Assembly: GCF_009811555.1 (NCBI RefSeq) | Contig: NZ_BLIN01000005.1 | Coordinates: 4,659,501-4,723,500 of the forward strand | Source of the DNA: Streptomyces caniferus | Lineage (GTDB): Bacteria > Actinomycetota > Actinomycetes > Streptomycetales > Streptomycetaceae | DNA length: 64,000 bases | Direction: 5' to 3' | In this document: positions 1-64,000 of the stretch, one piece after another | Layout: the number at the start of each line of letters is the position of its first letter | Position numbering within the stretch: the stretch's first letter is position 1 | Notes under the pieces: model-generated | Seen by the model: the letters and a program-made list of their open reading frames with translations, nothing else | Database searches by the model: none | Told to the model about the DNA's origin: nothing | Position numbers and translations under genes: made by a program

Positions 1-2322
1 CGAGGCCTGCCCGGGAATCTGCGGACGGGCAGGAACCGGAGCCGAACCGGGCGCGGAGCCCGGGGCCGGTGCCTGCCCGTTGGCCGACGGGGTCGCCGCC
101 GGCCCTTGCGGACCGGTGGCCGGACCGCCCGGTGCGCCCGCCGCGGGTCCGGGCCCCGGCTGCTGTCCCGAAGTCTGCTGTGCGCCGGAGGGGAGCGCGG
201 GCAGCCCGCCGCCCTCCGTGCCGCCCTGCCGGGCCCGGCGTCGTCCGGTCGGCGGTACGGACTCGGCACCCGCCATGCCCGGCGGCAGCCCCGTACCGCT
301 CGCGGCCGGCGAGCCGCCCTGCGTGCCCTGCGCGGCGTCACCGTGCGGCGGATGAGCTCCCCGGCCGCCCTCGGCCGCCCCGGGGCCCGCTTCGCCCTGC
401 GCGCCGTCGCCCACGGCACCGTGCGGAAGGCCGGGCTCCGGCCCCACGCCCGCTCCCGTGGCCGGGCCGCCCTGCTCCCCGCCCGAGTGCCGCGCACGGC
501 GCCGCCCGGTCGGCTGCGCCCCGCCCGCCTGGGCCGGCACCGCCACACCGCGCTCCGCGCCACCGCCACCCAGCGGCTGACCGGGCCCACCGGACCCGCC
601 GGACCCACCGTCACCACCGGGGCGTCCGTCACCGCCCTCGTGACCGTCGCCGTCCGGCCCCTGGTCGCCGCTGCCCGGCTCCGCCGCGTCGCCCCGGGTG
701 CCCCGCGCATGGGCCGCCGGTACCGGCATCACCGTCGTCTCGTTGCCGGTCGGCCCGTCGGCCGGGTCCGGCGCGCCACTCGTCGCGCCGTCCACCGTCG
801 TGCCGTCCGCCGCCACCGGCAGCTCCAGGACGTACGAGCTGCCGCCCGCGCCGGGCCCGCCGCCGGGCACCTGATGCGTCTGCATCAGCCCGCCGTGCTG
901 CCGCACGATCCCGCGGACGATCGGCTCATGGACCGGGTCGCCGCCGCCGAACGGGCCGCGCACCTCGATCCGCACGACGTCACCGCGCTTGGCCGCCGCC
1001 ACCACGATCGTCGAATCGCCGGGGATCGGCCCCGACCGCCCGCCCGCGGCGGCCTCACCGGCCGGCATCCGGCCCGTCGAGTCCACACCCGCGACATCCG
1101 CGATCAGATGCGACAGCGCCTGGGCGATCCGCTCCGCGTCGACCGTCGCCTCTATCGGCGGCGCATGCACCGCGAACTGCGCCCGGCCCGGCCCGATCAG
1201 CTCGATCGCGCCCTCGACACCCGCCGCGACCACGCCGTCCAGCGAAACCTTCGTGCGGTTGAGCTTCTCCTTGCCGGAGTCCAGCCGCTGATAGCTCAGG
1301 ACGTTGTCCACCAGCGTCGTCATCCGGGCGTGCCCGGCCGCGAGGTGGTGCAGGATCTGGTTCGCCTCGGGCCAGAGCTGGCCGGCCGGGTCGGAGGCCA
1401 GCGTGCCCAGCTCGCCCTTCAGCTCCTCCAGCGGCCCGCGCAGCGCCTGGTCCAGCACCGCCAGCAACTGGGTGTGCCGGGCCGCCAGCGAGTCGAACGC
1501 ACGGCGGTCGGTGAAGGTCATCACCGCGCCGACGAGCTGATCACCGTCCCGCACCGGCGCCGTCGTCAGATCGACCGGCACCGCCCGGCCGTCCTTCGAC
1601 CACAGCGCCTGCCCCCGCACCCGGTGCTTGCGCCCGGACTTGAGGGTGTCGGCCAGCGGGGTGTCCTCCCACGGCAGCGCCGAACCGTCCGCCCGCGAGT
1701 GGTGGATCAGCGGATGCAGCTCCTTGCCGCCCAGCTCGCTCGCCCGGAACCCCAGGATCTGCGCGGCGGACGGATTGACCAGGACGACCTTGCCCTCGGC
1801 ATCGACACCGACCACGCCCTCGGCCGCGGCCCGCAGGATCATCTCGGTCTGCCGCTGCTGGCGGGCCAGCTCGGTCTCGGTGTCCAGCGTCCCGGTCAGG
1901 TCGCGGACGACGAGCATCAGTAGCTCATTGCCCGTGTAGCCGTTGCGGTGATCGGCGTACGCGGCCTCGAAGGCGGACTCGTACGGGGTGCGGCCGTCCT
2001 CGAGGTTGGCGCTGGTCACCTCGACCAGCAGCTCGGTCCCGTCGGTCCGCCGCGCGACCATCCGCGTCGGCTTCGTCCGGGTGCGCTCGTCCTCCTCGTC
2101 CCGGCGCCGCATCGAGCCCGGGATGCGCTTGGAGTCGAAGGACGGCAGCAGATCGAGAAGCCCGCGCCCCACCAGGGCCGTGCCCGGCGCCTCGAAGGTC
2201 TCCAGCGCGATGGTGTTGGCGTTGACGACCGTGCCGTTGCAGTTGACGAGCAACAGCGCGTCGGGGAGGGCGTCGAGTATGGCTGCGAGGCGAGCAGCGC
2301 CTCGGGATGGCCTGCTGCTCAC
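1..2322 (-). CDS. PAS-domain histidine-kinase-like sensor (3' end outside window)
   Basis: Partial gene; at least 774 residues are encoded here and the frame is still open at base 1. GTG at 2322 follows a good GGAGG about 8 nt upstream. Two PAS-like domains are visible (about residues 12-120 and 135-245; the second carries a GVVGVDAEGKVVLVNPSAA motif), followed by a HisKA-like helix pair and a HATPase-like region up to about residue 480. From there on the protein is a long Gly/Pro/Ala-rich low-complexity tail. The usual phosphoacceptor motif HELRTPL is replaced by DQALRGPL, and the N-box asparagine is not evident, so autokinase activity is doubtful. No membrane segment is visible, so it is probably cytosolic. 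Related Streptomyces proteins can end in a receiver domain, which would lie outside this window; that part is not seen. Confidence 0.8.
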   Translation of the reverse strand, partial: MSSRPSRGAARLAAILDALPDALLLVNCNGTVVNANTIALETFEAPGTALVGRGLLDLLPSFDSKRIPGSMRRRDEEDERTRTKPTRMVARRTDGTELLVEVTSANLEDGRTPYESAFEAAYADHRNGYTGNELLMLVVRDLTGTLDTETELARQQRQTEMILRAAAEGVVGVDAEGKVVLVNPSAAQILGFRASELGGKELHPLIHHSRADGSALPWEDTPLADTLKSGRKHRVRGQALWSKDGRAVPVDLTTAPVRDGDQLVGAVMTFTDRRAFDSLAARHTQLLAVLDQALRGPLEELKGELGTLASDPAGQLWPEANQILHHLAAGHARMTTLVDNVLSYQRLDSGKEKLNRTKVSLDGVVAAGVEGAIELIGPGRAQFAVHAPPIEATVDAERIAQALSHLIADVAGVDSTGRMPAGEAAAGGRSGPIPGDSTIVVAAAKRGDVVRIEVRGPFGGGDPVHEPIVRGIVRQHGGLMQTHQVPGGGPGAGGSSYVLELPVAADGTTVDGATSGAPDPADGPTGNETTVMPVPAAHARGTRGDAAEPGSGDQGPDGDGHEGGDGRPGGDGGSGGSGGPGQPLGGGGAERGVAVPAQAGGAQPTGRRRARHSGGEQGGPATGAGVGPEPGLPHGAVGDGAQGEAGPGAAEGGRGAHPPHGDAAQGTQGGSPAASGTGLPPGMAGAESVPPTGRRRARQGGTEGGGLPALPSGAQQTSGQQPGPGPAAGAPGGPATGPQGPAATPSANGQAPAPGSAPGSAPVPARPQIPGQAS

Positions 2323-2514
2323 GACGACGCTTCCTCCCTGTTACCGCACCTTGCCGACCCACCGTGGCGGATCGCTGGAATGGAGTCTACGGGCACTTGC
2401 CCCGGGCGCGGAGGCGGATGACGAGGAGGTAGTGCCACGGCCTTGTGCGACTCACCGCACGCCCGACATGTGCCCCTCGTCCTGACCTGGTGCGCTACTA
2501 CGGCACGAACCGGG

Positions 2515-3420
2515 TCATGAACTGGTCGAGGGGAGCAGGGGTTCGAAGCGGCTCCAGCGGCTGATCTCACACCCATTGGTGCGTCGGAAATCCGCGTTGA
2601 CGGGACGCCCCGCCCAGGTCCCGGTGACATGCGCGATGGCCGGTCCGCCGTACATCATCGTGCAGTTCACGCCCTGCGGAACCGGAGCGAACGGGTCTTT
2701 GCCCCACTTCGTCATCCCGTCCAGCTTGGCGCAGGCGCCCTTGATGTTCCGGTGGTTGCCGCCGCCCGGGTGGCAGTACAGCTCGAAGGTCCCGTTGGTG
2801 GCCGTTGATCCGGACCGATGGACGGTGACGGTGAGGTGGTCGACGGGGGCGTGCCGGTGGGTGCGGGCGTGGTGCCGAGCCGGTGCGCCGTGGCCGGCGG
2901 GGGTGTCGTGACGGGCGGAGGGTGCGCGACGATCGGCCGGCGTGCCGTGGCCGACGGGTCCGCTGTGGTCGGCCGGGGTGCGGTGGCCGACGGGTCCGCC
3001 GTGGTCGGCCGAGGTGCGGTGGCCGGCCGGTCCGCCGTGCTCGGGCGCCATGCCGTGCGTCAGGGGTCCGCCGTGTTCGGTCGCCGTGCCGTGTGCACCA
3101 GGTCTGTCGTGCTCGGCGAGGTCGTGGGGGCCGGCGAGCGCGTGGTGTCCGGCGCCGATGATCCCGCCCCCGGACCAGCGGTGCGGCAGCGGAATCGGGG
3201 CGGCCGACGCGGCGGGCGCCGCCAGGGCCAGCGCCGTGGTCACGGAGACGACGGACACGGCGGCGGTGAGGGATGCCCGGCCCGCGGCGGCCGTGCCGGC
3301 GGCCAGACGGGTCATGGCAGCGGTGGCGGCGCCGGCGGCCAGACGGGTCACGGTCGTGGTGGCGGCTCCGGCAGCGCCGGCGGCCGAGGCGAAGAGGGAT
3401 GACGTCCGACGGTGCGGCAT
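2515..3420 (-). CDS. Secreted subtilisin-inhibitor-like (SSI) protein with His-rich repeat region
   Basis: 301 residues from ATG 3420 (GGAG six bases upstream; a GTG directly before it is less well placed). The C-terminal ~105 residues resemble the Streptomyces subtilisin inhibitor fold: FELYCHPGG, GACAKLDG, NCTMMYGGP and TNGCEISRW supply the four conserved cysteines, and CTMMY aligns with the reactive-site segment CPMVY, giving a Met at P1. Family members are extracellular serine protease inhibitors. The N-terminus is a long Ala-rich leader with a hydrophobic segment ending ALALAAPAASAAP, a plausible signal peptide. Between leader and inhibitor domain lie ~110 residues of imperfect 10-12-residue His/Gly/Pro repeats of the type HGGPVGHRTPAD, absent from classical ~110-residue SSIs. 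Function as inhibitor is inferred; the repeat region could bind metal or act as a stalk. Confidence 0.8.
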   Translation of the reverse strand: MPHRRTSSLFASAAGAAGAATTTVTRLAAGAATAAMTRLAAGTAAAGRASLTAAVSVVSVTTALALAAPAASAAPIPLPHRWSGGGIIGAGHHALAGPHDLAEHDRPGAHGTATEHGGPLTHGMAPEHGGPAGHRTSADHGGPVGHRTPADHSGPVGHGTPADRRAPSARHDTPAGHGAPARHHARTHRHAPVDHLTVTVHRSGSTATNGTFELYCHPGGGNHRNIKGACAKLDGMTKWGKDPFAPVPQGVNCTMMYGGPAIAHVTGTWAGRPVNADFRRTNGCEISRWSRFEPLLPSTSS

Positions 3421-3661
3421 CACAGGCTCCAGGAGGCGAGTGCGGGGCGGTACGCGGTACGTACACGCCGGGGGCGCACGACGACGCCAGCCGCCACGGC
3501 CCCGACACTTCTAACGCGCCTCCGCCCCCGACGTTGCGCTGCAGGAACGTCTTTGCCGGGTGGCCCGCGCGCCTAGTACCGTAGGGGGCGATTGGTGACA
3601 GCCCTGGGGGCTGTGCCATCATCTGGACACACCACAGCGTGCCTGCGCGCGTGGGGTGTGT

Positions 3662-3752
3662 GGAGGCGTCGCCTAGTCCGGTCTATGGCGCCGCACTGCT
3701 AATGCGGTTTGGGGCTTACCCCCCATCGAGGGTTCAAATCCCTCCGCCTCCG
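3662..3752 (+). tRNA. tRNA-Ser(GCT)
   Basis: 91-nt cloverleaf with long variable arm. Acceptor GGAGGCG pairs with CGCCTCC, the anticodon loop reads CTGCTAA (anticodon GCT), and the T-loop is GGTTCAAATCC. The CCA is not encoded. Confidence 0.97.
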
Positions 3753-3760
3753 CTCTTCTT

Positions 3761-3802
3761 CGTTCAGGCCCCGGTCCCACCGACCGGGGCCTGAACGCTT
3801 TT
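3761..3802 (+). terminator. Terminator after tRNA-Ser
   Basis: Fifteen-base perfect arms (3761-3775 and 3783-3797) with a short loop, followed by CTTTTCC, 8 bases after the tRNA. Confidence 0.85.
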
Positions 3803-4048
3803 CCGCGGCCCCCGACGCGATCTTCTTCCGCCCCTCCCGCTCTCCCTGCGCTTCCCCCTCCCCGTACGGCCCGAAGTGATCTTCACGTCCGCGCGGCTTC
3901 TCCCCTGAGCGTCGGAGCCACCCACGCGGAGGGGCCCGGACGGCGGACCCGGCCGCAGGGCCGCACCACGACCCCGCCCCCACCCTCGGCCTCGTCGGAC
4001 ACCGGCTCCGCCATCAGGGGCATGCCCTCCCCGACGGCACCCCGGCGT

Positions 4049-4442
4049 GGAAAGCACGGGCTGATCCGCGACACGACCCCGGAAGTGGCGCCCGTCACGG
4101 CCGGCGTCGAACTCGACATCCGCGGCGTCGCCTACGGCACCCCCACCCCGCCCGGAAACCCGCGAGTCCCTCGATGCCACCCACCCGCGTCGCCCCGACT
4201 TCAAGCGCCGCGGCCTTGGCGCCGTCCACGCCGGCGGGGCCCACCGCGCCCAGGCCACCTTCGGCAATGCGAAGGCCGATGTTCCGGACCGCTCCGAAGA
4301 GGGCTACACCCGCCCGAACTTCGCCCAGACCATCGAGGCGACCTCCTGGCGCCAGGAGCCCCCGAACACCCTCAGAAGGGCGTTTCTGCAGGTCAGAGGT
4401 GCTGCGGGTAATGGATTTCGCCTGACGGCGCAGGTCATGTAA
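4049..4442 (+). pseudogene. Remnant of an HD-domain hydrolase (cyanamide-hydratase-like)
   Basis: Two overlapping pieces in different frames resemble the C-terminal half of small HD-domain phosphohydrolases. Frame one (about 4049-4140) reads TTPEVAPVTAGVELDIRG, like the family's TxPEVALVTAGVxLD segment. A frameshift near 4140 then leads to HPRRPDFKRR, QATFGNAKADV and YTRPNFAQTI, which match the family's end (TFGxVxADV ... RPNFxxxI). The N-terminal HD metal-binding half is missing, and the frame runs through to a TAA at 4440. The piece sits between two tRNA genes, a common landing zone for mobile DNA, which may explain the loss. Family assignment is from motif memory. Confidence 0.55.
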
Positions 4443-4490
4443 TGTTGTTCCCGCAACGCCGACCGGCAAGAAAAACCGCCGGAAAGCCAA

Positions 4491-4563
4491 GCGCTCGTAG
4501 CTTAACGGATAGAGCATCTGACTACGGATCAGAAGGTTGCAGGTTCGAATCCTGCCGAGCGCA
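4491..4563 (+). tRNA. tRNA-Arg(ACG)
   Basis: 73-nt cloverleaf. Acceptor GCGCTCG pairs with CGAGCGC, the anticodon loop is CTACGGA (anticodon ACG, read as ICG after deamination by TadA, encoded at 40.4 kb in this window), and the T-arm is GCAGGTTCGAATCCTGC. Confidence 0.97.
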
Positions 4564-4570
4564 CAGCAGG

Positions 4571-4608
4571 TCAAAGCCCCCGCCGGGTAATCCGGACGGG
4601 GGCTTTGT
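4571..4608 (+). terminator. Terminator after tRNA-Arg
   Basis: Hairpin with arms AAAGCCCCCG and CGGGGGCTTT (4573-4606), ending in TTTGTCG, 8 bases after the tRNA. The following ~240 bases up to the LanC-like gene hold nothing recognisable. Confidence 0.8.
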
Positions 4609-4849
4609 CGTGTCGTACGGCAGTGAAGTGCAGCAACCGGGCCGGCCGGTGCCGCCCAGGGCGGGCGGGTCGCTGCGAGTGTCACCGCGGCGCTGCGCGA
4701 CCTTCGGACGGGCTTCCCCGTCAGTCGCCACACCTCGTCCGGCCGGAGTCCCCGTCACCGCACGAGCACCCGGGCCGCGAAGAGGGGGTCCGTGCGGGTC
4801 ACCGAGTCCGCCGCGACGCGGCGCCGGCACCACAGCGGCGGGCAGCGGA

Positions 4850-6109
4850 CTAAGTGCGTACCGGGGGCTGGTCCGGCCAGGTGAACGCGTATCGGGGGTC
4901 GCCCCCGCGGCTCAGCCGGACGAAGCGCAGGAGTTCGCGAACGATGCCTGCGTTGCCCATCGCCCATCCGGTGCACGGTTCGAGGTCGCTCGGGGTGGCC
5001 CGGTGCTCGAAGTTGGACCAGCGGGCGCCGTCGGTGTCCCGGACCGCGCGGGCGACGAGGTCGGTGACGAGGACGTTCGCGAAGTCGTACGGGTCCTGCT
5101 GTTCGACGAGCCGGTCGCAGGCCAGGGCGAGAACGCCCGCGGAGCCGCAGCAGCGGCCGTTGTTGTCCCAGAAGCCGGGGCGCAGCCGCTGGGGCAGGCC
5201 GGAGTGGGTGACCGTGTGCCAGCAGCGGTCGGCCAGAGCGGGCCAGACGGGGTCGGCCGTGACGTCCCGCAGCAGCCGGAAGACCTGGGCGTCGCCGGCC
5301 GGGCCGTGGCACCAGCCGTAGCTGATGGGCTCGATCGCATCGGGGAGGAACTGCGGAGTGGAGTGCGGCACCAGAAAGCCCTCGGGCCCCGCTTCGGCAC
5401 GCGCCACTACGTCTGCGGCACCCGCCAGCGCCAGCTCGACCAGGTCCTCACGACCGGTGGCCCGGCCGACCCTGGCAAGTGACAGGACGATGCCGAGCGT
5501 GCCGTGCGAGATGTGGTGCAGACGGGCGTCGATGCCGGGGCGGTGGGCCCACTGGACGCCTGCCGGGGTCTGCTCGGCCGTCCGTAGATACGGCTCCAGG
5601 GCGAGGACGGCCAGCTCGGCATCGCCGGCCACGAGCGCGCCGAGGCCGATCCCCGCGTTGCCGCCCATCAGCTCGAACAGCACGCCCCAGCGCGTCCCGT
5701 CGAAGCGTGACCGCACACGTGCCAGCGCGCGGTCCGCGGCGGCGCCGGCGGCCGGGTCGCCGAGTTGGTCGTGAACGGCCCGCAGGGCGAGGGCGATTCC
5801 GGTGCGGCCGAAGTAGAGGGAGTCGTCGTCGGTGCCGTCGACGGAGTCCGCGAGGCTGCGGGCCGCGCGCAGGGCGGTGTCGGCATAGGCGTCATCGCCG
5901 AAGTGCCGCCACGCCTCCAGGAGCACGGGGACGATCCCGGCCGTGCCGCTGTAGAGCATCGGGTCGAGCGTGTCGTCCGAGGGCCTGGTCGTCCAGGCGA
6001 GGCCTCCGCCCGCGGCCTCCCGCGCTGCCCCGGTCAGCCACCGCAGGCCCTCCACCGCGAGGTCCTCCACCTCGTCGACCGCCACGACCGTGGTTTCTGG
6101 TGCCGTCAT
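4850..6109 (-). CDS. LanC-like lanthionine-cyclase-family protein (orphan)
   Basis: 419 residues from ATG 6109, which follows GGGAG; an in-frame ATG 15 bases upstream lacks a site. The toroid-fold repeat motifs of LanC proteins are clear: LYSGTAGI near the N-terminus, LYFGRTGIALAL, ELMGGNAGIG, HGTLGIV, then SYGWCHGPAGD (Cys-His zinc ligands), NNGRCCGSAG (the second zinc-ligand pair, CC instead of the usual CH) and GWAMGNAGI. LanC enzymes cyclise dehydrated peptides through Cys thiols; LanC-like proteins may add glutathione or have other roles. No LanB/LanM, transporter or precursor peptide lies nearby, so this is an orphan. Upstream (6125-6440) is non-coding. Confidence 0.85.
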   Translation of the reverse strand: MTAPETTVVAVDEVEDLAVEGLRWLTGAAREAAGGGLAWTTRPSDDTLDPMLYSGTAGIVPVLLEAWRHFGDDAYADTALRAARSLADSVDGTDDDSLYFGRTGIALALRAVHDQLGDPAAGAAADRALARVRSRFDGTRWGVLFELMGGNAGIGLGALVAGDAELAVLALEPYLRTAEQTPAGVQWAHRPGIDARLHHISHGTLGIVLSLARVGRATGREDLVELALAGAADVVARAEAGPEGFLVPHSTPQFLPDAIEPISYGWCHGPAGDAQVFRLLRDVTADPVWPALADRCWHTVTHSGLPQRLRPGFWDNNGRCCGSAGVLALACDRLVEQQDPYDFANVLVTDLVARAVRDTDGARWSNFEHRATPSDLEPCTGWAMGNAGIVRELLRFVRLSRGGDPRYAFTWPDQPPVRT

Positions 6110-6442
6110 GGGCCACTCCCGCATGATCTTTCGGACCCGCCCGGGGGCGGCGGACCTCCGCAGCGTGGCACAAAACAGCAGCGAGAGGCGGGAGTTCGGC
6201 CCCGCGCAGGGCTTGTCAGAATCCTGTGCATCCCCCTGCCACGGCAGGCTGTCCGGGGGGAGAGCGCGGGCGTCGGAACGTCGAGGTATCGGAGATCGGA
6301 CGTGGTCGACGGCGGCTGGTGCGTCCTGCTCGTTCGAAGAGGCAAGTGGGTGGGCGGGGAGGAGCGGGCGTGAGGGCGGGGCGGGGGGGTGGGGAAACGA
6401 TTAGGTGTTGGTGGGCGAGTGGCGTAGTGTTCATTTCACCGA

Positions 6443-6516
6443 CGCGGGGTGGAGCAGCTCGGTAGCTCGCTGGGCTCATAACCCAGAGGTCGCAGGTTCA
6501 AATCCTGTCCCCGCTA
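6443..6516 (+). tRNA. Initiator tRNA-fMet(CAT)
   Basis: 74 nt. Acceptor CGCGGGG faces CCCCGCT, leaving an unpaired C1-T72 at the top, the formylation hallmark of initiators. Three consecutive G-C pairs (GGG/CCC) flank the CTCATAA anticodon loop. The T-arm reads GCAGGTTCAAATCCTGT. Confidence 0.95.
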
Positions 6517-6521
6517 CTGAC

Positions 6522-6568
6522 GCCGCAGGCCCAGTGGAATTCGTTTCCACTGGGCCTGCGGCTTTTTT
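6522..6568 (+). terminator. Strong terminator after initiator tRNA
   Basis: Hairpin arms of 17-18 bases (6522-6539, 6546-6562) followed by TTTTTT, an unusually classic intrinsic terminator for this GC content. Confidence 0.92.
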
Positions 6569-6588
6569 GCGTTCACGGCACCCTCGGT

Positions 6589-7389
6589 TCAGTCGTGGAT
6601 CGGTGGGGGCGGGGCTGTGTAGTGGGCGGCCGGGCCGGTGTGGGGGCCGGTCAGGTGGGGGTGGAGGAGGAGGTCGTTGTCGTAGTCGCCGTTGTTCTGG
6701 TGGCGGAAGGGCAACGGGTCGGTGGTGGGGAGGGTGTGCAGGCGCTCGCGCAGGCGGGTGGCGGCGGTCGCGTAGGCGGTGGGGGTGGTGCGGTCCGCGC
6801 CGGGGATCAGAAGGGGCGGGACGACGGAGATCCCGGTGTACCAGAGGGTGCCGTGCTGGAGGGGGAAGAGGAGGTCGTTGAGGTCTCCGTTGACGCCGCG
6901 GGGGCCGAGGGTGGTGGCGCGGGCGCCGGCGGTGGTGATGACCATGGCGCGCTTGCCGGTGAGTCTGCCGTCGCCGTAGCGCTGGGGGCGGCCGGTGGCG
7001 GGGTCGGTGAGGCCGAAGGCGAAGCCTTTGACGAAGACGCGGTCGAACCAGCCCTTGAGGATGGCCGGCATGCCGTACCACCACAGGGGGAACTGGACGA
7101 TCAAGGTGTCCGCCCAGGTGAGCTTCTGCTGTTCGGCGTCGATGTCGGGGCTCAAGCGGCCGTGCGCGTAGGCGTGTTCCGAGGCCGGGCCGACGAGCAG
7201 GCGGTCGGACGGGTCGTGGTCGTAGTCGGCGGCGTCGACCACCGGGTTCCACTTCATGGCGTACAGGTCGGAGACGCGGTACTGGTGGCCGTGGGCGTCG
7301 AGGGTGCGCAGGCCCTCGGTCTTGAGCGCGCCGCTCAGGGAGCGCCGGTCGGGGTGGGCGAACAGCCAGAGGACCTTCATGTCCTCCAC
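6589..7389 (-). CDS. NAD(P)H-dependent quinone oxidoreductase (flavodoxin-like fold)
   Basis: 266 residues, NQO1/MdaB/KefF-type FMN/FAD quinone reductase. The N-terminus KVLWLFAHPDRRSLSGAL is the phosphate-binding start of the fold, WADTLIVQFPLWWYGMPAILKGWFDRVF is the core family signature (seen at about residues 95-120), and TAGARATTLGPRGVN lies over the flavin. Family role: two-electron reduction of quinones or azo compounds in the cytosol. Start uncertain: GTG 7389 has no site; ATG 7380 is preceded by GGAGG at only 2 nt. It is transcribed divergently from a GATase1/AraC regulator over a short region holding an inverted repeat, so the two are probably linked by regulation. The C-terminal 25 residues are His/Pro-rich and variable. 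Confidence 0.85.
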   Translation of the reverse strand: MEDMKVLWLFAHPDRRSLSGALKTEGLRTLDAHGHQYRVSDLYAMKWNPVVDAADYDHDPSDRLLVGPASEHAYAHGRLSPDIDAEQQKLTWADTLIVQFPLWWYGMPAILKGWFDRVFVKGFAFGLTDPATGRPQRYGDGRLTGKRAMVITTAGARATTLGPRGVNGDLNDLLFPLQHGTLWYTGISVVPPLLIPGADRTTPTAYATAATRLRERLHTLPTTDPLPFRHQNNGDYDNDLLLHPHLTGPHTGPAAHYTAPPPPIHD

Positions 7390-7417
7390 TGTTCCGGGAG
7401 CGGCCGGCGGTAACGAG

Positions 7418-7452
7418 TGGCCCGATGGCCATGATGTGCAAACATCGGGCCA
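7418..7452. promoter_or_regulatory. Inverted repeat in the divergent promoter region (operator candidate)
   Basis: Perfect 10-base arms TGGCCCGATG (7418-7427) and CATCGGGCCA (7443-7452) separated by 15 bases. It lies between the quinone reductase and the AraC-type regulator and touches the regulator's probable start codon, a position suited to autorepression. Inference from position only. Confidence 0.5.
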
Positions 7453-8531
7453 TGGGTGTGAGCGGGAGCGACAGCGCTGGTTGGGGTGGGAGCGGCAGCG
7501 GTGGGGGGCATGTGCCGGCCGTTTCGGGGGGTGGGCGGCCGCATCGGGTGGCGGTGCTGGTGCGGGACGGGATGCTGCCGATCGAGGTGGGGATCGTGCA
7601 CCGGATCTTCGGGGAGGCCCGGTCGGTGGACGGGGAGCGGCTGTACGAGCTGGTGACCTGCGCGTTGGAGCCGGGGGAGGTGCGTACGGACACGGACTTC
7701 ACGGTGAATGTCGCGCACGGGCCGGAGGCGCTTGCGGAAGCCGACACCGTGGTCGTACCGGCGTCCGGGACGGACTACGGACGGGGGGAGGGGTGGAACG
7801 CCGGGCGGCTGAGCCCGGCGATGGCCGGGGCGCTGGGCCGGATCCGTCCCGGGACCCGGATCGCGTCGATCTGTACGGGGGCGTTCGTGCTGGCCGCGGC
7901 CGGGCTGCTGGACGGGCGGCGGGCGACCACGCACTGGCGGTCGGTGGACGACTTCCGGCGCTTGTTCCCGGCGGTCGAGCTGGATGCCGATGTGCTGTAC
8001 ACGGACGAGGGCGAGGTGCTGACCGCGGCGGGGGTGGCCTCGGGGATCGATCTGTGTCTGCACATGGTCCGGAGCGATCACGGGGCGGCGGTGGCCAACG
8101 ATGTGGCGCGGCGGACGGTCGTGCCGCCGCACCGGGAGGGCGGTCAGGCGCAGTACATCCGGCGGCCGGTGCCGGAGCCGCAGGTGTCCTCCACGGGGGC
8201 GGCACGGGCCTGGGCGCTGGAACATCTGGACCGGCCGCTGAGCCTGCGGGAGCTGGCGGCGCGGGAGGCGATGAGCGTACGGACCTTCACCCGGCGGTTC
8301 CGGGAGGAGGTCGGGATCTCGCCGGTGCAGTGGCTGACGCGGCAACGGATCGAGCGCGCACGGCAGTTGCTGGAGGAGACGGACCTGACGGTGGACCGGA
8401 TCGCGGCGGAGGCGGGGTTCGGGACGGCGGCTTCGCTGCGGATGCATCTGCAGGCGGCGCTGGGGGTGTCGCCGCGGGCCTATCGGAGCACGTTCCGGGG
8501 GCCTGGGGGTGGGGGTGGGTTGGTGGCGTGA
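7452..8531 (+). CDS. GATase1-like/AraC-family (GlxA/FtrA-type) transcriptional regulator
   Basis: About 359 residues from ATG 7452; an in-frame ATG at 7425 would add nine residues but lies inside the inverted repeat, and neither has a clear ribosome site. N-terminal half: DJ-1/PfpI-like domain (RPHRVAVLVRDGMLPIEVG, then RIASICTGAFVLAAAGLLDGRRATTHW with the nucleophile-elbow cysteine). C-terminal half: two AraC helix-turn-helix motifs (SLRELAAREAMSVRTFTRRF; VDRIAAEAGFGTAASLRMHL, ending GVSPRAYR). It probably controls the divergent quinone reductase, and the DJ-1-like half may sense a ligand; effector unknown. Confidence 0.85.
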   Translation: MGVSGSDSAGWGGSGSGGGHVPAVSGGGRPHRVAVLVRDGMLPIEVGIVHRIFGEARSVDGERLYELVTCALEPGEVRTDTDFTVNVAHGPEALAEADTVVVPASGTDYGRGEGWNAGRLSPAMAGALGRIRPGTRIASICTGAFVLAAAGLLDGRRATTHWRSVDDFRRLFPAVELDADVLYTDEGEVLTAAGVASGIDLCLHMVRSDHGAAVANDVARRTVVPPHREGGQAQYIRRPVPEPQVSSTGAARAWALEHLDRPLSLRELAAREAMSVRTFTRRFREEVGISPVQWLTRQRIERARQLLEETDLTVDRIAAEAGFGTAASLRMHLQAALGVSPRAYRSTFRGPGGGGGLVA

Positions 8532-8654
8532 GGGGTGGGGACGGGCCGGGGGGAGGGCTGGTGGGGTGAGGTCCGGGGTGGTGGGGGGAAGGCGTCGCGG
8601 CCCTTGGTGGCGGAGCGCGGTGGCGTTGTCAGTGGGTGGTCGTACGCTGGCGGT

Positions 8655-9692
8655 GTGTGGCGATGTACGGGACCGCGCTGGTCAGGGGGCGGGCCGGGGT
8701 CGGGGCCGGAAGGGCGGTTCGGGCAGCGGCTCGGGTGGTACTGCGCCGAGCGGGGTGCGGAGCGGGTGAGCATGCTCCCCGCGGGCAAGGTGCTGGCGTT
8801 CGCCGCGCAGGGGGAGCGGCGCTGTCTGGGGGTGCGGCGGGGCGGACACTGGATCGTGTGCCCGTACGGTGCGGTGCTCGACGGGGCGAGTGCCAAGGAC
8901 CAGTGCGCACGGTGTGCCCAGCTGGACCGGTCGCGTTCGGTGGCCGCGGACACCATGGCCGATGATCCGCGCCCGTACGGCGTCTACCTCGCGTACTTCG
9001 GTCCCGGTCTGCTCAAGGTGGGGATCACGGCCGTGGAGCGGGGGCCGGCCCGGCTGGTGGAGCAGGGGGCGGTGGCGTACGCATGGCTGGGGCGCGGGCC
9101 CCTGATGGCGGCGCGGCGGGCGGAGGCGCTGCTGGGCAGCGCGTTGGGGATCCCGGACCGGTTTGCGAAGGCGGCCAAGCGGGCGGCTCGTGGGGAGCTG
9201 CCCCCGGTGGCGGAGCGGGTCGCCGAATTGGCTCAACTGCATGCGGCAGCACAGAAGTTGCCGGGCTGGCCGGAGACGCTGCAGCCGGTGGAGTTCGCCT
9301 GTGCGGACCATACGGAGTTGTTCGGGCTCGACCGGATTCCGGGGGAGGTGGCGGAGTTGGGCGGGATGACGTCCGGGGCGGAGATCGTGGGGGAGGTGCT
9401 GACCGGGGTGGGGGCCGATGTGTATCTGCGGTTGGCGGGGAGCGGAGACGGCGACAGCGACGGGGAAGGGGTGGCGGGGGCGCTGGGGACGGCTGGGGCC
9501 GGTGGGGTGGGAAGGGCCGGTGGGGTGGTTGCCGTGATGGATGCGCGGTTGTTGTCGGGGTGGGTGCTGGGGGCGGCTGTGGGGCGGGTGACGACGGTGC
9601 CGGTGCGGGGTGTGGTGACCGGGCGGGGGAAGCGGGCGGGGACGGGGGAGGGTGACGAGAAGGAGAAGGGGTGGCAGGAGGGGTTGTTCTGA
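8655..9692 (+). CDS. DUF2797 family protein
   Basis: 345 residues if started at GTG 8655, where homolog-like sequence begins (VWRCTGPRWS). Upstream codons to 8535 are Gly/Arg-rich noise. A TACGCT hexamer ends 6 bases before this GTG and there is no ribosome site, suggesting a leaderless mRNA. The middle contains a cysteine cluster CPYG ... CARCAQLDRS (possible zinc site) and then GVYLAYFGPGLLKVGIT, which looks like the GIY-YIG nuclease start followed by a downstream Arg (TAVERGPARLVEQGA). DUF2797 proteins are uncharacterised as far as I recall, and nuclease activity is only suggested. The C-terminal ~75 residues are Gly-rich. Confidence 0.75.
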   Translation: MWRCTGPRWSGGGPGSGPEGRFGQRLGWYCAERGAERVSMLPAGKVLAFAAQGERRCLGVRRGGHWIVCPYGAVLDGASAKDQCARCAQLDRSRSVAADTMADDPRPYGVYLAYFGPGLLKVGITAVERGPARLVEQGAVAYAWLGRGPLMAARRAEALLGSALGIPDRFAKAAKRAARGELPPVAERVAELAQLHAAAQKLPGWPETLQPVEFACADHTELFGLDRIPGEVAELGGMTSGAEIVGEVLTGVGADVYLRLAGSGDGDSDGEGVAGALGTAGAGGVGRAGGVVAVMDARLLSGWVLGAAVGRVTTVPVRGVVTGRGKRAGTGEGDEKEKGWQEGLF

Positions 9693-9773
9693 GGGGGCGG
9701 GGCTGGGCTGAAGGGTCCGGCCGGAGGAGTGTTCGGGGCTGGGCGGGGGCGTTCCCCGCTCCCGGTGGGGGCA

Positions 9774-9790
9774 TTGAGACCTGGTCTCAA
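9774..9790. promoter_or_regulatory. Palindrome upstream of the SCO6745-like gene
   Basis: Perfect palindrome TTGAGACC-T-GGTCTCAA in the ~250-base gap between two genes, about 150 bases before the next start. Operator-like, but the binding protein is unknown. Confidence 0.35.
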
Positions 9791-9942
9791 CACTCCGGCT
9801 GGGCGTATCGCTACGCCGCCCCGCCGTTCGATCAAGGTCTGGTCGAGCCTCCGGGCAGTGGGACGTTCGACTGCCGTACCCAGGAGCTGATCTGGCGTCC
9901 CGTACCGCTTCACAGGGCGTGCCCGCTGGCATGATGTGGGCC

Positions 9943-10770
9943 ATGACCCGCACCGCCCGTCGCATGTTCGAGCTCCTGGAGCCGGTCTGCCTGGTCACCT
10001 ACTTCGCAGACGAGTGCAACGAGGAGCTGGCCGCGCTCGGCCACCGCACCTACTGGGACGGCTACTTCGCCAGCCGCGCCGCGCCGCTGGGGCGGGTGCC
10101 GGCGCAGGTCGTGCACGCGGCCTTCTACAGCTTCGCCGACGGGGAGGCCGCGCGGCACATCCCGAGCGCGTGGGAGACGATCCCGCCCGAGGCGTCCGTC
10201 GCCGCGCGGGAGCGGGGCAGCGCGGCCTCCGTACGGCGGATCCTCGGCGACGAGCTGGCCGACTCACCGGGCCTGGTGCGCGCCGCCGACCTGACCACCA
10301 AGGCCGCGACGAACGCGCCCACAGAAGGCCGGGTGATGTACGCCGGGATGCGCACCCTTCCGGTGCCGAGCGACCCGGTCGCCCGGCTGTGGCATTCCGC
10401 GACCATGCTGCGCGAGCATCGCGCCGACGGGCACGTCGCCGCTCTCGTCGGCGCGCGCATCGGCGGCACGGAGGCCCACGTGCTCGACGCGCTGGCGCGC
10501 GGCATCCACCCGCCGGAGTCCTTCGGGCGCATCCACCACCTGCCGAAGGAGCGGCTGGCCGCGGTCATGGACGGCTTGCGCGAGCGCGGGCTCGTCGACG
10601 CCGACGGCCGGTTCACCGACGCCGGCCGGGAGACCAAGCAACGCATCGAAGCCCTTACCGATGAGCTGGCCGCCCCGCCGTACGACGCCCTCTCTCCCGC
10701 CGAGCTCGACGAGCTGGTCGCCGAGCTCGAACCCCTCACCGCGACGCTGGTGGCCGCGGGGTCGCGGTGA
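9943..10770 (+). CDS. SCO6745-family (SalK-like) conserved protein
   Basis: 275 residues from ATG 9943 (MTRTARRMFELLEPVCLVTY); an upstream ATG at 9919 lacks support. The opening MFELLEPVCLVTYFADECNEELAALGHRTYWDGYFASRAAPLG pattern (residues 7-48) is characteristic of the actinobacterial family annotated SCO6745 or SalK-like. The C-terminal third resembles a winged helix (RLAAVMDGLRERGLVDADGRFTDAG), so a DNA-binding role is possible, though the family's function is unknown to me. Stands alone between non-coding stretches. Confidence 0.75.
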   Translation: MTRTARRMFELLEPVCLVTYFADECNEELAALGHRTYWDGYFASRAAPLGRVPAQVVHAAFYSFADGEAARHIPSAWETIPPEASVAARERGSAASVRRILGDELADSPGLVRAADLTTKAATNAPTEGRVMYAGMRTLPVPSDPVARLWHSATMLREHRADGHVAALVGARIGGTEAHVLDALARGIHPPESFGRIHHLPKERLAAVMDGLRERGLVDADGRFTDAGRETKQRIEALTDELAAPPYDALSPAELDELVAELEPLTATLVAAGSR

Positions 10771-10937
10771 CGGGAAGCGACTGACGGGACGAGGATTCTG
10801 CTGTCCGGTACGGCGAGTTCTCAGGCCGGTGTTCGCATCCGAGGTGCTCGACACGACCGGCGGCTTCCGGGAACCGTAGCGATCGGAACGTAGTGAGCCG
10901 GCCGTAGGGGTCGGAACCGTATGGGGAGGGGCCCGGC

Positions 10938-11813
10938 GTGGCGGAGGGTGATGAGCGGGTCGGTGCGCTCTGGCGGGAGCTGGGGCTGCCGGGGCTGATC
11001 GATGTGCATACGCACTTCATGCCCGAGCGGGTGATGGAGAAGGTCTGGGCGTACTTCGACGCGGCGGGGCCGCTGGTGGGCCGGGCCTGGCCGATCGCGT
11101 ACCGGTTCGAGGAGGAGGAGCGGCTGGCGGTGCTGCGGGGCTTCGGGGTGCGGGCGTTCACGTCGATGATCTATCCGCACAAGCCGGGCATGGCGCAGTG
11201 GCTCAACGGCTGGGCGGCCGACTTCGCCTCCCGTACGCCCGACTGCCTGCGGACCGCGACCTTCTTCCCGGAGGACGGCGCCGCGGCGTATGTGCGTGCT
11301 GAACTCGACGGTGGGGCACGGGTCTTCAAGGCGCATGTGCAGGTGGGCGGGTACGACCCGGCCGATGCGCAGCTCGACGCCGTGTGGGGTGCCGTCGCGG
11401 AGGCGGGGGTGCCGGTGGTCATCCACTGCGGGTCGGGTCCGGCGCCGGGCAAACACACCGGGCCCGAGCCGATCGGGCGGCTGCTGGCCCGCCATCCCCG
11501 GCTGCGACTGATCATCGCGCACATGGGGATGCCGGAGTACGCCGACTTCCTGGATCTCGCGCAGCGCTATCCAGGCGTGCACCTCGATACGACGATGGCC
11601 TTCACGGACTTCTCCGAGCAGATCGCGCCGTTCCCGCGGGAGGAACGCCGGCGGCTCGCGGACCTCGGCGACCGGGTGCTGTTCGGCAGCGACTTCCCCA
11701 ACATCCCCTACGGGTACGCGCATGCGCTGGAGGCGCTTGTCCGGCTGGAGCTGGGTGAGGAGTGGCTGCGGGGGGTCTGTTACGGGAATGCGGCGGGGTT
11801 GTTCGGGGTGTGA
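10938..11813 (+). CDS. Amidohydrolase family 2 metal-dependent hydrolase
   Basis: 291 residues from GTG 10938 with GGGGAGGGG 6-9 bases upstream. TIM-barrel amidohydrolase signatures: LIDVHTHFMP (HxH metal ligands, residue ~20), VVIHCGSGP (His after strand 5), IIAHMGMPEY (strand 6 His) and LFGSDFPNIPYGY (strand 8 Asp). Members are hydrolases or decarboxylases acting on carboxylated or lactone substrates. The substrate cannot be read from the sequence and neighbours give no pathway. The ~150 bases after it, to 11959, contain only GC-rich repeats of GAGCGGGGTGTGAGCGG type. Confidence 0.85.
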   Translation: MAEGDERVGALWRELGLPGLIDVHTHFMPERVMEKVWAYFDAAGPLVGRAWPIAYRFEEEERLAVLRGFGVRAFTSMIYPHKPGMAQWLNGWAADFASRTPDCLRTATFFPEDGAAAYVRAELDGGARVFKAHVQVGGYDPADAQLDAVWGAVAEAGVPVVIHCGSGPAPGKHTGPEPIGRLLARHPRLRLIIAHMGMPEYADFLDLAQRYPGVHLDTTMAFTDFSEQIAPFPREERRRLADLGDRVLFGSDFPNIPYGYAHALEALVRLELGEEWLRGVCYGNAAGLFGV

Positions 11814-11959
11814 GTGGGGCTTGATGGGGGCCTGAGCGGGGTGTGAGCGGAGCCTGAGCGTGCCGGGGGCTCGGGGGTTGGGTCCCGGGCGCTCGGGCCT
11901 TCTCTGCGTGAGCGGGGCGTGGCTCGGTGCCTGCGGCCCGTGCGGCACGTGCGGCCCGG

Positions 11960-12517
11960 TCAGGGACTTTCGGAGGTGACGGGGGTGGCGGCCGCTGCCG
12001 TGGCCAGATGGGAGAGGGCGGCGCGCAGGTCGGAGAGGGTGGCCTCGTCCTTCACCCGTTCCGTAGTGGGATCGATCTTCGGGCCGATGGCGGGGATTTC
12101 GCGGCAGGCGGCCGCGACGACCTCGCCGGTCATCATGCGCAGGGTCTCGCGGAGCTGGGCGTTGGCGTGATCGCCGCCGGTGGGGAACGGCGAGGCGGTG
12201 ACCACCGCGACCGGCTTGTCGACGCATTCGCCGCTGCTGACCAGCCAGTCGAGGGCGTTCTTGAGGACGCCGGGGACGCCGTGTGCGTACTCGGGGCTGA
12301 CGACGAGGAGGGCGTCGGCGGCGGCGACCGCGGTACGCAGGGTGGCGACGGGGGCGGGGGGCGTGGCGCCCTCGCCGTCCAGGTCGGGGTTGAAGTGCGG
12401 GAGCGAGCCGATGTCCGCGGTGGTGGTCGGGCCGTCCCAGAAGGCGAGCGCGGAGCGCAGCACTGCGCCGTTGGAGGAGCGCGCACGCAGGCTGCCGGAG
12501 AGGGCGAGGAGTCTCAT
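11960..12517 (-). CDS. NADPH-dependent FMN reductase family protein
   Basis: 185 residues. N-terminal LLALSGSLRARSSNGAVLRSA is the FMN phosphate-binding loop, and LLVVSPEYAHGVPGVLKNALDWL (residues 95-117) is the family's substrate/NADPH motif. Cytosolic flavin or quinone reductase by family. The start ATG 12517 has no obvious ribosome site, but TATACC lies about 8 bases upstream, so it may be leaderless. Single-gene unit. Confidence 0.85.
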   Translation of the reverse strand: MRLLALSGSLRARSSNGAVLRSALAFWDGPTTTADIGSLPHFNPDLDGEGATPPAPVATLRTAVAAADALLVVSPEYAHGVPGVLKNALDWLVSSGECVDKPVAVVTASPFPTGGDHANAQLRETLRMMTGEVVAAACREIPAIGPKIDPTTERVKDEATLSDLRAALSHLATAAAATPVTSESP

Positions 12518-12962
12518 GGAGTGACGGTATATGCGGGATGTGGCGCGGGGTGTGCGGGTGGTGGAGAGGGACGTGGCGGGCGGGCGGTTGCGGGGTGCCC
12601 GCGGAGCGCTCGCGGGGTCTCGTAGGCCGGTGAAAGTGCTGGTCAGGGCGATTGTCAGTGGCAGGTGCGATGCTTAAGAAGTGGTGATCGACCTGGACCG
12701 CGCGGGGGGCGGCCCAGGTCGGTCAAAAGCCAGGCGCCCAGGGCCGGGTGGGGCTCGTACGGGGCGCGGGGGAGGGGCCGGCCGGAAGTTGGCGGGGGCC
12801 AACGGAGGCCGGTGAGCCGTGGGGTGAGGCGGGGAGGGGTGGGGCGGGGCCCAGGGGAGGGGGAAGGGGCCCAGGGGAGGGCGACCGAAGCACCGGGGAT
12901 TCTCAGGAGATTCACAGAAAGGCGCAAGGGCGCTCTCAGGGGGCCGGGCCAGGCTCACGGGC
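12518..12962. other. Intergenic region upstream of the two-component operon
   Basis: 445 bases with no convincing gene; purine-rich on the + strand from ~12730 to 12900. The last 70 bases carry two CTCAGG elements (near 12901 and 12936), possible sites for the response regulator itself. Confidence 0.4.
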
Positions 12963-13754
12963 ATGACCGTGACTTCGTCGTCCTCAGCGTCACTTCGTAT
13001 GCCGGCTTCGGCCTCGTCCTCCAGGGGCGCGCCCGGGAAGCAGCCGGAGCTGCTGCGGCCCGACGGCAGCCCGGTGCGGGTGCTGGTCGTGGACGACGAG
13101 TCCTCGCTCGCCGACCTGTTGTCCCTCGCCCTGCGCTATGAGGGATGGGACATCCGCTCGGAAGGGGACGGTGCGGGAGCGCTGCGCTGCGCCCGTAGTT
13201 GGCGGCCGGATGCGGTGCTGCTCGATGTGATGCTGCCGGACATGGACGGGCTGACGGTGCTCGGACGGTTGCGGCGCGAACTGCCGGACGTACCGGTGCT
13301 GTTCCTGACCGCCAAGGACGCGGTCGAGGACCGGATCGCCGGGCTGACGGCGGGCGGCGACGACTACGTCACCAAGCCGTTCAGCCTGGAAGAGGTGGTG
13401 GCCAGGCTGCGGGGCCTGCTGCGCCGGGCCGGGGCGGCCGCCGCGCGGAGCGAGTCGCGGCTGACGGTGGGCGATCTGGTGCTCGACGAGGACAGCCATG
13501 AGGTGTGGCGGGACGGTCAGGAGATCCATCTGACCGCCACCGAGTTCGAGTTGCTGCGCTATCTGATGCGCAATCCGCGGCGGGTGCTGAGCAAGACCCA
13601 GATCCTCGACCGGGTCTGGAGCTATGACTTCGGCGGCCAGGCCAACGTCGTGGAGCTGTACATCTCGTATCTGCGGCGGAAGATCGACGCGGGGCGGGCG
13701 CCGATGATCCACACCCGGCGCGGCGCGGGTTATCTCATCAAGCCGGGCGGGTAG
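12963..13754 (+). CDS. OmpR/PhoB-family response regulator
   Basis: 263 residues. Receiver domain (about 38-155): VRVLVVDDES with the acidic pair, LLDVMLPDMDG with phospho-Asp ~88, FLTAKD, and DDYVTKPFSLEEVVARLRGLLRR with the conserved Lys. The C-terminal winged helix carries LTATEFELLRYLMRNPRRVLS, ILDRVWSYDFGGQANVVELYISYLRRKID and IHTRRGAGYLIKPGG, typical of actinobacterial TcrA/TrcR-like regulators. A ~35-residue Ser/Ala-rich extension precedes the receiver, so the true start may be further in. The stop is 4 bases before the kinase start; first gene of a four-gene operon. Confidence 0.92.
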   Translation: MTVTSSSSASLRMPASASSSRGAPGKQPELLRPDGSPVRVLVVDDESSLADLLSLALRYEGWDIRSEGDGAGALRCARSWRPDAVLLDVMLPDMDGLTVLGRLRRELPDVPVLFLTAKDAVEDRIAGLTAGGDDYVTKPFSLEEVVARLRGLLRRAGAAAARSESRLTVGDLVLDEDSHEVWRDGQEIHLTATEFELLRYLMRNPRRVLSKTQILDRVWSYDFGGQANVVELYISYLRRKIDAGRAPMIHTRRGAGYLIKPGG

Positions 13755-13758
13755 GCCG

Positions 13759-15495
13759 GTGCCCCGCACCCCGGCGACCGGTCGGGCCGGGCCGGGCACC
13801 CCGTCCCCTCCGGCCACCGCAGCCCGCCCACTCGCCCCGGCATCCCCTGCCCCCTCCGCCCCGCCCCTCACACCGGACCCCACCCCGACCCCAGCCCCCA
13901 CCCCGGCCCCGCGCCGCCGTTGGTCGCTCCGGACCCGGCTCGTCGTGTCGGCGGTGGCACTGATCGCTGTCGTCGGCGCCGTCATCGGCACCGTGACGAC
14001 CATCGCGCTGCACTCCTATCTGCAAAAGCAGCTGGACCGGCAGCTGACGGACTCCGTGCACCATGCCCAGGCTCCGCGGCCGTACGATCCGCGACGTGCG
14101 CAGGGCCTGGACTTCGTGGCGATGGGGGGCCAGCCCCTGGAGACGGTGGGGGCGCGGTTCGGGCCCGACGGCATCGCCAAGGACGGGGCCCGGCTGAAGA
14201 ACCCGACCAACCGGCTGCCCGAGGACCGGCTGGCGTTCCTGTCCCGGGCGCAGGTCGCGGCGCTGAACACGGTGCCGCGGGACGGCAGGCCGCACACCGC
14301 CGAACTGCCCGGCCTCGGCGACTACCGGGTGGAGTCCGCGGCGGACGGCTCACTGGTGCTCGGTCTGCCGCTCGGCAACGTGCAGGACACGGTCAGCCAA
14401 CTGGTGGTCATCGAGGAGTGTGTGACGGTCGCCGGGCTGATCGCGGCCGGCATCGCGGGTTCCACCATGGTCGGCATCGCCCTGCGACCGCTGCGCCGGG
14501 TCGCCGCCACCGCCACCCGGGTCGCCGAACTCCCGCTGCACCAGGGCGAGGTGGCGCTGCATGTCCGGGTGCCGGCGTCGGAGTCGGACGGCCGTACGGA
14601 AGTGGGGCAGGTCGGGGCGGCGTTGAACCGGATGCTGGGGCATGTCGGCTCGGCGCTCTCGGCTCGTCAGGAGAGCGAGATGCGGGTGCGGCGGTTCGTC
14701 GCCGACGCCAGCCATGAGCTGCGCACCCCGCTCGCGTCGATCCGGGGCTATGCCGAGCTGACCCGGCGCGGGCGGGAGCAGCCGGGCCCGGAGACCCGGC
14801 ACGCCCTGGGGCGGATCGAGTCGGAGGCGGAGCGGATGACGGGGCTGGTGGAGGACCTGTTGCTGCTCGCCCGGCTCGATGCGGGGCGCCCGCTCTCGTA
14901 CGAGAGCACGGATCTGTCGCCGTTGGTGGTGGATGCGGTGAGCGATGCGCGGGTGGCGGGGCCCGGCCACCGGTGGCGGCTGGAGCTGCCCGCGGAGCCG
15001 GCGCTGGTGTACGGAGACGGCGGGCGGCTGCACCAGATCCTGGTGAATCTGCTGGCCAATGCCCGTACCCATACGCCCGAGGGCACCACGGTGACCGCCA
15101 GGGTGTGCGCCGCCCCTCGCTCCGCCGTCGGTGATGTGGCCGGTGATGCCGTCGGTGCCGGTGATGCCGTCGGCGGTGCCCCTTCCGGCCCCGCCGGGCG
15201 CCGCGACGCCATGCGGCTGGAGGTGCAGGACGACGGCCCCGGCATCCCGGCCGCGCTCCTCCCGCATGTCTTCGAGCGGTTCGCGCGCGGCGACGCCTCG
15301 CGTTCGCGGGCCGCCGGGAGCACGGGGCTCGGCCTCGCCATCGTGCAGGCGGTGGTCGCCGCGCACGGCGGCACGGTCGGGGTCGACAGCGTGCCGGGAC
15401 GGACGGTCTTCACGGTGACGCTGCCGACGACGGCGTCCGCCCCGAGGGTGCCCTCCCCCTCACAGCCAGGACACAGGCTCACCACACCGATGTGA
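13759..15495 (+). CDS. Sensor histidine kinase with HAMP domain
   Basis: 578 residues from GTG 13759. Pro-rich N-tail, TM1 about residues 60-82 (RLVVSAVALIAVVGAVIGTV), an extracytoplasmic sensor of ~130 residues, TM2 about 216-240, HAMP to ~300, HisKA with ADASHELRTPLASIRGY (phospho-His ~319), then HATPase with N-box LVNLLANARTH, DDGPGIP and GSTGLGLAIV. An Ala/Gly/Val repeat of AVGAGDAVGG type interrupts the ATPase domain between the N and G1 boxes (about residues 455-478). Partner of the response regulator just upstream; the downstream glycosyltransferases suggest that envelope glycan status is sensed or controlled (inference). Confidence 0.92.
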   Translation: MPRTPATGRAGPGTPSPPATAARPLAPASPAPSAPPLTPDPTPTPAPTPAPRRRWSLRTRLVVSAVALIAVVGAVIGTVTTIALHSYLQKQLDRQLTDSVHHAQAPRPYDPRRAQGLDFVAMGGQPLETVGARFGPDGIAKDGARLKNPTNRLPEDRLAFLSRAQVAALNTVPRDGRPHTAELPGLGDYRVESAADGSLVLGLPLGNVQDTVSQLVVIEECVTVAGLIAAGIAGSTMVGIALRPLRRVAATATRVAELPLHQGEVALHVRVPASESDGRTEVGQVGAALNRMLGHVGSALSARQESEMRVRRFVADASHELRTPLASIRGYAELTRRGREQPGPETRHALGRIESEAERMTGLVEDLLLLARLDAGRPLSYESTDLSPLVVDAVSDARVAGPGHRWRLELPAEPALVYGDGGRLHQILVNLLANARTHTPEGTTVTARVCAAPRSAVGDVAGDAVGAGDAVGGAPSGPAGRRDAMRLEVQDDGPGIPAALLPHVFERFARGDASRSRAAGSTGLGLAIVQAVVAAHGGTVGVDSVPGRTVFTVTLPTTASAPRVPSPSQPGHRLTTPM

Positions 15496-15521
15496 CAGGG
15501 CGGTTGGCGAATGTCCTCGGC

Positions 15522-16844
15522 ATGACGACGACACAGCCGCCCCGCACACCGCTGGGCTCCCTGCCGCCGCGCGAGCATCTGCGGCTCGGTCAGATCACCA
15601 CCGTCCTCGACGTGGTGATCCCGGTCTACAACGAGGAGCGCGACCTCGAGCCCTGCGTGCGACGGCTGCACGAGCACCTCGCCCGCACCTTCCCGTACGG
15701 CTTCCGCATCACCATCGCCGACAACGCGAGCACGGACCGTACGCCGGAGGTCGCCGCCCTGCTCGACGACGCGATCGACGAGGTGACGGCGGTACGGCTG
15801 GAGCAGAAGGGGCGCGGGCGGGCGCTGCGCACCGTGTGGTCGCTCTCCGAGGCGCCGGTGCTGGCCTACATGGACGTCGATCTGTCCACCGACCTCAACG
15901 CGCTGCTGCCGCTGGTCGCACCGCTGATCTCCGGGCATTCGGATCTGGCGATCGGCTCCCGGCTCAGCCGTAGTGCGCGGGTGGTGCGCGGCCCGAAGCG
16001 GGAGTTCATCTCGCGGACGTACAACCTCATCCTGCGCGGCTCGCTCGCCGCCCGCTTCTCCGATGCGCAGTGCGGGTTCAAGGCCATCCGCGGCGATGTC
16101 GCCGCGCGGCTGCTGCCGATGATCGAGGACTCCGGCTGGTTCTTCGACACCGAGATGCTGGTGCTCGCGGAGCGGGCCGGGCTGCGCATCCACGAGGTGC
16201 CGGTGGACTGGGTCGACGACCCCGAGAGCACCGTGCAGCTCGTACGGACGGCCGCCGACGACCTCAAGGGGGTCTGGCGGGTGGGGCGGGCGCTGGCGAC
16301 CGGCGCGCTGCCGCTGGACCGGCTCGCCCGGCCGTTCGGGGACGATCCGCGGGACCGTGAGCTGTCCGGGGTGCCCGGCGGCCTGGCCCGTCAGCTCGTG
16401 GGCTTCTGTGTCGTCGGCGGGCTCAGCACCCTGCTCTACCTCGCGCTGTACTCCGTCTTCCGGCTGGGGGTGGGTCCCCAGCCTGCCAATGCCATGGCGT
16501 TGCTGGTGTCGGCGCTGGCCAATACGGCGGCCAACCGGCGGCTGACCTTCGGGGTGCGGGGCCGGGACCGGGCGGTCCGCCACCAGGCCCAGGGGCTGGT
16601 GGTCTTCGCCATCGGGCTGGCGCTGACCAGCGGCTCCCTGGCCGCCCTCGACGCGTCCGGCGGCGGCGCCTCGCACGGCACCGAACTCGCGGTGCTGGTG
16701 GCCGCCAACCTCGCGGCGACGGTCCTGCGCTTCCTGCTCTTCCGCGCCTGGGTCTTCCCGGACCGCGAGCGGCGCGACGACGCCGAGGAACCGCGGCCGC
16801 ACCCCACGCACGATCACCACGACCTGACCAGGAGCGCTCGATGA
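15522..16844 (+). CDS. GT2 glycosyltransferase fused to GtrA-like membrane domain
   Basis: About 440 residues from ATG 15522. A GTG at 15492 overlapping the kinase stop (GTGA) is a possible coupled start adding 10 residues. N-terminal GT-A domain like dolichyl/polyprenyl-phosphate sugar synthases: VVIPVYNEERDLEPCV, ADNASTDRT, AYMDVDLSTDL (the DxD metal site), and DAQCGFKAI. C-terminal half (from ~290) is a GtrA-like four-helix membrane domain: LVGFCVVGGLSTLLYLAL, then NTAANRRLTFGVRG and LRFLLFRAWVFP. Likely makes a polyprenyl-phosphate sugar and moves it across the membrane, supplying the GT39 enzyme encoded next (its ATGA start overlaps this stop). Confidence 0.88.
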   Translation: MTTTQPPRTPLGSLPPREHLRLGQITTVLDVVIPVYNEERDLEPCVRRLHEHLARTFPYGFRITIADNASTDRTPEVAALLDDAIDEVTAVRLEQKGRGRALRTVWSLSEAPVLAYMDVDLSTDLNALLPLVAPLISGHSDLAIGSRLSRSARVVRGPKREFISRTYNLILRGSLAARFSDAQCGFKAIRGDVAARLLPMIEDSGWFFDTEMLVLAERAGLRIHEVPVDWVDDPESTVQLVRTAADDLKGVWRVGRALATGALPLDRLARPFGDDPRDRELSGVPGGLARQLVGFCVVGGLSTLLYLALYSVFRLGVGPQPANAMALLVSALANTAANRRLTFGVRGRDRAVRHQAQGLVVFAIGLALTSGSLAALDASGGGASHGTELAVLVAANLAATVLRFLLFRAWVFPDRERRDDAEEPRPHPTHDHHDLTRSAR

Positions 16845-19189
16845 CCCCGCACCCGCCCGCCACGCCGGCCCAGCCGTCGTACCGGCCCCCGTCCACGTCG
16901 CGAGGAAGAGCGCCGGGCCCGGTCGCCGCTTCCCGGGCGGCCGCGGAGCCCGCCGCCGATCCGCGCTGGGCGAAGCCGGCGCTGTGGGCGTTGTTGCTGG
17001 TCACGGCGGTGCTCTACCTCTGGAGCCTGTCCGCGTCCGGCTATGCCAACCAGTTCTACTCGGCCGCCGTCCAGGCCGGCAGCGAGAGCTGGAAGGCGTT
17101 CTTCTTCGGTTCGTCCGACGCGGCGAACTCCATCACCGTCGACAAACCGCCGGCCGCGCTGTGGCCGATGGCGCTGTCCGTACGGCTCTTCGGGCTCAGC
17201 TCGTGGGCGATCCTGGTGCCCGAGGCGCTGATGGGGGTCGCGACGGTCGGGGTGCTCCACGGGGCCGTACGGCGCCGGTTCGGTGCGGGGGCGGGGCTGC
17301 TGGCCGGCGGGGCGCTGGCCGTGACGCCGGTCGCGGCGCTGATGTTCCGCTTCAACAACCCGGACGCGCTGCTGTGCCTGCTGATGGTCTGTGCGGTCGC
17401 CGCCGTCCTGCGGGCACTCGACGACGGCCGTACGAAGTGGCTGGTGCTGGCCGGTGTCTGCTTCGGCCTGGGCTTCCTCACCAAGACGCTGCAGGCCTGG
17501 CTGATCCTGCCGGCGCTCGCCGTGGTCTACGTCTGCTGCGGGCCGGTCGCGCCGCGCCGGCGGCTGGGGCAACTGCTGCTCGCGGGGCTGGCGATCGTGG
17601 TGTCCGGCGGCTGGTGGGTGGCCGCCGTCGAGCTGTGGCCCGCGACCTCGCGTCCGTACATCGGCGGCTCGCAGCACAACAGCTTCCTGGAGCTGACCTT
17701 CGGCTACAACGGCTTCGGGCGGATCACCGGCAACGAGACCGGCAGCCTCGGCGGGGGCGGTGGCCGTACCGGCGGCGGAGGCGGATGGGGGGAGACCGGG
17801 ATCACCCGGCTGTTCTCGTCCGACATGGGCGGGCAGATCTCCTGGCTGCTGCCCGCGGCGCTGATCCTGCTGGTCGCGAGCGTGTGGGTGCTGCGGCGGG
17901 CCCGGCGGGCGACCGATGCCGAACGGGCGGGGCAGCGGGCGGAGTTCCTGGTGTGGGGCGGCGCGCTGCTGATGACCTTCACGACCTTCAGCTTCATGTC
18001 CGGGATCTTCCACCAGTACTACAACATCGCGCTGGCCCCGTATATCGCGGCGCTGGTGGGGATGGGCGCGGGGCTGTTCCGGCGGCGCGGCGGGCGGCGT
18101 GCCCCGTTCGTGCTCGCCGTGGCGGTCGCGGTGACCGCCGGATGGTCGTTCGTGCTGCTGAACCGGTCGCCGGAGTGGCTGCCGTGGCTGCGCTGGACGG
18201 TGGTGGCCCTCGGTCTGCTGTCGGCGGTGGGGCTGGTGGCGCTGGGGCTGCTGTCGGTACGGGCGGGAGCGCCGGTACGGGCGGGAACCTCGGCGGGGGA
18301 CGGAGAACAGGCGCGGGACGGGGAGCCGGCGCGGGACGGGGAGCCGGTGGGCGACGGAGCGTCGCCGGGACGGCCCCCGCTGCGGACGGGCCGGCGCCTC
18401 GCGGTGCCGGCGGCCGGGCTCGGCGTGGTGACGGCGCTGGCCGGACCGGTTGCGTACACGCTCGACACGGTCAACACCCCCAAGAGCGGGTCGATCATCA
18501 CGGCCGGTCCCGCGGTGCGGGGCGGCACGGGCGGTCCCGGCGGCGGCTTCCCCGGCGGCCGGCGGGCCGGCGGTATGTGGCGCGGCGCCAACGGCGGTAC
18601 GGGCGGCCCGGGTCCGGGCGGGCCTCAGGGCACCCAGCAGGCCGGCAGGCAGGGCACCCGGCAGAGCAACCACCAGGCCGCCAACCCGGGCCGCTTCCCG
18701 GGACAGGGCCAGGCCGCCGGTGGCGGTCGGCGAGCCGGCGGGCAGGGCCTCCCCGGCGGACCGGGCGGCTTCGGTGAGCGGGGCGCCGGGCGGATGGGCG
18801 GTATGGGCGGCCTGCTCAACGGCAGCAAGGTGAGCGCCAAGGCCAAGGCGCTGCTGGAGAAGGACGCCGGCGACTACACCTGGGCCGCCGCGGCGATCGG
18901 CTCGCAGAACGCCGCGAGCTACCAACTCGCCACCGAGAAGCCGGTGATGGCGATCGGCGGCTTCAACGGGAGCGACCCGTCGCCGACCCTCGACCAGTTC
19001 AAGAAGGACGTCGCGGACGGGAAGATCCACTACTTCGTCGCGGGCGGGCAGGGCGGCCCCGGCGGCGGGCGGGGCGGTCCCGGTGGCGGCCGGGGCGGCT
19101 CGTCGAAGATCACTTCCTGGGTGGAGAAGACCTTCGAGAAGGTCACGGTCGGCAGCGCCACCTTCTACGACCTGACCCGGAAGGCGTGA
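16841..19189 (+). CDS. GT39-family (ArnT/PMT-like) membrane glycosyltransferase
   Basis: 782 residues; ATG overlaps the previous stop (ATGA). A cytoplasmic Pro-rich tail is followed by about 12 membrane helices. The first extracytoplasmic loop has ANQFYSAAVQAGSESWKAFFFGS...DAANSITVDKPPAALW (residues ~67-107), the catalytic acidic loop of lipid-phosphosugar-dependent transferases. A Gly/Gln/Arg-rich low-complexity loop (~550-650) precedes a soluble C-terminal domain (DAGDYTWAAAAIGSQNAA, YFVAGG) outside the membrane. Family role: transfer of a sugar from polyprenyl phosphate to proteins or envelope polymers. Last gene of the operon; donor is probably supplied by the GT2-GtrA gene. Confidence 0.88.
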   Translation: MTPHPPATPAQPSYRPPSTSRGRAPGPVAASRAAAEPAADPRWAKPALWALLLVTAVLYLWSLSASGYANQFYSAAVQAGSESWKAFFFGSSDAANSITVDKPPAALWPMALSVRLFGLSSWAILVPEALMGVATVGVLHGAVRRRFGAGAGLLAGGALAVTPVAALMFRFNNPDALLCLLMVCAVAAVLRALDDGRTKWLVLAGVCFGLGFLTKTLQAWLILPALAVVYVCCGPVAPRRRLGQLLLAGLAIVVSGGWWVAAVELWPATSRPYIGGSQHNSFLELTFGYNGFGRITGNETGSLGGGGGRTGGGGGWGETGITRLFSSDMGGQISWLLPAALILLVASVWVLRRARRATDAERAGQRAEFLVWGGALLMTFTTFSFMSGIFHQYYNIALAPYIAALVGMGAGLFRRRGGRRAPFVLAVAVAVTAGWSFVLLNRSPEWLPWLRWTVVALGLLSAVGLVALGLLSVRAGAPVRAGTSAGDGEQARDGEPARDGEPVGDGASPGRPPLRTGRRLAVPAAGLGVVTALAGPVAYTLDTVNTPKSGSIITAGPAVRGGTGGPGGGFPGGRRAGGMWRGANGGTGGPGPGGPQGTQQAGRQGTRQSNHQAANPGRFPGQGQAAGGGRRAGGQGLPGGPGGFGERGAGRMGGMGGLLNGSKVSAKAKALLEKDAGDYTWAAAAIGSQNAASYQLATEKPVMAIGGFNGSDPSPTLDQFKKDVADGKIHYFVAGGQGGPGGGRGGPGGGRGGSSKITSWVEKTFEKVTVGSATFYDLTRKA

Positions 19190-19246
19190 CCGGCGGGCAC
19201 GGCCCGGAAGGCGTGACCCCGCTGGCGTGACCCGGAAGGCGTGACC
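19176..19246 (+). repeat. Three direct repeats at the 3' end of the GT39 gene
   Basis: CCCGGAAGGCGTGACC occurs at 19176-19191 (containing the gene's last codons and stop), 19203-19218 and 19231-19246, perfectly each time. It looks like slippage duplication of the gene's end. Confidence 0.8.
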
Positions 19247-19300
19247 CCGGCCGGTCGCTCCCGCGCCACCGCCCCGATCCCCCGGGCAGCCGAAAATGAA

Positions 19301-19356
19301 TGTACGGCGTATAAGCGTCCCTGTACGGTGTAAGTCTCCGCTCGCACCGTACAGGG
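19301..19356 (+). promoter_or_regulatory. TetR-type operator/promoter of the efflux gene, upstream of the IS
   Basis: Near-palindrome TGTACGGCGTATA at 19301, then a perfect 12-base inverted repeat: CCCTGTACGGTG (19319-19330) and CACCGTACAGGG (19345-19356), 14-base spacer. The right arm ends exactly where the IS110 element begins, and joined to the sequence after the element it continues into AGGGAG-CCCGT-ATG of the efflux gene. Its natural binder is presumably the TetR protein encoded at 22531. No convincing -35 was identified. Confidence 0.65.
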
Positions 19357-19372
19357 AGTCTCAATGACTGAG

Positions 19373-20575
19373 TCAAGCCGCCTGCGCGACCGGCGGGGCG
19401 GAGGTGAAGACACGGTTGTCGCGCAGGAGTGCCCACAGCACGCTGGCCCGTCGGCGGGCCAAGGCGATGACGGCCTGGACGTGTTTGCACCCCTCGCCGC
19501 GTTTCTTGAGGTAGAAGTCCCGGTTCGGGCCCTCGCGGATGATGCTGGTCTGCGCGGACAGGTAGAACACCCGTCGCAGGCGGCGGCTGTAACGCTTGGG
19601 CCGGTGCAGGTTGCCGGTGCGTCGTCCGGAGTCGCGTGGGACGGGCACCAGCCCGGCCGCCGAGGCCAGGTGGCCGGCGTCGTCGTAGGCCGCGAAGTCG
19701 CCGGCGGCGACCACGAACTCCGCCCCCAGGATCGGACCCATGCCGGGCAGGGGCTCGATGATCTCTGCCTGCGGATGATCGCGGAAAGTCTCGCGGATCT
19801 GCTTGTCAATCCGCTTCAGACGGTCGTCCAGGGCCAGGATCTGCGCCGCCAGGTCAGCCACGATCTGCGCGGCGACATCCTCGCCGGGCAGCGCGGTGTG
19901 CTGGGCCTGGGCGGCTTCCAGCGCGGTCGCCGCGACGATGTCGGCGCCTCGGACGCTGCGGTTGGCCAGCCAGGCTGTGAGCCGGGCCCGGCCGCGGCGG
20001 CGGATCACTGCGGGGGTCTGGTAGCCGGTCAGCAGGACCAGGGCGCCCTTGTGGCTGCTGTAGTCGAAGGCCCGCTCCAGGGCGGGGAAGACGCCGGTCA
20101 GCACGTCGCGAAGCCGGTTGATCATCCGCACCCGGTCGGCCACAAGGTCGGCTCGATGGGCGGTCAACAGTGCGAGGTCGGCGGCAAGCTGCGCAGGCAC
20201 GTCGATCGCAGCCAAGTCCCTTCGGTGACGGGCGGTTTCGGCGATGACGTAGGCATCGCGGGCATCCGTCTTGGCCTCGCCCCGGTAGGCGCCCGACATG
20301 CGGTTGACGGTGCGTCCGGGCACGTAGGCGGCCTGCTGGCCGTGGGCCGCGAGCAGAGCCAGAAGCAGCGCCGAGGACGTGCCGGAGATGTCCACGGCCC
20401 AGTGAACCTCGTCCGCAAGGTCGAGGATCTCGCCGAGCGCGGTAAGGATCGCCGTCTCATCGTTGTCGATCTTCTTCGACCACACCGTCGCGCCGGTCTC
20501 ATCGACCACCGCCGCCCAATGGTGCCCCTTGCCCGCGTCGACACCGGCCCAGACCTGGGCCTGTCGCGTGCTCAC
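19373..20575 (-). CDS. IS110-family DEDD transposase/recombinase
   Basis: 400 residues from GTG 20575, preceded by GGAGGGG at 6 bases; codons upstream belong to the leader. RuvC-like N-terminal domain: WAGVDAGKGHHWAAV (D13), HWAVDISG (D62 where many members have Glu), AKTDARDAYVIAETAR (D104, D107). C-terminal transposase_20 domain: PLPGMGPILGAEFV, then HLASAAGLVPVPRDSG with the putative nucleophile Ser305, and RRLRRVFYLSA. The protein appears full-length and intact, so the element may be active. It works with the RNA read from its own leader in the family model. Confidence 0.93.
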   Translation of the reverse strand: MSTRQAQVWAGVDAGKGHHWAAVVDETGATVWSKKIDNDETAILTALGEILDLADEVHWAVDISGTSSALLLALLAAHGQQAAYVPGRTVNRMSGAYRGEAKTDARDAYVIAETARHRRDLAAIDVPAQLAADLALLTAHRADLVADRVRMINRLRDVLTGVFPALERAFDYSSHKGALVLLTGYQTPAVIRRRGRARLTAWLANRSVRGADIVAATALEAAQAQHTALPGEDVAAQIVADLAAQILALDDRLKRIDKQIRETFRDHPQAEIIEPLPGMGPILGAEFVVAAGDFAAYDDAGHLASAAGLVPVPRDSGRRTGNLHRPKRYSRRLRRVFYLSAQTSIIREGPNRDFYLKKRGEGCKHVQAVIALARRRASVLWALLRDNRVFTSAPPVAQAA

Positions 20576-20624
20576 TTGCCCCTCCTCGTTCCGCACAGCG
20601 TGCCGTCGGCCCGAGGAACACCCC

Positions 20625-20758
20625 GCTGTCCGCTCCGTAATCAGCGACCGCACAAGGCGCGCACATCTCAATCAGCAGCCAGGGCGCCCCGGAGAGCCGG
20701 ACGGCCACTCCTTGTGAGCCACCACTGGCAAGCCCGCATCAGCCACATCCGGCCCTCC
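20625..20758 (-). ncRNA. Candidate bridge RNA of the IS110 element
   Basis: Leader upstream of the transposase, read on the minus strand. Stem-loop 1 (20758-20691) is closed by GGAG-GCCGGA pairing with UCCGGC-CUCC around an apical UGCC/GGCU hairpin. Its internal loop holds AUGCGGGCU (20739-20731) and ACAAGGAG (20715-20708), matching the left target strand ATACGGGCT (8/9, the difference a G-T wobble) and the complement of right target CTCCCTGT (7/8). Loop 2 holds AUUGAGA (20672-20666), identical to the element's right end, and UUACGGAG (20640-20632), complementary to its left end CTCCGTAA. The order target-left, target-right, donor-left, donor-right is that described for IS621. RNA ends are guesses. 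Confidence 0.75.
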
Positions 20759-20787
20759 CGGGCCGCCTAACAACTTACGGAGCCCGT

Positions 20788-22386
20788 ATGCCCTCCGTGG
20801 CCTCCGACGCCACCCCCGCCGTCCTCCAGCCGCCGGGCCGGCCCGCCGCCCGCTGGCTGATCCTCGCCGTCATCTGCCTCGCCCAGCTGACGGTCATCCT
20901 CGACAACACCGTCCTGAACGTCGCCATCCCCTCCCTCACCGAGGAGCTGGGCGCGACCACCGCCGACGTCCAGTGGATGATCAACGCCTATTCGCTGGTC
21001 CAGTCCGGTCTGCTGCTCATCGCCGGCAACTCCGCCGACCGCTACGGCCGGAAGAAGATGCTCCTCGTCGGCCTGGCGCTGTTCGGCGTCGCCTCGCTCG
21101 CCGCGGCCCTCGCCACGTCACCCGGCCTGCTCATCGCGGCACGCGCCGGTATGGGCATCGGCGGGGCCCTGCTGGTGACCACCACCCTCGCCGTCGTCAT
21201 GCAGATCTTCGACGACGCGGAGCGCCCCCGGGCCATCGGCATCTGGAGCTCGGTCAACTCCCTCGGCTTCGCCGCCGGCCCGCTGATCGGCGGCTCCCTG
21301 CTCGACCACTTCTGGTGGGGCTCGCTGTTCCTGGTCAACCTCCCCGTCGCGGTGATCTCGCTGGTGGCCGTCGCCGCCCTCGTCCCCGAATCCACCAGCC
21401 GCGGCGACAGCCTCGCCCTGCCGGGCACGAACCCGGCGGCGCGGACCCCCGTCGACCTGCTGGGCGCCCTGCTGTCCATGATCGGCATGGTGGGAGTGGT
21501 CTTCGCGATCATCTCCGGGCCGATCTCCGGCTGGCTGTCCGGCCGGGTGCTGATCTCCGCGGCCATCGGCGTCGCCGGGCTCGCCGCCTTCGCGCTGTGG
21601 GAGCTGCGCGTCCCGCACCCGATGCTGGACATGCACTTCTTCCGCAACCGCCGGTTCATCGGCGCCGTCTCGGGCGGCATCCTCGTCGCCTTCGGGATGG
21701 GCGGCTCGATGTTCCTGCTCACCCAGCACCTCCAACTGGTCCTCGGGTACGGGCCGCTGGACGCCGGGCTGCGGATGGCGCCGCTCGCCGTCACCGTCAT
21801 CCTGGTCAACTTCACCGGCCTGGGCGCCCGGCTGATCCGCCGGTTCGGCACCCCCGGGATGATCGTCTCGGGGATGTCGCTGCTCGCGGCCGGCCTCGCC
21901 GCCGTCTCCCTGCTGGGCGGCGCCGGCTACGGCGGCATGCTGTGCGGCCTGGTCATGATGGGCGTCGGCATCGCGCTCGCCATGCCGACGATGGCCAACG
22001 CCATCATGTCCGCGATCCCCCCGGCCAAGGCCGGCGTGGGGGCCGGCGTCAACGGCACCCTGATGGAATTCGGCCAGGGCCTCGGCGTCGCCGTCCTCGG
22101 CGCGGTCCTCAACTCCCGTTTCGCGGCGCTGCTTCCGCTGGTCGCCGCGGGCGCCGGGTCGTTGCCCGCGGCGTTCGCCCGGACCCGTACGGACGGCGAA
22201 CGGGCCGCCGTCCACGACGCCTTCGCGTCCGGCATCGGCACCAGCCAGCTGGTCGGCGCGGCCGCGGTCTTCCTCGGCGGGCTGCTCGCCGCCGTCCTGC
22301 TGCGCCGGGCGGAGCGGGCCGGGCGGGACGCGGCGCAGCCCGCTGCGCCTCCCGGTGCGCAACCGGCCGCCGCGGCGGCGGAATAG
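20788..22386 (+). CDS. DHA2 (EmrB/QacA-type) MFS drug exporter
   Basis: 532 residues, 14 predicted membrane helices. DHA2 markers: LDNTVLNVAIPSL in TM1, DVQWMINAYSLV, GNSADRYGRKKML (motif A), ARAGMGIGGALL (motif B), GFAAGPLIGGSLLDHFWWGSLFLVNLP (motif C region, residues ~155-182). Family role: proton-driven efflux of hydrophobic drugs. ATG 20788 keeps a usable ACGGAG site from the inserted element; the ancestral AGGGAG is split 1.4 kb away. The insertion separates the gene from its TetR-type operator. A TetR gene follows 144 bases downstream. Confidence 0.92.
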   Translation: MPSVASDATPAVLQPPGRPAARWLILAVICLAQLTVILDNTVLNVAIPSLTEELGATTADVQWMINAYSLVQSGLLLIAGNSADRYGRKKMLLVGLALFGVASLAAALATSPGLLIAARAGMGIGGALLVTTTLAVVMQIFDDAERPRAIGIWSSVNSLGFAAGPLIGGSLLDHFWWGSLFLVNLPVAVISLVAVAALVPESTSRGDSLALPGTNPAARTPVDLLGALLSMIGMVGVVFAIISGPISGWLSGRVLISAAIGVAGLAAFALWELRVPHPMLDMHFFRNRRFIGAVSGGILVAFGMGGSMFLLTQHLQLVLGYGPLDAGLRMAPLAVTVILVNFTGLGARLIRRFGTPGMIVSGMSLLAAGLAAVSLLGGAGYGGMLCGLVMMGVGIALAMPTMANAIMSAIPPAKAGVGAGVNGTLMEFGQGLGVAVLGAVLNSRFAALLPLVAAGAGSLPAAFARTRTDGERAAVHDAFASGIGTSQLVGAAAVFLGGLLAAVLLRRAERAGRDAAQPAAPPGAQPAAAAAE

Positions 22387-22424
22387 CATCGGCTCGGTAT
22401 GTGATCGTGAACGGCGCGTACCGG

Positions 22425-22451
22425 CGGCACGTATGACACCCGTACGTGCCG
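22425..22451. promoter_or_regulatory. Inverted repeat between efflux gene and its TetR regulator
   Basis: Nine-base arms CGGCACGTA and TACGTGCCG with a 9-base spacer, 40 bases after the efflux stop and 80 before the TetR start. No T-run follows, so an operator or attenuating hairpin is more likely than a terminator. Confidence 0.4.
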
Positions 22452-22513
22452 TCACCGATGACGACACCGACGCCGACCTCGACGACGCCACCCACGACGT
22501 CGAAGACGCGTAA
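22433..22513 (+). CDS. Possible 26-residue acidic leader peptide
   Basis: ATG 22433 to TAA 22511 encodes MTPVRAVTDDDTDADLDD plus eight more residues, with 11 Asp/Glu in all. It starts inside the inverted repeat and ends 17 bases before the TetR start. No ribosome site is visible, so translation is doubtful. Confidence 0.2.
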   Translation: MTPVRAVTDDDTDADLDDATHDVEDA

Positions 22514-22530
22514 GGACAGGGAGGGGCGCC

Positions 22531-23301
22531 ATGGCAGCGACGGACGACCGCGCCGGGAAGCGGCCGAACAGCGTCTGGCTGACCGAACGGCCCCCGCTCA
22601 AACGGAAGGCGGAGCAGCCGGCCGGACTCGACCTCGACAAGATCGTCGCGGCGACGGTCCGGCTGCTCGACGCCGAGGGCCTGTCGAAGTTCTCGATGCG
22701 CAGGCTCGCCGCCGAACTCGGCGTCACCGCCATGTCCGTGTACTGGTACGTCGACACCAAGGACGACCTGCTGGAACTGGCCGTCGACGCGGTGGCCGGC
22801 GAGATGACCCTGCCCGACGCGTCGGACGCCGACGCCGACTGGCGCGACCAGCTGCGCACGCTCGCCGTCGGCTACCGCGACATGCTGCTGGGCCACTCCT
22901 GGGCGGCCCGGCTGCTGGGCGAGTTCCTCAACATCGGCCCGCATTCGACGGCCTTCTCCAACGCCACCCAGCGGGTGATGCGCCGCACCGGCCTGCCCGC
23001 GGACCGCATGACCGGCGCGCTGGCGTCGCTCTTCCACTTCGTCTACGGCTTCTCCACGATCCGGGCCACCCACGAGGCCCGCTGCCGCGCGGTGGGCATG
23101 AGCCTCGACGACTACTTCGAACGGGTCGTCGCCGCGCTCTCGGACCGGCCGGAGTTCGCCGAGATGCTGGAGCCGTCCACCCGGGCCGACCACCTCCGCC
23201 GGGGTCACAGCGCCGTGGAGATGCTGGACCGGGACTTCGCCTTCGCCCTCGATCTGCAGATCGCGGGGATCGAGGCGATGCGGGACCGGCCGGGGAACTG
23301 A
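22531..23301 (+). CDS. TetR-family regulator (TetR_C_1 type)
   Basis: 256 residues from ATG 22531 with GGGAGGGG upstream. HTH: IVAATVRLLDAEGLSKFSMRRLAAELGVTAMSVYWYVDTKDDLLELAVDAV (residues ~37-87), whose YWYVDTKDDLLELAVDAV form is typical of the tetracycline-repressor-like subgroup with the TetR_C all-helical domain. An N-terminal tail WLTERPPLKRKAEQPAGLD is also subgroup-typical. Presumed repressor of the preceding efflux gene, acting at the operator now stranded upstream of the IS110 element. Transcribed with or just after the exporter. Confidence 0.9.
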   Translation: MAATDDRAGKRPNSVWLTERPPLKRKAEQPAGLDLDKIVAATVRLLDAEGLSKFSMRRLAAELGVTAMSVYWYVDTKDDLLELAVDAVAGEMTLPDASDADADWRDQLRTLAVGYRDMLLGHSWAARLLGEFLNIGPHSTAFSNATQRVMRRTGLPADRMTGALASLFHFVYGFSTIRATHEARCRAVGMSLDDYFERVVAALSDRPEFAEMLEPSTRADHLRRGHSAVEMLDRDFAFALDLQIAGIEAMRDRPGN

Positions 23302-23307
23302 CGCGAC

Positions 23308-23340
23308 GAAGGCCCCGGGCCGCGAAGCCCGGGGCCTTCT
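23308..23340. terminator. Terminator between TetR and YceI genes
   Basis: Twelve-base perfect arms AAGGCCCCGGGC and GCCCGGGGCCTT (23309-23320, 23327-23338). Placed between convergent genes, so it may work both ways. Confidence 0.8.
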
Positions 23341-23385
23341 CCCCTGCGCCGGTGGGTGCCGGGGCCGCCGCCCCGGTCGCCCGGG

Positions 23386-24228
23386 TCACCCCATCGGCAG
23401 GCTCTCCCCCTGCACCGCCTGGATGTCCAGCTCCACCTTCAGGGTCGTGCCGATCGCCGCGATACCGGCCGCGACGACCTGGTTGTAGTTCATCTTGAAG
23501 TCCTCGCGGCGCAGCTCCGCGGTGGCGCGGAACGCGGCGCGCACGCCGCCCCAGGGGTCGGGGCCGGTGCCGAGGTAGCTCAGGTCGAGGGCCACCGGGC
23601 GTACGACGCCGTGCAGCGACAGCTCGCCGTGCACCGTCCAGCGGTCCGGTCCTGCCGGTGCCAGGCCCGAGCTGCGGTAGGTGATCTCCGGGAACTCCTC
23701 GACGTTCAGGAAGTCCTCGGAGCGCAGGTGCCCGTCGCGCATCCCGTTGCCGGTGTCGATGGACGTGGCCTTGATGACCGCCTCGACGCGCGAGGCGGCG
23801 AGGTCCTCGGCGATCTCGATCCGGCCGCTGAACTCCGTGAACCGGCCGTGCACGCTGGAGATCCCCAGGTGCTGGGCGACCGCGGCCACCGTCGAGTGCA
23901 TCGGGTCGATGGTCCAGGCCCCGGGCGGCGGCAGCTCGGCCCCGCCCTGCCGCGCCAGGACGACACTGCCGACGTCCATCCGGCCGCTCGCCGTCACGAT
24001 CGCGCTGGAGGCGACCGGTGCGTAGCCGACGGCCGTCACGATGACCGTGTACGGGCCCGCGGGCAGCGGCTCCTCGCTGCGGATGGCGCCCTCGTCGTCC
24101 GCCGCGGCGCGCAGCACCTGCGCGCCCGTCATGTCGGTGACGGTCAGCACGGCGTGCTGGACCGCCCAGCCGTCGCGTGTGCGGACCTGCGCTCTCAGTC
24201 CCGCAGCTCCCGCGCCCGTCGAAGCCAT
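23386..24228 (-). CDS. YceI-family protein with N-terminal carboxypeptidase-regulatory-like domain
   Basis: 280 residues. Residues ~12-95 form a beta-sandwich domain (GAIRSEEPLPAGPYTVIVTAVGYAPVA) of the same sort found three times at the C-terminus of the MFS protein encoded next upstream. Residues ~103-280 are a YceI lipocalin-like barrel: WTIDPMHSTVAAVAQHLGISSVHGRF, LRSEDFLNVEEFPEITYRS, GELSLHGVVRPVALDL, FRATAELRREDFKMNY. YceI proteins bind isoprenoid-type lipids. No signal peptide is evident, so it is probably cytosolic. 253 non-coding GC-rich bases separate it from the MFS gene; co-transcription is likely but not certain. Confidence 0.88.
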   Translation of the reverse strand: MASTGAGAAGLRAQVRTRDGWAVQHAVLTVTDMTGAQVLRAAADDEGAIRSEEPLPAGPYTVIVTAVGYAPVASSAIVTASGRMDVGSVVLARQGGAELPPPGAWTIDPMHSTVAAVAQHLGISSVHGRFTEFSGRIEIAEDLAASRVEAVIKATSIDTGNGMRDGHLRSEDFLNVEEFPEITYRSSGLAPAGPDRWTVHGELSLHGVVRPVALDLSYLGTGPDPWGGVRAAFRATAELRREDFKMNYNQVVAAGIAAIGTTLKVELDIQAVQGESLPMG

Positions 24229-24481
24229 TGCCTCTCCCGTTTGTTGCTGGTGGGTGTCCCGTGCTCCCCGGCCCTCCCCCGCCCGGCCGAAGCCGGGAGC
24301 GGGGGAGAGGCCCGGGGGCCCGGGAAGTGTCGGGCTCCGGACGGCGGCGTGCAGGCCGTCCCCTGCCTGTGCGCAGCGCCGCCGCCGGAGCCCTGGGGTC
24401 CGGCCCGGGGCGCGTCTCCGCTCAACGCGCGCCCCGGTCCGGGGTATTGCTCCCGGGGTGGATCCCCGGGCCCGGGGGGTT

Positions 24482-27079
24482 TCAGTCCCCGGGGTGGGCG
24501 AGTTCGACGTCGTAGCCGTCGACCCCGTGGGCTCCGACCGCCAGGCCGGTGGCGACGGGCGGGTAGCCGCTCGCGATGACCGTGTAGTCGCCGGCGTCCA
24601 GGTCGGTGAAGGCGTAGGCGCCGTCCTCCCCGGTCGTCGAGGTGGCCACGACGTTGCCCGCCGCGTCCACCAGCGTCACCCGTGCGTCGGGCAGCGGCCG
24701 GGCGCCGTCCGGACCGCCGGCCCGCACGATGCCCTGCACCCGCGCGCCGGACAGCAGCTCGATCTCGATCCGCGTCGTGCCCTGGCCGCCGATCTCGACC
24801 GGCAGTGCGGCCGGGCGGTGGTTCAGGGCGTTCACGGCGACGGTGAAGGTCCCGGGCGCCAGTTCGTCGAAGGCGAAGGAGCCCTCGGCGCCGGTCGTCC
24901 CGGTGGCCAGCACCTCTCCGCGGACGTCGGTGACGACGACCATCGCGCCCTCGACCGGCGCGCCGGTGGCCGCGCTGCGGACCTGGCCGGCGAGACCGCT
25001 GGTGCCGCTGAGCAGGATGTCGTAGCCGTGGGGCTGGTCGCCGACGACGACCGTGGACGCCTGTGGCTGGTGGCCGTCGGCCGCGGCGATCAGCACGTAC
25101 GAACCGGCGCCGGGGGCGTCGAGCACGTACGAGCCGTTGGCCTGGGCGACCGCGCGGCCCAGCTGACGCCCGCTGAGCGAGATCAGCGTCACCGCGGAGC
25201 GCGGTACGGGGCGGCCCTCCGCGTTGCGGACGAAGCCGTGGATGGCGGGACCGGCCGGGGTGGCGTCCCCGCCGCCGGCCGAGGCGTACGCCGCCAGCGG
25301 CTGGGCGACCGTCGCCGCGGCCGGCTGCGCCCAGGACGGCGTGTGCAGGTCGTCGGCGACCGGCGACGGCGCGCCCACCAGGGCGGGCTCCCGCTCCTCG
25401 ACCGGCGCCGTAGCGGCGGCGAGGTCCGGGACGACGGTCTCCGACGGGGTGGCCGCGGCGTCCGCGCCCTCCGAGCTCTGGGACAGTCCGCCACGCGTCT
25501 TCAACGCGACCTCCTTGATGAACAGGGTGAAGAGGAAGGCGAGCAGCGCACAGGGCGCCGCGTAGAGGAACACATCGCCGACACCATGACCGTAGGCGCT
25601 CTCCATCACGGTGCGCAGCGGCGCCGGGAGGGAGTCCAGGTCCGGGATGCCGCCGCCGCTGTTGCCGGCGGCGTGCGCGGCGGCCTTCGCGCCCTTGGGG
25701 CCGAGCTCGGCCAGGCCGTCCTTGACGTAGTGGGTCACGCGGTTGGCGAGCACCGCACCGAGCGCCGAGACGCCCACCGCACCGCCGAGGGAGCGGAAGA
25801 AGGTCACGACGGACGAGGCGGAGCCGAGGTCCTCGGGGGCGACCTGGTTCTGCGTGGCGAGCACCAGGTTCTGCATCATCATGCCGATGCCCAGACCCAT
25901 CAGGGCCATGAAGATCGCGATGTGCCAGTACTCGGTGTCGTAGCGGATGGTGCCCAGCAGGCCCAGGCCCGCGGTGACCAGCACGCCACCGGAGACCAGC
26001 CAGGCCTTCCAGCGGCCGGTCTTGGTGATGATCTGGCCCGAGACGGTCGACGAGATGAACAGGCCGCCGATCATCGGGATCGTCATCACGCCGGACATCG
26101 TCGGCGACTTGTCGCGCGCCAGCTGGAAGTACTGGCTGAAGAAGACGGTGCCGGAGAACATCGCGACACCGACGAAGAGCGAGGCCAGCGAGGCCAGGGT
26201 GATCGTCTTGTTGCGGAACAGCCGCAACGGGATGATCGGCTCCTTGGCCTTGGTCTCCACGAAGACGAAGATCGCGCCGAGCACGACCGCGCCGCCGACC
26301 ATCGCGGCGGTCTGCCACGACATCCAGTCGTACTTGTCACCGGCCAGCGTCACCCACACCAGCAGCAGCGAGACCGCCGCGCTGATGAAGAAGGCGCCCG
26401 CCCAGTCGACCTTGACGCCCTCGCGCTTCACGACGGGCAGCTTCAGGGTCTTCTGCAGCACGATCAGCGCGATGACCGCGAACGGCACACCGACGTAGAA
26501 GCACCAGCGCCAGCCGAGCCAGTCGGTGTCGGTGATGACACCGCCGAGCAGCGGACCGCCGACGGTGGCGACGGCGAAGGTGGCGCCGAGGTAGCCGCTG
26601 TACCGACCGCGCTCGCGCGGCGAGATCATCGCGGCCATCACGATCTGGGCCAGGGCGGACAGACCGCCCACGCCTATGCCCTGCACCACCCGGCAGGCGA
26701 TCAGCATGCCGGTGTTCTGCGAGAGACCGGCCACGACCGAGCCCGCGACATAGATGATCAGTGCGAACTGGACCAGCAGCTTCTTGCTGAACAGGTCGGA
26801 GAGCTTGCCCCACAGCGGGGTGGTCGCGGTCATCGCGAGCAGCGAGGCGGTGACGACCCAGGTGTAGGCGCTCTGTCCGCCGTCGAGGTCATGAATGATC
26901 TCGGGCAGTGCGTTGGAGACGATCGTCGACGACAGAATGGCGACGAACATGCCGAGCAGCAGCCCGGACAGCGCCTCCATGATCTGACGGTGCGTCATAG
27001 GGGCTCCGTCGGAGGCGTGGTGTCCGCCTCCGTGCCTGGCGTGGCCGCCCCGCACACCGGCTGGTGTGGTCGTAGCCAT
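24482..27079 (-). CDS. DHA2-type MFS transporter with three C-terminal carboxypeptidase-regulatory-like domains
   Basis: 865 residues from ATG 27079 (GGA upstream); upstream codons belong to the MarR gene region. Residues ~30-560 are a 14-helix DHA2 exporter: MFVAILSSTIVSNALPEIIHDL, WVVTASLLAMTATTPLWGKLSDLFSKK (motif A), CRVVQGIGVGGLSALAQIV, GGPLLGGVITD (motif C). A ~100-residue Ala/Pro/Ser linker is followed by three Ig-like CarboxypepD_reg domains starting about HGFVRNAEGRPVP, AGQVRSAATGAPV and QGIVRAGGPDGARPLP. Such domains are unusual on transporters. The MarR gene ends 11 bases upstream, so the two form an operon and the exporter is probably MarR-regulated. Confidence 0.9.
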   Translation of the reverse strand: MATTTPAGVRGGHARHGGGHHASDGAPMTHRQIMEALSGLLLGMFVAILSSTIVSNALPEIIHDLDGGQSAYTWVVTASLLAMTATTPLWGKLSDLFSKKLLVQFALIIYVAGSVVAGLSQNTGMLIACRVVQGIGVGGLSALAQIVMAAMISPRERGRYSGYLGATFAVATVGGPLLGGVITDTDWLGWRWCFYVGVPFAVIALIVLQKTLKLPVVKREGVKVDWAGAFFISAAVSLLLVWVTLAGDKYDWMSWQTAAMVGGAVVLGAIFVFVETKAKEPIIPLRLFRNKTITLASLASLFVGVAMFSGTVFFSQYFQLARDKSPTMSGVMTIPMIGGLFISSTVSGQIITKTGRWKAWLVSGGVLVTAGLGLLGTIRYDTEYWHIAIFMALMGLGIGMMMQNLVLATQNQVAPEDLGSASSVVTFFRSLGGAVGVSALGAVLANRVTHYVKDGLAELGPKGAKAAAHAAGNSGGGIPDLDSLPAPLRTVMESAYGHGVGDVFLYAAPCALLAFLFTLFIKEVALKTRGGLSQSSEGADAAATPSETVVPDLAAATAPVEEREPALVGAPSPVADDLHTPSWAQPAAATVAQPLAAYASAGGGDATPAGPAIHGFVRNAEGRPVPRSAVTLISLSGRQLGRAVAQANGSYVLDAPGAGSYVLIAAADGHQPQASTVVVGDQPHGYDILLSGTSGLAGQVRSAATGAPVEGAMVVVTDVRGEVLATGTTGAEGSFAFDELAPGTFTVAVNALNHRPAALPVEIGGQGTTRIEIELLSGARVQGIVRAGGPDGARPLPDARVTLVDAAGNVVATSTTGEDGAYAFTDLDAGDYTVIASGYPPVATGLAVGAHGVDGYDVELAHPGD

Positions 27080-27090
27080 GTGGTTCCTTT

Positions 27091-27564
27091 TCATCCTGCG
27101 GGTGTACGGGTGGTGGAGTCGTGATGCGCCCTGGTGCGGCAGTCGCCGAAGCTCGTGCGGAGCCTGGCGAGCAGCTCGACGAGGTGTCCGACGTCGGCGT
27201 CGGACCAGTCGTCCAGGTACCGGGCGAGCGTTGCGGTGTAGCGCTCGGCGAGCTCCTCCAGGAGCTCCGTCCCCCTCGGGGTCAGGCGCAGCAGCCGCGA
27301 CCGCTTGTCCGCCGGATCGGGCTTCCGCTCGATCCAGCCGCGCTCGGCGGCATGGGCGACGTGCCGGCTGGTCACCGACATGTCGATGGCGAGCAGCTCG
27401 GCGAGCTGGCTCATCCGCATCTCGCCGTGCCGGTCGAGAAGGGTGAGCACCCCGGCCGAAGCGGGCGGGCACTCCTGGGGCAGCATCCGCCCCATTTCGC
27501 GCTTGACGGCACCGATGGCGCTGAGTTGCCTGGCCAGCTCCTCGTACTGACTGTGGGCGGCCAC
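27091..27564 (-). CDS. MarR-family regulator
   Basis: 157 residues from GTG 27564, chosen for GGAGG placed 6 bases before it. Winged helix: GVLTLLDRHGEMRMSQLAELLAIDMSVTSRHVAHAAERGWIERKPDPADKRSRLLRLTPRG (DNA-recognition helix DMSVTSRHVAHAAERG, wing DPADKRSRLL), flanked by dimerisation helices. It lies 11 bases upstream of the MFS gene in the same operon. Two TTGC-N5-GCAA sites lie 45-86 bases upstream of its start, so autorepression with release by a drug ligand is the likely scheme. Confidence 0.9.
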   Translation of the reverse strand: MAAHSQYEELARQLSAIGAVKREMGRMLPQECPPASAGVLTLLDRHGEMRMSQLAELLAIDMSVTSRHVAHAAERGWIERKPDPADKRSRLLRLTPRGTELLEELAERYTATLARYLDDWSDADVGHLVELLARLRTSFGDCRTRAHHDSTTRTPAG

Positions 27565-27607
27565 GGGTTCCTCCACGCATCCATCGCACATCGCATCAAC
27601 ATCTTTT

Positions 27608-27650
27608 GTTGCTTGGGGCAACCATAAGCAAAGTTGGTTGCTGAAGGCAA
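27608..27650 (-). promoter_or_regulatory. Twin MarR-type operator sites
   Basis: GTTGC-TTGGG-GCAAC (27608-27622) and TTGC-TGAAG-GCAA (27638-27650), 29 bases apart centre to centre, in an unusually AT-rich stretch just upstream of the MarR-MFS operon. Confidence 0.55.
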
Positions 27651-27921
27651 ACGAATCGTCCACGGTTGAAGTAAAGGGAACGGAAAGTCTGCGTCGGTAA
27701 TCAGCCAACCGGGGTGACGTCGCCTGCAAAGGTGCAGGTCGGAGGCCTGGTGCCGGGCCGTGGCCGATACCGGTCGGTAGCGGGACACCCCCAGACGACC
27801 CGCCCGCGCTCCCGCCCACGCGCCGTACCCGGCCCGACCCCGCTCCGTAGGCGCCTTCGCGGGAGTTCCACAAGCGCCCCAAGGGTGCCGCTCCGCCCCT
27901 GGTTCGCTAGGGTCCTTCCCC

Positions 27922-28140
27922 ATGGCGACCAACCCGCAGAACCAGGCCGGCGGCAACTACGACCCGGCGGGCAGCACGCAGATGTTCCGGGCCTTCGTGG
28001 ACGAGGGCGGCACCCCTCAGGCCGGCAGCCGCCGCGCCCCCGCCCCGCAGCAGTCGTCCGGCCCCCGGGCGGGCGTCATCGTCGGCGTGATCGTCGCGAT
28101 CCTGGTCGTCGCGGGCGCCGCCTGGCTGGCGCTGGCGTAA
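27922..28140 (+). CDS. Small membrane protein, unknown function
   Basis: 72 residues: a hydrophilic Gln/Gly/Pro-rich N-terminus (MATNPQNQAGGNYDPAG, FVDEGGTPQAG) and one C-terminal helix GVIVGVIVAILVVAGAAWLALA. Tail-anchored topology with N-terminus inside is likely. No ribosome site, but TAGGGT ends 8 bases before the ATG, so it may be leaderless. Followed directly by a perfect-palindrome terminator, so it is a single-gene unit. Confidence 0.75.
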   Translation: MATNPQNQAGGNYDPAGSTQMFRAFVDEGGTPQAGSRRAPAPQQSSGPRAGVIVGVIVAILVVAGAAWLALA

Positions 28141-28170
28141 CGAGCCCCCGCACCGCCTCTTCACGTATAC

Positions 28171-28196
28171 GGGCCCGGCATCGCGATGCCGGGCCC
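28171..28196. terminator. 26-base perfect palindrome terminator
   Basis: GGGCCCGGCATCG mirrored exactly, 30 bases after the small membrane protein stop. The ~370 bases from here to the AraC gene hold no recognisable gene. Confidence 0.75.
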
Positions 28197-28571
28197 TCGC
28201 GCTGTCCGAGCACTGTGCCGCTGGGCGCTCGGGAGTGAGGGGGCAGGGCCGTACGAGGCGGGCGGCTTTGCCGTCGAGGGGGATTCGGGGCGGCGGAAGG
28301 GTCGTTGGCGCGGCCGCTGTGACCGGCAGGTGACGGTGAGGGCAGGGTGGGTCCGGCGCTTCCTCGACCGGGCGAGGAGGGCTCTCTCGTTCGCCCGCGG
28401 GGCGGTGCCACCTCTCTTGGGCCGGGATCGGGCCCCGGCCTTCCTGGAGCTGCGATCGTGGGCGTTTCACCCTCCCGACCACCGCGGCATGGAACCGGGG
28501 CGTCCGGTCCACCGTGCCCACCGCATGGGAGCCCTTCGACCCGCGGCTCCAGAAACGGGGAAAGACTGTTG

Positions 28572-29543
28572 TTGGACGAGACAGTGTTCCGGAGCGACGA
28601 TGTGCCTGCGCCGGACCGGTTCGACTACTGGGTCGAGCTCCTGGGCCGTAGCCATGCCCCGATGGAGTTGCGCAGCAGCTACGCCGACGACTTCCGGGCG
28701 TCCCAACGCGTCCTGGACCTCGGTGGTGTCACCGTGTGGTCTCTCGCCTTCCAGCCGCTGGTCTTCCGGCGGACGCCGAAGCTGATCCGGCAGTCCGACC
28801 CCGAGACCTACCATCTTTCGCTTGTCGTACGCGGGACCGGGTCAGGTGTGTGGAGGCACCGGGAAACCCAGTACAAGCCGGATGACCTGCTCGTCAACTC
28901 CTCTTCGCTGCCGAATGACGTGCACAGCATCGGGGCCCCGGTCTCGACGGTGGCGCTGGAGATTCCCAAGGCCCTGGTGCCGCTGCCGCGTGACGCGGCC
29001 CGCCGGATCATCGGGGTGCCGGTGTCGGCCCGGGAGGGGATGGGCGCCCTCTTGGCGCGGTTCCTCATCCAACTCACCGAGGACACCGCCGCGTACCAGC
29101 CCACCGACGGCCCCCGACTGGGCACGGTCCTGACCGATCTGGCCGCCGCGCTCTTCGCCCATCTCCTCGAAGCGGGCGCCTGCCTCCCCCCGGAGACCCA
29201 CCGACGGACCCTCACCTTGCGCATCCAGGCGTTCATCCGCGAGCACCTGCACGACCCGCACCTCACCCCGACCGCGATCGCCGCCGCGCACCACATCTCC
29301 ACCAGTTATCTGCACCGTCTTTTCCGGGACGAGGACGCCACGGTCGCCGAGTGGATCCGCCGCCGGCGCCTGGAGGCGGCCCGCCGCGACCTCACCGACC
29401 CCGCACTCCACGCCACCCCCATCCAGGCAATCGCCGCCCGCTGGGGATTCCCCCGCGCCACCGACTTCAGCCGCGCCTACCGCGCCGCCTACGGCACCAC
29501 GCCCAAGGACCACCGGCACCAGGCCCTCCACAGCCACAAGTGA
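28572..29543 (+). CDS. AraC-family regulator (AraC_binding_2 type)
   Basis: About 323 residues from TTG 28572, placed 7 bases after GGGGAAAG; the upstream open frame is composition noise. N-terminal ligand/dimer domain: FRSDDVPAPDRFDYWVELLGRSHAPMELRS (the family's typical opening) through YHLSLVVRGTGSGVWRH. C-terminal AraC HTH pair: LTPTAIAAAHHISTSYLHRLFRDEDATVAEWIRRRRLE and IQAIAARWGFPRATDFSRAYRAAYGTTPKDHR, with the signature Phe-Ser-Arg-Ala-Tyr. Target unknown; no divergent partner. Confidence 0.85.
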   Translation: MDETVFRSDDVPAPDRFDYWVELLGRSHAPMELRSSYADDFRASQRVLDLGGVTVWSLAFQPLVFRRTPKLIRQSDPETYHLSLVVRGTGSGVWRHRETQYKPDDLLVNSSSLPNDVHSIGAPVSTVALEIPKALVPLPRDAARRIIGVPVSAREGMGALLARFLIQLTEDTAAYQPTDGPRLGTVLTDLAAALFAHLLEAGACLPPETHRRTLTLRIQAFIREHLHDPHLTPTAIAAAHHISTSYLHRLFRDEDATVAEWIRRRRLEAARRDLTDPALHATPIQAIAARWGFPRATDFSRAYRAAYGTTPKDHRHQALHSHK

Positions 29544-29625
29544 ACGCACTGCCAACACAGTTGTGCACGGAGCGCCAACAACGCGCCGGTCGCATCCGAC
29601 ATCATGGGTGAGCCGCCGGACAGTC

Positions 29626-29758
29626 CCTAAGGGCTGTCCCGGAATCCCTGGCGGATGCACGACGACGGCTACGGCACCCCCTGGCACGCGCCGGCAGGTG
29701 ACCCCGCGCAGCTGACGCCGTGCGCTGATCCACCAGGGATTACGGGACAGCCCTTAGG
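29626..29758. repeat. MITE-like element with 26-base terminal inverted repeats
   Basis: Arms 29626-29651 and 29733-29758 match as inverted repeats at 25 of 26 positions, beginning CCTAAGGGCTGTCCC. Interior of 81 bases without a gene. The right arm supplies the TAA stop (29754-29756) of the neighbouring amidohydrolase. As a transcript it would fold into one long hairpin, so it could also terminate both convergent genes. Similar sequence is, from memory, dispersed in Streptomyces genomes. Confidence 0.65.
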
Positions 29759-31082
29759 CACTCGGCGCCCCGAGGCGCTCGACCGCGCGGTGGGCCTCGG
29801 CCAGAACGCCGCCGAGGTTGTCGTACAGAAGACGCCCGTCGCGCTTGACCGCCCGTCCTGCCACCAGGACCGTGTCGACGTTCCCGGGGTGTGCGGCGGT
29901 CACCACCGCGCCGATCGGATCGTGCGCCACCGGGGCGAGGTTGAGCGCATCGGCGCGCAGCAGGACGAGGTCGGCGCGCTTGCCGATGCCCAGTGATCCC
30001 ACCTCGTCGCCCAGACCGAGGGCCGTGGCCCCTTCCGTGGTGGCCATGCGCAGCACATCGGCCGCCTTGATCGTGGACGTTCCGGAAGCGGCGTCGTCCT
30101 CGTCGAAGTGACTGCTCATCAAGGCGGCGCGCATCTGCGAGAACATGTCGCCCGGCGCCGAGGTGACCGCGTCCGCGCCCAGCCCCGTGGTGATGCCCGC
30201 CCGGCGCAGCCGTCCCGCCATCGGCGCGCCGAACCGCATCGAGGCCTCGATCGCCGGTGTGATCGCCACCGCCCCGCCGGATTCGGCGATCAGCCGCAGC
30301 TCGGAGTCGGGCAGCGAGTTGCCGTGGACGTACAGGGTGCCAGCGGTGAGCAGCCCCTGTTCCTGCAGGGCGGCGATCGGCCGCTGCGCCACCGGTCCGG
30401 CGCTCACATGGACCGCGAGGGGCAGCTCCAGCTCGCGGGCGAGCAGCCAGTCCTCGCGCACGGCCTCCGGGGGAGCGAACGAGGGGCCGACCGGGGCCAG
30501 GGCCATGGTGACCAGCGCCTCGCGCGACGGGAAGTGGTCGGTGCGGGCCTTGCGCACCCAGTCGGCCTGCCGGGCGGCCTCGTCGAAGACGGGATACCCG
30601 TAGCCGAAGACGGCCCGGATCCCCGCCTCCCGCAGCGCCTCGACGGCGGCCGCGGTGTGCTCCGGCGTGTGCTGGACGTGGGAGAAGTCCTGGACGGTGG
30701 TGACCCCGGAGTCCAGGCACTCCAGCGCGCCGAGGAGGTTGCCGGTGTACACGTCGGCGGGCGTGCAGCGGGCGCCGAGGTCACCGAGAATCCGGCGGAG
30801 GTAGTGGTCAAGGCTCTCGTCGACCGCGGCGGACCGCAGCACGCCCTGCCACAGATGCCGGTGGGCGTCGACGAAGCCGGGCAGTACGACCATCGAGCGG
30901 GCGTCGATCACCTCCAGGCCGGTATCGGTGTCGTCGAGGGGCAGATCGGGGCCGACGGCGGCGATCCGGCCCGCCTCGACCAGGACGTCGGTGTGCGGGT
31001 GGACGACGGGGTGGGGGGCGGTGTCGATGACCAGACCGCCGCGCAGCAGCAGTCGCGGTGTGTGGTGGTGCTCGATTCCCAT
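29754..31082 (-). CDS. Amidohydrolase of the chlorohydrolase/deaminase (TRZ/ATZ) family
   Basis: 442 residues. Metal-site motifs in order: [15 protein letters not shown] (HxH), AVHVSAGP (His of strand 5), [33 protein letters not shown] (strand 6 His region) and GLGADAVTS (strand 8 Asp), with C-terminal [14 protein letters not shown] typical of the composite barrel plus beta-sandwich fold. Members hydrolyse or deaminate N-heterocycles such as guanine, cytosine or s-triazines. Divergent from a MarR gene across a palindromic site. The last residues and stop lie in the MITE-like repeat, so the native C-terminus may be altered. Confidence 0.88.
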
Positions 31083-31112
31083 GGCAAGTCACCCTCTACA
31101 CGTTCGGAAGAA

Positions 31113-31128
31113 AGCTTTATAGAAAGCT
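31113..31128. promoter_or_regulatory. Palindromic operator between amidohydrolase and MarR genes
   Basis: AGCTTT-ATAG-AAAGCT, perfect 6-base arms, 12 bases before the MarR start and 30 bases from the amidohydrolase start. AT-rich against its surroundings; TATCCT at 31128-31133 may be the MarR gene -10 box. Confidence 0.6.
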
Positions 31129-31139
31129 ATCCTGTCGGA

Positions 31140-31691
31140 GTGACCGCGGCATCCGGACCAGTCCCCGACCCCGTCGATGCGCTGCTGAGCGCCTGGCGGA
31201 CCGAGCTGCCGGATGTGCTCCGCCCGACGACGGAGCTGTCGAAGCGGATAGTGCAGCTCGCCGGCGCCCTGGACGCGGCCACCCGCGGGGTGCTCCCCGG
31301 CCTCGGCCTGACCGTCGCCGAATTCGACATCCTGGCCGCCCTGCGCAGGTCCGGTGAGCCCTACCGCATGAAGCCGAACGAGCTGGTCCGCGCGCTGCTG
31401 CTGTCCTCCGGAGGCATCAGCAACGTCGTCAGCCACCTCGCCGGCCGCGGACTCGTGCTCCGCGAGCCCTCACCGGACGACGGCCGCAGCACCATGATCC
31501 GGCTGACACCGGACGGGGTGCGCACCGCCGAGCGCGCCGTGTGCGCCACCGCCGACGCCCATGAGGCGGTCTTCGCCGAGGCGTCGCCTGCTGCCGTGCA
31601 TGCCGCCGCGCGGGCGCTGCGCGAGGTGGGCGTGAACCGCCGCCCCGTACCGCGATCACTGCGGACGGGGCGGAACCGCAGCCGGTCCTGA
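31140..31691 (+). CDS. MarR-family regulator
   Basis: 183 residues from GTG 31140 (TAASGPVPDPVDALLSAWRTELPD). Winged helix: LTVAEFDILAALRRSGEPYRMKPNELVRALLLSSGGISNVVSHLAGRGLVLREPSPDDGRSTMIRLTPDG, with recognition helix SSGGISNVVSHLAGRG. No ribosome site; TATCCT lies 6 bases before GTG, so a leaderless transcript is likely, with the palindrome AGCTTT-ATAG-AAAGCT overlapping its promoter. Likely represses itself and the divergent amidohydrolase. Confidence 0.88.
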   Translation: MTAASGPVPDPVDALLSAWRTELPDVLRPTTELSKRIVQLAGALDAATRGVLPGLGLTVAEFDILAALRRSGEPYRMKPNELVRALLLSSGGISNVVSHLAGRGLVLREPSPDDGRSTMIRLTPDGVRTAERAVCATADAHEAVFAEASPAAVHAAARALREVGVNRRPVPRSLRTGRNRSRS

Positions 31692-31838
31692 GGCGCCCCG
31701 CCGGCGGCCCCGGGCCCGGCCCGCGGGGACGCGTCCCGGACGGGGGCCGCTCGCGGTACGCGTCGGTGAGCCCCGGACCGTGGCCGGCCCGGGGCTCGCG
31801 CGGCGCGTCACCGACGCCCGGGGTCCCGGGCGCCCGGC

Positions 31839-32312
31839 CTACGCCTGGTCGGCCGCCGCCTGGAGCGCGGCGATGTCGATCTTCTGCATGCCGAGCATGG
31901 CCTTCATGGCGCGGGTGGCGCGCTCCTGGTCCGGATCGTTCAGCAGCTCCGCCATACCGCCGGGCGCGACCTGCCAGGACAGGCCGTACTTGTCCTTCAG
32001 CCAGCCACAGGGGCCCTCCTCGCCGCCTTCGGAGAGCTTGGCCCAGTAGTAGTCGATCTCGTCCTGGTCGGCGCAGTTGATCAGCAGGGAGACGGCCTCG
32101 CTGAAGGTGAACTCGGGGCCGCCGTTGATCGCCGTGTACGCCTGGCCGTCGAGTTCGAACTCGACCGTCAGCACGGTCCCCGCAGCGCGCGGACCTGCCT
32201 CGTTGTAATACGTGACGTTCTTGATCTCCGAGTTCGGGAACACCGCGCAGTAGAACTCTGCGGCTTCCTTGCCCTGGGTGTCGAACCACAGGTTGGGGGT
32301 GATCTGGGGCAT
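31839..32312 (-). CDS. VOC-superfamily (PhnB-like) protein
   Basis: 157 residues from ATG 32312 with GGGAGAAG upstream. PhnB/3-demethylubiquinone-methyltransferase-like glyoxalase fold: ITPNLWFDTQGKEAAEFYCAVFPNSEI, YTAINGGPEFTFSEAVSLLINCADQDEIDYYWAKLSEGGEEGPCGWLKDKYGLSWQVAP (residues ~53-113), MLGMQKIDIAALQAA. Despite the database name, methyltransferase activity is unlikely for this fold. Role unknown; single gene. Confidence 0.88.
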   Translation of the reverse strand: MPQITPNLWFDTQGKEAAEFYCAVFPNSEIKNVTYYNEAGPRAAGTVLTVEFELDGQAYTAINGGPEFTFSEAVSLLINCADQDEIDYYWAKLSEGGEEGPCGWLKDKYGLSWQVAPGGMAELLNDPDQERATRAMKAMLGMQKIDIAALQAAADQA

Positions 32313-32533
32313 GGTCTTCTCCCTGGGACGGGGGCGCTGCCGGTGGCTGCGTCTGTGCCTCTTCAGACCGTCCCACCGGTCGGAACTCATCGCTCTCCGG
32401 GAAGCTCATTCGGCTCGCCCTTCAGGGGCGAGTTTCAGCCACCGGGCCGACCCGGGAGGCGGGCGCGAGCGGGCAGCCGGGAGCGGACGGGGGAGAGGAC
32501 CGGCGGGGCTGGAGGGGACGGGGTCCCGAGCCC

Positions 32534-33373
32534 TCACTTCCAGGTGAAGCTCACGTCCTTGGTGTCGAGGTGCATGTCCAGCGGCACCCGCCAGCTGTCC
32601 ACGCACACCCGCCAGGTGCCCGTCTGCTTCCTGCCCACGGCGAGCGGCAGCGGAAGCGCGCGGGTGGAGGTGAGGGTGGCCCAGTCGATGCCGAGGGCGC
32701 CGATGACGTGGGTGCCGAAGGTGACGGTGCCGGCGGTGACGGGCCGGTCGCCGTTGTTGAGGAAGTCGAGGGACACCTGCTGGCACCAGCGGACACCGGT
32801 GCCGGCGAGGGCGGGCCTGCCTATCAGGAGGCCGCCGGGAGCGCCAGGACCGGCCGGGATGGTGGGGGAGGGCGGTTCGGGAGCGGGGGAGCCGTGCGGC
32901 GGGGTGGAACCTCCGGGACGGGTCGGGGAGTTGGGAGCGCTCGGCGAGGCCGGGGGCGTCGGGCCGCCGCCGTGGCCGTGGCCGGTGTGTGTTCCGGCGG
33001 GCGGTGCGGAGGGGCCGCGAGGGGCGCCGGTTGCGCCGGGGCTGCCGGGTTCACCCGTGCCGCCGGCCTCGTCCCCCGTGCCGCGGCCGGCGGACTCCGT
33101 CCGGGCCGTGCCGCTCCGCACGCTGCCGCCGCCGCTCTTCCCGTGTCCGCGGGCGCTGCTGCTACCGCCGCCGCGGCCGTCCCCGCCGTCCAGCGGAGTC
33201 AGCACGACGCCGCCCTCCGGTGGTACGGCCCGGGACGGTGCACGGCCATCGGCGGGGCCTGCCGCGCCCACCGCGACATACCCCTCGTCGGCCGTGCTTC
33301 CGCAACCCGCCACCAGGGAACCCAGACACAGCACGGCCGCGGAGGCGGCGGCCACAGTCGTCGTCCGTCGCAT
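32534..33373 (-). CDS. Secreted lipoprotein with Pro/Gly-rich linker
   Basis: 279 residues. Lipoprotein signal peptide with lipobox LVAGC (Cys 24). Then ~150 residues of Gly/Pro/Ser/His-rich linker and a C-terminal domain of ~90 residues with two cysteines: VRWCQQVSLDFLNNGDRPVTAGTVTFGTHVIGALGIDWATL and TGTWRVCVDSWRVPLDMHLDTKD, a probable beta-sandwich. Anchored on the outer membrane face. No recognised family; conserved-looking C-terminal domain only. Confidence 0.8.
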   Translation of the reverse strand: MRRTTTVAAASAAVLCLGSLVAGCGSTADEGYVAVGAAGPADGRAPSRAVPPEGGVVLTPLDGGDGRGGGSSSARGHGKSGGGSVRSGTARTESAGRGTGDEAGGTGEPGSPGATGAPRGPSAPPAGTHTGHGHGGGPTPPASPSAPNSPTRPGGSTPPHGSPAPEPPSPTIPAGPGAPGGLLIGRPALAGTGVRWCQQVSLDFLNNGDRPVTAGTVTFGTHVIGALGIDWATLTSTRALPLPLAVGRKQTGTWRVCVDSWRVPLDMHLDTKDVSFTWK

Positions 33374-33862
33374 CGGGTCAGTGTCACTGACGGTGCGTCA
33401 GGTGTACAGAGAGGGGACGCACGGCTGATATCTGGCCGGATCGCGGTCCTCGCGTGGCCGGAAGCGCGTGACTCCGCTCCGCACGAGCTTCTGCTCAGGG
33501 AGGCGGCGGAGGGCAAGCCCCTGCCAAGTCCGCGGTCGGCGCGCCACGTTCGGAGGCCATGAGGCCGTCACGGACGAGGAGCGCGAAAGAGGGAACAGCG
33601 GTCCACCGGGCCCACGGAGCTACGAAGGGGCCGTACGGGCGAGAGGCGACAGCGTCGTACGAGCAGTGCGTACGACGGGGCCGTACCGGCGGGATCGTGC
33701 GACGGGCCGTACGAGCGGCGCCGTACGACAAGCAGTGCCGTACGAGCGGATCAAGCAGCCGGGGCGCACGCTTCCGCGCCACGCCCCCGCATTCCTCCCA
33801 CGTCCTTGCAACTGTCCGCCGAGCGGCGCGGAGCGCCTTGCGGCCCCCCGGCGGACCGTTCC
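33374..33862. other. Intergenic region with repeated GTACGA/CGTAC elements
   Basis: 489 bases without a convincing gene. Between 33640 and 33745 CGTAC-containing words recur about every 10-17 bases (GTACGA at 33657, 33670, 33709, 33723 and 33740). It lies downstream of the sigma factor gene. Confidence 0.5.
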
Positions 33863-34699
33863 TCAGTCGGAGATGAGTCCCTCGCGCAGTTGCGCCAGGG
33901 TGCGGGTGAGCAGGCGGGAGACGTGCATCTGGGAGATGCCGACCTCTTCGCCGATCTGGGACTGCGTCATGTTGGCGAAGAAGCGCAGCATGATGATCTG
34001 GCGCTCGCGGGCCGGGAGTTTGGCCAGCAGGGGCTTGAGGGACTCGCGGTACTCCACGCCCTCCAGGGCGCTGTCCTCGTAGCCGAGGCGGTCCGCGAGG
34101 GAGCCCTCGCCGCCGTCGTCCTCGGGAGAGGGCGAGTCGAGCGAGGAGGCGGTGTACGCGTTGCCGACGGCCAGGCCGTCGACGACGTCCTCCTCCGACA
34201 CCCCCAGGCACAGGGCCAGTTCGGGGACGGTCGGGGAGCGGTCCAGCTTCTGGGAGAGCTCGTCGCTGGCCTTGGTGAGGGCGAGCCGGAGCTCCTGGAG
34301 CCGACGCGGGACGCGTACCGACCACGACGTGTCGCGGAAGAAGCGCTTGATCTCACCGACCACGGTCGGCATCGCGAACGTCGGGAATTCCACGCCGCGT
34401 TCGCAATCGAAACGGTCGATCGCCTTGATCAGGCCGATGGTGCCGACCTGGACGATGTCCTCCATCGGCTCGTTGCGGCTGCGGAAGCGGGCGGCCGCGT
34501 AGCGCACCAGCGGGAGGTTCAGCTCGATGAGCGTGTCACGGACGTACGTACGTTCCGTGCAGTCCTTGTCGAGCGAGGCCAGCCGCAGGAACAGGGAGCG
34601 GGAGAGCGTGCGGGTGTTGATGGCGTCGTCGTCATGCACGTGTGGTGCGGGCGCGGGAATCGCGGGAAGCACCTTCGAGCTGCCCAGTTCTACGGACAT
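33863..34699 (-). CDS. sigN: SigB/SigF-family RNA polymerase sigma factor
   Basis: 278 residues from ATG 34699 (GGGGGTGG upstream). Region 2: [38 protein letters not shown], with [19 protein letters not shown]; region 3: VRVPRRLQELRLALTKASDELSQKLDRSPTVPELA; region 4: [44 protein letters not shown]. These are hallmarks of the stress/sporulation SigB-SigF-SigG group. The symbol rests on position next to a second sigma gene and on the tadA-upp neighbourhood, which recalls S. coelicolor sigN-sigF; treat as tentative. No anti-sigma partner gene adjoins. Confidence 0.85.
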   Translation of the reverse strand: MSVELGSSKVLPAIPAPAPHVHDDDAINTRTLSRSLFLRLASLDKDCTERTYVRDTLIELNLPLVRYAAARFRSRNEPMEDIVQVGTIGLIKAIDRFDCERGVEFPTFAMPTVVGEIKRFFRDTSWSVRVPRRLQELRLALTKASDELSQKLDRSPTVPELALCLGVSEEDVVDGLAVGNAYTASSLDSPSPEDDGGEGSLADRLGYEDSALEGVEYRESLKPLLAKLPARERQIIMLRFFANMTQSQIGEEVGISQMHVSRLLTRTLAQLREGLISD

Positions 34700-34889
34700 G
34701 CCACCCCCTTGAGGTCGCGGTCGGGTCGCTGCGGCGTCCTCGGACCGGGGCGGACCGAGGAGTGATACCTCCACCTGAATACCGGAGGCAGCGCTACGGC
34801 AAACGCGGTTCCTGCAGAATGTCACATGTCGGCAACACGCTGTAGCGCCTTGTCGACATATCTGTGCAGGATCGGGTCGCTCGTCCCGG

Positions 34890-35699
34890 CTACGCGTCGA
34901 TCCTGTTTGCGGATCGCAGTCGGGCGAAGCTCCGCGACAGTAGCCGCGACACATGCATCTGCGACACCCCCAGCTCCGCACTGATCTGTGACTGCGTCAG
35001 ATTGCTGTAGTAACGCAGCAGAAGGATCCGCTGCTCGCGCTCGGGCAGCTGGACCAAGAGGTGCCGCACGAGGTCGCGGTGCTCGACGCCGGCCAGCTCC
35101 GGGTCCTCGTATCCGAGGCGGTCGAGCAGACCGGGCAGGCCGTCGCCCTCCTGGGCGGCCTCCAGCGAGGTGGCGTGATACGAGCGGCCCGCCTCCAGGC
35201 AGGCCAGCACCTCGTCCTCGCCGATCTTCAGTCGCTCGGCGATCTCGGCGGTGGTGGGGGAGCGGCCGTGCAGCACCGTCAGGTCCTCGGTCGCGCCGTT
35301 GACCTGCACCCAGAGCTCGTGGAGGCGGCGCGGTACATGGACCGTGCGGACATTGTCTCGAAAGTAGCGTTTGATCTCGCCGACGACGGTCGGCATGGCG
35401 AAGGTGGGGAACTGGACGCCCCGGTCCGGATCGAAGCGGTCGATGGCGTTGATCAGGCCGATGGTGCCGACCTGGATGACGTCCTCCATGGGCTCATTGC
35501 GGCTGCGGAAACGCGCCGCGGCATAGCGGACCAGCGGCAGATTGGCTTCGATGAGTGCGGCACGGACCCGGGTGTGCTCGGGGGTGCCGGGCTCGAGGTC
35601 CGTCAACTCCGCGAACAGCACCTGCGTGAGCGCCCGCGTGTCCGCGCTACGGCTCTCGCGGGATGGAGCCTTGGGCGCAGTACGGGCCGTCACGGTCAC
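34890..35699 (-). CDS. sigF: SigB/SigF-family RNA polymerase sigma factor
   Basis: 269 residues from GTG 35699, with AAGGGTGG before it; upstream codons are unlikely. Same domain order as the neighbouring paralog: [78 protein letters not shown] (residues ~55-132) and [48 protein letters not shown]. Regions 2 and 4 are nearly identical to the first gene, indicating a tandem duplication, while the -35-reading surface differs modestly. In S. coelicolor SigF acts late in sporulation; assignment here is by synteny memory. Confidence 0.85.
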
Positions 35700-35861
35700 G
35701 CCACCCTTCACAGTGCATGTATCCGGCAAAAGCGGTCATAGCATCACAAGACATGTGCACTGTGTGCAAGCACCCCATAACGCCGTGTTGAACAGAGAGT
35801 TGGGGCGGGCATGGGGCGGCCGCGGGGCCGGTGGGCAGTGGGGGGCGCCCGGGGGTACGGC

Positions 35862-35893
35862 GAAGCCCCCCGCCCACGGGGGGCGAGGGGCTC
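35862..35893. terminator. Hairpin downstream of the Dabb gene
   Basis: C-run/G-run hairpin (AAGCCCCCCGCCC facing GGGGGGCGAGGGGCTC) about 30 bases after the Dabb stop. Confidence 0.6.
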
Positions 35894-35922
35894 GGTGGAA
35901 CGAGGCGCGGGGGTGCCGCGGC

Positions 35923-36216
35923 TCAGAATTCGTAGTCGGCGATCACCCAGGTGGCGAATTCGCGCCACTGGGCGGCGGTGGCCTGGTGGGCCGGGTGCTC
36001 GATGTAGCGCTTGAGGGCGTCCGTGTCGGCCACGGCCGAGTTGATCGCGAAGTCGTAGGCGATCGGACGGTCGGTGATGTTCCAGGCGCACTCCCAGAAC
36101 GTCAGCTCCGGAATCTCGTCCTCCAGCGCCGCGAAGGCGCGGACGCCGGCCTGCACCCGCTCCTCGTCGCGGGAGACACCTTCATTGAGCTTGAACAGGA
36201 CCAGGTGGCGGATCAC
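35923..36216 (-). CDS. Dabb-family (stress-responsive alpha/beta barrel) protein
   Basis: 97 residues from GTG 36216 with GGAGG upstream. Small ferredoxin-like dimeric barrel: IRHLVLFKLNEGVS at the start, AFAALEDEIPELTFWECAWNI, and YIEHPAHQATAAQWREF, the Dabb signature. Members include olivetolic-acid-cyclase-like enzymes and uncharacterised stress proteins. Function here unknown. Confidence 0.88.
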   Translation of the reverse strand: MIRHLVLFKLNEGVSRDEERVQAGVRAFAALEDEIPELTFWECAWNITDRPIAYDFAINSAVADTDALKRYIEHPAHQATAAQWREFATWVIADYEF

Positions 36217-36347
36217 TGGGGCCTCCGTGCGGCGGACGAGGCGCAGCCGGTCCGGTGAGCCGGCTGGCCGGGGCTGGGGCGCCGGCCGATCGCGGGCCGG
36301 TCCGGTCCCCCGGGCGGCTCCAGGGCCGCGGCCGGGCCGAACGGTCC

Positions 36348-36512
36348 CTACTTGATCAGCTGCGTCATGAACTCGCCGACGCCCTGCGCGGCGGACGAGA
36401 TGCCCTCGAAGCCTATCTGCACCATTTCGGCGGCCCGCTGCGGGGACGTGATGATCGTGTACAGCACGAAGACGATGACCATGTACAACGCGATCTTCTT
36501 CGCCTGCGCCAT
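36348..36512 (-). CDS. 54-residue membrane protein
   Basis: ATG 36512 with GGGGAG 8 bases upstream. MAQAKKIALYMVIVFVLYTI is a positively charged start plus one membrane helix, then an amphipathic tail (AAEMVQIGFEGISSAAQGV). Short Streptomyces proteins of this kind are conserved but uncharacterised. Independent unit. Confidence 0.75.
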   Translation of the reverse strand: MAQAKKIALYMVIVFVLYTIITSPQRAAEMVQIGFEGISSAAQGVGEFMTQLIK

Positions 36513-37300
36513 CAGTCCCGTCTCCCCTACGCAGTCCCCTACGGCAGTACCTGCACCTCCCGGTTGCAGTCGGGCGAGTGTAACCACACGTGTTCGATCA
36601 CGGGAGTCGTGCCCACGGGGCTTCCGCAACCGGTCTGCCGGCCATCCCGCCTGCGCGTCGGCGCTGATCCGGACTTTATGGACCAAAGGCCTGCCAAAGC
36701 AGGCCCTTTGCCTGCCTGTTGGGACAGGTCACCCAGGCACCATGAAAGAGGTGGCCCCGTGGGTCTGGCAGGAATCCACGGGCCCCGGGACCAGGACCTC
36801 ACTGCGGGGTCCGCGCCAGGTCCGTCCCCGTGACGGCGGCGCGGACTGGGGGGTTCGGTCCGCACCGGGGGGAGCGGACGTCTCCTGACGCCGCTCCCGA
36901 CCGACAGGAGCCCCGCCTCCGAGCCGCCCCTGGATGCCACGGGGGGTCCCAGGACACGGCCCGGCGGCGGGGCTCCGTCGTGGGCGGGGGGCCGGGCGTC
37001 GCCGTGCACGGGTTGCGGGGTCCGCAGCCGCGGGTTCCCGCCGAGTGACCACTGCCGCCTCCCGGCCCGCCCCGGCGCATCCGCCACCACGCACCTCGCC
37101 CTGCCACCCCTCTGCAACCACGAGGAAGCCCCTCGGCGTCTCCCACCCCGTACGACTCGGACGCCCTCGGACGTCATACGCCTCGGAGCACCTGGTCGGC
37201 ACGCGGCATGCATCATGTACGCGACACAACGGGGCGCGGCAGCGCGCCGCGCCGCGGCATGGGGCCGCGTGGGACGACGAAAGGAACACAGGCGCCAACG
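36513..37300. other. Non-coding stretch
   Basis: 788 bases; open frames here have shadow-like composition and no family features. A hairpin (GGCCTGC-CAAA-GCAGGCC, 36688-36705, followed by CTTTG) is the only clear element. Confidence 0.45.
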
Positions 37301-38080
37301 ATGAAGATCGACTGGGACCGGCGTACCTGCGCGCGCCGCGGGCACATCACCTACCTCCCGCACGAGGAGCACCTCCGGGACAAGCTGCGCGCGGACACCG
37401 CGCTCGGCGAGGCCTGGCGCTGTCTGCGGTGCGGCGACTTCGCCCTCGGCGACCCGCACGGCTCCGGCCCGGCCGCCGACGCCCCACTGGTCCCGCGCGG
37501 CAAGGTCCTGCGTGATCTGTTCATCCTGCGGTTCCTGGCCGTCGAGCGGGCGGTGCGCGGAGTGTTCATCGTGCTGGCCGCCGTCGGCGTATGGCAGTTC
37601 AGCAACCGCAAGGACGCGGTCCGCCGGTTCTTCGACGAGTACATCGCCGTGCTCCGCCCCGTGGCCCGGCACTTCCACTACGACCTGGACCACTCACCGG
37701 TCGTCGGCACCATCCAGAAGACCTTCGGCTACCGCCACTCCACCCTGATGCTGGTGGCCGCGCTGCTGGTGGTGTACGCCCTGGTGGAGATCGTCGAGGG
37801 CGTGGGCCTGTGGCGCGCCAAGCGCTGGGCGGAGTACCTGACGGTGGTGGCGACCGCGGCCTTCCTGCCGCTGGAGATCTACGAGCTGACCGAGAAGGTC
37901 AGCTGGCTCAAGATCGCCACGCTGGTGGTCAACATCCTTGCGGTGCTCTACATCGCGCTCACCAAGCGGCTCTTCGGGCTGCGCGGCGGCCGCGCGGCCT
38001 TCGACGAGGAGCGGCACAGCGCCTCTCTTATGGAGGTCGAGATCTCGGCCGGAGTACCCGTCACCGCCCATAATGGCTGA
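37301..38080 (+). CDS. DUF2127 membrane protein
   Basis: 259 residues from ATG 37301 (MKIDWDRRTCARRGH; GAAAGGA upstream). N-terminal ~65 residues carry a Cys pattern (TCARRGH, CLRCGD) resembling a small zinc ribbon. Then four predicted membrane helices with the DUF2127 pattern FLAVERAVRGVFIVLAAVG, STLMLVAALLVVYALVEIVEGVGLWRAKRWAEYLTVVATAAFLPLEIYEL (residues ~148-197), and VVNILAVLYIALTKRLF. Function of the family is unknown. A membrane protein gene follows after 27 bases, probably in the same transcript. Confidence 0.88.
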   Translation: MKIDWDRRTCARRGHITYLPHEEHLRDKLRADTALGEAWRCLRCGDFALGDPHGSGPAADAPLVPRGKVLRDLFILRFLAVERAVRGVFIVLAAVGVWQFSNRKDAVRRFFDEYIAVLRPVARHFHYDLDHSPVVGTIQKTFGYRHSTLMLVAALLVVYALVEIVEGVGLWRAKRWAEYLTVVATAAFLPLEIYELTEKVSWLKIATLVVNILAVLYIALTKRLFGLRGGRAAFDEERHSASLMEVEISAGVPVTAHNG

Positions 38081-38107
38081 ACGCTCGATCCGAGGGGGAA
38101 ACGAAGA

Positions 38108-38596
38108 ATGCCCATGAACTCCGTATCGCACGAGCCCGATTCGTCGTACGCGGCCGCCCGGCGAAGTGCCCGGTCCCCGCTGGCACGCCGGCGGCCGGCC
38201 GTCGTGCTGGCGCTGCTGGTCGGCCTGCTGGCCGCGGCCGTCGCCCCGGCCACGGCGGCGAGCCGCGGCGCGGTGGACGGCGCCCGAGCGGCGGTCACCG
38301 CGAGCGCCCCGAGCCGGAGCGCGGACGCCTCCCGGCTCGCGGCCGCCCCGGCGCAGGCCGTCGGCTTCCGCCACCACAGCGCGCACCACTCGGCCCCGCT
38401 CAAGACGGTCTTCAAGGCCAAGAAGTCCAAGAAGTCGAAGTGGAAGTCGAAGGTCAAGAAGAAGGGCGGCTTCTTCAAGAAGCTCGGCATCTTCTTGATC
38501 GTGCTCTTCGTCCTCTTCGTCGTCGTCGTGATCCTGGTGATCTGGCTGATCGTGCGCTTCTTCCGCCGCGCGGCGCGGAACCGGCGCAACGACTAG
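38108..38596 (+). CDS. Secreted/membrane protein with Lys-rich stretch and C-terminal helix
   Basis: 162 residues from ATG 38108 (GAGGGG upstream). N-terminal hydrophobic segment VVLALLVGLLAAAVAPATA looks like a signal peptide. An Ala/Ser-rich middle ends in a very basic run (KAKKSKKSKWKSKVKKK) directly before the membrane helix IFLIVLFVLFVVVVILVIWLIV and an Arg-rich tail. If the signal peptide is cleaved, the Lys run would lie outside, against the positive-inside rule; if not, both ends are inside. Function unknown. Confidence 0.75.
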   Translation: MPMNSVSHEPDSSYAAARRSARSPLARRRPAVVLALLVGLLAAAVAPATAASRGAVDGARAAVTASAPSRSADASRLAAAPAQAVGFRHHSAHHSAPLKTVFKAKKSKKSKWKSKVKKKGGFFKKLGIFLIVLFVLFVVVVILVIWLIVRFFRRAARNRRND

Positions 38597-38864
38597 TCAT
38601 GCCTTTCGGGCCGTCGAGGCCCCCGCGGCGCGTCCGTTCCGGCGGGCGCGCCGCTTTTGCGTGTGCCGCCTCGGGCGGGCAACAACACGACGACATTTCC
38701 GGGGAATTGACGCGGCCCGTGGTCGCCGGAGCAAGGGGCGCTGCCGGCCACCGACAAACGGCGGCGCAGGGCGACGCAGGACCGGGCCGGTGGCGACATG
38801 GCCACCGGCCCGGGGTGTCCCGGCGATGCCGGGCTCGCTCCGGTCGACTACGGCCTCGGTCGGG

Positions 38865-39080
38865 TCACTTGCTGCTCAAGCGGCCCAGCAACGCTCTCAG
38901 CGTCAGTCGTAGCGACTGGTTCTTCTGCTTGAGGATGCGGGCCTGCTCCTGCGCCAGGTCACCCGAACGCCATGCTCCGGCGTGCTGCTTCATATACGCG
39001 GCAGGGTCGGCTTGAAACTCCCCGATGCGCGGGTCCGTTTCTAAGGCGACGCCGTTCCAGACACCTGCAGTCGTACTCAT
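38865..39080 (-). CDS. Small hypothetical protein
   Basis: 71 residues from ATG 39080 with GGGGGGAT upstream. MSTTAGVWNGVALETDPRIG, then QADPAAYMKQHAGAWRSGDLAQEQARILKQKNQSLRLTLRALLGRL (residues ~24-69), largely helical and possibly amphipathic at the C-terminus. No family recognised. Divergent from the GAF membrane protein across 340 bases of lower-GC DNA. Accessory in character. Confidence 0.6.
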   Translation of the reverse strand: MSTTAGVWNGVALETDPRIGEFQADPAAYMKQHAGAWRSGDLAQEQARILKQKNQSLRLTLRALLGRLSSK

Positions 39081-39422
39081 GACTGAATCCCCCCCGGATT
39101 CTGCATCGCGTGTGCGTTTGTCGCGGTGGTCGGGCATAAGTTCCATCCCTAACCCCCGAGGTGAACACCCGCCGCGAGCTGCCGATATATGCCCCCAGCG
39201 AGATCACTACCACTGGCCACTCGCGGCGCGGTCGCGAGCAGCCCCATCACGACGTGCATCTGTGCAAGCCGAGCACATCGCCCTTATCCGGCATCACACA
39301 GTAGCCGAGGGATACCCGAAGCACCCCTGAACTAAACGATTTTCGCCCGATGAGACTACTCTGTGTGTATCGTGCGTGACAGCACACGCAGCCTGGGGTT
39401 GGGGACAGGGGAGGGGTTGCAT
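39081..39422. other. Lower-GC intergenic region
   Basis: 342 bases between divergent accessory genes, distinctly less GC-rich than its surroundings (for example CTGAACTAAACGATTTTCG near 39330). No gene or repeat recognised; presumably both promoters. Confidence 0.4.
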
Positions 39423-40157
39423 ATGGGGTGGGGTGCGTTTTCCGCCGGTGCTCTGGCGGTCCTGGCGTATGTGGCTCAAATGGTCATTGGGCTGGACATG
39501 GCCACATGGTTGTTCTGGGTGATCACGGGGGTCGGGTCGGTCGCCACGGTCGCCACGGTGTGGCTGGCCAGCCGTCGGGTGACCACGGCGAACGAAGCCG
39601 CGAAAGCGGCGACGAAGAATCAGCGGCGCGCTTTCGAGGATGTGCTCGTTCCTCTTGCCTCCAACCTCGGCCAGATCGTTTCGAGCTCCACGAAAGCCGA
39701 ACGGACCGCACTGCAGCAGCAGACCAAACAGGCGATCGTCTCGCTCACCGCTTCTCTGATCGGCCCTCAGGACGTACGGGCCTGCTTTCTGGAGCAGGTT
39801 CCCGGTACGCCTCTCGGGCAGCGCGAGGTGAAGTGCCGAAACAGCCTCTGGTCGGGCCGGAACGTCGCGCCCGTGACGACGTTCCGGGAGACCGACCTCC
39901 GCGGAAAAGAGTTATTGAAGCTGCTCGACGACGGCACCAGTACGTTCGTGGGAAATGTCGACCAATTGCCTGCCGCGTTAAAGCCCGACAGCGACAGCTA
40001 CAAGACCTATATCGCCTGTTCGGTGAAAGTCGGGGACGAATCGTTCGGAGTGCTGGCGGTCGACGGCCTCAGGCCCGGAGATCTGCATCAGGACGATGTG
40101 ACCATGGTCGGGGTTTTCGCACGCATGCTGGGCGTCGCCCTGGCGGTGAAGAAGTAG
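39423..40157 (+). CDS. GAF-domain membrane protein
   Basis: 244 residues from ATG 39423 (GAGGGG 8 bases upstream). Two N-terminal helices (GALAVLAYVAQMVIGL; TWLFWVITGVGSVATVATVWLA), a short coiled stretch (TANEAAKAATKNQRRAFEDV), then a GAF-like domain ending YIACSVKVGDESFGVLAVDGLRPGDLHQDDVTMVGVFARMLGVAL. GAF domains bind small ligands. There is no output domain, so it may only sense or localise. Codon use is less extreme (TTATTG, CGTTAAAG), suggesting acquisition by transfer. Confidence 0.75.
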   Translation: MGWGAFSAGALAVLAYVAQMVIGLDMATWLFWVITGVGSVATVATVWLASRRVTTANEAAKAATKNQRRAFEDVLVPLASNLGQIVSSSTKAERTALQQQTKQAIVSLTASLIGPQDVRACFLEQVPGTPLGQREVKCRNSLWSGRNVAPVTTFRETDLRGKELLKLLDDGTSTFVGNVDQLPAALKPDSDSYKTYIACSVKVGDESFGVLAVDGLRPGDLHQDDVTMVGVFARMLGVALAVKK

Positions 40158-40236
40158 TTCCCGGCGCCCTGCGTCCTGCGCGGGGGCCTGACCGAACCTG
40201 CGCCGCGCCGTCGGTCCGCGCCGTGCTCCCGGAGAC

Positions 40237-40274
40237 GACGAGGGCCCCGATCCGTAAAGATCGGGGCCCTCGTC
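40237..40274. terminator. Bidirectional-type terminator
   Basis: Sixteen-base perfect arms (GACGAGGGCCCCGATC and its complement) with loop CGTAAA, between the GAF gene and tRNA-Ser on the other strand. Confidence 0.85.
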
Positions 40275-40281
40275 CTCTGAG

Positions 40282-40368
40282 CGGTAGCGGTGGGATTTGA
40301 ACCCACGGAGGAGTTGCCCCCTCACGCGCTTTCGAGGCGCGCTCCTTCGGCCGCTCGGACACGCTACC
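40282..40368 (-). tRNA. tRNA-Ser(CGA)
   Basis: 87 nt with long variable arm. Acceptor GGTAGCG/CGCTACC, anticodon loop CTCGAAA (CGA), T-loop GGTTCAAATCC. CCA not encoded. Confidence 0.96.
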
Positions 40369-40447
40369 GAGAGAGAGCTTAGCCCAAGGGGGGCCGTGCG
40401 CCGAAATCGGATTCCGGGAAGGGGCCGGCGCGGGGCCGGGCCGCAGG

Positions 40448-41098
<651 letters not shown>

Positions 41099-41653
41099 TC
41101 AGCGCACGGCTTCGAGGACCTCCGTGCAGCCCAGCGAGTCGGCGATGGTGCTCAGCGCATCACCGTCGAGGGCCAGCAGCTCCTTCTCGCTGACCCCCAG
41201 GTCGGCCAGCAGGGCGGCATCGCCGAGCGGGCCGTGCGGCGGGCCGTCCGAGCCGTTCACCGCTTCCAGGGGATCGTCGTCGTCCACGTGGTCGTTGTTG
41301 TCGTTCGATTCGGGTTCGCCGTCCTCCGTGCCGTCCAGGTCGAGGCTGTCGAGGTCGTCGGCCACATCGTCCTCATCGCGGCCGAGCAGCTCGTCGGTCA
41401 GCATCGCGCCGTACGAGCTTTTGGCGGCGGCGGCGGCGTTGGAGAGGAAGACCCGCGGGTCGTCCTCGCCGTCCACCCGGACGACGCCGAACCAGGCGTC
41501 CTCCTGCTCGATGAAGGCCACCACCGTGTCGTCGTCGACCGCCGCCTCTCGGGCCAGATCGGCCAGATCGGTCAGCGTCTCCACATCGTCGAGCTCCGTA
41601 TCGCTCGCTTCCCACCCGTCTTCGGTGCGCGCGAGCAGTGCGGCGAAGTACAC
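41099..41653 (-). CDS. tRNA adenosine deaminase-associated protein
   Basis: 184 residues from GTG 41653, chosen because GGGAGA is 6 bases before it and YFAALLARTEDGWEASDTELDD is the family's opening. Residues 1-80 form a compact acidic domain (DLADLAREAAVDDDTVVAFIEQEDAWFGVVRVDGEDDPRVFLSNAA), followed by an Asp/Glu/Asn-rich linker and a helical C-terminal domain (LLADLGVSEKELLALDG, LSTIADSLGCTEVLEAVR). Always found beside tadA in actinobacteria as far as I recall; molecular role unknown. Confidence 0.85.
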   Translation of the reverse strand: MYFAALLARTEDGWEASDTELDDVETLTDLADLAREAAVDDDTVVAFIEQEDAWFGVVRVDGEDDPRVFLSNAAAAAKSSYGAMLTDELLGRDEDDVADDLDSLDLDGTEDGEPESNDNNDHVDDDDPLEAVNGSDGPPHGPLGDAALLADLGVSEKELLALDGDALSTIADSLGCTEVLEAVR

Positions 41654-41864
41654 CGTGACTCTCCCACTGGTCATAGGCGTGCCGGGCCGGGCGGGGCGGC
41701 GCTGCACGCCGTTGGTCCCGCCCCCTTCGGAATCGTGGCAGAAACAACGCGTTCGCGCGGGGTCTTCGGCGCTGCGTCGTGCGGAGGTTGTGCGAGATGT
41801 CGCTCACGTGCCGCAGCGCGGGCGGGAGCGCGACGGTGGTTCGCTCTCAGCGGAACAGGGTGCG

Positions 41865-42149
41865 CTACCAGCGGAATGTGCGCATCCGCAGGGCCTGGCG
41901 CATCCGTTCGGCGCGTGCGCGACGCGGCTGGACGCGGTTCCGCAGCTCCTTGGCCTCGTGCAGTTCCCGCAGAAATTGTGCGCGGCGCCGTCGGCGCGCC
42001 GCCTCCGCCCCGGCGTCCGGGGCAGCGCGTTCGCTGCCGGAGACGGCGTTGTCGGTGTCATCGGTCCGCTTGCGGTCGGGCACACGCACACCACCTCGGG
42101 CGGGTTCTTCGCCCGACGGCAGGACGGCTGATCGGGCGTACGTGCCCAC
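41865..42149 (-). CDS. Small basic hypothetical protein
   Basis: 94 residues from GTG 42149, 3 bases after the near-perfect site AAAGGAGGG. N-terminus VGTYARSAVLPSGEEPARGG, then a charged helix RRRRAQFLRELHEAKELRNR and end AERMRQALRMRTFRW. No family known to me. It is divergent from upp. The strong ribosome site is the main support. Confidence 0.65.
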   Translation of the reverse strand: MGTYARSAVLPSGEEPARGGVRVPDRKRTDDTDNAVSGSERAAPDAGAEAARRRRRAQFLRELHEAKELRNRVQPRRARAERMRQALRMRTFRW

Positions 42150-42259
42150 TTTCCCTCCTTTCGGCGGTTTGATGCCGCCCACACACCGCAGCGGTGCGCG
42201 GCCGCCGGGTGCCGCAGGGAGGGCGCGGGGGCCCTCCGGGCTCGGTTACTGTCGATGTC

Positions 42260-42895
42260 ATGCGGATCCACGTCGTCGACCACCCGCTGGTGGCGCACAA
42301 ACTCACCACACTGCGCGACAAGCGCACCGACTCCCCGACTTTCCGGCGGCTCGCCGACGAGCTGGTCACCCTGCTCGCCTACGAGGCCACCCGTGATGTG
42401 CGCACCGAGCAGGTCGAGATCGAGACCCCCGTGACGGCGACCACCGGTGTGCGGCTGTCGCATCCGCGCCCGCTGGTCGTGCCGATCCTGCGGGCCGGTC
42501 TGGGCATGCTGGACGGCATGGTGCGGCTGCTGCCCACCGCCGAGGTCGGCTTCATGGGCATGGTCCGCAACGAGGAGACGTACGAGGCGCACACGTACGC
42601 CACGCGGATGCCCGACGACCTCTCGGGCCGTCAGGTGTACGTCGTCGACCCGATGCTCGCCACGGGCGGCACGCTGGTCGCGGCGATCCGTGAGCTGATC
42701 AAGCGCGGTGCGGACGATGTCACCGCGATCTGTCTGCTGGCCGCGCCGGAGGGCGTCGAGGTCATGGAGCAGGAGCTGGCCGGTACGCCGGTGACGGTGG
42801 TCACCGCGGCGGTCGACGAGCGGCTGAACGAGGACCGCTACATCGTGCCCGGCCTCGGCGACGCCGGGGACCGGATGTACGGCACGGCCGGCTGA
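42260..42895 (+). CDS. upp: Uracil phosphoribosyltransferase
   Basis: 211 residues from ATG 42260. Makes UMP from uracil and PRPP (pyrimidine salvage). Motifs: [39 protein letters not shown] (residues ~7-45), [12 protein letters not shown], the PRPP loop [14 protein letters not shown] and the C-terminal [13 protein letters not shown] uracil-binding segment. Full length. TACTGT ends 7 bases before the ATG with no ribosome site, suggesting a leaderless mRNA. Confidence 0.97.
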
Positions 42896-42928
42896 ACGCG
42901 CCGCGCCCGCCCCGCCTGAACATGGTCC

Positions 42929-42959
42929 GGGCCCCGCACCACACGGTGGTGCGGGGCCC
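42929..42959. terminator. Terminator between upp and the LytR_C gene
   Basis: Arms GGGCCCCGCACCA and TGGTGCGGGGCCC with a 5-base loop, between convergent genes. Confidence 0.85.
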
Positions 42960-42971
42960 GTCCGCATGCGG

Positions 42972-43619
42972 TCAGCACTTGGTGTCGGCGGCCGGGACCG
43001 GGGACGGGTGCGTCAGCAAGGCCAGGGACTTCGCGGCGTTCTGCCGGGTGGTCAGGTCCTTGAAGGTGTCGCCGATGATCAGGTCGAGGTCGTCGCCCTT
43101 GCGGTCGTCGCTCTTCTGCTGGGCACCGGCGAGCTGGGTGGCCAGGACCTTCAGCGGGTCCTGTGCCGTCTTGGGGCCGAGGAGCACCCCGGTGCCCTTG
43201 ACCTTCTTGTCGTAGGCGGCAGGGGCGTTGCCCACCTTGCCGATCTTGAAGCCGCGCTTCTGGAGCTCGTCGGCGGTGCGCTTGGCGAGTCCGGAGCGCG
43301 GGGTGGCGTTGAAGACGTTGACGGTCAGCGTGCCGGGCGCGGGCATTTTCTCCTCGGCGGCCTTGGCCTGCGCCGCCTCCGTCTTGCCGCTGTCCCGGCA
43401 GTGCTGCTTGTCCTGGGAGGCCTGGGCGCTGCTGCCGCGGCCGCCGAAGACGTCGATGAGCTGCAGGGTCCCCCAGCCGGCCAGACCGAGAGCGCAGGCC
43501 GTGGCGACGAGGGTGAGGACGATCCGGCGACGGTGGCGGGGACGGCGCATCCGCGGATACCTGTCGCCCGTGATGCGGTACTTCTTACCGCCCATCCCTG
43601 GGGGCGTCAGCATGCTCAT
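42972..43619 (-). CDS. LytR C-terminal-domain membrane protein
   Basis: 215 residues from ATG 43619. Basic cytoplasmic N-tail (YPRMRRPRHRRRI), one membrane helix IVLTLVATACALGLAGWGTL, then an extracytoplasmic LytR_C domain: PGTLTVNVFNATPRSGLAKRTADELQKRGFKIGKVGNAP and GVLLGPKTAQDPLKVLATQLAGA, ending in a Cys. LytR_C domains accompany cell-wall ligases, but the ligase domain is absent here. TACGCT ends 6 bases before the ATG, pointing to leaderless transcription. Confidence 0.88.
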   Translation of the reverse strand: MSMLTPPGMGGKKYRITGDRYPRMRRPRHRRRIVLTLVATACALGLAGWGTLQLIDVFGGRGSSAQASQDKQHCRDSGKTEAAQAKAAEEKMPAPGTLTVNVFNATPRSGLAKRTADELQKRGFKIGKVGNAPAAYDKKVKGTGVLLGPKTAQDPLKVLATQLAGAQQKSDDRKGDDLDLIIGDTFKDLTTRQNAAKSLALLTHPSPVPAADTKC

Positions 43620-43773
43620 GGGCGCAGCGTAGTGCGGGAGGCAGGCCGTGCCTACTAGATGATCAACGCGTCGTGCGAGACCCAACCCAAAAGGGTCAAT
43701 ACGGACAGGGTGGGTTGGGTGGTGCCGGGCGGTAAGGGGGGATTTCCGGCCAGTTGTGCCGGGAGGCCGTGCG

Positions 43774-44070
43774 TCAGCCCAGTTCGAGCACGCGGGCGTG
43801 CAGCACCTGGCGCTGCTGAAGGGCCGCGCGTACCGCGCGGTGCAGCCCGTCCTCCAGGTAGAGGTCGCCCTCCCACTTCACGACATGCGCGAAGAGGTCG
43901 CCGTAGAACGTCGAGTCCTCGGCGAGCAGCGTTTCGAGATCGAGCTGCTGCTTGGTCGTCACCAACTGGTCGAGGCGTACCGGGCGCGGGGCGACGTCCG
44001 CCCACTGGCGGGTGCTCTCCCGGCCGTGGTCCGGGTACGGCCGGCCGTTTCCGATGCGCTTGAAGATCAC
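43774..44070 (-). CDS. Conserved actinobacterial 98-residue protein
   Basis: MIFKRIGNGRPYPDHGREST, RPVRLDQLVTTKQQLDLETLL, then LYLEDGLHRAVRAALQQRQVLHARVLEL. The EDGLHRAVRAALQ segment resembles the ParB/sulfiredoxin nucleotide-binding motif. Database copies are, I believe, sometimes labelled VapB-type antitoxin, but no toxin gene adjoins, so I do not call a toxin-antitoxin pair. Single gene. Confidence 0.75.
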   Translation of the reverse strand: MIFKRIGNGRPYPDHGRESTRQWADVAPRPVRLDQLVTTKQQLDLETLLAEDSTFYGDLFAHVVKWEGDLYLEDGLHRAVRAALQQRQVLHARVLELG

Positions 44071-44260
44071 ACGGAAAGCCTACCGGGCGAGCGGCACCGG
44101 GCGCAGCCATGCCGCAGCAACGCAAAAGGATCATTGACGGCAAATTTGGATCATTGGGGAGGGTCGGCCCGGAGGATATGGCCGGATGCGACCCGAACGG
44201 GCTACCGCACGGCGCGTCCTGGAGGGGGCGGTGCGCCGCTCGCGGCGCCGCCGCGGACCG

Positions 44261-44866
44261 TCACCACTTCCGGACGGCGTCCAGGCTGGACCGCCAGTAG
44301 GTGACCGTGGCGGTGCGCGGGTCGACATGGACGGGCGCGCGGCCGTCCAGGCCGACCTGGGTGGGGGCGGCGCGGCCGGTCAGCGCGACGCCGAACTGGG
44401 AGATCTTCCGGCCCCGGTGGCCCGGGCCGCCCGGCCTGCCGGCGGAGGTGGTGATCACGGCGTACGCGGTGGCGCCGGGCGCCAGCGAGACCACGGTGGG
44501 CGGCCGGCTCGCCGCGATCGCGGGGAGGGTGGCCCGCCGGCCGTCGCCGAACCGCAGCAGGGGGTAGCGCTGGGCGGCGAAGTCGCAGGTCCGGTCGGAG
44601 AAGTTGGTGACCGTCAGCAGCATGCGGCGGTCCCGTCGCGGCAGTGCGCCGGCGTGGAATCTGAGCATCTCGGGGGTGCAGGCGACCCGGCCGCCGGGGC
44701 CCGGGGGGTTGCCGTCGTCCGTGGCGGTGCCGGGGGCCGGCGAGACGGCGGAGACGGGATTGTCGGACGTGTTGCCGGGGGCGTCGTGGCAGGCGGTGGT
44801 CAGGGTCAGCGCGACGGTGACGAGGGCGGCCGCGGCGACGGCCCGGCTGCTGGCGGTGATCGGCAT
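44261..44866 (-). CDS. DUF4232-like secreted lipoprotein
   Basis: 201 residues, ATG 44866 after GGGGGAG. Lipoprotein signal with lipobox LTTAC, short Pro/Gly linker, then a beta-sandwich domain: MLLTVTNFSDRTCDFAAQRYPLLRF, VVSLAPGATAYAVITTSA and TVTYWRSSLDAVRKW. The pattern fits DUF4232. Attached to the outer face of the membrane; function unknown. Confidence 0.82.
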   Translation of the reverse strand: MPITASSRAVAAAALVTVALTLTTACHDAPGNTSDNPVSAVSPAPGTATDDGNPPGPGGRVACTPEMLRFHAGALPRRDRRMLLTVTNFSDRTCDFAAQRYPLLRFGDGRRATLPAIAASRPPTVVSLAPGATAYAVITTSAGRPGGPGHRGRKISQFGVALTGRAAPTQVGLDGRAPVHVDPRTATVTYWRSSLDAVRKW

Positions 44867-45051
44867 AGGGAGCTCCCCCGGGACGGTGGCGTGTATACGA
44901 CCTTCGGCGCGGGTGCTGGTGATCCGCTAACGCGCGGCTAACGCAGGCCGTTGGTTTTGGCCCCTTGCCCGCGGCGGACGGCGGGCTGTCCCAGGGGATC
45001 GCGGGTGGCTGGTTCCGGCGGGGGCGACGGTGCGTGCCCGTCCGGGGAGCC

Positions 45052-45753
45052 TCACCGTCCCGGCGACGGGGAGCTGTCTCCGTTGCCGGGCACCGCGCGG
45101 GAGCTGCCGTGCGGGGTGGGACCGGCCGACGGGGTCGTGGAGGGCGGCGGCAGGCCGGTCGAGGAGGAGCCACCGGACGGCTGGTCCGTCGGCCGGGGCG
45201 TGGGGCTGCCCGAACGGGGGGGACGCGGCGACCCCGACACGGGCGCGCCGGGCGGCGTCGAGCCGGTGGGGCGGGCCGTGCGGTGCGGACCCGCCGAGGG
45301 GTGGCTCGGTGACGGTACGGGGGTGGATCCCGTACGGGTCGGGGACGGGGCGGGGTCGACGGGGCTCGGCGGGGTGGCGGGCGCGGGCCGGCGGTCCGGC
45401 GGGGTGCCGGGGGCGATCGCCAGATAGCCGATGACGACGGCGGCGGTCGCGGCGGCCGCGGCCAGCGGCAGGCCGAAACGGCGTGGCCAGGGCCGCTTCA
45501 TGCCGGGCAGCCGGTTGCGGCGGGTGTGCGGTCCGGGGGGCGCGGCGGGCCGCAGGTCCCGGACGGCGATGCTCTCGGTGCGCGCCGCGAAGGCCCGGCG
45601 CAGCCGGTCTTCCATGGGGTGCTCGGAGGCGGTGCCGCCGGGGCCCGTGCCGATGCCGCCGTCGCCGGGCCCGCCGACCGTGCCGGGGCCGCTGCCCACG
45701 CCGTCGCCGGGGCCGCCGGCGGCGCGACCGGTACCCGTGCCGGGGCCGTTCAT
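45052..45753 (-). CDS. Single-pass membrane protein, possible anti-sigma factor
   Basis: 233 residues; its ATG overlaps the sigma gene's stop (ATGA), implying translational coupling. N-terminal cytoplasmic part ~85 residues with SEHPMEDRLRRAFAARTESIAVRDLRP, one helix FGLPLAAAAATAAVVIGYLAIAP, then ~110 extracytoplasmic residues rich in Pro/Ser/Thr. No zinc anti-sigma HxxxCxxC motif is present. Position and topology suggest a regulator of the ECF sigma factor; this is inference. Confidence 0.65.
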   Translation of the reverse strand: MNGPGTGTGRAAGGPGDGVGSGPGTVGGPGDGGIGTGPGGTASEHPMEDRLRRAFAARTESIAVRDLRPAAPPGPHTRRNRLPGMKRPWPRRFGLPLAAAAATAAVVIGYLAIAPGTPPDRRPAPATPPSPVDPAPSPTRTGSTPVPSPSHPSAGPHRTARPTGSTPPGAPVSGSPRPPRSGSPTPRPTDQPSGGSSSTGLPPPSTTPSAGPTPHGSSRAVPGNGDSSPSPGR

Positions 45754-46454
45754 GACCGCTCCTCCAAGATCTTCTCCAGCGAGTTCAGTGCGCGGCTGGC
45801 GATCGACTTCACCGCACCGCGGCTGATGCCCAGCGTCGCCGCGATCTGTGCTTCCGTCAGCTCGCCCCAGTAGCGCAGGACGAGCACCTCCCGGCGGCGG
45901 GCGGTCAGCCCGCTCAGCGCGGCGAGCACCTCCCGGTGCTCCTCGTCCAGCACGATCCGCTCCTCGGCGGACGGGGCATCCGCCTCGTACGGCGGGGTGT
46001 AGTCCCGGGCGGTCCGCCGGCGCCGCAGCACCGAGCGGGCGGCGTTGACGACCGCGGTGCGCAGATAGGCGAGCGCGTTGTCGACCTCGCCGAGCTGTTC
46101 GCCGTGCCGCTTGTAGAGCGCGGCGAACGCGTCCTGGACGACGTCCTCGGCGGTGGCGCGGTCGTCGACGAGCAGGACGGCCAGCCGGACCATGTTCAGC
46201 CGGTGGGCGTGGTAGAGCTCGCTGATCGTCGGCCGCGGCTCGGGGGGTGCCGGGGCGCCGCCGGCCGGCAACCGGGCTTCGGCGCCCGCCGGTCGGCCGT
46301 ACACGGAAGGCGGCGGCAGGTTGCCGGGGCGCGGTGTTTCGCGGCGGGCGGCCGCCGGGCGGGCGGTGCGCAGCAGCCACCGCCACAGGGCAGGCCGGGG
46401 CCCCGGCAGGGCGAACCGTACCGGGGCGGGCCGGGGGCCGGCGGAGTACTCCAT
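45750..46454 (-). CDS. SigE-family ECF sigma factor
   Basis: 234 residues from ATG 46454 with GAGGA upstream; a further in-frame ATG at 46535 overlaps the surface-protein gene. After a ~75-residue Pro/Arg-rich extension come region 2 (ISELYHAHRLNMVRLAVLLVDDRATAEDVVQDAFAALYKRHG) and region 4 (LTARRREVLVLRYWGELTEAQIAATLGISRGAVKSIASRALNSLEKIL), the Streptomyces SigE-family type. The long N-terminal extension is unusual. Coupled to the membrane protein gene downstream. Confidence 0.88.
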   Translation of the reverse strand: MEYSAGPRPAPVRFALPGPRPALWRWLLRTARPAAARRETPRPGNLPPPSVYGRPAGAEARLPAGGAPAPPEPRPTISELYHAHRLNMVRLAVLLVDDRATAEDVVQDAFAALYKRHGEQLGEVDNALAYLRTAVVNAARSVLRRRRTARDYTPPYEADAPSAEERIVLDEEHREVLAALSGLTARRREVLVLRYWGELTEAQIAATLGISRGAVKSIASRALNSLEKILEERS

Positions 46455-46494
46455 CGATTCCTCGGGGTCGGGCGGGGCGGCCTCGCGCGGTGGC

Positions 46495-47046
46495 TCAGCC
46501 GCGCCGGCGGCGGACCGCGTAGACCGTGCCGCCACCCACGGCGATCAGGGCCGCGGCGCTGCCGCCGAGCGCCAGGGTGGTCGTGGAGGAGGACCCGGTG
46601 CGGGCGAGTTCCTTCCCGCTCCCGGAGCCCTTGGCCGGGACCGGGCGGGGGGTCGCGGCGGGGCCGTCACCGCGCTTGCCGGGCGAGGCCGGCGAGGCGC
46701 TGGGGCGGGGCGTCGCGCTGGGCGGCTGCGGCGCCGGGTGGCTGGGCGACGCGCTGGGGGTGCCGGGGGCGCTGGGGCGGGGGCTCGGCGACTGGGTGAC
46801 GCTGCGGGCCGGTGCGGGCGTGGGCCGGGTGCTGCCCTCGGCCGGTCGCGGGGTGGCCGACGCGGCCGTATGAGCGGTGTGCGCGCGCTGCGGCTGTGCG
46901 GCCCGGCCGTCGGCGTGTGCGGTGCCGGCCGCGGACAGCGCGGCCAGCGCGAGCGCCGCGACCAGCCCGGCGCCGGCCGCACCGCGCGGACGGGGGGCGT
47001 ACGGCCGGAAACCGGCGGAGGTGCGGGGGGTACGGGTGAACTTCAC
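46495..47046 (-). CDS. Sortase-anchored surface protein (LAXTG type)
   Basis: 183 residues from GTG 47046 (VKFTRTPRTSAG; GGAG 9 bases upstream). Signal segment GLVAALALAALSAAGTAHA, ~95 residues of Pro/Ser/Thr-rich stalk, then the sorting signal LARTG, helix TLALGGSAAALIAVGGGTVYAV and RRRRG. Streptomyces class E sortases recognise LAXTG, so it is probably cell-wall linked. It has no globular domain. Located 40 bases upstream of the ECF sigma gene on the same strand. Confidence 0.8.
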   Translation of the reverse strand: MKFTRTPRTSAGFRPYAPRPRGAAGAGLVAALALAALSAAGTAHADGRAAQPQRAHTAHTAASATPRPAEGSTRPTPAPARSVTQSPSPRPSAPGTPSASPSHPAPQPPSATPRPSASPASPGKRGDGPAATPRPVPAKGSGSGKELARTGSSSTTTLALGGSAAALIAVGGGTVYAVRRRRG

Positions 47047-47523
47047 GGTCGGCTGCTCCACGTTCTTCGACGGGGCGGCGCCGGTTGGCGCCCTCACCCG
47101 TCACGACGTGCGGCGGGGCCGGGGGTTGCCGGGCGGTGCGGAAAAGTTTCCACCGCCCCCGCGTCCGCCCGCCGGGCCGCCCTCTGCTCACGCCGCGCGG
47201 CAGCCTCTCCACGGCCTTGGTCCGGCCGCCCGGCTCCGCCAACTGTGCGCCTTTTGTCTTCTGTTGGACGGGGATCCGCTCCGCGAGCGTGTGGCACCCG
47301 GCCGGCGCCGCGGCATCCGCGCGATGCGGCTGCGGCTGCGGCTCGGTGGCGGGCGGCCGGGGGTTCGTCCGTGCCGGTCGGCCCCTCGGGCCGGCCGGCT
47401 CTGGGCGCGGCGGTGGCGGGTAGGTCGCGGCACACGCACGCCCGGGGCGGCCTGTGGCAGGCCGCCCCGGGCGTGTTCGCTCCTCAGCCGAACCGGGCGG
47501 AAGGCGGCCGCGGGTCAGAGGGC
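47047..47523. other. Intergenic region with a 17-base-arm hairpin
   Basis: No gene seen. A perfect hairpin at 47438-47474 (arms begin ACGCCCGGGGCGGCCTG, loop TGG) is a strong terminator candidate for the alcohol dehydrogenase gene. Confidence 0.7.
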
Positions 47524-48579
47524 TCAGATCGTCGAGGTGTCGATCACGAAGCGGTAGCGGACATCGCTCGCCAGCACCCGCTCGTACGCCTCGTTGATCT
47601 GCTTCGCGTCGATCACCTCGATGTCCGCGGTCAGCCCGTGCTCACCGCAGAAGTCGAGCATCTCCTGCGTCTCCGGGATGCCGCCGATCATCGAGCCGGC
47701 GATCGACCGGCGCCGGGGGATCAGCGCGAACGGCGCGACCGGCAGCGGGTTCTCCGGGGCGCCGACCTGGACCAGGGTGCCGTCGGTGCGCAGCAGCCCG
47801 AGGTAGGCGTTCAGGTCGAGGTTGGCGGAGACGGTGTTGACGATCAGATCGAAGGTGCCCGCCAGCTCCTCGAACGTGGCCGGGTCGGAGGTCGCGTGGT
47901 AGTGGTCCGCGCCCAGCCGCAGCCCGTCGTCCTTCTTGCGCAGCGACTGGCTCAGCACGGTGACCTCGGCGCCCATCGCATGTGCGATCTTCACGCCCAT
48001 GTGGCCGAGGCCGCCCAGGCCGACGATGGCGACCTTCTTGCCGGGGCCGGCCTGCCAGTGGGCGAGCGGCGAGTAGAGGGTGATGCCGGCGCACAGCAGC
48101 GGCGCCGCGGCGTCCAGCGGGATGCTCTCGGGTATGCGCAGGGCGTAGTTCTCGTCGACGACGAGGTGGGTGGAGTAGCCGCCGTGGGTGGTCTCGCCGT
48201 CCCTGCCGGTCGCGTTGTACGTACCGACGTTGCCGAGCTCGCCGGTGCAGTACTGCTGCAGGCCGGCCAGGCAGTTCTCGCACTCCCGGCAGGAGTCGAC
48301 GAAGCAGCCGACGCCGACCCGGTCGCCCGCCTCGTAGCGGGTGACCTCGGTGCCGACCTCGGCGACCACACCGGCGATCTCATGGCCGGGGACGATCGGG
48401 AAGGCCCCGCCGTCGCCCCACTCGGCGCGCACGGTGTGGATGTCGGAGTGGCAGATGCCGGCGTACTTGATGTCGATCAGGATGTCGTGGGCACCCAGCT
48501 CGCGGCGCGGAATCGTGATCCGCTCCAGCGGTGCTTTCGGGGCGGGTGCGGCGTACGCGAAGACAGAGGTGTGGGTCAT
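47524..48579 (-). CDS. Zinc-dependent alcohol dehydrogenase (NADP, YahK/AdhC-like)
   Basis: 351 residues from ATG 48579. Catalytic zinc: [11 protein letters not shown] (Cys), PGHEIAGVV (His, Glu) and [12 protein letters not shown]. Structural zinc: [15 protein letters not shown]. Rossmann motif [41 protein letters not shown] is typical of the cinnamyl-alcohol-dehydrogenase-like NADPH aldehyde reductases. Divergent from an XRE-type regulator that probably controls it. Confidence 0.93.
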
Positions 48580-48697
48580 GACACCGAGAATGGGTCGTTC
48601 CGCTTCTCGTAACCAGTGCACCCTTGAACCTATGCATGGCGTGCCTACCACTGACGGAACCACCCTCGGGCCCGGCCCGCGGCCGCAGAGCGCGGTC

Positions 48698-49585
48698 ATG
48701 GACCGGCGCACAGAGTTGAACGAGTTCCTGCGCACCCGGCGGGCCCGGCTGCGGCCGCAGGACGTCGGGCTGCCGGAGTACGGCGGGCGGCGCCGGGTGC
48801 CGGGGCTGCGCCGGGAGGAGCTGGCGCAGCTCGCCGGGGTGAGCGTGGCGTACTACATCCGCCTCGAACAGGGCCGCGGCGGCAATGTCTCGACCGCGGT
48901 GCTGGACGCCGTCGCCACCGCCCTGCGGCTGACCCCCGCCGAGCGCGACCACCTCACCAACCTGGCCCGCCCGGCGCCCCGCGGGGTGCGCCCGGTCGTC
49001 CGTGCCGGAGCTTCGCCCTGCTCCGAAGCGGCCCGGGGGAGGGTGCGGCCCGCGCTGCAGCAGCTGATCGACACGATGGAGAACGTCCCCGCCTACGTCA
49101 TCGGGCGGCGGCTGGACATCATCGGCTGGAACCGGCTCGCCTGCGCCCTGCTCGGGGACTTCGCCGCGCTGCCGCCCGAGCGCCGCAATCTGGCCTGGCA
49201 GGTGTTCCTGGACCCGACGGCCCGCGCGCTCTACGAGGACTGGGACGCCAAGGCCGCCGATGTGGTCGGCTATCTGCGGCGCGATGCGGGCCGCAATCCG
49301 GGCGACCCCGCCATGGCTGCGCTGATCGGCGAACTCTCGCTCGGGAGCCCGGAGTTCCGGCGGCTGTGGGCCGCCCACGACGTGCAGGACAAGGGGTTCG
49401 GCGGCAAGGTCCTGCACCATCCGCTGGTCGGGCGGCTGGCCCTGGCGTACGAGACCCTGACCCTGCCCGCCGACCCCGACCAGCAGGTGATCACCTACCA
49501 CGCCGAACCGGGGTCGCCGTCGGCCGCGGCGCTCCGGCTGCTGGCGTCGCGTCAGGAGAAGACCACGGAACGGACCTTGAGCTGA
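48698..49585 (+). CDS. XRE-family regulator with MmyB-like ligand domain
   Basis: 295 residues from ATG 48698 ([20 protein letters not shown], the family's usual start); ATG 48632 would add 22 residues. [37 protein letters not shown]-terminal PAS-like MmyB domain: [35 protein letters not shown], and [23 protein letters not shown], which can bind fatty-acid-like ligands. Presumed regulator of the divergent alcohol dehydrogenase. Its 3' end overlaps the secreted-protein gene on the other strand by 34 bases. Confidence 0.88.
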
Positions 49586-49899
49586 TCCGAGGCGTGACCG
49601 CCGTTCGGCCGGAGGCTGAAGTAGTCGCCCGTGCAGTTGGGGCCCGCGAAGACCGTCGCGACGGATGAGGTGTAGTTCTTCGGGGTGTGGGCGGGCTGGA
49701 CGGACGGGTCGGTCACCTCGGGGAGGGCGAGGCACGCCCGGCTCGGCGGGTCGGCGAGCAGGCCCACGTGCGGGGTGCCCGTCGAGTCGCTGTACACATA
49801 GGTGAAGGGGCCGGTGGCCGCGCCGGCCGGGGCGGTGGGCAGGGTCAGGGCGAGCGCGAGCGCGCCGACGGCGGTGGCGACGGTGTGGCGAAGACGCAT
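49552..49899 (-). CDS. Small secreted protein
   Basis: 115 residues, ATG 49899 after AAAGGGAA. Signal peptide AVGALALALTLPTAPAGAA, then an ~85-residue domain with two cysteines: FTYVYSDSTGTPHVGLLADP, RACLALPE, VFAGPNCTGDYFSLRPNGG and LKVRSVVFS. The second half resembles a beta-gamma-crystallin/I36-inhibitor type strand pattern, but this is weak. Convergent overlap with the XRE gene. Confidence 0.75.
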   Translation of the reverse strand: MRLRHTVATAVGALALALTLPTAPAGAATGPFTYVYSDSTGTPHVGLLADPPSRACLALPEVTDPSVQPAHTPKNYTSSVATVFAGPNCTGDYFSLRPNGGHASDQLKVRSVVFS

Positions 49900-50078
49900 G
49901 GGGTGTTCCCTTTCATTCCGTTTCCGTGCGGAATGTGTGTTGCCCGGTGATACGGCCGGTGATGTCCGTCGTCACACGAAGGAGTTCCGGCGAAACGATC
50001 CCTCGGTGGGTGTTCGGACCGTCCGGGGGCCGGCTCGCGGGGCGCGCGCTCTGCGGGGGCTGACGCGAACCGCGCGTC

Positions 50079-50648
50079 CTACGGGCGTGGGTGCGTCCGG
50101 CTCCGCTCGCGCAGCACGCCGGCGATCCGCTCGCACCAGTCACGGGTCTCCCGCTCGAAGCCGAGACCGCGCAGACAGGTCAGATACGGGCCGAGCCGGG
50201 TGCCGCGGGCCAGGAACTCCGCCTCGTCCAGATCGCCGCGCAGCCGCGCCAGCAGCTGGGTGAACACCTCGGCCTTGGCGGCCGCGACCCGCGCCCGCTC
50301 CTCCAGTTGCGCGATCACCGGCGCGGCGTCGATCCGGTCCACGGCCTGCACCTTGACCAGCAGATCGTCGCGGATGAACGAGGGTTTGGACGCGGCCGCC
50401 GCAAACCGCTCCAGCTCCGCCAGGCCCTCGTCGGTGACCTGGAACAGCCGCTTGTTGGGCCGCGTCTCCTGGATCACCTGGCGGCCGGAGATCAGGCCCT
50501 CCGCCTCCAGCTTGGTCAGCTCCGCGTAGAGCTGCTGCGGCAGCGCGTGCCAGAAGTTGGCGACGCCGGCATCGAACGCCTTGGCCAGCTGATAGCCGCT
50601 GTACTCGCCGTCCAGCAGTGCCGCCAGCACCGCGTGCTTGAGCGCCAT
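50079..50648 (-). CDS. PadR-family transcriptional regulator
   Basis: 189 residues from ATG 50648. Winged helix ALKHAVLAALLDGEYSGYQLAKAFDAGVANFWHALPQQLYAELTKLEAEGLISGRQVIQETRPNKRLFQVTDEG is the PadR signature (residues 2-76), followed by the C-terminal dimerisation helices (LLARLRGDLDEAEFLARG). Divergent from a SnoaL-like gene across a region with repeated GACTA half-sites. PadR proteins repress neighbouring genes in response to phenolics or drugs. Confidence 0.9.
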   Translation of the reverse strand: MALKHAVLAALLDGEYSGYQLAKAFDAGVANFWHALPQQLYAELTKLEAEGLISGRQVIQETRPNKRLFQVTDEGLAELERFAAAASKPSFIRDDLLVKVQAVDRIDAAPVIAQLEERARVAAAKAEVFTQLLARLRGDLDEAEFLARGTRLGPYLTCLRGLGFERETRDWCERIAGVLRERSRTHPRP

Positions 50649-50679
50649 GTTCCGACCGCCCCTTCCCATACTCAAGAAT

Positions 50680-50710
50680 ATGACTAATCATAGTCGCGAC
50701 TAAGAGTCAT
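50680..50710. promoter_or_regulatory. PadR-type operator with repeated GACTA half-sites
   Basis: GACTA-ATCA-TAGTC (50682-50695) overlaps the perfect palindrome TAGTCGCGACTA (50691-50702); outer ATGACT and AGTCAT frame both. It lies 32 bases upstream of the PadR start and 51 bases before the SnoaL start. Confidence 0.65.
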
Positions 50711-50760
50711 CGGGGTCGGTCATGGCTCGGTCGATCCGGTCGAGGCGAGGAGGAAGTGTC

Positions 50761-51192
50761 ATGGGAACGACGGCGGACCGCTTCAAGGCAGCGGTGGAGG
50801 CAGCGGATCTCGACGCGGTGGAGGAGCTGTTCACCGAGGACGTGCGCCTGTACAGCCCGGTGAAGTTCACGCCCTTCGAGGGGCGGCCGATGGTGCTCGG
50901 GCTCTTCGGGGTGCTGCTGCGCACGTTCAAGGACTTCCATTACGTCGGCGAACTCGCGGGCAGCGCCCAGACGGCGGCGGGCCCGGACGGCGGCTCCGCC
51001 GACTCGACGGTCCTCATCTTCCGGGCCACCGTGAACGGCAAGCAGATCCACGGCATCGACCTGCTGCAGTTCGACGACGCGGGCCGGATCAAGGAGTTCA
51101 CGGTGATGGTGCGGCCGCAGTCCGCGGTGCAGGCACTGGGCGAGGCGGTACTCGCCGGGCTGGTCGAGGACGGGCTGGTGCCCCGGCCGTGA
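50761..51192 (+). CDS. SnoaL/NTF2-like protein
   Basis: 143 residues from ATG 50761, with GAGGAGGAA upstream. NTF2-fold: TADRFKAAVEAADLDAVEELFTEDVRLYSPVKFTPFEGRPMVLGLFGVLLRTFKDFHYVGEL (residues ~4-65), then HGIDLLQFDDAGRIKEFTVMVRPQSAVQAL. Members are small ligand-binding proteins or isomerases. Probably PadR-controlled. Function unknown. Confidence 0.88.
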   Translation: MGTTADRFKAAVEAADLDAVEELFTEDVRLYSPVKFTPFEGRPMVLGLFGVLLRTFKDFHYVGELAGSAQTAAGPDGGSADSTVLIFRATVNGKQIHGIDLLQFDDAGRIKEFTVMVRPQSAVQALGEAVLAGLVEDGLVPRP

Positions 51193-51271
51193 GGGCGCGG
51201 GCCGGCCGGGTCGGCGTTCGAGGAACCGGGTGGTGGGCCGGCCGTCCTTCTGGGAGCCGCCGAAGGGCCGG

Positions 51272-51967
51272 TCAGCCTTCGAGGAGCCGTTGGAGGGCCG
51301 GGGCGTAGAGGTCGGCGAGCTGTTCGGGCGGGGCCGTCGAGGCGGCGCCGGTGCGGTGGATGCTGAGGGTGGCGCCCAGGCCGAGGAGCTGGGCGGCGAT
51401 CAGCTCGGCCCGGAGGGCGGCGTCGGGGCCGGTGAGCAGGGCGGTGAGCCGGCCGGTGATCTGCTCCTGGAACCGGTCCCGCAGCAGCGAGCGTTCATCG
51501 CTGATGCCCAGCGAGAAGACGACGCGCAGCAGCGGATCGCCCTGCTGGGCACGGCGTTGGCCGACGAGCGTGCGCACCATGTGCCGGCCGAGTTCCGGGA
51601 GCGGCGCGGTGAACAGCGCGTCGGCCGCCGGTCCGAAGTCGGCCACGGCGGTGAAGAGCTGCTCCTTGCTGCCGAACCGCTTGACGATCAGCGAGGCGCT
51701 CACCCCCGCGTCGGCCGCGATGCCGCGCAGCGTGACCTCGGCGTACGGGCGCAGGGCGAAGGCCCGCCGGGCAGCGCGCAGGATGGCGGTACGGCCGGGG
51801 GCGGGGTCGGTGGCGGGGGTCGTGTCCGTGCCGGCGTCGTTCGTGTGCGTACCGGCGGCGGTGGCGGGGCTCGGGCCGGGGCCGGGCGTGGGCGTCGGGC
51901 CGGGCGCCGGTCCGGGGTGTTCCGAGCCTGCGCCCGCGGCGGTGTCGGCCTCGGCCTGAGCGGTCAT
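51272..51967 (-). CDS. TetR-family regulator
   Basis: 231 residues; ATG overlaps the MFS stop (ATGA), and AGGAGG lies at 4 bases. A ~60-residue Pro/Thr/Gly-rich tail precedes the HTH: TAILRAARRAFALRPYAEVTLRGIAADAGVSASLIVKRFGSKEQLFTAVADF (residues ~60-110). The C-terminal ligand domain follows a TetR_C_17-like pattern (MVRTLVGQRRAQQGDPLLRVVFSLG). Translationally coupled second gene of an MFS-TetR operon; the large palindrome at 53494 is its likely operator. Confidence 0.9.
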   Translation of the reverse strand: MTAQAEADTAAGAGSEHPGPAPGPTPTPGPGPSPATAAGTHTNDAGTDTTPATDPAPGRTAILRAARRAFALRPYAEVTLRGIAADAGVSASLIVKRFGSKEQLFTAVADFGPAADALFTAPLPELGRHMVRTLVGQRRAQQGDPLLRVVFSLGISDERSLLRDRFQEQITGRLTALLTGPDAALRAELIAAQLLGLGATLSIHRTGAASTAPPEQLADLYAPALQRLLEG

Positions 51968-53463
51968 GCGTCCTCCTGGGTGAGCGCCGTCCGCCCCAGC
52001 GGGGCCGGTCGCCGGACCTGCCCGACCGTACCGGCCGGCGGTTCGGAGCGGCGGCCCGGCAGGCACAGCGTGACAGCCAGGGCGAGCAGCGCGGCGCCGC
52101 CCGCGATGAGGAAGACCAGCAGATACGCATGCAGGGTCGGCGCGGTCCGGCCGCCCGCGCGGAAGGTGACATTGGCCAGTACGGCGGCGACCGCCGCGCT
52201 GCAGAAGGCCTGCCCCACCGAACGCATCAGCGTGTTCAGGCCGTTGGCCGCCCCGGTCTCGGCGGCCGGCACCGCGCGCATCACGAGCGCGGGCAGCGCG
52301 GAGTAGCCGATCGCGGTGCCGGCGGCCACCACCGTCGCGCCGGCGATGATCATCCACAGCTGGTGGCTGGTGAAGAAGCGCACCACGTACCCCACCGCCA
52401 TCAGCCCGGCGGCCAGCGCCAGGGTGACCTTCGGCCCGTGCTTCGCCGAGATCCGCGCGGACACCGGCGACAGCGCCACCATCGAGAGCCCGCCCGGCAG
52501 CAGGCACAGCCCGCTGACCACGAGGGACGCGCCCAGCCCGTATCCGGTGCTCCGGGGTTCCTGGACCATCTGCGCGGTGGCCAGCGAGTTGGCGTAGAAG
52601 GCGAAGCCGATCAGCAGCGCGGCGAGGTTCGTCAGCAGTACCGCGGGCCGGGCCGAGACCCGCAGATCGACCATCGGCGACGCGCACCGCAGCTCGTACC
52701 GGCCCCACGCCAGGCCGGTCAGCACGGCCGCGGCCGACAGCCCGAGGGTCGGCGCCGAGGTCCAGCCCCAGCCGGCGCCCTGGGTCACCGCGAGCAGCAG
52801 GCAGCTCAGGGCGACGGTCAGGCCGAGCGTGCCCAGGACGTCGAAGCGGCCGCGCGAGCGCAGCGGCGATTCGGGCACACAGCTCAGCACCAGTACGACG
52901 TCCAGCAGCCCGAGGCCCGCCGAGACCCAGAACATGGTGTGCCACTCGGAGTGCTCGATGACCAGCGCGGCGACCGGCAGTCCGACCGCGGCGCCGATGC
53001 CCAGGGTGGAGCTCATCAGCGCGACCGAGGACAGCACCCGTACGGGCGGCAGCTCGTCGCGCATGATGCTGATGCCGAGCGGCACCACCGCGAGCGCCGC
53101 GCCCTGGAGGGCCCGTCCCGCGATGAGCACCCCGATCTGCGAACTGACGGCGCACAGCACGGATCCGAGCACCAGGACGCCGAGGGAGGCCAGCAGCACC
53201 CGGCGCTTCCCGTACATGTCGCCGACCCTGCCCAGGACGGGGGTGCAGATCGCGCCGGTGAGCAGGGTGATGGTGACCAGCCAGCTCGCGGTGGCCGGGG
53301 TGGCGCCGGTGAGCCGGGGGATGTGCGGCAGCAGCGGTACGACGAGCGTCTGCATGACGGCCACGACGACACCGCAGAAGGCGAGGACGCCGACGAGTGC
53401 GCGGGGGTGGTGGGCCTCGGCGGGGCGGTCGGTGGCCACGGGCTCGGGTATCGCTGCGGGCAT
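51964..53463 (-). CDS. DHA2-type MFS exporter
   Basis: 499 residues from ATG 53463 (MPAAIPEPVATDRPAEA). 14 helices: FCGVVVAVMQTLVVPLLPHIP, SWLVTITLLTGAICTPVLGRVGDMYGKRRVLL (motif A), GRALQGAALAVVPLGISIM, STLGIGAAVGLPVAALVIEHSEWHTMFWVS (motif C). TM1 lacks the DHA2 LDxTIVNVALP motif, reading VMQTLVVPLLPHI, a subgroup feature. Probable antibiotic efflux under the coupled TetR protein. Confidence 0.9.
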   Translation of the reverse strand: MPAAIPEPVATDRPAEAHHPRALVGVLAFCGVVVAVMQTLVVPLLPHIPRLTGATPATASWLVTITLLTGAICTPVLGRVGDMYGKRRVLLASLGVLVLGSVLCAVSSQIGVLIAGRALQGAALAVVPLGISIMRDELPPVRVLSSVALMSSTLGIGAAVGLPVAALVIEHSEWHTMFWVSAGLGLLDVVLVLSCVPESPLRSRGRFDVLGTLGLTVALSCLLLAVTQGAGWGWTSAPTLGLSAAAVLTGLAWGRYELRCASPMVDLRVSARPAVLLTNLAALLIGFAFYANSLATAQMVQEPRSTGYGLGASLVVSGLCLLPGGLSMVALSPVSARISAKHGPKVTLALAAGLMAVGYVVRFFTSHQLWMIIAGATVVAAGTAIGYSALPALVMRAVPAAETGAANGLNTLMRSVGQAFCSAAVAAVLANVTFRAGGRTAPTLHAYLLVFLIAGGAALLALAVTLCLPGRRSEPPAGTVGQVRRPAPLGRTALTQEDA

Positions 53464-53493
53464 GGCTCTCCGTAGGGCGCGGCGGAACGGCGG

Positions 53494-53543
53494 ACAGGGG
53501 TGCACAGGCGTTCACCCCAGGGTAAACGCCTGTGCACCCCTGT
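53494..53543 (-). promoter_or_regulatory. 50-base nested palindrome, operator of the MFS-TetR operon
   Basis: Perfect 19-base arms (53494-53512 and 53525-53543, starting ACAGGGGTGCACAGG). The centre TTCACCCCAGGGTAAA is itself palindromic with one mismatch. It lies 30 bases upstream of the exporter start and would overlap its promoter or 5' leader. Confidence 0.75.
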
Positions 53544-53580
53544 CGAGGCCGTACGGCGGACCGCATGCGCGAGGAGCCTG

Positions 53581-53644
53581 GCCGGTGGGCCGGTGGGCCG
53601 GTGGGCCGGTGGGCCGGTGGGCCGGTGGGCCGGTGGGCCGGTGG
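53581..53644. repeat. Tandem array of eight GCCGGTGG units
   Basis: Eight perfect, uninterrupted 8-base units, then one degenerate copy (GCCGGGGC). Unit length is not a multiple of three and no gene covers it. Lies 120 bases upstream of the exporter start and about 100 bases beyond the ferredoxin stop. Confidence 0.95.
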
Positions 53645-53743
53645 GCCGGGGCCGTCGGGCTCGTCCGGCGCGGGCCGGGGCCGCGAGGGCTTGTCGCCGG
53701 CGGGCCGCCAGGACTCGTCCGGAGAGCCGGGGCCCGACCGGCC

Positions 53744-53977
53744 CTAGACCCGCTCCACGCGCTCCGCCTGATCCAGCTGCTCCACCTGCTCCACCGAGAT
53801 CGCCGCGGCCGGGCAGATGGCCGCTGCCTCATGGACCGCCTCATGGAGACCGGCGGGCGGTTCGGCGTCGAGGAGGACGACGATGCCGTCCTCCTCGCGC
53901 TGGTCGAACACCTCCGGCGCGGACAGCACACAGCTTCCGGCGCCGCAGCACTTCTCCTGGTCGATGTGTACGCGCAT
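53744..53977 (-). CDS. Ferredoxin ([3Fe-4S] type)
   Basis: 77 residues from ATG 53977. MRVHIDQEKCCGAGSCVLSA supplies the first cluster cysteines (Cys10/11, Cys16) and AAAICPAAAISV the last; the spacing with one position lacking Cys fits a 3Fe-4S cluster as in P450 partner ferredoxins. Sits 151 bases after the P450 gene on the same strand, so it is probably its electron donor. Confidence 0.9.
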   Translation of the reverse strand: MRVHIDQEKCCGAGSCVLSAPEVFDQREEDGIVVLLDAEPPAGLHEAVHEAAAICPAAAISVEQVEQLDQAERVERV

Positions 53978-54128
53978 GGTTCTCCCCACGACGGGCCGCC
54001 CGGCTCCTGAGGGCCGTGGGCGGACGGGCTGGAACGGAAGGACGATGAGGACGGAAGGGGCAGAGGACGGAATCACGGAGGGCCGGGAGGCCGGAACGCG
54101 CCGGGGTGCCGGGTGGCGGAACGAGGGC

Positions 54129-55385
54129 TCACCACGCGACCGGCAGGGCGTGGACCCCGTAGATCCCCATGTCGTGGCGGAACGGCACGTCCTCGAACGG
54201 GATGTCGAGCCGCAGGTCCGGCAGCCGGCGCAGCAGCGTCTCGACGGCTATCTGCAGTTCCACCCGGGCGAGCGGCTGGCCCAGGCACTGGTGGACGCCG
54301 AAGCCGAAGGCGACATGGCGGCGGGCATCGCGTCCGACGTCGAGTGCGTCGCCCCCGGGGAAGACGCCCTCGTCCCGGTTGGCGGAGTTGAGGGTGCACA
54401 GCACGCCCTCGCCGGCGCGGATGGTGCGGCCGCCGAGCGTGACGTCCTCGGTGGCGACCCGCGGGAGACCGTTGTGGACGATCGTCAGATAGCGCAGCAG
54501 CTCCTCGACGGCCCCCTTGATCAACGAGGGGTCCTCGCGCAGCCGCGCCAGCTGGCCGGGGTTGCGCAGCAGGGCGAGGGTGGACAGCGCGGTCATGTTG
54601 GCGGTGGTCTCATGGCCCGCGATCAGCAACAGCCGCCCCATGGAGGCGATTTCCTCGAAGTCGAGTTCGCCGCGGGCGACCAGCCGGCTGACGATGCCGT
54701 CGTCCGGCTCGCGCTGTTTGGCCGCGGCGAGCCGGCTCAGATAGCGCTGCAGATCCGCCTGTGCGGTGCGCACCTCCTCTGCCGTCGACCGGAGGCTGAG
54801 CAGGAGCCGGCTGCGGTCCTGGAAGAACTCATGGTCGTCGTACGGGACGCCGAGCAGCAGGCAGATCACCAGGGACGGCAGCGGCAGCGCGAACTCGGCG
54901 ACCAGATCCGCCGCGTTGCGCCCCGCGGTCATCCGGTCGAGCAGGTCGTCGGCGAGGCGCTGTACCTCGGGGCGCATCGCCTCCATCTTCTTCACCATGA
55001 AGTCGGCGGTGAGCATTCGGCGCAGCCGTGCGTGCTCGGGGTCGTCCTGGCGGATGAAGGTCGGCTTGGAGGTGGCGAGTTCCCGTCCGCCGGCGGTGAG
55101 GAAGGGGAATCCGGGGCGGGCCGCATCCGCGCTGAACCGCGGGTCGCCGAGCACCTCCCGTACGTCCTGATGACGGGTCACCAGCCAACAGGTGGAGCCG
55201 TCCCACAGCGTGGCCCGGGTGACCGGTTCCTCCCGGCGGGCCCGTTCGACGCCGGGCGCGGGATCGAAGGGGCAGCCGTCGGCCCGCGCGGCCGGGACGG
55301 CGAGGGGGCTGAGGGGAGCGAGGTCCTCACTCGGGCCGGTGCTGCCGGTGTTGCGCTCCGCCTCGGTACGTTCTGCAGTCGTCAT
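54129..55385 (-). CDS. Cytochrome P450 (CYP105-like)
   Basis: 418 residues from ATG 55385 (GGAAGGA upstream). I-helix LLLIAGHETTANMTAL with the oxygen-activation Thr, K-helix EELLRYL (ExxR), heme loop FGFGVHQCLGQPLAR with Cys367. C-helix DDPEHARLRRMLTADF and the end DMGIYGVHALPVAW are as in CYP105 enzymes, soluble monooxygenases of broad substrate range. Followed by a ferredoxin gene. A MarR gene lies divergently, with a palindrome near the P450 promoter. Confidence 0.93.
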   Translation of the reverse strand: MTTAERTEAERNTGSTGPSEDLAPLSPLAVPAARADGCPFDPAPGVERARREEPVTRATLWDGSTCWLVTRHQDVREVLGDPRFSADAARPGFPFLTAGGRELATSKPTFIRQDDPEHARLRRMLTADFMVKKMEAMRPEVQRLADDLLDRMTAGRNAADLVAEFALPLPSLVICLLLGVPYDDHEFFQDRSRLLLSLRSTAEEVRTAQADLQRYLSRLAAAKQREPDDGIVSRLVARGELDFEEIASMGRLLLIAGHETTANMTALSTLALLRNPGQLARLREDPSLIKGAVEELLRYLTIVHNGLPRVATEDVTLGGRTIRAGEGVLCTLNSANRDEGVFPGGDALDVGRDARRHVAFGFGVHQCLGQPLARVELQIAVETLLRRLPDLRLDIPFEDVPFRHDMGIYGVHALPVAW

Positions 55386-55578
55386 GCGGCTGGTCCTTCC
55401 ACGAGCGGGACACGGCACTGCCGTGGCGAACGGTGCGGGTGGCGCCTTTCCTCGACGGGCTCTGCGAACGCGGCAACCGCTTCGGCGACCACCTCGGCGG
55501 TCGTCTCGGCAACCGCTTCGGCAGCCGCCGTGGCCGGCGGGAGCGCGGTCGCCGGGGGACGGTTGTCCCGGGCCAGCT

Positions 55579-55599
55579 AGTTACCTAAGTTAAGCAACT
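55579..55599. promoter_or_regulatory. AT-rich palindrome between P450 and MarR genes
   Basis: 21-base imperfect palindrome centred at 55589, outer arms AGTT and AACT, core CCTAAGTTAAGC; 16 of 21 positions are symmetric and the rest mostly transitions. It stands out in 70% GC DNA and is about 194 bases upstream of the P450 start. The remaining bases 55386-55745 include two GCAACCGCTTCGGC repeats but no gene. Confidence 0.5.
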
Positions 55600-55745
55600 A
55601 AATGGACGCTAACTCACCCGGAACGGGGGAGGGAAGAGGTGATCAAGGGCCACCCGAGGTTGGCTCAAACCGAGCGGGCGGGCGCCTCCGGACCGGGGCG
55701 CCGGGCCGGGGATCCCGGTACCTCAAGGGCCGCTAAAGTGCCTGC

Positions 55746-56243
55746 ATGCCGGACCCCGGAAGAGACCAGGACCCCACCGCCGCACTGCAAAGAGTGCTGG
55801 CCACGCTGTCCTATCTGCTCACCCGCTCCCGGGCGCACGAACGCCAGGCGGCCGAGGCGGGCGTCACGGCGGCACGCTCCGATCTCTGGCTGCTGATGGC
55901 CCTGGAGGACAGCGGGGGCGTCAGCAGGGTCGGTGATCTGGCCGCACTGCTGATGGTCGAACCGCCTCATGTCACCCGGCAGATAAGCCAGTTGGAGTCC
56001 CAGGATCTGGTCGAACGGACCCCGGACACCCTCGACCGCCGCGCCCGGCAAGTGGCGATCACCCCCCACGGCAAGGCCGTTCTGGGCCGCCTCCAGAGCA
56101 CCAGCCAGGCCGGTCTCCACGAGGCGCTCGCGGGCTTCGGCGATGCCGATATCGCCACCACCGTCGCCGTGCTCAACCATCTGGTGGCCTACGCCCGCAA
56201 CAAGCACGCCGCCGAAGAGCGGCCGCGGGGGCGCGGGGCGTGA
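55746..56243 (+). CDS. MarR-family regulator
   Basis: 165 residues from ATG 55746. Winged helix: LWLLMALEDSGGVSRVGDLAALLMVEPPHVTRQISQLESQDLVERTPDTLDRRARQVAITPHG, recognition helix EPPHVTRQISQLESQDL, wing DTLDRRARQV. TAAAGT ends 6 bases before the ATG and no ribosome site is present, hence a leaderless mRNA is likely. Divergent from the P450; may control it. Confidence 0.88.
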   Translation: MPDPGRDQDPTAALQRVLATLSYLLTRSRAHERQAAEAGVTAARSDLWLLMALEDSGGVSRVGDLAALLMVEPPHVTRQISQLESQDLVERTPDTLDRRARQVAITPHGKAVLGRLQSTSQAGLHEALAGFGDADIATTVAVLNHLVAYARNKHAAEERPRGRGA

Positions 56244-56244
56244 G

Positions 56245-56269
56245 CGGGGTGGGGCGAGGCCCCACCCCG
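56245..56269. terminator. Terminator between MarR and flotillin genes
   Basis: Eleven-base perfect arms CGGGGTGGGGC and GCCCCACCCCG with a 3-base loop, filling the 36-base gap between convergent genes. Confidence 0.85.
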
Positions 56270-56279
56270 TCCGGTGTCC

Positions 56280-57440
56280 CTACTCGATCTCGACCCGGCC
56301 GCTGTGGCCCTGCTTCCCGGCGGTCCCGCCGTTCTTGTCGGCCTTGCCGTCCTGGCCCTCGGTGGTGCGGAGGTTGCGGCGGACCGAGTCGAGGATGGTC
56401 AGGCCCTGGCCGACCAGGCCCGCGGCGATCTCGCCCAGGCCGTCGGTGCCGTTGAGGACGTTGACATTGGCGTTGGACAGGCCCGCGGAGGCCTCCTTGA
56501 CGATCTGCGGGAGCTGGTCGATCAGCATCCGGTCCAGGGCCACGCGGTCGTGCGACGCGGCGGCCTCGGCCTGGATCTTCATCCGCTCGGCCTCGGCCAT
56601 GGCCAGCAGCCGGATGCGCTCGGCCTCCGCCTCCGCGGGCTTGACGACCTCGGCCACCAGCTCCTGCTGACGCAACTGAGCGGCACGCTCGGCTAGTTCG
56701 GTCTTGGCGGCGAGGACTTCCTGCTGTGCGTGGGCCTGGGCGAGCGGGCCGGCCTGGGCGGCGCGGGCCTGGGCCCGGTCCACCTCGGCGGAGTACTCGG
56801 CCTGGACCACGGCGGTCTGCCGGGAGTATTCGGCCTGGTTGCGCGCGGCCTCCTGCTGCGCCTCCACCGAGGCCTGGGTGGCCTGGGCCTGGGCGATCTG
56901 CGCCTGCCGCTGGATGGCCGCCTTGTGCGGGGCGGACATCGCCTCGATGTAGCCGGTGTCACCGTCGTCGATCGACTGGATCTGCAGGGAGTCGACGATC
57001 AGGCCGATCTTCGCCATCTCCGTCTTGGACGTCTCCAGGACCTCGGTGGCCAGCTTCTGCCGCTCGGTGACGATCTCCTCGACCGTCATCGAACCGATGA
57101 TGGAGCGCAGATGGCCGGCGAAGATCCGGCCGGTCAGGACCGACATCTGGTCCTGGTCGGACAGGAACCGCTGACCGGCGTTGACCACGCTCTCGGTGTC
57201 GTTGCCGACCTTGAACGCAATGACGGCGCGCACCGTCAGCGCGATGCCCTGCCGGGTCACGCAGGTCTCGGCGACCTCGGCCTCGCACATCGCCAGCGTC
57301 AGAAAACGGACCTTGCGGAAGACCGGCAGCACGAACTTGCCGTGCCCGGTCACCACTCGGAACGGCGCGCCCCCCTGTCCACGCCTGCCTCCCGAGATCA
57401 GCATGGCTTGATCGGGGGCAGGAACGCGGTAACCGAACAT
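56280..57440 (-). CDS. Flotillin-like SPFH/Band 7 protein
   Basis: 386 residues from ATG 57440 (MFGYRVPAPDQAMLISGG). SPFH domain ~8-190: GGAPFRVVTGHGKFVLPVFRKVRFL, EAEVAETCVTRQGIALTVRAVIAFKVG, GHLRSIIGSMTVEEIVTERQKLATEV. Then a long Ala/Gln/Glu coiled coil (~200-330: QAQIAQAQATQASVEAQQEAARNQAEYSRQ; EAEAERIRLLAMAEAERMKIQAEA) and a C-terminal tail. Scaffolds lipid microdomains at the membrane. Preceded by an NfeD-like gene 11 bases upstream, the usual flotillin partner. Confidence 0.92.
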   Translation of the reverse strand: MFGYRVPAPDQAMLISGGRRGQGGAPFRVVTGHGKFVLPVFRKVRFLTLAMCEAEVAETCVTRQGIALTVRAVIAFKVGNDTESVVNAGQRFLSDQDQMSVLTGRIFAGHLRSIIGSMTVEEIVTERQKLATEVLETSKTEMAKIGLIVDSLQIQSIDDGDTGYIEAMSAPHKAAIQRQAQIAQAQATQASVEAQQEAARNQAEYSRQTAVVQAEYSAEVDRAQARAAQAGPLAQAHAQQEVLAAKTELAERAAQLRQQELVAEVVKPAEAEAERIRLLAMAEAERMKIQAEAAASHDRVALDRMLIDQLPQIVKEASAGLSNANVNVLNGTDGLGEIAAGLVGQGLTILDSVRRNLRTTEGQDGKADKNGGTAGKQGHSGRVEIE

Positions 57441-57451
57441 CGTTTGTCTCC

Positions 57452-57703
57452 TCAACCGGCGTCGCCGGCATTGCCGGACAACGCGTCCAACGGATCGGCC
57501 CACTCCATGACGTCGACCTGACGACTGCCACGCGACTCGATCACGAGCACGGTCGCCCCTACCGGAAGGGGCTCGGCGGACCAGGCGAGAAAGGCCTCGG
57601 TACCGCCTCTGATCCGTACCAGTACCTCACCGGGACCGGCAGCCCCACGCGTGCCGATCAGCAGTACTCCCGTACAGCCGATGACGGCATCGTCCTGTGC
57701 CAT
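57452..57703 (-). CDS. Short NfeD-like OB-fold protein
   Basis: 83 residues from ATG 57703 with GGGGGAGG upstream. MAQDDAVIGCTGVLLIGTRG, PGEVLVRIRGGTEAFLAWSAEPLPVGATVLVIESRGSRQVDVMEW is the soluble OB domain of NfeD proteins without the membrane part. It lies immediately upstream of the flotillin gene in an operon; NfeD binds flotillin in known pairs. Confidence 0.82.
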   Translation of the reverse strand: MAQDDAVIGCTGVLLIGTRGAAGPGEVLVRIRGGTEAFLAWSAEPLPVGATVLVIESRGSRQVDVMEWADPLDALSGNAGDAG

Positions 57704-57883
57704 TGGCGGCCGGCCTCCCCCGTTACGTTCCTGGAAAAACGACCATAGCGCTCCTGAACGCGGCGGCCTATGGGGGGTTGGCGGCGAGTTGGAACCGGTT
57801 CGCGGCCGTCAATTTCTCGTCAGGGAATCCGTAATTGGGGTGTGGAATTCCCTTACGCGGGTGCGGTGCAGAAGGGCGGTCCG

Positions 57884-58543
57884 TCATTCCGGGCGCCGGG
57901 GCAATACGTCGAGGGCGGCGAGAATGTCGGACGGTTCGGCGCGTGCGGTGTAGTCGGTGTCGAGGAAGGCCCAGCGGATGGTGGCGTCGGGGTCGATGAC
58001 GTAGGTGGCGGGCAGCGGGAGGGTGCGCGGGTGGCCGCCGTTGACGCGCTGCAGGTCGAAGCCGAAGGAGTCGTACACGGCGGCCAGGTCGTCGGGCAGG
58101 TCGAAGCTGAGGCCGTACTGCTTGGCGGTGCCCGAGCCGAGGTCGCTGAGGACGTCGAAGGCGAGTGCGTGCTTTTCGGTGAGGGTGAGGGACTCGTCGG
58201 GGATCTGCGGCGAAATGGCCACCAGCCGGGCGCCGCGGGCGGTGATCTCGGCGTGGTGCTGCTGGAGGGCGCGCAGTGCCAGGTTGCAGTAGGGGCACCA
58301 GGCGCCGCGGTAGAAGGTGAGCACGACCGGACCCTCGGACAGCAGGGAGTCCAGGGCGACGGTGCCGCCGGTCGCGGTGGGGAGGCTGAAGCGGGGCGCC
58401 GCGTCTCCCGGCTGCAGGGCCCGTTCGGCCTGGCCCGATGCGGCGAGGTCGCGGCCGGCGCGCTCCATCACCGCACGGGCGGCGGCCGGGAGCTCGGGGT
58501 AGCGGATGCGGAGGAACGCGGTGAGTTCGTCGTGGAGGCTCAT
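57884..58543 (-). CDS. Peroxiredoxin-like (AhpC/TSA) protein
   Basis: 219 residues; ATG overlaps the TetR stop (ATGA). MSLHDELTAFLRIRYPELPA helical start, then thioredoxin fold with FYRGAWCPYCNLALRALQQHHAEI: a CxxC in place of the typical PxxxTxxC, as in the peroxiredoxin-like subgroup. ARLVAISPQIPDESLTLTEKHALAFDVLSDLG and VIDPDATIRWAFLDTDYTARAEPSDIL follow. Thiol-dependent peroxide reduction is likely. Translationally coupled to the TetR regulator. Confidence 0.9.
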   Translation of the reverse strand: MSLHDELTAFLRIRYPELPAAARAVMERAGRDLAASGQAERALQPGDAAPRFSLPTATGGTVALDSLLSEGPVVLTFYRGAWCPYCNLALRALQQHHAEITARGARLVAISPQIPDESLTLTEKHALAFDVLSDLGSGTAKQYGLSFDLPDDLAAVYDSFGFDLQRVNGGHPRTLPLPATYVIDPDATIRWAFLDTDYTARAEPSDILAALDVLPRRPE

Positions 58544-59157
58544 TGCGGTGGGGGCTCCTGAGGTGAGGCGTGGGCACGCAGGGGTGCGAGGGCGGCGGTC
58601 ACCGTGTCGGTGAGCGTCCGGGCACCGGCGCCCGCACGGGAACGCAGATTGACGCCGTACGCGAGGGTGGCCAGCACCGCGGCGGACGCGTCGAGATCGT
58701 GGTCCGGCTGGAGCTGGCCCAGCTCCTCGGCGGTGGCCAGGGCCGCTCGCATGGCCGACTCCAGCGTGGCGTGGTGTTCTTCGAGCAGGGTGCGGATGCC
58801 GGGGTCGCCGCATTCCGGGCCGGCGTAGGCATTGGTGACCATGCAGCCCCAGCCGGCGACCGGGCCGGCGCAGCGCACCTCGATCAGCCCGGCGAAGAAT
58901 TCCTCGACCGAGGACAACCCCGCGGTGGACGACGACAGTGCGGCGAAGGCCGGTGTCGAGTGCTGCGCTATATAGCGGTCCAGCGCCGCGGCATAGAGGC
59001 CGTCCTTGCTGCCGAAGGCCGCATAGAGGCTGGAGCGGCTCACTCCGGTCGCGGACACCAGCGCCTGGATACCGGTCGTGGGCAGGCCCTGGCGCCAGAA
59101 GACCTGGATCGCGTCGTCGAGCACGATGTCGGGGTTGAAGTGCTTGATGTCGGGCAT
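58540..59157 (-). CDS. TetR-family regulator
   Basis: 205 residues. HTH: VLDDAIQVFWRQGLPTTGIQALVSATGVSRSSLYAAFGSKDGLYAAALDRYI, the AcuR/NemR-like type with Cys105 and Cys117 in the ligand domain (GWGCMVTNAY, PECGDPGI) that could sense electrophiles or oxidants. First gene of a coupled operon with the peroxiredoxin-like gene. A 28-base perfect palindrome ~95 bases upstream is its likely operator. Confidence 0.9.
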   Translation of the reverse strand: MPDIKHFNPDIVLDDAIQVFWRQGLPTTGIQALVSATGVSRSSLYAAFGSKDGLYAAALDRYIAQHSTPAFAALSSSTAGLSSVEEFFAGLIEVRCAGPVAGWGCMVTNAYAGPECGDPGIRTLLEEHHATLESAMRAALATAEELGQLQPDHDLDASAAVLATLAYGVNLRSRAGAGARTLTDTVTAALAPLRAHASPQEPPPQ

Positions 59158-59251
59158 GGCGGGCCTGCTCGTCTCGGTTGCGCTGTCACGTGCGGGACGG
59201 ATCGGGCGGTGGCGCGGGACCCGGCGGATTCACTCCGCGCTGCCCGCCCCC

Positions 59252-59279
59252 GCATCTTGGAACGGTTGTTCCAAGATGC
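59252..59279. promoter_or_regulatory. 28-base palindromic TetR operator
   Basis: Perfect 12-base arms GCATCTTGGAAC and GTTCCAAGATGC around GGTT, between the TetR-peroxiredoxin operon and the end of the MFS gene. Confidence 0.75.
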
Positions 59280-59407
59280 TCCGAATCGCTTTCCCTGTCA
59301 AGGAGTTGGGGGTGGAGGCTGGGGACAACTTCCGGAGTCGGCTGTTCCCTTTTGCGTGCGCGGCCTTCAGCGCGGCCGAGGGTGCCGCTGGGGGGCGTCC
59401 GGCGACC

Positions 59408-61021
59408 TCAGGCGCGGGACGGCGGTGCCTGCGCGCGGCGACGGGCGGCGTCCGGAAGGAGCGGCAGCAGGGCCGAGATCGCGGCGGCGAGCACGACGTT
59501 GAGGAGCAGTGCGGCCGCCAGCGCCTGCCCGTACGCGCGGGTGTCGTTGTGCGCGGCACCGCCGAGCGCGCCGTAGTAGAGGATGCCGACGAGCGCCACG
59601 CCGACCGCGCCGCCGATCTGCTGACCGGTGGAGAGCACCCCCGAGGCCATGCCCACGTCCTCCGGGCCGACATTGCCGAGCACCGCGTTCAGCAGCGGCG
59701 TGACCAGCAGGCCGTTGCCCGCGCCCACCAGGAGCAGGGGCGGCACCAGCTCCCAGGCACTCAGCTCGGCCCCGGCGCCGAGCGCCAGAACGATCGTGCC
59801 GACGAAGCCCACGGCCCCGGTCAGCGCGCCGATCCGCAGCACACGGCGGCCGTGGCGGGCGAGCCGGCCGGCCAGCAGGCTGGTGAGGAAGAAGGCGACG
59901 GCGAAGGGCGTGTAGACCAGACCGGCGCCGAGCGCGTCCCTCCTCAGGCCGTCCTGCAGCGTCAACGACAGGACCAGGAAGAGCGAGTTGATGCCCGCAT
60001 ACGTGAGGACGACCAGGGTCATCCCGACCGCGAACGGCCGCTCGCCCAGCAGACCCAGCCGGACGAGCGGGGTGCCGCCCGCGGCCTCCACCCGCCGCTC
60101 CACCAGGCAGAGCAGTGCGAACGCCGGGACGCTCGCGGCCAGGCTGAGCCAGGTCCACAGTGGCCAGCCGTACGCGCGGCCCTCGACCAGCGGCACCACC
60201 AGCAGAAAGAGCGCCACGGTCAGTACCGCCGCACCGGGCAGATCGAGCCGCCGGGCCCTCGGCGCCCGCGTCTCGGGCAGGAACAGCCCGGCGAGCAGCA
60301 GCGTCACCACCCCGACGGGCACATTGACCCAGAAGGCCGGCCGCCACGAGGAGCCGAAGAGGTCGGCGGAGATCAGTACGCCCCCGATCAGCTGGCCGGA
60401 CATGGTGGCCATGCCGATGACCGCACCGAGCGCACCGAACGCCTTCGGGCGCTTGCCGGCCGGGATCAGTACCTGGATCACCGCGAACACCTGCGGGAAC
60501 ATCGCGGCCGCGCCGAGGCCTTGGACCAGCCGTGCGGCGATCAGACTGCCGGCGCCGGGGGCGAGCGCACAGCCCACGGACGCCAGGGTGAACAGCGCCA
60601 TCCCGGTCATGAACAGCCGCCTGCGGCCGAAGCGGTCGCCGAGCCGCGCACCGGTGATCAGGGCGAGGGCGTACGTGAGCTGGTAGCCCGCCAGGACGAG
60701 CTGGACGTCGGCGGCGGTGGCGTGCAGATCGGCCTGGAGGGCAGGGGCGGCGACCAGCACGATGAAGGTGTCGAGCACCGCCATGAACGCCCCGACCAGT
60801 ACGAGCGCCAGGGCCCGCCATGGCGCCGCGCCGTTCGCCGCACCCCTCGCCGCACCGCCCGTCCCCGCAGCCTCGGGACCGGGCGGACCGGCCTGCGGAC
60901 CGGCCTGCCGAACGTCCTGCCGCACCGCCCGGGGATCGTCCTGCGGCCCGGCCTTCGGCGTGCCGGTCCGCGCCGATGCGGACTGCCGGCCGATGGCACC
61001 TGAGGGTGGGATCTGAGTCAT
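59408..61021 (-). CDS. DHA2-type MFS exporter
   Basis: 537 residues from ATG 61021. ~65-residue Gln/Ala/Gly/Pro-rich cytoplasmic tail, then 14 helices: MAVLDTFIVLVAAPALQADLHATAADVQLVLAGYQLTYALALITGARLGDRFGRRRLFMTG (TM1 to motif A, residues ~79-138), ARLVQGLGAAAMFPQVFAVIQ, GMATMSGQLIGGVLISADLFGSSWRPAFWVNVPVG (motif C region). Probable drug efflux. Divergent from an XRE-type regulator 175 bases away. Confidence 0.9.
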   Translation of the reverse strand: MTQIPPSGAIGRQSASARTGTPKAGPQDDPRAVRQDVRQAGPQAGPPGPEAAGTGGAARGAANGAAPWRALALVLVGAFMAVLDTFIVLVAAPALQADLHATAADVQLVLAGYQLTYALALITGARLGDRFGRRRLFMTGMALFTLASVGCALAPGAGSLIAARLVQGLGAAAMFPQVFAVIQVLIPAGKRPKAFGALGAVIGMATMSGQLIGGVLISADLFGSSWRPAFWVNVPVGVVTLLLAGLFLPETRAPRARRLDLPGAAVLTVALFLLVVPLVEGRAYGWPLWTWLSLAASVPAFALLCLVERRVEAAGGTPLVRLGLLGERPFAVGMTLVVLTYAGINSLFLVLSLTLQDGLRRDALGAGLVYTPFAVAFFLTSLLAGRLARHGRRVLRIGALTGAVGFVGTIVLALGAGAELSAWELVPPLLLVGAGNGLLVTPLLNAVLGNVGPEDVGMASGVLSTGQQIGGAVGVALVGILYYGALGGAAHNDTRAYGQALAAALLLNVVLAAAISALLPLLPDAARRRAQAPPSRA

Positions 61022-61195
61022 GCGGTAAGGGTCGACCGGCCCCGGCCGGATATACAGAGACGGATTATGCTGGTGTCCTCACCACCCCCAACGACCCTTC
61101 GCCGCACCGTCATTCGTGCCGAGTCCGGATACGCGTGCGGCGGCCCGTACCCGGCCGGCCCCACCTCGCGGCCGGCGGCGAAAACGGGAGCATCC

Positions 61196-62212
61196 ATGGC
61201 TGACCTGCAACGGCGGCGGAGTCTCGCGGAGTTCCTGCGCTCGCGGCGGGAGCGCCTCACGCCCCAGCGGGCGGGCATCCTCCCGGGTCCGCGGCGGCGC
61301 ACCCCGGGGCTGCGGCGCGAAGAGGTCGCGCAGCTCTCCGGTGTCAGCGTGACCTGGTACACCTGGCTGGAGCAGGCGCGCGACATCACCGTCAGCCGGC
61401 AGGTCCTCATGAGCCTGGCGCGTGCGCTGATGCTCAGTGCGGTCGAGCGCCGGCATCTGTTCGCGCTGGCCGGGGTGCCGTTGCCGGAACGGCCGCCGGG
61501 CCGCGGTCCCGGCCCCGCCCTGCAACGGCTGGTCGACGCGCTCGAACCGAACCCCGCCTACCTCCTCGACGCCAACTGGGACCTGGTGGGCTGGAACCGC
61601 GCCGAAGCGGGCCTGATCGGCGACCCCGGCCAGCTGGAGCCGGCCGAGCGCAATCTGCTGTGGCTGGTGTTCACCGATCCGGCCATGCGGTCGCTGCTGA
61701 CCGACTGGGAAGGCCAGGCGCGGGACCTGATAGCCCAGTTCCGGACCGATGCCCGCCAGCGCGCGGGCGACCCCCGCTACGAACAGCTCACCGGCGGACT
61801 GCGGGAGTCGAGCGCGGAGTTCCGGACCTGGTGGGACGCCCACGACCTCGCGGACCTCGGCAGCAGCCGCCGAAGGTTCTGCCACCCGCGGGTCGGGGCG
61901 CTGACCTTGGACTACGTGAAGCTGGCGGCCCTGGACGCCCCGGGCGTCAAGCTGTTCGCGTGTCTGCCGGCCGATGCCGCGACGGCGGAGAAGCTGCCGG
62001 GGCTGCAGGAGTGCGCGGCGGGCACGGCGCCCGATGAAGCGGCCGTCGCCCTGCCCGGGGGTCCCGACCGGAAGGGGACTCCTGACGGGAAAGAGGACCC
62101 AGACGGGAAGGGGGCTCCCGACGGGAAAAGGGAAGCGCTCAGCGGAACGGAAGCGGTTGCCCCTGCTCCTCCTCCGGCCGCGGGCCGAAGATCCGTCGTT
62201 CCGCCTCCGTGA
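61196..62212 (+). CDS. XRE-family regulator with MmyB-like ligand domain
   Basis: 338 residues from ATG 61196 ([23 protein letters not shown]). [36 protein letters not shown]. MmyB domain: [72 protein letters not shown] tail of repeated PDGK/PDRKG units (about residues 285-315) ends the protein and overlaps the convergent NTF2 gene by 74 bases. Likely controls the divergent exporter. Paralogous in type to the regulator at 48698. Confidence 0.88.
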
Positions 62213-62597
62213 TCGCGACGTCGTGGATGCCGGCTTCCCGGCGGCGCATCAGTCCCTCCTCGTCGAACTCCCACAGCTCGTTGCCGTAGCTGCGCCACCA
62301 CTGGCCGGCCGCGTCATGGGACTCGTACTGGAAGCGCACCGCGATGCGGTTGCCGCTGTAGGACCAGAGCTCCTTGCGCAGCGCATAGTCCAGCTCCCGG
62401 GCCCACTTCCGGCGCAGGAAGGCGACGATCTCGTCGCGGCCGGTGAGGAAGGTGTCGCGGTTCCGCCAGACCGAGTCCTCGGTGTACGCGAGGGCGACCC
62501 GCTCGGGGTCGCGGGTGTTCCAGGCGTCCTCGGCCGCTTGCACTTTCCGGAGCGCGCCCGGCTCGTCGAACGGCGGGAACGGGGGGCGTGGTGCCAT
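62139..62597 (-). CDS. NTF2-like (DUF1348) protein
   Basis: 152 residues. [63 protein letters not shown] and [42 protein letters not shown] are the DUF1348 pattern. Cytosolic, NTF2-like fold. Divergent from a TetR gene with two matching operators between them, so almost surely its target. Function unknown. Confidence 0.9.
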
Positions 62598-62620
62598 GGC
62601 GGCGGCCTCTCTCAGGATCG

Positions 62621-62671
62621 GGAGAACGGGCGTTCTCCCTCGGTCGGCTAGTGTAGAGAACGACCGTTCTC
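62621..62671. promoter_or_regulatory. Two copies of a TetR operator, GAGAACG-N2-CGTTCTC
   Basis: GGAGAACG-GG-CGTTCTCC (62621-62638) and GAGAACG-AC-CGTTCTC (62656-62671), both perfect palindromes, filling the 95-base gap between the divergent NTF2-like and TetR genes. Confidence 0.85.
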
Positions 62672-62692
62672 CTGGAAAGCCCCGGAAGTGCC

Positions 62693-63256
62693 ATGGACCT
62701 CGACGAAGCCCGCGTACGGATACTCGACGCCGCGGAGGAGCTGTTCTACGACCGCGGCGTCCAGTCCGTCGGCATGGACGAACTCCGCGCCACCGCAGGG
62801 GTTTCGCTCAAACGCCTCTACCAGTGCTTTCCCGCCAAGCACGACCTCGTGGAGGCGTACCTGCGGCGCCGCGACACCCGCTGGCGCGCGGCGCTCGCGG
62901 AGTACGTCGCCGTGCACGCCGACGATCCGGCGGACCGGCCGCTCGTGGTCTTCGACTGGCTGCACGACTGGTTCTCGGAGCCCGGCTTCCGCGGCTGCGC
63001 CTTCATCAACGCGTACGGGGAGCTGGGGGCGACCTCCGACCAGGTCGGCCGCGTCGCACGGGAGCACAAGGACGCACTGCTGGGGTATGTGACCGGCCTG
63101 CTGCGCGCGGTACCGGTGGCCGAACCCGGCGTGCTGGCACGTCAGTTGGTGCTGCTGGTCGACGGCGCGATCACCTCCGCCGCGCTCAGTGGCGAGCCCT
63201 CCGCCGCCCGCCGGGCCCGTACGGCGGCGGCCGCGCTCATGGGGACGGCGCGGTAG
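62693..63256 (+). CDS. TetR-family regulator
   Basis: 187 residues from ATG 62693. [57 protein letters not shown]-terminal [20 protein letters not shown], typical of TetR_C_33-like regulators. The two GAGAACG-N2-CGTTCTC sites immediately upstream are its presumed binding sites, controlling itself and the divergent DUF1348 gene. Confidence 0.9.
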
Positions 63257-63285
63257 GCGGTGCCCCGGTGGGGGTGTCGCCGTAT

Positions 63286-63323
63286 CGCCGCGGCCGCAGC
63301 TCACCCGAGCTGCGGCCGCGGCG
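63286..63323. terminator. Terminator between TetR and rocD
   Basis: Seventeen-base perfect arms beginning CGCCGCGGCCGCAGCTC, loop ACCC, between convergent genes. Confidence 0.88.
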
Positions 63324-63340
63324 GCCTTGCGGCAGGGGGG

Positions 63341-64000
63341 TCAGCCCAGAGCCCGCGCCAGACTCTCCAGGGCGCCGTCCAGTTCCTCGGCGGTGATGGT
63401 CAGCGGCGGGGCCAGCCGGATCGTCGAACCATGGGTGTCCTTGACCAGGACGCCTTCCTTGAGCAGGCGTTCGCTGATCTCCCGGCCGGTGCCGAGGCCG
63501 GGGTCGATGTCGACGCCGGCCCACAGGCCGCGGGCGCGGAAGCCGGTCACGCCCTTGCCGGTCAGCGCGGCCAGGCCGCCGCGCAGCCGCTCGCCCAGCT
63601 CGGCGGCGCGGCGCTGGAACTCTCCGGTGGCGAGCAGTTCGACGACGGCCGAACCGACCGCGGCCGCCAGGGGATTGCCGCCGAAGGTCGAACCGTGCTG
63701 GCCGGGGCCCAGGACACCGAGCACGTCGCGGCGGGCGACCACCGCGGAGACCGGGACGATGCCGCCGCCCAGCGCCTTGCCGAGCAGCAGCATGTCCGGC
63801 ACGACGGACTCGTGGTCGACGGCCAGGGTGGTGCCGGTGCGGCCCAGTCCGGACTGGATCTCGTCGGCGATGAACAGGCACCCGGCCCGCCGGGTCAGCT
63901 CGCGTACGCCGGTGAGGTAGCCCTCGTCGGGGATGACGACGCCCGCCTCGCCCTGGATGGGCTCGATCAGCACGGCGGCCGTCGTCTCGTCCACGGCCGC
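63341..64000 (-). CDS. rocD: Ornithine--oxo-acid transaminase (5' end outside window)
   Basis: C-terminal 219 residues; the frame is open to base 64000. PLP-enzyme class III: AVLIEPIQGEAGVVIPDEGYL, LFIADEIQSGLGRTGTTLAVDHE, MLLLGKALGGGIVPVSAVVA (Schiff-base Lys in GKALGGG), HGSTFGGNPLAAAVGSAVVELL, FRARGLWAGVDIDP and RLAPPLTITAEELD. The combination IQSGLGRTG ... GKALGGG ... LWAGVDI is that of ornithine aminotransferases, which make glutamate semialdehyde from ornithine in arginine catabolism. Confidence 0.9.
   Translation of the reverse strand, partial: AAVDETTAAVLIEPIQGEAGVVIPDEGYLTGVRELTRRAGCLFIADEIQSGLGRTGTTLAVDHESVVPDMLLLGKALGGGIVPVSAVVARRDVLGVLGPGQHGSTFGGNPLAAAVGSAVVELLATGEFQRRAAELGERLRGGLAALTGKGVTGFRARGLWAGVDIDPGLGTGREISERLLKEGVLVKDTHGSTIRLAPPLTITAEELDGALESLARALG

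Follow-up and report, generated by a model that had tools for sequence, protein, structure and literature searches.

The IS110-group element described here is best explained as one with a bridge RNA programmed to target translation starts in bacteria, a reading to which we assign a probability of roughly 0.8. It lies in the window, the stretch of 64,000 nucleotides that was analyzed as a whole, where it has come between AGGGAG and the beginning of an MFS gene, CCCGTATG. RNA-guided targeting of starts and its link with an open antisense reading frame are well supported.

We compared the element with relatives at 147 loci, namely 30 loci from 392 genomes of the genus, 77 named loci and 40 further stretches; 104 of these had readable bridge RNAs, and dropping duplicate flanks and guides left 87 distinct insertions, the window's included. 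The recombinase matched Pfam DEDD_Tnp_IS110 (5.1e-49) and Transposase_20 (7.6e-18), NCBIfam NF033542 (5.9e-73) and, at 6.7e-9, the IS621 structure chain 8wt6, a distant sequence kinship; these searches used 19376-20578, which begins one codon further upstream and leaves off the stop. The translation contains GLVPVPRDSG, which has the form of the G--P----SG motif (as defined in the part of PMC11187229 available to us), so that a DEDD recombinase domain, a C-terminal Transposase_20 domain and this motif, as in the IS110 group, were all found. The gene is flanked by 207 nt of non-coding sequence upstream and 16 nt downstream, core included.

The homology of most full-length relatives begins and ends sharply at the CT cores of the element; their usual left end, CTCCGTAAG, is conserved, and their usual right end is CATTGAGACT. 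An element-free relative (L235, MFS 79% identical) provided the empty site, in which the MFS leader runs uninterrupted and reads CCGTACAGGGAGCCTGTATG; the joined flanks of the window read CCGTACAGGGAGCCCGTATG, and the core alone is common. The relatives' ends and the empty site indicate a dinucleotide core and no further target duplication, as in the IS110 group. Of 38 inverted-repeat pairs the 25 longest were considered, and none connected one element end with the other. In two loci from two species (L044 and L058), the right ends read GAGTAA followed by AATCCGATC in place of GAGACT and look as if they had been rearranged alike. The MFS gene is followed by a TetR-type gene, and its leader (19290-19360 of the window) contains repeated half-palindromes of the type TGTACGG(C/T)GTA, also seen in the leaders of several relatives; the last adjoins the Shine-Dalgarno sequence that was hit. 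They are presumably operators of the adjacent TetR-type gene.

The first-pass annotation had read the leader of the recombinase gene as an IS110 bridge RNA with four guides and had given the element a CT core. The core and ends hold by the homology limits and the empty site, and the places, strands, order and match counts of the guides were found to be exact: the left target guide matches at 8/9 plus a G-T wobble, the right target guide at 7/8 (one mismatch in its target), the left donor guide at 7/7 and the right donor guide at 8/8. No mononucleotide shuffle of the 157-nt leader (0/20,000) held all four guides in order at those thresholds, and single guides occurred in 208, 1003, 27 and 16 of the 20,000 shuffles, respectively. 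The guide lengths were picked post hoc, and the decisive evidence is therefore comparative. An alignment of 35 chosen leaders revealed two long stems around two loops, for target and donor, and a small hairpin inside each loop. The consensus comprises 44 pairs, with 99.0% of cells paired in these 35 sequences, and 12 stem pairs changed on both sides as compared with 6.1 in shuffled alignments (0/500 as high); none of 500 shuffles equaled the leader structure on any of five measures. Single-sequence folding, unconvincing on its own as proof of structure (z of -2.82 for 206 nt and -1.33 for 157 nt), was set aside in favor of the alignment. The fold was borne out by the consensus with its compensatory pairs but only weakly to moderately by single sequences. 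Scanned against Rfam at gathering thresholds, the window gave three tRNAs and no other match, hence no known bridge RNA family. The three tRNA genes lie on the plus strand at 3662-3752, 4491-4563 and 6443-6516. Two internal loops, one with target guides and one with donor guides complementary to target and donor, together with covariation of both guides and structure in relatives, confirm at the level of sequence the leader as a readable predicted bridge RNA that matches its own target and circle junction (Table 1).

Table 1. Features of the element and its insertion site (window coordinates)
Feature	Position	Strand	Basis
Complete IS110 element with both CT cores, 1426 bp	19357..20782	-	Homology limits of relatives; empty site in a relative
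CT core, left end (LE)	20781..20782	-	Comparison of relatives' ends
CT core, right end (RE)	19357..19358	-	Comparison of relatives' ends
IS110 recombinase, likely GTG start	19373..20575	-	Pfam, NCBIfam and IS621 structure chain matches
Body of the predicted bridge RNA, bounded by the outer stem	20608..20764	-	Consensus structure, 12 compensatory pairs in 35 sequences
Left target guide (LTG) AUGCGGGCU	20731..20739	-	Sequence match and covariation
Right target guide (RTG) CACAAGGAG	20708..20716	-	Sequence match and covariation; ACAAGGAG of the first-pass annotation is 20708-20715
Left donor guide (LDG) AUUGAGA	20666..20672	-	Sequence match, leader alignment
Right donor guide (RDG) UUACGGAG	20633..20640	-	Sequence match, leader alignment
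Host Shine-Dalgarno AGGGAG (its last AG is the core), 5 nt upstream of the element's ATG	19353..19358	+	Sequence; empty site
Antisense ORF of 468 codons, running from an ATG in RE to a TAA a little way inside LE	19364..20770	+	ORF list; open in start-targeting relatives
Shine-Dalgarno ACGGAG contributed by the element, 5 nt upstream of the MFS ATG	20777..20782	+	Sequence; LE CTCCGTAAG conserved
Host MFS efflux-type gene, start signal hit	20788..22386	+	Pfam MFS_1 2.6e-51
-35 TTGACT in RE, half of predicted circle-junction promoter	19371..19376	-	Reconstructed junctions
-10 TAAGTT in LE, other half of predicted junction promoter	20772..20777	-	Reconstructed junctions

The letters of the target guides (left arm AUG.., right arm ..AGGAG) make up the complement of a Shine-Dalgarno sequence and an ATG, and in sequence comparison the arms of the target loop match the complement of a Shine-Dalgarno sequence, about 5 nt and an ATG. 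The left flanks of most relatives are of the kind CATGGGT, CATGGGG or CATCGGG and run into CT-CC; this is the reverse complement of GGAG-spacer-ATG. Of the 87 insertions, 82 had a left flank of 150 nt or longer (L053, whose flank is unread N, is counted), and in 59 of these 82 the scan of 2-12 nt met a start codon heading an ORF of 60 codons or longer. In 56 of the 82, and hence in 56 of the 59 start insertions, this was an ATG at 4-8 nt; such an ATG start was present at 29 of 758 CTCC sites in the 64-kb window minus the element. Insertion of the IS900 type, between a Shine-Dalgarno sequence and a start codon (CATG..CTCC), was observed in relatives and distant relatives and is borne out here by the empty site. 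The target, missed by the first-pass annotation, thus appears to be the Shine-Dalgarno sequence and start codon of a gene, a conclusion well supported by these comparisons.

The donor side is built in the same way, a likeness that the first-pass annotation also overlooked, as it did the antisense ORF and the loose left register. On the plus strand, the RE-LE circle junction reads CTTACGGAG-TCTCA-ATG, that is, Shine-Dalgarno, spacer and ATG; because the donor junction is itself of this form, insertion creates two hybrid starts. A predicted promoter, complete only in the circle, shares bases with these hybrid starts: TTGAC[TA]-17 nt-TAAG was present in 61/61 reconstructed junctions, so that a promoter rebuilt at the circle junction, as in bridge RNA elements, is predicted in every one. 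The TAA that closes the antisense ORF (20768-20770) lies 12 nt in from the left end. In one relative (L039), the ORF continues in frame into the host gene, giving a single frame of 711 codons.

We then related the openness of this frame to the target class, assigned from the flank alone. Stops in the antisense frame correspond to TTA, CTA and TCA codons of the recombinase gene (tnp). After identical tnp genes were dropped, 70 elements remained, of which 43 were start-targeting, 18 were not, 5 had a short host ORF and 4 had no left flank. Start-targeting elements (3 of 43 partial) carried 1 stop in 16,182 codons, in 1/43 elements, versus 48 stops in 6,849 codons, in 17/18 elements, for the others (1 of 18 partial), a contrast with a Fisher value of 4.5e-20 that takes no account of shared ancestry. 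An antisense ORF of at least 400 aa was present in 32/35 start-targeting elements versus 1/10 others. With frameshift-split rows removed, a filter that dropped 5 rows over the two classes together, including L122, which alone among start-targeting elements has a stop, the ORF frame had 0.0 stops per 1000 codons in the start-targeting class versus 6.93 in the other, and the remaining two antisense frames had 26.6/26.5 versus 32.0/32.2. Control NNA codons numbered 847 in start-targeting elements versus 469 in the others. Codon bias as the source of the open frame was ruled out by these control codons and control frames. Besides L122, the exceptions among start-targeting elements are the frameshifted L085 and L088. 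The five short-host-ORF elements with an ATG had 4 stops, in 2/5 (L014 and L128), and the four elements with no readable left flank had 0.

On trees built from protein, or from codons with the affected columns removed, the target class switches 7-10 times (L003 being counted as start-targeting in one analysis); the well-supported branches alone force 1-2 switches, too few for an independent-pairs sign test. Among start-targeting pairs, antisense identity was 66-74% at a tnp identity of 84-98%, so openness rather than sequence seems to be kept. The antisense frame is kept stop-free in start-targeting elements and mostly not in others, a result that is well supported; an antisense ORF over the whole element, of the IS900 type, is present here under stop avoidance.

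An antisense ORF maintained in this way could encode a functional protein, for whose expression host starts are borrowed, as in the "hed" idea for IS900. IS900 carries a complementary ORF over the whole element that lacks an RBS or start codon of its own (PMC8141618, in the part available), and in the start-targeting class antisense identity was slightly above that of the other class at equal tnp identity and third-position divergence slightly lower. Against this, the antisense product changes far faster than tnp, by the identities given above, and we consider a functional protein rather unlikely. The slight extra constraint suggested for start-targeting elements would also fit a G+C difference.

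Covariation of guides and targets speaks for our preferred reading, that the guides direct the element to starts. The first-pass annotation had proposed a search for further genomic copies and had set beforehand the test that their insertion sites should resemble the target. Its own genome yielded just one copy, and the test was therefore run on relatives, whose flanks follow the guides: most occupy sites of a related form (CAT-N4..8-core-CC), and a change of target goes along with changed guides. Positions 5-9 of the right guide matched their own target at 3.52/5 (n=60, rows lacking a right end being dropped from the 87 insertions) as compared with 1.84 when permuted, a value reached by 0/10,000 permutations that take no account of shared ancestry. 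With one base of slack on either side, the left-guide 7-mer matched at 6.01/7 (n=81 of the 87) versus 3.96 permuted, the best of 2,000 such ancestry-blind permutations being 4.36. A strict left register was rejected, since offset 0 was best in just 46 of 81 insertions, +1 in 21 and -1 in 13, with one tie. One guide pair shared by 8 insertions had 5 or 6 nt between CAT and the core, and other identical-guide sets had spacings of 5/6 or 6/7, some sets having a single spacing; two sets with a TT-type core (5/7 and 5/8) are less clear because an alternative alignment is possible. The use of the same guide at different Shine-Dalgarno-to-ATG spacings indicates that the left arm tolerates a shift against the core, and identical guides at several natural sites of different spacing constitute a natural specificity assay. 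For the target loop of IS621, a low mismatch tolerance has been reported (PMC11208160, in the part available).

Starts might still be hit through tolerance or because Shine-Dalgarno sequences are common, with only the right guide mattering and the left ATG match incidental. The loose left register fits this view, as does the near fixity of the core and next bases: right-guide positions 1-9 matched in 60, 60, 60, 58, 43, 53, 50, 48 and 17 of 60 insertions. However, left guides beat permutation even at the fixed register (4.35/7 versus 3.00, n=81), and the start insertions are nearly all at ATG although GTG starts are common in Streptomyces. Furthermore, in re-aimed elements both guide arms differ together with the target. 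The right guide matched 9/9 in L069, L081 (changed CTCG) and L013; by site, the right side matched 9/9 at CACGTGAAG/CTCCGGGC (guide ACGTGAAG), 9/9 at CAAGGCGG/CTCGCTCC despite an altered CTCC, and 9/9 at CACAACAC/CTCCCACC. Incidental start targeting through the right guide is thus improbable.

We looked at 11 elements at non-start sites and scanned 7 flank pieces against Pfam. Transposase-type domains extended across or up to the insertion site in L012 (HTH_33) and L013 (DDE), and the left flank of L069 contained an rve_3 integrase core. L070 had weak transposase and integrase-core matches below the Pfam cut-offs, and the flank pieces of L015, L017 and L022 gave no Pfam match.

Distant relatives (about 41-78% protein identity), among them elements that RefSeq names IS2112, IS116 and ISMav6, allowed the association of start targeting with an open frame to be followed further. 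Antisense stops were found in 0/14 start-targeting elements versus 15/19 others, with labels assigned partly by eye, L228 and L231 (start-like flank, no annotated gene) counted as non-start, and L185 (no left end), L194 (ambiguous, 1 stop), L215 (duplicate) and a group of 33-38% identity left out; the 14 and 19 are not all independent, since L182 and L183 come from the same genome as copies and L212 is closely related to L214. Of 118 plasmid records with a match, 22 were read. In the 33-38% group, whose targets were partly read, 8/10 distinct genes had stops. Non-start elements free of stops were L003 (start-like target), L219, L220, L228 (flank CATGGCACG), L232 and, within the 33-38% group, L206 and L210. 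The right ends in that group (L198-L211, from Streptomyces and other families) are of the CATAGGGACACCCCCC type; left ends, in the copies compared, are for example CCCGTTACC, and the sites seen are unlike gene starts. A separate subgroup with a TT-type core (L024, L026, L027, L029, L030, L115, L117, L118 and L120; about 71-73% DNA identity) mostly has the left end TTCCCTAAG, and its first core bases sometimes differ between the ends.

These data bear on whether high G+C codon usage and relatedness, with no selection, could have left the frame open as a by-product. TTA, CTA and TCA are rare here (27 in 11,997 codons of the window's genes), which often leaves such a frame open, and the relatives share common ancestry. 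Yet at the ratio of the window's own genes, 54.8 stops would be expected in the start-targeting class, where 1 was observed; relatives with other targets have many; and elements from Rhodococcus, Mycobacterium and elsewhere in Streptomyces show the same contrast. A by-product is therefore very improbable. Recognition by protein, with the leader RNA a mere regulatory hairpin or mRNA leader, is hardly credible: the evidence for the RNA is sequence-based, but the two-stem structure has compensatory pairs, guide letters covary with the DNA, and the recombinase is homologous to that of IS621, in which a bridge RNA is proven.

Taken together with the start-aimed guides, the hybrid starts suggest the following mechanism. 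The target loop guides would recognize the Shine-Dalgarno-ATG region of the host, and the donor loop would recognize the RE-LE circle junction; exchange at the CT core would then swap the two starts, so that the host Shine-Dalgarno sequence faces the element's ATG (19364, antisense ORF) and the element's Shine-Dalgarno sequence faces the host ATG (20788). The circle-junction promoter would drive bridge RNA and recombinase only after excision. Ribosomes loaded on the host Shine-Dalgarno sequence would translate the antisense ORF through the element, and re-initiation at the element's Shine-Dalgarno sequence would keep transcription and translation running into the host gene. With read-through and re-initiation, the host gene would stay expressed and the insertion would be cheap and nearly transparent; we give this read-through step even chances. 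We are equally divided on a broader proposal, that a deep actinobacterial clade has both donor junction and guides built as starts, inserts in a translation-transparent manner, and loses the open frame on re-aiming, which in at least two cases, perhaps four, was at transposase genes of other elements.

By its sequence features the element belongs to the IS110 group with bridge RNAs. It resembles IS621 (PMC11208160, in the part available) in its IS110-type recombinase, the two-loop RNA upstream, the order and strands of the LTG, RTG, LDG and RDG, the CT core and the promoter rebuilt across the circle junction. Unlike IS621, which targets REP elements, it targets a translation start, and its left guide tolerates a change of at least one base in the spacing to the core. 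The available part of that report (Durrant et al. 2024) has no mention of start codon, IS900, ribosome or Shine. The seekRNA elements of the IS1111 and IS110 groups (Siddiquee et al. 2024, PMC11187229) are similar in that a non-coding region sets a target-seeking RNA, and natural re-aiming is described for them; in contrast to the present element, no start-codon target or antisense ORF is mentioned in the available part of that source.

The closest parallel in target choice is IS900 of Mycobacterium avium subsp. paratuberculosis, an IS110 family element of 1,451 bp with the target motif CATGNNNNNNTCTCCTT, insertion at translation signals and an antisense ORF (hed) over the whole element (PMC8141618, in the part available). 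The title of a 1997 paper cited there (Doran 1997) states that IS900 targets translation initiation signals to express its complementary ORF. Start targeting and a full-length antisense ORF are thus shared with IS900 as described in that source, and the guides, their covariation and the class-dependent loss of the antisense frame are added here. Three elements named in RefSeq, IS2112 (Rhodococcus), IS116 (S. clavuligerus) and ISMav6 (M. avium), have recombinases 77%, 65% and 54% (53.6%) identical to that of the window. ISMav6 is presumably IS900-like. One copy of each was read, and all three lie antisense just upstream of an annotated ATG with 0 antisense stops, as here; they differ from the window element in hosts and guides, IS116 and ISMav6 also in their left ends, and IS116 in its TT-type core. 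Our literature search found nothing joining IS900 to bridge RNA and nothing that combines IS110 and bridge RNA with a ribosome binding site and a start codon; PMC11946415, PMC7823733 and PMC12500396, in the parts available, contained nothing on start targeting by bridge RNA.

What is new beyond the known kind is the combination of start-aimed guides, a start-mimicking donor and a class-dependent antisense frame. These findings link bridge RNAs with the 1997 observation on IS900, namely its preference for starts and a full-length antisense ORF, and make the question of that ORF's function testable, since the frame is kept open chiefly in elements with a guide RNA directed at starts. They also reveal natural re-aiming of both guide arms, several times within one clade. 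Finally, they suggest that targeting start signals can lower the cost of insertion and that the element may be built for read-through by host ribosomes.
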